A stretch of 17,147 nt of DNA. It comes from an uncultured bacterium (GTDB lineage: Bacteria; Bacteroidota; Bacteroidia; CAILMK01). Positions within the stretch are counted from its first letter, which is position 1; each line of letters starts with the position of its first letter. The DNA lies in contig CAILMK010000743.1 of assembly GCA_903835275.1 (NCBI GenBank), forward strand, positions 1 to 17,147, given 5' to 3'. A program made the translations under genes and the position numbers. The notes beneath the pieces are model-generated. The model did no database searches, was not told the origin of the DNA, and was given only the letters and a program-made list of their open reading frames with translations. Of the stretch, positions 1-17,147 are shown in pieces.

Positions 1-486
1 GGAACAGTTCCAACATTTTTTATCGGAGCAGAATCAGTTATAGGTAAAGTTAGGGAGGTAGAACGATATGCAAAATATGAAAAAGTTATTAACGAAACTG
101 CCAAAGCTGCTGAAAAAGCAGAAGAATTTGAAAAAGCAGCAAAAATAGGCAATGGCTTACGGAAGTCTCCTCAACCATTATTAATAGAAAGAAGACCACA
201 ATATAAAAATGGTTTTGTTGATATGGTTTATGACAATGCTAAACAGATAGACGGGAAGGTTTATGATCCAAATACTGGTGAAGAACTTGCCTGGAATAAA
301 AATTTACCCCGCAATGGCCAATGGGATATGGGTCATAAGCCTGGTAAGGAATATAGAAAACTTGTAAAAGATTTCAAAGACGGAAAATTAACCCTTTTTG
401 ATTTTTTAAAAGAGTACAACAATCCTGATAATTATCAACCAGAAGCAATTTCGAGTAACAGAGGCAGAACATATGAAGAAAAATAA
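1..486 (+). CDS. Polymorphic toxin C-terminal fragment, GH-E type HNH/EndoVII nuclease (5' end outside window)
   Basis: The frame is open from base 1 to the TAA at 484-486 (161 residues seen), so this is the end of a longer gene; the internal ATG at 223 is not the start. A hydrophobic/Ala-Glu-rich stretch (about residues 1-50) resembles the linker before the variable tip of Rhs-like toxins. The last ~80 residues carry the features I associate with the GH-E branch of the HNH/Endonuclease VII toxins: DPNTGEEL, then WDMGHKPG with the Gly-His pair at residues 111-112, a Lys/Asp-rich helix, and NYQPE followed by SSNRG. Such tips are delivered nucleases that cut nucleic acid in rival cells; the delivery domain lies outside the window. 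The following ankyrin gene overlaps by 14 bp, as expected for toxin and immunity. Base composition is low in GC (16 of 60 bases at 361-420). The domain call is from memory of the family, not a search. Confidence 0.8.
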   Translation, partial: GTVPTFFIGAESVIGKVREVERYAKYEKVINETAKAAEKAEEFEKAAKIGNGLRKSPQPLLIERRPQYKNGFVDMVYDNAKQIDGKVYDPNTGEELAWNKNLPRNGQWDMGHKPGKEYRKLVKDFKDGKLTLFDFLKEYNNPDNYQPEAISSNRGRTYEEK

Positions 487-961
487 TACCATTGATGATA
501 TTTTTCAAGCAGTTCGTTTGGGCGAATTTTCGTTAACCAACAAAGACAATATTTTTGATTCTAAAATCGAAGTAATCAATTCACTAGGTCAATCTTTATT
601 ACATGAAGCAATTTCTCATATGCAAAATGAGATAGCCGAAAAGTTAATTTCTTTAGGATATAATGTTAATTTAAAAGATGAAAAAGGGTTAACTCCCTTG
701 CATTATGCAGCTTTGCACAATAATTTGAATGGTGCAATATCCCTATTATCAAATGGTGCAAGGGTAAATGAAATTGACAATTTTGGAAACACTCCTCTTT
801 GGACAGCAGTATTTTATGCCAAGGGCAAATATAAAATGGTCGAGACAATGTTAAAGAATGGCGGAAATCCACTTAATAAAAATAATACTGGTCGTTCACC
901 TTTAGATTTTGCTAGTCAAATAAATGATGAAGCATTGGTGAATTTATTGGTTAAGGGCTAA
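473..961 (+). CDS. Ankyrin-repeat protein, probable immunity protein to the upstream nuclease toxin
   Basis: This 162-aa protein has no signal peptide or membrane segment, so it should be cytoplasmic. About four ankyrin repeats fill residues 39-162; the clearest is GLTPLHYAA at 72-80, followed by GNTPLW at 105-110 and RSPLDFA at 141-147, with GQSLLHEA at 39-46 as a diverged first repeat. The ATG lies inside the last codons of the toxin gene (14-bp overlap, different frame), implying translational coupling. Ankyrin proteins are known as immunity proteins in polymorphic toxin loci, and placement directly after a GH-E tip fits binding and neutralising that nuclease; this role is inferred from context. 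It shares the AT-rich composition of the toxin. No later start is attractive because the N-terminal 38 residues look like a normal capping region. Confidence 0.8.
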   Translation: MKKNNTIDDIFQAVRLGEFSLTNKDNIFDSKIEVINSLGQSLLHEAISHMQNEIAEKLISLGYNVNLKDEKGLTPLHYAALHNNLNGAISLLSNGARVNEIDNFGNTPLWTAVFYAKGKYKMVETMLKNGGNPLNKNNTGRSPLDFASQINDEALVNLLVKG

Positions 962-1126
962 CAATTAACATTCACATTATGGAAATTTATATTTGCCTGT
1001 TGTTATAGGCTTTCAGACTAAATATTAGAAATAATTTATTCACCCGCAGTTCCAGTCCCCGCCGATTCAGATATATTTATCCAAACCCTTGAGCCCCGAA
1101 TATTATATCTCACAAACCTATTCCCC

Positions 1127-1154
1127 CTCGCCACTCGCAACTCGCCTCTCGTCC
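1127..1154 (+). repeat. Four tandem heptamers, CTCG-type
   Basis: Four consecutive 7-mers read CTCGCCA, CTCGCAA, CTCGCCT and CTCGTCC. They lie about 50 bp upstream of the -7 element of the first lipoprotein gene. A related heptamer array lies upstream of map (10607-10641) in the same orientation relative to transcription. Confidence 0.75.
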
Positions 1155-1172
1155 CCTTAATTAACTCATTGA

Positions 1173-1188
1173 CACATTATCACATTAT
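1173..1188 (+). repeat. Two tandem copies of CACATTAT
   Basis: A perfect 8-bp direct duplication between the heptamer array and the promoter. The function is unknown; it may be a remnant of the short intergenic repeats common in Bacteroidota. Confidence 0.7.
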
Positions 1189-1200
1189 CTAATTAATCTT

Positions 1201-1208
1201 TACCTTTG
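1201..1208 (+). promoter_or_regulatory. Bacteroidota -7 promoter element TACCTTTG
   Basis: This matches the Bacteroidota housekeeping sigma -7 consensus TAnnTTTG. No convincing -33 TTG lies at the usual spacing; the nearest TTG, 1169-1171, is 29 bp away. Only seven bases separate the element from the ATG at 1216, so the transcript would have almost no leader. Confidence 0.55.
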
Positions 1209-1215
1209 CACCTTA

Positions 1216-1911
1216 ATGAGAAAAGCACTTTTATTTTTACTTACCCCCGTGCTGTTTTCTGCATGCAATTCTTCAAAAGAGGCTGATGCACAAAGCACTA
1301 AGGAAAAAGGATACATAGTAGCCACCTATCATCGCTCCATTGAATTCGGGGATATGGGAGCCGCTATTTATAGCATACAGTCCCTCCTGTCCCGGGATAC
1401 TGCCAATTATAGCTATTATGATTCGCTGGCAATCCTGTATTATAATTCGCGGAATTACCCCCAGGCATTGAAAGCTGCTGATAAGGCAATCATTAAATAT
1501 CCAAACGAGGAAAAGCTGCTTCGTCTCATGGCGGACGCGGCTAAAAAAATGGACAGGGATGATCTTGCCTTGCCTTATTTCCTGAAGCTTATAGAGATCA
1601 CGAAGGATCCGAAAATTCAATATGAAGCCGCTGTTTCCGAGTTTTACAGCAAACATTATGATGATGCTGAAAAAGCGGTCAACACAACCCTGCAAACCCC
1701 CGGCACAGAAAAGGTTTATGTAAAAATAATTGCCGATGGCGGCAAACAGCAGGACGTGCCTCTGCATGCCGCGCTATATAACCTCCTCGGATTCGTCCGT
1801 GAAAAACAAGACAAAAAGCCGGAAGCCGCGGATTGCTATAAAAAAGCACTTGATATTTTCCCTGACTTTATCCTCGCAAAAAATAACCTTGAAGCAATTA
1901 ACAAAAAATAA
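1216..1911 (+). CDS. TPR-repeat lipoprotein (first of a tandem pair)
   Basis: The 231-aa product begins with a lipoprotein signal peptide: basic MRK, a hydrophobic core, and lipobox LFSAC with Cys17 as lipidation site, so it should be anchored in a membrane facing the periplasm. The mature part is alpha-helical TPR: NYSYYDSLAILYYNSRNYPQ-type helices near residues 65-85, then units with A-x-KAI-x-KYPN and a final one ending YKKALDIFPDF. TPR proteins scaffold protein interactions; no partner can be named. The next gene follows after 8 bp and encodes a paralogue, so the two are probably one operon. A -7 promoter element lies just before the start codon. No enzymatic motif is visible. Confidence 0.8.
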   Translation: MRKALLFLLTPVLFSACNSSKEADAQSTKEKGYIVATYHRSIEFGDMGAAIYSIQSLLSRDTANYSYYDSLAILYYNSRNYPQALKAADKAIIKYPNEEKLLRLMADAAKKMDRDDLALPYFLKLIEITKDPKIQYEAAVSEFYSKHYDDAEKAVNTTLQTPGTEKVYVKIIADGGKQQDVPLHAALYNLLGFVREKQDKKPEAADCYKKALDIFPDFILAKNNLEAINKK

Positions 1912-1919
1912 ATAATACG

Positions 1920-2699
1920 ATGAAATATACACTTTCCCTTTGCATTATCGCCGCACTATTCCTTGGTGCATGTAAAAACGATAAATCCGCTTCTAAAAAC
2001 GGCGCGGAAAATATCTCAGTCGCAAAAGATGACAATGCCATCGCGCTGAATAAAAAAATATTCGCAATGGCTACCCATAACAAGGATTTTTACACTGCCT
2101 TGTATGCAGCCAATGCTATCATCGCGCTGGATAGCGCGAATGCCGGAACGTATTATGATACGCTGGCAACTATCTACGCCGGACTTAACCAAATAGAAGC
2201 AGCGAGCCAGATGGCAAATAAAGTACTTGCCAAGGATCCGAATAACAGAAAAATGCTTGAGATAAAGGCAAGCAGCGCGGCTGCAACCGGTGATATGGCA
2301 AACGCCATGACGATCAGCAAGAAACTCTATGAGATCAGCAAGGAGCCTAAATATCTTTTCAATATAGCTACGCTGAATATACAGGCAGGTAACTACGGCG
2401 AAACTGAATCCACACTGGATCAGCTTGAAAAAGATCCGCGCTATGGCAAGGATTCCGTGGAAATGCCGGGCCAGCGCCAGGGACAATTCCAGAGAATACC
2501 ATTGGAAGCTGCGGTGATTTATCTGCGCGGTAACCTGGACCTCAGCAAGAACCGTATCATGGAAGGCGCTACCAAAATAAAACAGGCTATTGACCGCTTT
2601 CCTAATTTCTACCTGGCAAGAAGGGACATGCAAATGATACAACAAAGCATGCAACAACAGCAAGCCAAGGGCGGACCGCAAGGACCTCCGAGAAAATAA
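1920..2699 (+). CDS. TPR-repeat lipoprotein (second of a tandem pair)
   Basis: This 259-aa protein has a lipoprotein signal with lipobox LGAC (Cys18), then a low-complexity spacer and TPR helices. It aligns by eye with the preceding gene over its length: DSANAGTYYDTLA versus DTANYSYYDSLA, IYEISKEPK-like versus IEITKDPK, and IDRFPNF versus LDIFPDF near the C terminus, so it is a diverged tandem duplicate. A 12-residue Q/R/M-rich insert (PGQRQGQFQRIP) precedes the last repeats. The C terminus is a tail rich in Gln, Gly and Pro (QQSMQQQQAKGGPQGPPRK). Probably co-transcribed with the first copy. The function is unknown; a periplasmic scaffold role is inferred from TPR architecture and membrane anchoring. 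Confidence 0.8.
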   Translation: MKYTLSLCIIAALFLGACKNDKSASKNGAENISVAKDDNAIALNKKIFAMATHNKDFYTALYAANAIIALDSANAGTYYDTLATIYAGLNQIEAASQMANKVLAKDPNNRKMLEIKASSAAATGDMANAMTISKKLYEISKEPKYLFNIATLNIQAGNYGETESTLDQLEKDPRYGKDSVEMPGQRQGQFQRIPLEAAVIYLRGNLDLSKNRIMEGATKIKQAIDRFPNFYLARRDMQMIQQSMQQQQAKGGPQGPPRK

Positions 2700-2777
2700 C
2701 TGAACCTCTTCGCCTGCCGAAGTGTTGAATAGCGGATACATCATTTATCCACTACTCACAACCTTATTTCCTATTGA

Positions 2778-5633
2778 ATGAGCGCTAAGAAAAAAGCACC
2801 TGTTATTCCTCCTGAAAACATTGAAGGTGGCAGCATTGAGGTATTTGGTGCCCGCGAGCATAACCTGCAAAACGTTGATCTTGTATTGCCACGCAATAAG
2901 CTCATCTGTTTTACGGGGCTTAGCGGCAGCGGAAAGTCATCACTGGCATTTGATACCATCTACGCGGAAGGGCAGCGCAGGTACATGGAAACTTTTTCCG
3001 CGTATGCGCGGCAGTTCATGGGCAATATGCAACGCCCGGACGTTGACAAGATCAATGGGCTCAGTCCTGTAATTTCCATAGAGCAAAAAACGGTCAGTAA
3101 AAATCCGCGTTCCACGGTAGGAACCATCACAGAAATATATGATTTTCTCCGCTTGCTGTATGCAAGAAGTTCCGATGCGTATAGCTACGTAACGGGTAAA
3201 AAGATGGTGCGCTTTTCCGATGAACAAATTGTTGCTGCCATTAATGAGCGCTTCAAGGGACGCTCCATTTATATGCTTGCACCATTGGTAAAGGGACGCA
3301 AAGGACATTACCGTGAATTATTTGAAGGCTTGCAAAAAACCGGATATACACGTGTACGTGTGGATGGGGATGTGCAGGATATTGTTCCCAAGATGCAACT
3401 GGCACGTTATAAGATTCATGATATAGAATTGGTGGTGGACCGCATAAAAATTGGAGAGGCGGGAGAATCACGACTTCGTTCCTCCATGGATCTTGCCTTA
3501 AAACAAGGAAAAGGAACACTTTCTGTCCTGGATATAGACGATGATAAGCTCTATCATTTCAGCCGCAATTTGATGTGCCTGGATTCGGGTATTTCCTATG
3601 ATGAACCCCAGCCAAATACTTTTTCATTTAACTCTCCAAACGGCTGGTGCCCCAAGTGCAAAGGGCTGGGATTTACCTACCAGTTTGAAATGGAAAATAT
3701 TTTTCCTGATACCAGTCTCAGCATACGCAGCGGTGCATTGGCTCCATTCGGAAAAGAGATAGACGCCTGGAATATGGCTGTCATGAAAGCCATAGGTAAA
3801 AAACATAATTTCAAACTGAACGATGCGGTAAAAGGCATTTCCGAAGAAGGAATCCAGGAGATACTTTATGGAAGCGAAGAAAAATTAACTGTTGAATATA
3901 ATTACTCTGAATACAGTGTTGAAAACGGCGGACTGGTGCAATATTTTCAGGATATTCTAATAGGCAAAACTGCTTCTCCATTAAAAGAAACCTTGGAAGA
4001 ATATGGCAGTCTTGCTGATTGTCCGGATTGTCACGGTTACCGATTAAAACAGGAAGCCCTTTATTTCAAGGTTGGTGAAAAACACATCGGTGAATCTGCC
4101 CTGTTAGAGTTGGATGATTTCAATAAATGGATCGAGGAAATTGACAAGGGACTCGATAAAAGAAGCCGACCGGTCGCCGGAGAAATACTCAAGGAAATAA
4201 GAACACGCACACAGTTCCTGCTGGATGTAGGGTTGAATTATCTTAACCTTAACAGGCCCGCATTTTCGCTCTCCGGTGGAGAAGCGCAACGCATACGCCT
4301 TGCTACGCAAATTGGTTCCCAACTGATAAACGTAACCTATATCCTCGATGAGCCGAGTATCGGACTTCATCAAAGGGATAATATCAGGCTGATAAATTCA
4401 CTGAAAAACCTGCGCGATATTGGCAATACAGTCATTGTTGTAGAGCATGACAAGGACATGATCCTTGAATCGGATTATGTAGTCGACATTGGTCCCGGTG
4501 CGGGTACACATGGCGGCAAAATTGTTGCCGAAGGAACCGTGGAACAAATACTGAAAACGAATAGCGTTACCACGCAATACCTGAACGGATCCAGGGAAAT
4601 AAAAACTCCCGAAATACGTAGCCAGGGCAATGGAAAATTTCTTGAAATAAAAGGATGTACAGGACATAATCTGAAAAATGTTTCCGTGAAATTTCCATTG
4701 GGAACATTGATCTGTGTAACGGGTGTTTCCGGCAGCGGAAAATCTACACTGATTACAGATACTTTATATCCGATCCTTAAAAAACATTTTTTTCGCGGAG
4801 CTTCACTTCCGCTTCCCTACAAAAGTATTGAAGGATTAAAAGAGTTGGATAAGGTTATAGAAATAGACCAGAGTCCCATAGGAAGAACTCCGCGAAGTAA
4901 TCCTGCTACCTATACCGGATTATTTACGCACATAAGAAATTTATTCGCGCTTCTTCCTGAAGCAAAAATACGCGGCTACCAGCCCGGCAGGTTTTCATTC
5001 AATGTAAAAGGCGGACGCTGCGAAGATTGTGGAGGCGCGGGATTGAAAACCATAGAAATGAATTTTCTCCCGGATGTATATGTGGAATGCCCGACATGTT
5101 TCGGAAAGCGCTATAATCGCGAAACCCTTGAAGTTCGTTATAAAGGAAAATCCATCTCCGACGTACTGGATATGAAGGTGGAACATGCCGTAGAATTTTT
5201 CGATAAAATCCCGCAGATAAAAAAGAAAGTGGATACCCTGTTGGAAGTTGGGCTCGGGTATATCAGTCTGGGGCAATCCTCCACTACCCTTAGTGGTGGA
5301 GAAGCGCAACGCGTTAAGCTAGCCACTGAACTTTCCAAACGTGATACAGGGAAAACTTTTTACATCCTTGATGAGCCTACTACGGGCTTGCACTTTGAAG
5401 ACATTCGGATACTGATGGAGCAGATAAACCGTCTGGTTCAACGCGGAAATACCGTCCTTATTATTGAACATAATATGGACGTAATTAAACTCGCCGACTG
5501 GGTAATAGACTTAGGCCCTGAAGGCGGTGGTGGCGGAGGAAAAATCCTTGCCGAAGGCACACCTGAACAAGTGGCGAAACATAAGACCAGTCATACCGCT
5601 GTATTTTTGAAGAAAGAATTGGCCGGGAAGTAA
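2778..5633 (+). CDS. uvrA: UvrABC excinuclease subunit A
   Basis: UvrA is the damage-recognition ATPase of nucleotide excision repair; as a dimer it scans DNA and loads UvrB. At 951 aa it is full length. Both ABC modules are intact: Walker A GLSGSGKS (K53) and GVSGSGKST (K655), ABC signatures LSGGEAQR at 498-505 and 838-845, and Walker B ILDEP with D524 and D865. Zinc-binding CxxC pairs are at C291/C294, C415/C418, C748/C751 and C771/C774, all unbroken. A Gly-run near the C terminus (about 920) is normal for the family. The gene starts 78 bp after the lipoprotein pair with no convincing promoter or terminator between, so read-through is possible. Composition (29 of 60 bases GC at 5221-5280) is typical of the housekeeping part of the window and contrasts with the next two genes. 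Confidence 0.98.
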   Translation: MSAKKKAPVIPPENIEGGSIEVFGAREHNLQNVDLVLPRNKLICFTGLSGSGKSSLAFDTIYAEGQRRYMETFSAYARQFMGNMQRPDVDKINGLSPVISIEQKTVSKNPRSTVGTITEIYDFLRLLYARSSDAYSYVTGKKMVRFSDEQIVAAINERFKGRSIYMLAPLVKGRKGHYRELFEGLQKTGYTRVRVDGDVQDIVPKMQLARYKIHDIELVVDRIKIGEAGESRLRSSMDLALKQGKGTLSVLDIDDDKLYHFSRNLMCLDSGISYDEPQPNTFSFNSPNGWCPKCKGLGFTYQFEMENIFPDTSLSIRSGALAPFGKEIDAWNMAVMKAIGKKHNFKLNDAVKGISEEGIQEILYGSEEKLTVEYNYSEYSVENGGLVQYFQDILIGKTASPLKETLEEYGSLADCPDCHGYRLKQEALYFKVGEKHIGESALLELDDFNKWIEEIDKGLDKRSRPVAGEILKEIRTRTQFLLDVGLNYLNLNRPAFSLSGGEAQRIRLATQIGSQLINVTYILDEPSIGLHQRDNIRLINSLKNLRDIGNTVIVVEHDKDMILESDYVVDIGPGAGTHGGKIVAEGTVEQILKTNSVTTQYLNGSREIKTPEIRSQGNGKFLEIKGCTGHNLKNVSVKFPLGTLICVTGVSGSGKSTLITDTLYPILKKHFFRGASLPLPYKSIEGLKELDKVIEIDQSPIGRTPRSNPATYTGLFTHIRNLFALLPEAKIRGYQPGRFSFNVKGGRCEDCGGAGLKTIEMNFLPDVYVECPTCFGKRYNRETLEVRYKGKSISDVLDMKVEHAVEFFDKIPQIKKKVDTLLEVGLGYISLGQSSTTLSGGEAQRVKLATELSKRDTGKTFYILDEPTTGLHFEDIRILMEQINRLVQRGNTVLIIEHNMDVIKLADWVIDLGPEGGGGGGKILAEGTPEQVAKHKTSHTAVFLKKELAGK

Positions 5634-5658
5634 AAATCGAAATATCAAGTTAAACAGT

Positions 5659-5678
5659 TATTTTTGTTTTTGTTTTTG
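5659..5678 (+). promoter_or_regulatory. Putative -7 element overlapping a TTTTTG x3 hexamer repeat
   Basis: TATTTTTG at 5659-5666 fits TAnnTTTG and would drive the ATPase gene starting at 5692. It runs into three perfect copies of TTTTTG (5661-5678). No TTTG -33 box is evident upstream. Copy-number change of the hexamer would alter the promoter-to-start region. Confidence 0.4.
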
Positions 5679-5691
5679 AAGATAATATACT

Positions 5692-6855
5692 ATGGAAAAG
5701 CTGACAATCAAGAACTTTGGACCAATAAAGGAAGCATCGCTTGATCTAAAAAGACGCAATGTTTTTATTGGACCCCAAGCGAGTGGTAAAAGTACAATTG
5801 CCAAATTAGTTGCGATTTTCAGAGAGCCCGGTTTTCTATTGGATGGTAATAATGATCTTAAATTTTATAAGGATCTGAGAATTGATGGATTCTTTAAAAA
5901 AGACACAGTTATTAATTATCAAAGCGAGCAATATAATTATGATATTGAAGTAAGAAATGAGCCTTTAATCCATAATATTAATATTAATAGCCACTTCAAA
6001 ACAACTATTCTGAGCATAAAGAATGATCTTGAATCTGCAACAAATCAGTTAGCGCAATCTGATAAAAGAGATTTAGATTCTCTTAGAGAACTGCATCGCC
6101 AAAGGAGCAATCAATTGCAAGGTATGAGATATTTAACCTCTAGCAATCCTCTTTATATACCAACTGAAAGATTCTTAATTTCAACAGTTGCTGATTCAAG
6201 CTTTAATTTTTCTGACCCAAATTCATTGCCTGAATATCTTACTAATTTTGGCAAAATTTTTCAATTAATAAGAAACAATGCTTTAAACTCTTTCACTTCA
6301 AATATTTTAAATGTCGAATATAGATTTGAAGGAGGGAGAGATAAGGTTTACATTAACGAGTCAGAATACGTATTTCTTGCTGACTCTGCAAGTGGATATC
6401 AAGCACTCCTCCCTACAGAAATAATAATTTCATATTTAACAGAAGCTGGTCATCCTAAAACTTTTATCATAGAAGAACCCGAATTGAATTTATTTCCCGA
6501 AACACAAAAAAGATTCATCTACTACTTATTAAATAAATGCCGAGCAAATGATGATCTTTTTCTTACTACTCACAGCCCATATATTTTAAGCTCATTAAAT
6601 ACCCTCCTGTTTGCTTGGAAAGTTGCAAATAAATTTCCGGAAAGGATTGAAGAAATAGATGCTATTATTCCAATTAAATCCTGGATAAATCCTGATGAAT
6701 TTTCTGCTTATTATGTGGGGGACGGAACTGTTAAAAGCATTATCGATGATTCTACAGGAATGATCGGCGAAAATTTATTAGATGGAATTTCCGAGGATTT
6801 AGCAGGGGAATTTGATGCCCTTATGTCTATCTATAAGAGAAAGAAAGCAGCATGA
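5692..6855 (+). CDS. ABC/AAA-type ATPase of an ATPase-nuclease pair (candidate defence protein)
   Basis: This 387-aa protein has the fold signature of RecF/SMC-like ATPases (AAA_15/AAA_21 groups): N-terminal KLTIKNFGPIKEA, Walker A GPQASGKST with K33, an inserted region with a probable helical segment (about 105-150), the YIPTER motif at 155-160, a signature-like ASGYQ at 233-237, Walker B FIIEEPELN with E261/E262, and the H-loop TTHSP with H294. These are complete, so it should hydrolyse ATP. No TOPRIM domain follows, unlike OLD-family and GajA proteins; only ~90 residues lie beyond the H-loop. The stop overlaps the start of the next gene (ATGA), so the two products likely act together. DNA is much more AT-rich than uvrA (15 of 60 bases GC at 5941-6000), suggesting recent acquisition. 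A nucleic-acid sensor in a two-gene immune module is an inference from architecture. Confidence 0.85.
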   Translation: MEKLTIKNFGPIKEASLDLKRRNVFIGPQASGKSTIAKLVAIFREPGFLLDGNNDLKFYKDLRIDGFFKKDTVINYQSEQYNYDIEVRNEPLIHNININSHFKTTILSIKNDLESATNQLAQSDKRDLDSLRELHRQRSNQLQGMRYLTSSNPLYIPTERFLISTVADSSFNFSDPNSLPEYLTNFGKIFQLIRNNALNSFTSNILNVEYRFEGGRDKVYINESEYVFLADSASGYQALLPTEIIISYLTEAGHPKTFIIEEPELNLFPETQKRFIYYLLNKCRANDDLFLTTHSPYILSSLNTLLFAWKVANKFPERIEEIDAIIPIKSWINPDEFSAYYVGDGTVKSIIDDSTGMIGENLLDGISEDLAGEFDALMSIYKRKKAA

Positions 6856-7376
6856 GGAATCAGATTGCAAATGCTTTTCCTGATAAAGTACAAAACCAAT
6901 GCTTAGAGGTTCAAACAAGTCAGGAATTCCACATCTATGATAGTGATGAGGGCAAAAGCAAAATTTGCGAGAATGATGAGCCGATACATTTCTCAGTGAT
7001 TAATCCAAATAGGAAAAGCATCTATTTCCTTGCTGTTGATAAATGCCTGATTTCAGATGCGGATGGGATAAAAAGATGCGATTGTGCTGTATTTGATGAT
7101 TCAACATTTTGCTTTGTTGAAATCAAAACCCTTACGACGGCAATACATAATCATCGTAATAAACAGCGCAAAGAAGCCCGGGAACAACTAAGAGTCACAA
7201 TCCAGTTATTTAAAGAACAGATCGATTTTGACAAATATTCAATTGAAGCACTCCAATGCGTAGGTTTTGAGGAACCAACACCCGCTTTTTCTGCCCGCAG
7301 TGAAAATGAAAAAGTGAAGTTCATGGATGAATTAGGTGTAGATTTACTGGAAGGTAACGAGAAGATTTTCAATTAA
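6852..7376 (+). CDS. Small protein with PD-(D/E)XK nuclease signature, partner of the ATPase
   Basis: This 174-aa protein has no signal peptide. The central segment CDCAVFD followed by FCFVEIKT places D77 and E90-x-K92 in the spacing and beta-strand setting of the PD-(D/E)XK nuclease active site; a helix with AREQL (Gln112) follows, like the QL helix in RecB- and REase-like folds. The rest is not recognised. It starts inside the stop codon of the ATPase gene (4-bp ATGA overlap), a sign of coupled translation and a stoichiometric complex. I infer that the ATPase senses a signal and licenses cutting by this protein. Neither an HNH (Septu) nor a TOPRIM (PARIS, Gabija) effector is present. An alternative is a non-defence DNA-processing role. 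The nuclease assignment rests on one short motif, so confidence in it is moderate. Confidence 0.7.
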   Translation: MRNQIANAFPDKVQNQCLEVQTSQEFHIYDSDEGKSKICENDEPIHFSVINPNRKSIYFLAVDKCLISDADGIKRCDCAVFDDSTFCFVEIKTLTTAIHNHRNKQRKEAREQLRVTIQLFKEQIDFDKYSIEALQCVGFEEPTPAFSARSENEKVKFMDELGVDLLEGNEKIFN

Positions 7377-7390
7377 ATCATCACAAATAA

Positions 7391-7415
7391 AAAGCGGGCT
7401 TACAGGGCCCGCTTT
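7391..7415. terminator. Hairpin terminator after the ATPase-nuclease pair, probably bidirectional
   Basis: A perfect 9-bp stem AAAGCGGGC / GCCCGCTTT with a 7-nt loop begins 14 bases after the nuclease stop codon. On the minus strand it is followed by a T-rich tail, on the plus strand only by the TTT of the stem, so it may serve both convergent transcripts. Confidence 0.7.
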
Positions 7416-7451
7416 CAGATATATACAAATCGCTTAGAGTAATCAAAATAA

Positions 7452-7482
7452 TAAAGAAGGAAGCTAAGGATTCCCTTCTTTA
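7452..7482 (-). terminator. Rho-independent terminator of the Gly-rich small gene
   Basis: On the minus strand TAAAGAAGG pairs with CCTTCTTTA, extended by GGAA/TTCC with one bulged base, followed by a TTATTATTTTG tail. It lies 5 bases beyond the stop of the gene at 7488. Confidence 0.65.
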
Positions 7483-7487
7483 GTTAA

Positions 7488-7742
7488 TTACCACCTCCTG
7501 CCGCAACGGCCATGGTAGTAATATCCCCTCTCGCAGCGTCCACCACGGTAGTATCCATAACCACCACCATAACAAGGACGGCCAACTACGACACGCGGAC
7601 CAAAACCGCAACCAATCCCAAAGCCTGCGTGTACAGCGTAACCGCCGCGATGGAATTCCCTGGGTCCACAATAACCATAAGGGCGCGCAAATAATCCGGT
7701 GCTTAGGATGAGGGCTGTAGCTAATACGAATAAAGTTTTCAT
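7488..7742 (-). CDS. Small secreted Gly/Tyr/Arg/Cys-rich protein
   Basis: I start at the ATG at 7742 (84 aa), not the longer frame opening at 7877, because MKTLFVLATALILSTGLFA is a textbook Sec signal peptide and the 45 preceding residues look like translated intergenic DNA. The mature peptide of about 64 residues is extremely rich in Gly, Tyr and Arg, with five Cys (in GYCGP, GIGCG, RPCYG, GRCER and GRCGR) and a basic aromatic end GRCGRRW. This composition recurs in short exported proteins of Bacteroidota that have no known function; a surface or periplasmic structural role is a guess. It has its own terminator at 7452-7482 and a possible -7 element at 7790-7798. Confidence 0.65.
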   Translation of the reverse strand: MKTLFVLATALILSTGLFARPYGYCGPREFHRGGYAVHAGFGIGCGFGPRVVVGRPCYGGGYGYYRGGRCERGYYYHGRCGRRW

Positions 7743-7789
7743 AGCTTTCAATTTTTTAGTTATTACGGATATAGATTCAAATGGTATGC

Positions 7790-7798
7790 CAAAGTTTA
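7790..7798 (-). promoter_or_regulatory. Possible -7 element TAAACTTTG
   Basis: On the minus strand TAAACTTTG has the TA...TTTG form with a 3-nt spacer instead of 2. The same nonamer occurs as the -7 of the large T9SS gene (12637-12645). It would give a leader of about 40 nt to the start at 7742. Confidence 0.3.
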
Positions 7799-7873
7799 AA
7801 ATGGATGATTTTGGATTTAAGATTTGCGATCGGAAACCGATAATAGCATAGGGTTTCAACTCTATCTGCCTAT

Positions 7874-8233
7874 TCATCCCACAAAAGCATCCCTGATATG
7901 ATATATATCGGGCTCGTCCTTTTTCAGGATGATTGAAACGATATCAAACCTCAGTTCCTTGTTAGGCTGCTTCAGGTACAGGTATTCCTGTGCCGCCTTT
8001 ATAATATTGGCTTGCTTGGATTTTTTAACGGCTGCCTCAGGCCATCCGAAAGCCTCCGTACTCCGTGCCTTCACTTCAACAAACACAATGGTATCCTTTT
8101 CCTCCATGATGAGGTCTATCTCGCACCTGCCGTGCCGCCAGTTACGCTCCAATAGTACGAAACCGTTCAGGATTAAATAAGCAAGCGCCATGTCCTCACC
8201 CTTATCGCCTGTTTTTCTGTTGGATGTTTGCAA
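7874..8233 (-). CDS. yraN: YraN / UPF0102 family endonuclease-like protein (TTG start)
   Basis: This 119-aa protein matches the UPF0102 family in length and motifs: TGDKGED near the N terminus (E13), CEIDLI with D40, and FVEVKAR with E53-x-K55, forming a PD-(D/E)XK site, then the conserved RFDIVSI strand at 95-101. The family is widespread and poorly characterised; a role in DNA processing or recombination is proposed but not firmly shown. The start is unusual: no ATG precedes the conserved GDKGE region, and an in-frame stop lies just upstream at 8267-8269, so the TTG at 8233 is the best start and gives the usual short N-terminal tail. It is divergent from the gene at 8269, and the two share a 35-bp intergenic region. 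The small secreted gene lies 131 bp downstream. Confidence 0.9.
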   Translation of the reverse strand: MQTSNRKTGDKGEDMALAYLILNGFVLLERNWRHGRCEIDLIMEEKDTIVFVEVKARSTEAFGWPEAAVKKSKQANIIKAAQEYLYLKQPNKELRFDIVSIILKKDEPDIYHIRDAFVG

Positions 8234-8258
8234 TTTGAATTTTGATTGATTATATTTG
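8227..8258 (+). promoter_or_regulatory. Bacteroidota promoter TTTG-N20-TATATTTG
   Basis: -33 element TTTG at 8227-8230 and -7 element TATATTTG at 8251-8258, 20 bp apart, match the Bacteroidota consensus well. The -33 box lies inside the first codons of the divergent yraN. It fixes the start of the next gene at 8269, since the upstream ATG at 8242 would lie within the promoter. Confidence 0.7.
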
Positions 8259-8268
8259 TATAAGCATT

Positions 8269-8799
8269 ATGAAAATATCTATATCCACCTTACTTGTTTT
8301 TTTCCTGCTTTCAGGGAATTTGTTTGCCCTTGGCCATAAGGATCCACGTGAAAGTATGCACCCTAAAAAATCCGAGTACAAATTAAGCAAAAAAGAATTC
8401 ATGGCAATGTACGGTAAGGACGATTCTGCGAAAGCCCTTATCAATGTCTTTTTCCGTGACAGGAGAATTGGCTTTTATGTCCTTCCTGCATACCCGATCA
8501 TTGCAATTATCAACGGGCTATCCGTGCCTAAACCGAATATTGGAGATATAACACTTGGCAATACCCGTATGTTGAGTGCCGTTGCCGGAATTACTTCACT
8601 TGCCGGAGGATATTTCCTGCTTACTTCCACACGGAAGGAGCTCTATAAGGAATTAAAATATTACGAGATCACAGGGCATATTTCTGATGAATACAGTACG
8701 CAGGTAAAAGGCAAGTTATACCGGATGAACAAGGCTTGCAAAGTAGTACCTGCAACTACGACACCTGCTAATGGTGGTACGGTTCCCCCTTCAAAATAG
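8269..8799 (+). CDS. Hypothetical exported or membrane protein
   Basis: I do not recognise the family. The start is taken at 8269 (176 aa), giving MKISISTLLVFFLLSGNLFA, a signal peptide with cleavage after a FALG-like site; the ATG at 8242 lies inside the promoter. The mature protein has a basic region KKSEYKLSKKEFMAMYG, then two hydrophobic stretches (about residues 70-88, FYVLPAYPIIAIINGLSV, and 99-118, around AVAGITSLAGGYFLL) that may be membrane helices, a charged helix RKELYKELKYYEITG, and a Thr/Pro-rich tail ending TPANGGTVPPSK. The layout suggests an inner-membrane or envelope protein. Its last 32 bp overlap the 3' end of rlmH on the other strand. Confidence 0.7.
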   Translation: MKISISTLLVFFLLSGNLFALGHKDPRESMHPKKSEYKLSKKEFMAMYGKDDSAKALINVFFRDRRIGFYVLPAYPIIAIINGLSVPKPNIGDITLGNTRMLSAVAGITSLAGGYFLLTSTRKELYKELKYYEITGHISDEYSTQVKGKLYRMNKACKVVPATTTPANGGTVPPSK

Positions 8800-9235
8800 T
8801 CATACATCTATATAGCTGTTCCAGGAAGATCAAGCGCACCATTTGATGCGTGAAGGTCATTTCCGAAAGTGCAAGTTGCGCATTCGCACGTTTATAAACT
8901 TCTTCATGGAATCCATACGCGCCGCCGGAAAGGAAAATAATATTGCCCTGGGTGGCATTGAATTTTTTCTGCATCCAAACGGCAAATTTTTCAGAGGAAT
9001 GCAGTTCCCCTTTTTCATCCAGTAAAATCAGAATATCTGTGGACTTAAGAAGTTTGTAGATCTCTTCTTTTTCATTGGCACGATGTGTATCGGCATTCGC
9101 GTTTTTAGCTTTGGAAGCAGGCAATTCCCTGTACTGAAAACTAAGATAGGGCTTGAGCTTTTTGATGTAGATGGCACTACCTTCTTCAAGGTAAGAATCG
9201 TCTGTTTTTCCGATGCACCAGTATTCTACTTTCAT
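8768..9235 (-). CDS. rlmH: 23S rRNA pseudouridine-1915 N3-methyltransferase RlmH
   Basis: RlmH uses S-adenosylmethionine to methylate the pseudouridine at position 1915 in helix 69 of 23S rRNA on assembled 70S ribosomes. The 155-aa length is exact for this SPOUT-fold family. The SAM-binding knot is visible: LILLDEKG at 69-76, FLSGGAYGF at 101-109, then the C-terminal run LSEMTFTHQMVRLIFLEQLYR and the terminal GEPYHH, the family hallmark. Its ATG overlaps the stop of the upstream thioesterase gene (ATGA, 4 bp), so the two are translationally coupled. The 3' end overlaps the convergent gene at 8269-8799 by 32 bp, leaving no room for a separate terminator. Confidence 0.97.
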   Translation of the reverse strand: MKVEYWCIGKTDDSYLEEGSAIYIKKLKPYLSFQYRELPASKAKNANADTHRANEKEEIYKLLKSTDILILLDEKGELHSSEKFAVWMQKKFNATQGNIIFLSGGAYGFHEEVYKRANAQLALSEMTFTHQMVRLIFLEQLYRCMTILKGEPYHH

Positions 9236-9696
9236 TGTTTATTCTTTCCTTCTATCACTGCCATGATGGAATAACCTTTCGCTATCAGGCTATATTCCCC
9301 GTCCTTGATCACATATATTTCTGACTCACAATAATGCAAACGTGAACCCGCTTTTATCACCCAACCCCGGGCAAAAACAGTATCTCCTCTTCCCGGCGAA
9401 AAATAAGATACTTTCAGATCTGAAGTAACTACGCGGTCATCTTTTTTTACCAGTGAAAATGCAGCAAAACCTGTCACGAGGTCTGCAATGGTGGCAGTTA
9501 CTCCACCATGTACCAAACCATCCTGTTGTAATAAATGCTGCTTTAATGGAGCAGAAGCCTCTGCATATCCGGGAAGTATTTTTGTTAATTCAAAGCCGTT
9601 ATGATGCATAAAATGCTGACGGGAAAGTTTATCCTCAATCAGCTTTTTAAACTCCGGATTTTGTGCTTCGTATTTTATTGGTGCTTCGAAATTCAT
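9232..9696 (-). CDS. PaaI-like hotdog-fold thioesterase
   Basis: This 154-aa protein carries the 4HBT/PaaI hotdog signature: HHNGFELTKILPG, then the central helix GLVHGGVTATIADLVTGFAA at 60-79 with H63-G64-G65 and D72 in the catalytic-acid position, followed by TSDLKVSYFSPGRG. Members hydrolyse acyl-CoA thioesters, often aromatic or medium-chain; the substrate cannot be told. I choose the ATG at 9696 over the GTG at 9720: the extra eight residues are encoded by part of a 9-bp tandem repeat (9709-9735), an intergenic-type sequence. GGGAAAA upstream of the ATG may help ribosome binding. The stop overlaps the rlmH start. map lies 102 bp upstream on the same strand, so a map-thioesterase-rlmH transcript is likely. 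Confidence 0.85.
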   Translation of the reverse strand: MNFEAPIKYEAQNPEFKKLIEDKLSRQHFMHHNGFELTKILPGYAEASAPLKQHLLQQDGLVHGGVTATIADLVTGFAAFSLVKKDDRVVTSDLKVSYFSPGRGDTVFARGWVIKAGSRLHYCESEIYVIKDGEYSLIAKGYSIMAVIEGKNKQ

Positions 9697-9708
9697 GTCT
9701 ATTATTTT

Positions 9709-9735
9709 CCCGCGGATCACGCAGATAACGCAGAT
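9709..9735 (-). repeat. Three tandem 9-mers (ATCTGCGTT type)
   Basis: On the minus strand the units are ATCTGCGTT, ATCTGCGTG and ATCCGCGGG. Similar ATCTGCGT arrays are, as I recall, common intergenic repeats in many genomes. The array ends just upstream of the thioesterase ATG. Confidence 0.7.
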
Positions 9736-9798
9736 TTAAAATTGTCACTTCTAAACTCAATTTTGCCGCATTCGCCGCGGCGGAAGCAAATTAACAGA

Positions 9799-10575
9799 TT
9801 AAGTAATTTTATACTCACCGTTAATGTCCGTTAGAACTTCCACGCCGGTATCAGTAATCAAAAGCGTGTGCTCATATTGTGCAGAAAGCTTTCCGTCAAT
9901 AGTGCGTACAGTCCACTTGTCACCCTTGTCAATTTTTACTCGGGCCTTGCCTTCGTTGATCATCGGCTCTATGGTGAAGGTCATGCCGGGTTTCATTTTC
10001 GGGCCTGAGTTTCTATCCGCATCATGGGATACTTCCGGATCTTCATGGAATTTAACTCCTACGCCATGACCGCAAAACTGATATACAACCCCGTATCCCA
10101 TTTTACGTGCATAATTGCCAATTGCCCAGCCTATATTGCCAACAAAATTACCAGGCCTGCACTCCATGATGCCAAGGTAAAGACACTCCTTGGTTACATC
10201 CATGAGATTTTGCGCTTCTTCACTTACCTGCCCAACCTTATACATGGTACACGTATCGCCGTAAAAGCCATTCAGGATGGTTGTAACATCTACGTTGACA
10301 ATATCCCCATCCCTCAAAACAGTTTGATTAGGCACGCCGTGGCATACCACATCATTCACAGATATGCACGTAGCTGCAGGATATCCTTTATAGTTCAGCG
10401 TAGCTGGAATAGCCCCATGACTACGCATGAATTCCTCCGCTTTTTGATTGATAAATGCTGTTGTTACTCCCGCCTTGACGAATTGTTCAAGATGTTTAAG
10501 GGTCTGTGCTGCAAGCTTGGAGCTTTTGCGAATCCCTTCAATTTGTGCAGGAGTTTTTATAATAACCATTCCCAT
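9799..10575 (-). CDS. map: Type I methionine aminopeptidase
   Basis: The enzyme removes the initiator Met from nascent proteins with a dinuclear metal site. The 258-aa length is normal for the short type Ia/bacterial form. All five metal ligands are present: D96 (in NVDVT), D107 (GDTCT), H170 (GHGVG), E203 (IEPMI) and E235 (QYEHT); the substrate-binding H79 lies in VVCHGVP. The GHGVGVKFHEDP block at 169-180 is canonical. The ATG at 10575 is chosen because the -7 element TAACTTTG ends 16 bp before it; a second ATG two codons later (10569) is possible. The plus-strand frame at 10024-10653 is only an antisense shadow. Downstream are the thioesterase and rlmH on the same strand. Confidence 0.97.
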   Translation of the reverse strand: MGMVIIKTPAQIEGIRKSSKLAAQTLKHLEQFVKAGVTTAFINQKAEEFMRSHGAIPATLNYKGYPAATCISVNDVVCHGVPNQTVLRDGDIVNVDVTTILNGFYGDTCTMYKVGQVSEEAQNLMDVTKECLYLGIMECRPGNFVGNIGWAIGNYARKMGYGVVYQFCGHGVGVKFHEDPEVSHDADRNSGPKMKPGMTFTIEPMINEGKARVKIDKGDKWTVRTIDGKLSAQYEHTLLITDTGVEVLTDINGEYKIT

Positions 10576-10591
10576 AAAAATATAAAAGATG

Positions 10592-10599
10592 CAAAGTTA
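10592..10599 (-). promoter_or_regulatory. Bacteroidota -7 element TAACTTTG upstream of map
   Basis: Matches TAnnTTTG on the minus strand, continuing into GCATC. No clear TTG lies at the standard -33 spacing; a TTTG 12 bp upstream is too close. Sixteen bases separate it from the map ATG. Confidence 0.55.
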
Positions 10600-10606
10600 G
10601 CAAAAA

Positions 10607-10641
10607 AGGGACAAAGGACGAGGGACAAGGGACAAGGGGGA
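10607..10641. repeat. Five tandem heptamers, AGGGACA type
   Basis: Plus-strand units are AGGGACA, AAGGACG, AGGGACA, AGGGACA and AGGGGGA. On the minus strand the array reads as pyrimidine-rich CTYGTCC-like units directly upstream of the map -7 element. It is related to the array at 1127-1154. Confidence 0.75.
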
Positions 10642-10723
10642 AATATCGAATAATAAATGTTAAAGTGGGCTCAGACTTTTTCTCGCTTACGGTTTACTCC
10701 TCTCGATTTAGAGTTCTTCGATA

Positions 10724-10747
10724 GCGATGGGGTTTTATACCCCTCGC
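10724..10747 (-). other. Hairpin just after the thioredoxin stop codon
   Basis: GCGA-GGGG pairs with CCCC-TCGC around a 7-nt AT-rich loop, with one bulged base. It starts five bases past the thioredoxin stop on the minus strand. There is no U-tract, so it may be a 3'-end stabilising structure rather than an intrinsic terminator. Nothing else is recognisable in 10642-10752. Confidence 0.45.
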
Positions 10748-10752
10748 AGTCA

Positions 10753-11052
10753 TTAAATATACTTCTTCAATTCCCCTAAAAATAGATGTTTAGGCATCGC
10801 TCCGGAATTTCTCCAGATAATGTTCCCGTTTTTGAACAATATAAATGCCGGAATGCCCTGAATCCCATACGCCTGGGAGGCCTTCGGGTTTTTATCGGTA
10901 TTGATCTTGATGACTTTTAGCTTGTCCTTTAGCTCCGCTGCAATTTCCTCAACAATTGGACTCATGCTTTTACATGGACCGCACCAATCGGCGTAAAAAT
11001 CTACAAGCACAGGTGTTTCGCTTTTGATAAGTTCTGAAAATGGAGTTGACAT
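10753..11052 (-). CDS. trxA: Thioredoxin
   Basis: This 99-aa thioredoxin has the redox site ADWCGPCK (C24, C27), a buried D18 in VDFYA, and the cis-proline loop GIQGIPAF at 63-70 (P68), where Ala replaces the usual Thr. It reduces protein disulphides in the cytoplasm; no signal peptide or lipobox is present, arguing against the exported TlpA type. The ATG at 11052 is chosen; the longer frame begins with a TTG at 11079 and would add nine hydrophobic residues inside an inverted repeat. The gene follows the 472-aa gene by 44 bp on the same strand, with the hairpin at 11059-11082 between, so co-transcription is possible. It is shorter than E. coli TrxA by about ten residues at the N terminus. Confidence 0.93.
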   Translation of the reverse strand: MSTPFSELIKSETPVLVDFYADWCGPCKSMSPIVEEIAAELKDKLKVIKINTDKNPKASQAYGIQGIPAFILFKNGNIIWRNSGAMPKHLFLGELKKYI

Positions 11053-11058
11053 AATTTT

Positions 11059-11082
11059 ACTTTGTAGGAACAAGAACAAAGT
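11059..11082 (-). promoter_or_regulatory. Perfect 7-bp inverted repeat upstream of thioredoxin start
   Basis: ACTTTGT and ACAAAGT are separated by 10 nt, ending six bases before the thioredoxin ATG. It could be an operator or a weak intercistronic hairpin; no TAnnTTTG promoter is visible here. Confidence 0.4.
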
Positions 11083-11096
11083 TTGGCGGGAAAAGT

Positions 11097-12515
11097 TTAC
11101 TCCTCCAATTCCACGAGTTTTTCTTCCAGCCAGTTTACATCAGCGATGGCGTCAGTACTTTTTAGTTCAGCTTTGTATTTTTCGATCTTTTGTTTTTGAC
11201 CGGGATTGATGTCCATGAGCTTTTTTGTGAAATATAGCAAATTGGTATACACTTCCTTGTGCGTGGCAGAAATCAGTTTATTCCTGTTGAGATAGGTCTT
11301 GAATGAATCCAATAATGAGAAAAGTGATTTCACTTCCCTGCACTCAAAATACGTTTTCAGTAACAGGGTTTTGGAATCCAGGTTATAGAATATATCTTCA
11401 TATTCCACCTTGTTTAGCAGACGTATAACACGCTCATAATCTTTGATGTAAAAGTAATATTTTGCAAGATTGTAGGTATAGGCATTGCTCCGGTGCTTTT
11501 CTTCTATTTTGGATTTATAGCGTTCGATAAAATCCAGGGTCCATGCGTGTTCACCATGACGCAGGGCGGCTACAACAATGTTTTTATACTGGGAATGCAT
11601 TAAATATCCATCCTCAATAAGGAGCTCATTATCAAGCATTCGCTTATAAAATTCAAAGATTTCACCAATATAATTTGTCTGCCCTGCATTGATCTTTTTC
11701 ACGCAATAATTCAGCGCATAAAAGTGCATCCCCTTGGATTCATCCTTGGTAAACAGATGACTGTATTGCTCAAGATGCGCCTTCAGGGAATAATAATGTT
11801 CCTCGTTGCCATCCGTCAGCGTAAGAAGGATATCCCGGTAAATACCAATGGCAGGCACTTCGGAATATGGGCTTTTTTCCAGGAGTGGAATGATCTCATC
11901 AAAAAAGGGAAGATCGAAATCAATAGCAATGATATTCCGGTAATTAATGATCTCGCAAAGCAAGCGGAGTTTGGTAAACAGATAAAACCTGTCAATGGAG
12001 TACATAGTCTCCCGAAGGTTATGCTTACCCTGGCGTATATTTTCGCGGATGGTAAAATCATTTAGGACGCTATTGGCCTGATAAGCAAACAGAAGCGCGT
12101 TTTCATTTGTAGGGTGCTGAACCACATCCGAAGGAAAGACCTTTCGCTGTGTTGCGGCGAAATGCTTGCCTAATCCTTTTGTTTCGTAATAACGAAGTAC
12201 CTTTAATTTCTTTCCATCTTCATCCGATTGTAAATCCCTGATCGCAAGGAATGTTTCTATCAATTCAAGGAAATCAGAAAAGGCGTGGCGCAACTTCAGG
12301 TCATCATATTTTTGTTTGGGAAAGGCTGCACTGAAAAATAGCTCCTTCATATCCTTGCTTTCAGAGATAGCTTCCTTATTTTTGATGAAGACCAAAAGGA
12401 GTTTGGAATAGAGGGGATTTCGGTTGAAATAAGGCGACATGAGAAACTTATCAAGCTCCTGAAGTTCTTCCGCAGAAAAACTTTCCAGTAATCCGATGAG
12501 TTTGCTATTTTTCAT
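11097..12515 (-). CDS. Hypothetical helical (TPR-like) protein, Bacteroidota type
   Basis: The 472-aa product has no signal peptide, membrane segment or catalytic motif. It begins with a compact alpha-helical domain, MKNSKLIGLLESFSAEELQ, followed by KFLMSPYFNRN at about 23-33, a pattern I associate with an uncharacterised group of large cytoplasmic helical proteins found in several copies in Bacteroidota. The remainder is regular amphipathic helices resembling TPR/SEL-type solenoids, for example YNLAKYYFYIKDYERVIRLL near 365. It is likely a scaffold, but no function can be claimed. The -7 element TATATTTG ends five bases before the ATG. It is divergent from the large T9SS gene and precedes thioredoxin on the same strand. 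Confidence 0.75.
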   Translation of the reverse strand: MKNSKLIGLLESFSAEELQELDKFLMSPYFNRNPLYSKLLLVFIKNKEAISESKDMKELFFSAAFPKQKYDDLKLRHAFSDFLELIETFLAIRDLQSDEDGKKLKVLRYYETKGLGKHFAATQRKVFPSDVVQHPTNENALLFAYQANSVLNDFTIRENIRQGKHNLRETMYSIDRFYLFTKLRLLCEIINYRNIIAIDFDLPFFDEIIPLLEKSPYSEVPAIGIYRDILLTLTDGNEEHYYSLKAHLEQYSHLFTKDESKGMHFYALNYCVKKINAGQTNYIGEIFEFYKRMLDNELLIEDGYLMHSQYKNIVVAALRHGEHAWTLDFIERYKSKIEEKHRSNAYTYNLAKYYFYIKDYERVIRLLNKVEYEDIFYNLDSKTLLLKTYFECREVKSLFSLLDSFKTYLNRNKLISATHKEVYTNLLYFTKKLMDINPGQKQKIEKYKAELKSTDAIADVNWLEEKLVELEE

Positions 12516-12520
12516 TCCGA

Positions 12521-12528
12521 CAAATATA
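12521..12528 (-). promoter_or_regulatory. Bacteroidota -7 element TATATTTG
   Basis: A perfect TAnnTTTG on the minus strand, followed by only TCGGA before the ATG at 12515. No -33 TTG at normal spacing. It implies a transcript starting at or next to the start codon. Confidence 0.5.
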
Positions 12529-12614
12529 TAGACTAATATTTATAACTGCATAATAATCAATGAAAAATTAATTTTCGTATATCCATATTTACCGACAAAT
12601 GCCAAAAAATGACC

Positions 12615-12645
12615 TTGGTCAGCCTTATATTTCTTGTAAACTTTG
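12615..12645 (+). promoter_or_regulatory. Promoter of the T9SS protein gene, TTG-N19-TAAACTTTG
   Basis: TTG at 12615-12617 and TAAACTTTG at 12637-12645 are 19 bp apart; the -7 has a 3-nt spacer. It supports a start at 12686 and not the ATG at 12599, which lies upstream of the promoter. Confidence 0.5.
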
Positions 12646-12669
12646 TATCGTGATAAAAAAGTTTACAGG
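12633..12669 (+). promoter_or_regulatory. Long inverted repeat covering the -7 element
   Basis: A perfect 10-bp inverted repeat, TGTAAACTTT / AAAGTTTACA, with a 13-nt spacer, extended by one G-U and one C-G pair. The left arm contains the -7 element, as for a repressor operator; as RNA it would be a hairpin partly at the 5' end of the leader. Confidence 0.6.
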
Positions 12670-12685
12670 CCAAAATGAAAATATT

Positions 12686-15600
12686 ATGAAAAATACAGCC
12701 TTCTTCCCTTGCCAAAAGATAGCCTTAGTAGTATTGTTTTTGGGATTATTTTCCCTTAGTACCCGTGCACAACTGAGCGGGACTTATACGATAGATAAAA
12801 GCAAAGCCGCATCTTCTACAAATTACACAAGCTTTAATGATGCAGACTCGGATCTAACCTATGGAAGCCGTGCAAACGGAGCCGCCGCGAACGGAAAAGG
12901 AGTGAGTGGGGCTGTTGTATTTAAAATTGCCGATGGAACGTATCAAGAGCAAGTGCGGATTCCTTATATCACAGGTAGCTCTTCTACAAATACTATTACT
13001 TTCGAAAGCGCATCAAATGATAGTAGCAAAGTAATTTTAACATGGCCTGCGTACTACAAAGGAGGAAACTATACACTTGAATTAGATAGTGTTTCAAATT
13101 TGATTATTAAAGGAATTACGGTTAAGAGAACTTCTAATAATTCTTACACTTTAGCAGTAGTGATTCGATTAAAAAGCTTTCTTTCCAATATTACATTTTC
13201 AAATAACCGCCTCATTGGAATTAATTATTCTTCTGCTTCAGACAGCAGCGATATTATATACGGCTCACAGTCTTATTTTCCCAACGGGAATTTGATCAAT
13301 GTAAAATATATTAATAACCACTTCTGGTATGGATATTATGCAATTTACAATGCAAATCCGTCGGCGAATTATCCAAATAGAAATATTACGGTATCATCAA
13401 ACATTTTTGACAGTATCGTTTACACTGGAGCATATATAAGAGGAGATAGTGGATTAATCCTTTATGGTAATATGTTCAGGAGTCATAATAGCTATGGTGC
13501 AGTTGGATTTAGTATTGCAAACTTCAAGAATCCTGTAATCACAAATAATAAAATTTATTCAAACGATAACGGAATGCTCTTCTACAGTAATGGAACTTAC
13601 AAGACACATGGAATTATTTCCAATAATTTTATTGTAAGTACAGGGGCAGCAGGTATCGAAATGGGAGACAATAAAAATATTGATATATTACACAACACAA
13701 TAGTTGCTAAAAAGTGGACATTTAATCTAAATAATAGTAGTGCGTCAAGTGATTCAAATTATACAATATATAACAATATCCTTTATGGAGATTACATTTA
13801 TCTTGTAGAATATACTCTTCCCATGAGGCTTAACAATAATTGTTATTATTCCAGAACTTCTACCATAGGAAATTATGCCGGAAATCCCGCATATACATTG
13901 TCAGACTGGCAAGGTTATACTACGGAAGATTCTAATACAATTGTAAAAAAACCAACCTTCACATCAAGTACCGATCTTCATGTGTCGGATACTTTCCTAA
14001 ATCATGGCAAATATTTTTCTTCCGTTCCAACGGATATAGACGGACAAACAAGGAATACAACCAACCCTACTATTGGTGCTGATGAAATAGCTCACAAAGC
14101 CACATCTTGTATGTCGGGTACGTATTCTATCGGCGGAGCAAGTGGAGATTATGCAACATTCAGGTCAGCAGTGAGTGATTTAAAAACATACGGAGTCTGC
14201 GGACCGGTTGTATTCAATATTGCTGATGGAACCTATAATGAAAAAGTAAGGATAGATTCTATCGTTGGATCGTCAGCAACCAATACTATTACATTCCAAA
14301 GTGCTTCGCATGACAGTAGCAAGGTGATTATGTCCTGGCCTGCAGATACTGGGATATATTCCGACTACAATAATTATGTTCTGCTTCTTGAAAATTCCAG
14401 CTATATCACGCTAAAAGGAATCAGCTTCGAAAGGCCTCATCCGGTTCAAAACGGGGCAGGCGCCAGGTCAATTTACCTAAGAGGAACTCATGATGTCAAA
14501 ATACTAAATAATTATTTTAACGGAGGAAAAGTTGTTCCATATAAATACGACTATAGCTACATGATAGATGGATTTGGTTCGCATGATATACTGGTTTCAT
14601 CCAATCACTTTAAGAATGGCTATATGGGTGTTGCTCTTTATGATTCAACATTGGGTACTCTTCATTTGAAAGGAATAGTTATTGAGAACAACATAATGGA
14701 TACCAGTATTGCCGGAATTAGTCTTACCGGTATCAGTGAAGCGAGGATTCGATCCAATGTGTTCATGAGTTCTGATACATTTTCATCTACGCAGGCCATT
14801 GAAATTGACAATAACGGAACCGGAAATCCGGATTCAAGCAATATCATTATTGAAAAAAATAAAATAGTTTATGCAGGAACCGGAATTAACTGGTCAGGTA
14901 AAGGATATTGCCGAATTTCAAACAATTCAATAATTATTTTGCAACGCTCATATACCGGAGCAGCAGCAATGGGCTTATTTTCATGGGACTCCACAAGTAC
15001 AGTGGACATATTAAATAATTCAATATATTCGATAAGCGGACAAGAATGTCTTTTGATGCAGAAGTCACCGCCATCTACAAACATTACCAACAATATTTTT
15101 TCTGGTACCGGCTATGGAATTGACATTTCCGGCAGTATTCCAAAAATGCAGAGCAATGCTTATCACTTACCTGTTTCGGGTTATTTTATAGCGGCGTACA
15201 ATAAGACTCAATATAATTCTCTTTCTTCATGGCAAACAGCCATCGGTACAGATTCAAACTCCATAGTTGTGAATCCAATGTTTGCAAGCGCCTTGAATCT
15301 TACTCCCGCCAATAGTTCACTGAATGTTGGAACTCCGCTTAGCAATATTCCGGATGATATAAATAATGTTACCAGAAATACAATCCATCCTACCATTGGT
15401 GCTTATGAAATTGCATCGACTTCAAGTTCCACCCCTCCCACTGCCCGCTTCTCATCAGCATCAAAAGCTTGCCGCGGTGATTCTGTAAAATTCAAAGACA
15501 GTTCCACTTATACAGGAATAGATAGCATCACGACATGGGCTTGGAATTTCGGAGATGGAAATACTTCATCCCTGCAAAATCCGATTCACCAGTATTTTCA

Positions 15601-16702
15601 TGGAGGAATATTTACCACTACATTAATTGTAACTACCCTCAGCGGCGGCAAGGATACTATAAGCGTAAGCATGCTTATTGATTCCACTTGTGTATGGCCG
15701 GGAGATGTTAACTATGACAAAGTAGTGGATGTACGTGATATCCTTCCTATTGGCGTGGAATACGGCACTACAGGACCTCAGCGGGCAAATGCAAGCATCC
15801 ATTGGGTGGGACAACCATGCAGAAACTGGGGTGATACTATCTCTTATGGCGTTGACTATAAACATGGGGATTGCAATGGGGACAGCACCATCAATGGGTC
15901 AGATACTACGGCAATACTTGCCAATTATTCTCTTACACATTACAAGAAGGCTGGAATGTATAAGGGCGGCCCTAATGATCCGGTTTTATCGCTTCAGTTT
16001 TCAAAGGATAGTTTCGCAGCCGGAGATACTGCCAAGGCAGATATATTGCTCGGCACATCTGCTGTTCCTGCAAATGGTGTGTATGGATTTGCATTCAGCC
16101 TGAATATGAATCCTAAACTGATTGATACAAATTCACTATCCATAAATTTCGCGAGTACATGGTTCACTCCGGATGCAAAATATATTACCATCACCAAGCA
16201 ATTCAAGGGCGATGGAAGAATTGATATGGGCATTACCCGTATAGATAAAATACCAAAAAGTGGTTACGGAAAAATAGGTACCATGGTCATTGTAATTGTA
16301 GATAATATCGCAGGAAAACGTTTTGTAAAACAAAGCCTGCCGCTGATGTTTGAAAATGTTGAAATCGTGGACAATCACCTGCATGATATTCCATTCAGCG
16401 CCAATAATGATTCGGTAATTGTCTATCAATTCAAGGATGGAATTGATGAAAACGAATATGTAAATGAAAACATTCACGTATACCCGAATCCGGCGAAAGA
16501 CAAAATCAACATCGAAACGAAAGAGATGAATATCCTCAGTGTAAAAATCTCTGATGTATTAGGCAAGCAAATGAGCTTTGTAAAAATAAACGGACAAAGC
16601 AATTGTACACTCTCCACTCAAAACCTGAAGAACGGAGTATATATACTTGAAATAAATACTACTAAAGGCACAAACAAAATGCGCCTGATAATACAGGAAT
16701 AG
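12686..16702 (+). CDS. Large T9SS-exported beta-helix / PKD / dockerin-like / cohesin-like protein
   Basis: The 1338-aa protein starts with a signal peptide (cleavage after TRA, residue 28). Two homologous domains follow (about 31-471 and 477-910), each opening with SGTYxI, then VVFxIADGTYxExVRI and GSSxTNTITFxSAS, and continuing as Asn/Ser-rich coils typical of right-handed parallel beta-helices; each closes with NPTIGADEIA or HPTIGAYEIA. A PKD domain covers about 918-1002 (WAWNFGDGN, NPIHQY). Two dockerin-like Ca loops follow, D1007-N1009-D1011-D1015-D1018 and D1062-N1064-D1066-N1070-D1073. Residues 1100-1247 look cohesin-like (AGDTAKADILL, GVYGFAFSLN, GKIGTMVIVIVD). The end (from VYPNP at 1265) is a type A sorting domain, LKNGVYILEI near the terminus, for T9SS export and cell-surface attachment. 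Substrate is unknown; polysaccharide or adhesion is a guess. The start at 12686 is set by signal peptide and promoter. Confidence 0.88.
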   Translation: MKNTAFFPCQKIALVVLFLGLFSLSTRAQLSGTYTIDKSKAASSTNYTSFNDADSDLTYGSRANGAAANGKGVSGAVVFKIADGTYQEQVRIPYITGSSSTNTITFESASNDSSKVILTWPAYYKGGNYTLELDSVSNLIIKGITVKRTSNNSYTLAVVIRLKSFLSNITFSNNRLIGINYSSASDSSDIIYGSQSYFPNGNLINVKYINNHFWYGYYAIYNANPSANYPNRNITVSSNIFDSIVYTGAYIRGDSGLILYGNMFRSHNSYGAVGFSIANFKNPVITNNKIYSNDNGMLFYSNGTYKTHGIISNNFIVSTGAAGIEMGDNKNIDILHNTIVAKKWTFNLNNSSASSDSNYTIYNNILYGDYIYLVEYTLPMRLNNNCYYSRTSTIGNYAGNPAYTLSDWQGYTTEDSNTIVKKPTFTSSTDLHVSDTFLNHGKYFSSVPTDIDGQTRNTTNPTIGADEIAHKATSCMSGTYSIGGASGDYATFRSAVSDLKTYGVCGPVVFNIADGTYNEKVRIDSIVGSSATNTITFQSASHDSSKVIMSWPADTGIYSDYNNYVLLLENSSYITLKGISFERPHPVQNGAGARSIYLRGTHDVKILNNYFNGGKVVPYKYDYSYMIDGFGSHDILVSSNHFKNGYMGVALYDSTLGTLHLKGIVIENNIMDTSIAGISLTGISEARIRSNVFMSSDTFSSTQAIEIDNNGTGNPDSSNIIIEKNKIVYAGTGINWSGKGYCRISNNSIIILQRSYTGAAAMGLFSWDSTSTVDILNNSIYSISGQECLLMQKSPPSTNITNNIFSGTGYGIDISGSIPKMQSNAYHLPVSGYFIAAYNKTQYNSLSSWQTAIGTDSNSIVVNPMFASALNLTPANSSLNVGTPLSNIPDDINNVTRNTIHPTIGAYEIASTSSSTPPTARFSSASKACRGDSVKFKDSSTYTGIDSITTWAWNFGDGNTSSLQNPIHQYFHGGIFTTTLIVTTLSGGKDTISVSMLIDSTCVWPGDVNYDKVVDVRDILPIGVEYGTTGPQRANASIHWVGQPCRNWGDTISYGVDYKHGDCNGDSTINGSDTTAILANYSLTHYKKAGMYKGGPNDPVLSLQFSKDSFAAGDTAKADILLGTSAVPANGVYGFAFSLNMNPKLIDTNSLSINFASTWFTPDAKYITITKQFKGDGRIDMGITRIDKIPKSGYGKIGTMVIVIVDNIAGKRFVKQSLPLMFENVEIVDNHLHDIPFSANNDSVIVYQFKDGIDENEYVNENIHVYPNPAKDKINIETKEMNILSVKISDVLGKQMSFVKINGQSNCTLSTQNLKNGVYILEINTTKGTNKMRLIIQE
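12776..14093 (+). repeat. First copy of the duplicated beta-helix domain (coding)
   Basis: Residues 31 to about 470 of the T9SS protein. It shares an ordered set of motifs with the second copy but has diverged at DNA level, so the duplication is old. It carries an insert ANGAAANGKG absent from copy two. Confidence 0.75.
14114..15418 (+). repeat. Second copy of the duplicated beta-helix domain (coding)
   Basis: Residues 477 to about 911 of the T9SS protein. The opening SGTYSIGGASGDYATF is the canonical start of this domain type, followed by the same ADGTYNEKVRI and TNTITFQSAS blocks as copy one. Confidence 0.75.
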
Positions 16703-16744
16703 ATCCTGTGAAGATTGAATAAAAAGCCAAAAAACAAACTGTGT

Positions 16745-16782
16745 AACAAAAGAGGGGCATTATGCCCCTCTTTTGTTTTTAT
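16745..16782 (+). terminator. Strong Rho-independent terminator of the T9SS protein gene
   Basis: A 14-bp perfect stem, AACAAAAGAGGGGC / GCCCCTCTTTTGTT, with loop ATTAT, is followed by TTTTTAT. It starts 42 bases after the stop codon. Confidence 0.9.
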
Positions 16783-16798
16783 ACCTCTCCTGTCCTTT

Positions 16799-16826
16799 GT
16801 AGAGACGTAGCATGCTACGTCTCTAC
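16799..16826. repeat. 28-bp perfect palindrome (GTAGAGACG type)
   Basis: GTAGAGACGTAGCA is followed immediately by its exact reverse complement. From memory, palindromes with GTAGAGACG/CGTCTCTAC ends are dispersed repeats in Bacteroidota and cyanobacteria; I could not check copy number. It lies between two convergent terminators. Confidence 0.8.
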
Positions 16827-16839
16827 TGCACGTATTCAT

Positions 16840-16877
16840 AAAAAAAACCTCACAGGCCTTAAAGACCTGTGAGGTTT
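16840..16877 (-). terminator. Rho-independent terminator of fabD
   Basis: On the minus strand the 12-bp stem AAACCTCACAGG / CCTGTGAGGTTT with a 9-nt loop runs into eight T residues. It lies about 20 bases beyond the fabD stop codon. Confidence 0.88.
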
Positions 16878-16897
16878 AAATGTTAGCTGTTAACTGC

Positions 16898-17147
16898 CTA
16901 TTGCAAACTGTTAATCGTTTCTTCCAGGCTTTCCGTCAACGTCATTTTATTGATCTTTTTAACCAGGCCTTGCAATACTTTTCCCGGTCCGGCTTCCACA
17001 AAAAGATTAGCTCCATCTATGATCATGTTTTCGATCGTCTGCGTCCATAGAACAGGAGCAGTTAATTGTATGATAAGATTATTTTTTATTTCTTCAGGAT
17101 CTTTTACTGCCTTTCCGGTTACGTTCTGATATACCGGACAGATAGGA
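16898..17147 (-). CDS. fabD: Malonyl-CoA:ACP transacylase, C-terminal part (5' end outside window)
   Basis: Reading the minus strand from the right edge gives 82 residues ending at the TAG at 16898-16900. The segment PVYQNVTGKAV, then LTAPVLWTQTIENM, LFVEAGPGKVLQGLVKKI and the end ETINSLQ match the C-terminal region of FabD, including the GPGKVL loop near the C terminus. FabD transfers malonyl from CoA to acyl carrier protein to feed fatty-acid elongation. The catalytic GHSLG serine lies upstream, outside the window. No in-frame ATG needs to be invoked because the gene is cut by the window edge. It is followed by its own terminator. Confidence 0.92.
   Translation of the reverse strand, partial: PICPVYQNVTGKAVKDPEEIKNNLIIQLTAPVLWTQTIENMIIDGANLFVEAGPGKVLQGLVKKINKMTLTESLEETINSLQ

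Follow-up and report, generated by a model that had tools for sequence, protein, structure and literature searches.

Our analysis of a 17,147-nucleotide stretch of contig CAILMK010000743.1, from an uncultured member of the Bacteroidia (hereafter, the window), indicates that it carries a two-gene cassette which, judged from its sequence, is a member of the catalogued candidate defence family PDC-M29, and whose kind, an ABC ATPase paired with a PD-(D/E)XK-like nuclease, is already known. We infer a role in defence, the cassette quite probably constituting a PDC-M29-type two-gene antiviral module, likely an anti-phage switch. The features concerned are the following:

5634..7389, no strand assigned: cassette, approximate extent, from the uvrA stop to the hairpin; absent in genome G395 (locus L085), where the flanks are otherwise syntenic
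5692..6855, plus strand: ORF A, OLD/Rad50-like ABC ATPase (PDC-M29A), 387 aa; from Pfam, PADLOC and structure model
5770..5793, plus strand: Walker A GPQASGKS, residues 27-34, with K33; from sequence and alignment
6463..6483, plus strand: Walker B FIIEEPE, with E261/E262; from sequence and alignment
6571..6573, plus strand: H-loop H294 (TTHSP); from alignment
6688..6744, plus strand: conserved C-terminal stretch NPDEFSAYYVGDGTVKSII, residues 333-351, candidate nuclease-docking region; from conserved columns
6852..7376, plus strand: ORF B, PD-(D/E)XK-like nuclease (PDC-M29B), 174 aa; from PADLOC, structure model and motifs
7077..7127, plus strand: putative active site C76-D77 ... E90-x-K92, near-invariant, located within or immediately ahead of predicted strands 78-81 and 85-92
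7390..7416, no strand assigned: hairpin of the older intergenic region between uvrA and 7491-7877, not cassette-specific; with a counterpart after uvrA in G395

Both ORFs are intact, and the end of ORF A and the start of ORF B share the sequence ATGA, constituting a gene overlap, as had been seen in the sequence by the preliminary description along with the span of the pair. The pair is also AT-rich relative to uvrA, as stated there, with GC contents of 32.7% (ORF A) and 37.1% (ORF B) versus 44.0%; the identity of uvrA is the one assigned in that same description.

ORF A corresponds to an ABC-type ATPase lacking TOPRIM, in agreement with the initial reading of its motifs. Three Pfam families were matched above the cut-off (AAA_15, E 4.1e-22; AAA_21, E 4.2e-12; and AAA_23), no above-cut-off NCBIfam match was obtained for the cassette genes, and no TOPRIM family was listed for ORF A or ORF B among Pfam matches up to E 10. 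The structure model of ORF A (pLDDT 90.3, pTM 0.88) displayed a Rad50-like fold upon structure comparison. Among 64 aligned rows, R160, E261, E262 and H294 were each present in 64, and K33 in 63, the remaining row being gapped at that position. Near the C-terminus, the stretch at residues 333-351 is a candidate docking region for the nuclease, by analogy with the ATPase WonA discussed below.

For ORF B, no Pfam family was found above the cut-off, and among matches up to E 10 no HNH family was listed, so that the effector is neither TOPRIM nor HNH by this search, as had been proposed; a weak match to HSDR_N_2 (E 0.04) covered the putative active site. The structure model was confident (pLDDT 91.3, pTM 0.89), and ORF B is likely a PD-(D/E)XK-like nuclease according to this model, whose structural matches include the FokI, EcoT38I, BspD6I, EndoMS, Avs3/Avs4 and Can2/Card1 nucleases. 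The predicted D77...E90-x-K92 motif was confirmed in a close alignment, with D63, C65, C76, D77, K92 and Q112 present in 79/79 rows and E90 in 78/79. In a wider set of 28 proteins, C76, E90 and K92 were found in all 28, C65 and Q112 in 27, and position 77 was occupied by D in 26 and by E in 2. Conservation across aligned relatives indicates that the motifs of both proteins are no accident, and the residues named here are precise targets for a first functional test of this catalogued family. A nuclease core in the small protein is an outcome favourable to the initial reading, weaker than that obtained for the conserved pairing of the genes. PDC-M29B further displays a family-specific signature, with D63-x-C65 and C76-D77 preceding the ExK site; that these residues form a metal- or redox-gated catalytic pocket defining a mechanistically distinct family is a speculative and quite improbable proposal which, if true, would imply an ATPase-licensed nuclease differing in trigger and substrate from WonAB, PD-T4-4 and Septu.

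The family assignment was obtained from PADLOC-DB 2.0, in which PDC-M29 is a phage-defence candidate with components PDC-M29A and PDC-M29B. PDC-M29A was the best of 100 families matched by ORF A at E <= 1 (E 5.7e-44, in three stretches, the best at residues 259-381), with AriA, NsnB, PD-T4-4_A, GajA and PtuA among the lower-scoring families, and ORF B matched two PDC-M29B models (E 3.6e-21 and 6.9e-10; residues 13-166). Gene order is the same in the window pair and its relatives, and usually so is the one-base junction, the last sense base of A being the first of B in 16 of 20 relative loci. ORF B of the window is a more distant member, scoring 73-74 bits versus 154-210 for the 17 best rows of the PDC-M29B model search, in which some rows score below it. 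PDCs are described in the excerpted text of PMC12988326 as putative systems derived from 'guilt-by-embedding', mostly without validation, and no occurrence of the name 'PDC-M29' was found in the papers searched. The cassette had been presented as a candidate undescribed system; this claim of novelty fails, since both genes match an already named one, and the combination of an ATPase with a PD-(D/E)XK nuclease has been published for WonAB and PD-T4-4.

Pairing of the two genes proved to be highly conserved, as had been anticipated. In a phylum sample of 395 genomes, 29 were matched by the PDC-M29B model, and an A-like ATPase adjoined B on the same strand in 29 of the 30 loci, window included; the exception (L030) contains stops within the B match and carries no ATPase, while A is in two pieces at L012 and L021 and B is truncated at L025. 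On named genome contigs (Spirosoma, Arcicella, Fibrella, Dyadobacter, Cytophagales and Cytophagaceae records), A lies directly upstream of B in 7/7 loci. Conversely, relatives of A at E <= 1e-30 were found in 10 of the 395 genomes, the window's own included, with at most four first-look candidates scored per genome, and B adjoined A in all 10. Nine of these also gave a match to the B model; in the remaining genome, G391 (L117), a divergent B adjoins A and was detected by the A2 profile (E 3.2e-11). The two closest relatives of A and those of B in the protein database lie on contigs of the same two sizes, 239,315 and 106,444. Furthermore, A and B distances across 36 pairs with long ORFs were correlated (r 0.86, as high in 0 of 2000 permutations) in a Mantel test that is rough and ignores shared species history, and that excluded L012, L021, L025, L030, L092 and the repeat loci L113-L116 and L118-L121. 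With regard to the protein sets, A2 and A3 are without L034 and L036, A3 comprises 65 of the 111 proteins P0130-P0240, and A4 63 of the 119 proteins P0011-P0129. The two genes of this family are thus almost always side by side and diverge together.

Comparison with G395, a 99% complete genome of the same genus, revealed the same site without the cassette, so that a single genus offers both states. Window positions 1190-5621 align to one G395 contig at 73% identity, followed by 7687-7812; the interval between these blocks is approximately 2.07 kb in the window versus 0.32 kb in G395, the difference corresponding to the A-B cassette. The hairpin at 7390-7416 had been regarded as the cassette's own terminator. 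However, it is terminator-like on the minus strand only, one such site is not above the mean of 1.7 in shuffled sequences, and its counterpart lies directly 3' of uvrA in the cassette-free G395, which argues against ownership by the cassette. Insertion between uvrA and a pre-existing hairpin is accordingly most likely. Loss in G395 is less probable, as G396 (67% complete) and G397 (95% complete), of the same family, likewise gave no B match, and the sole other B match in the order, for which 12 genomes were covered, was in G399, on a different contig from the uvrA of that genome and similar in sequence to the core PDC-M29 clade (L040, L061); this order thus seems to have PDC-M29 in two forms. 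Of 60 relatives, a count that takes in the window's own genome, 3 had B. The repeat search reported no pair flanking the cassette, and a tRNA search gave no match.

Other features of the window were also recorded. The segment 7980-9690 is inverted and located upstream of the uvrA block in G395, which places a rearrangement boundary at approximately 7812-7980, near the cassette. The minus-strand ORF at 7491-7877 encodes a short, glycine/tyrosine-rich, secreted-looking protein with no Pfam match, whose counterpart in G395 is shorter, diverged and placed after uvrA. About 500 bases from ORF B, the minus strand at 7877-8233 encodes a UPF0102/YraN-type protein (PF02021, 1e-27), which we take to be another small PD-(D/E)XK protein; its profile similarity to ORF B is short and weak. 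At the window's start, in 1-961, a GH-E (HNH/ENDO VII) nuclease domain (PF14410, 8.5e-25) belongs to the terminal part of a larger protein, overlapped by an ankyrin-repeat ORF at 473-961; this AT-rich segment (33.2% GC), beyond which the G395-aligned block begins only at 1190, resembles the tip of a polymorphic toxin accompanied by an immunity protein. Finally, the product of the plus-strand ORF at 12599-16702, 1367 aa long, contains beta-helix and PKD domains together with a secretion-system C-terminal sorting domain.

A role in defence is supported at the family level, not from the window's own surroundings, where uvrA and the UPF0102, SPOUT methyltransferase and thioesterase genes are found and no defence genes were seen by Pfam among 8 neighbouring ORFs. 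The 115 proteins flanking 20 relative loci matched 275 PADLOC families at E <= 1e-15, versus 68 for 112 control proteins from 17 of those 20 genomes, none of the 68 in more than one protein; these figures count families, not proteins, a single genus accounts for 8 of the 20 loci, and both neighbour and control stretches were hand-picked, the controls not being random. Among the 25 of the 275 families listed, the best filled were the candidates PDC-S05, with five members, and PDC-S13, with four, followed by type I restriction and specificity families with three each. Ten of the 115 flanking proteins, selected by size or place, were scanned singly, revealing defence genes near the pair in 5 of the 20 loci: a type I restriction enzyme directly beside it at L042, L043 and L050, a specificity subunit directly beside it at L044 (L042-L044 belong to one genus), and a HEC-01-type ATPase two genes away at L046. 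The other five yielded no PADLOC match at E 1e-15. The seven named-contig loci lie in ordinary chromosome surroundings by eye. Among L032, L033 and L035, also by eye, two Spirosoma loci have common flanking genes and a Cytophagales MAG shares one side, indicating that the pair can be stably kept and suggesting long retention at this Spirosoma/Cytophagales site. A conserved two-gene cassette with defence as its best reading, as first advanced, is upheld.

Regarding mechanism, we propose that ORF A would form an ATP-dependent dimer of the OLD/PtuA/AriA kind, holding and controlling ORF B; an infection signal would alter its nucleotide state, thereby freeing or licensing ORF B, whose PD-(D/E)XK nuclease would cut nucleic acid and stop phage propagation, probably along with host growth (abortive infection). 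For the window pair, dimerisation, A-B contact, defence, trigger, substrate and abortive outcome are all inferred. By analogy, the closest tested systems in their logic are WonAB and PD-T4-4, both combining an ATPase and a PD-(D/E)XK nuclease. According to the excerpted text of PMC12137116, WonAB is a two-gene operon of the Vibrio cholerae WASA-1 prophage encoding an OLD-type ABC ATPase and a PD-(D/E)xK nuclease; protection requires both proteins, with ATPase residues K34, R182, E300 and H333 and nuclease residue K71 being essential, and models predict a complex formed via ATPase C-terminal extensions. In the same text, WonB overproduction left genomic DNA intact and inhibited translation, and WonB was toxic when in excess of WonA, a toxicity requiring active ATPase. 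The likeness to the window pair is one of architecture, and by this analogy RNA, with a translation block, is slightly favoured over DNA as the substrate.

The strongest competitor retains the same module, with ORF B cutting DNA and, in a restriction-like manner, degrading that of phages or plasmids as it enters, a realistic reading to which we assign the smaller share of probability. It agrees with the structural matches of ORF B, its HSDR_N_2 match, the weak matches of its relatives to Cas4_II (L003) and HEC-02B (L027, L041), and the type I restriction genes adjoining some relatives; nevertheless, the substrate cannot be read from the fold alone, and the WonB overproduction result points away from DNA. 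That the genes serve as a toxin-antitoxin or element-stabilising pair and play no part against phages, ORF B being the toxin and ORF A its regulator, appears improbable: distribution is patchy, the genes overlap, the nuclease is small and the WonAB nuclease is toxic in excess of its ATPase, but this toxicity needs an active ATPase, unlike that of an antitoxin-checked toxin, no ORF B relative was found at E 1e-5 among 72,556 plasmid records, and the family is catalogued as a defence candidate with restriction genes beside some members. A role in repair or housekeeping alongside the adjacent uvrA, in the manner of Rad50/SbcC, as the fold of ORF A and the position directly after that gene might suggest, is highly improbable given the cassette's absence from G395, the lack of B matches in G396 and G397, the rarity of B among relatives, the different neighbours at other loci and the lower GC content.

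An ATPase-licensed nuclease aborting infection is favoured because of the WonAB parallel and of a shared scaffold with exchanged nucleases, the latter emerging from comparison with PD-T4-4 of E. coli, which comprises an ATPase and a PD(D/E)XK protein (excerpted text of PMC10952713). ORF A also matches PD-T4-4_A (E 3.5e-16), PDC-M29A being far better, and its residues 254-356 align with the PD-T4-4_A-type protein of L092 (hhalign probability 96.9%), the related part running from Walker B through the C-terminal stretch at 333-351. The L092 partner has a CD...CELK motif resembling ORF B by eye, but ORF B gave no PADLOC match to PD-T4-4_B up to E 1, and its alignment with one PD-T4-4_B-type partner was not significant (hhalign probability 0.7%). 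ORF A is thus related to PD-T4-4_A-type proteins while the partners are not detectably similar, consistent with one ATPase scaffold with exchanged nucleases. Other ATPase-effector systems differ in their nuclease. In Septu and retron-associated PtuAB, PtuB is an HNH nuclease, and retron IA titles name an HNH nuclease as well, whereas ORF B bears a D...ExK motif and has no HNH match; in PARIS AriAB, Gabija and OLD, a TOPRIM nuclease lies in or beside the ATPase, in contrast to the window pair, with no TOPRIM match. The WonAB authors assign their system to a wider family, in which ABC-ATPase sensors are coupled with nucleases, and point out its similarity to PD-T4-4 (excerpted text of PMC12137116). 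Together with WonAB and PD-T4-4, the PDC-M29 pair fits a wide class of systems that join a single ABC ATPase scaffold to interchangeable nucleases.
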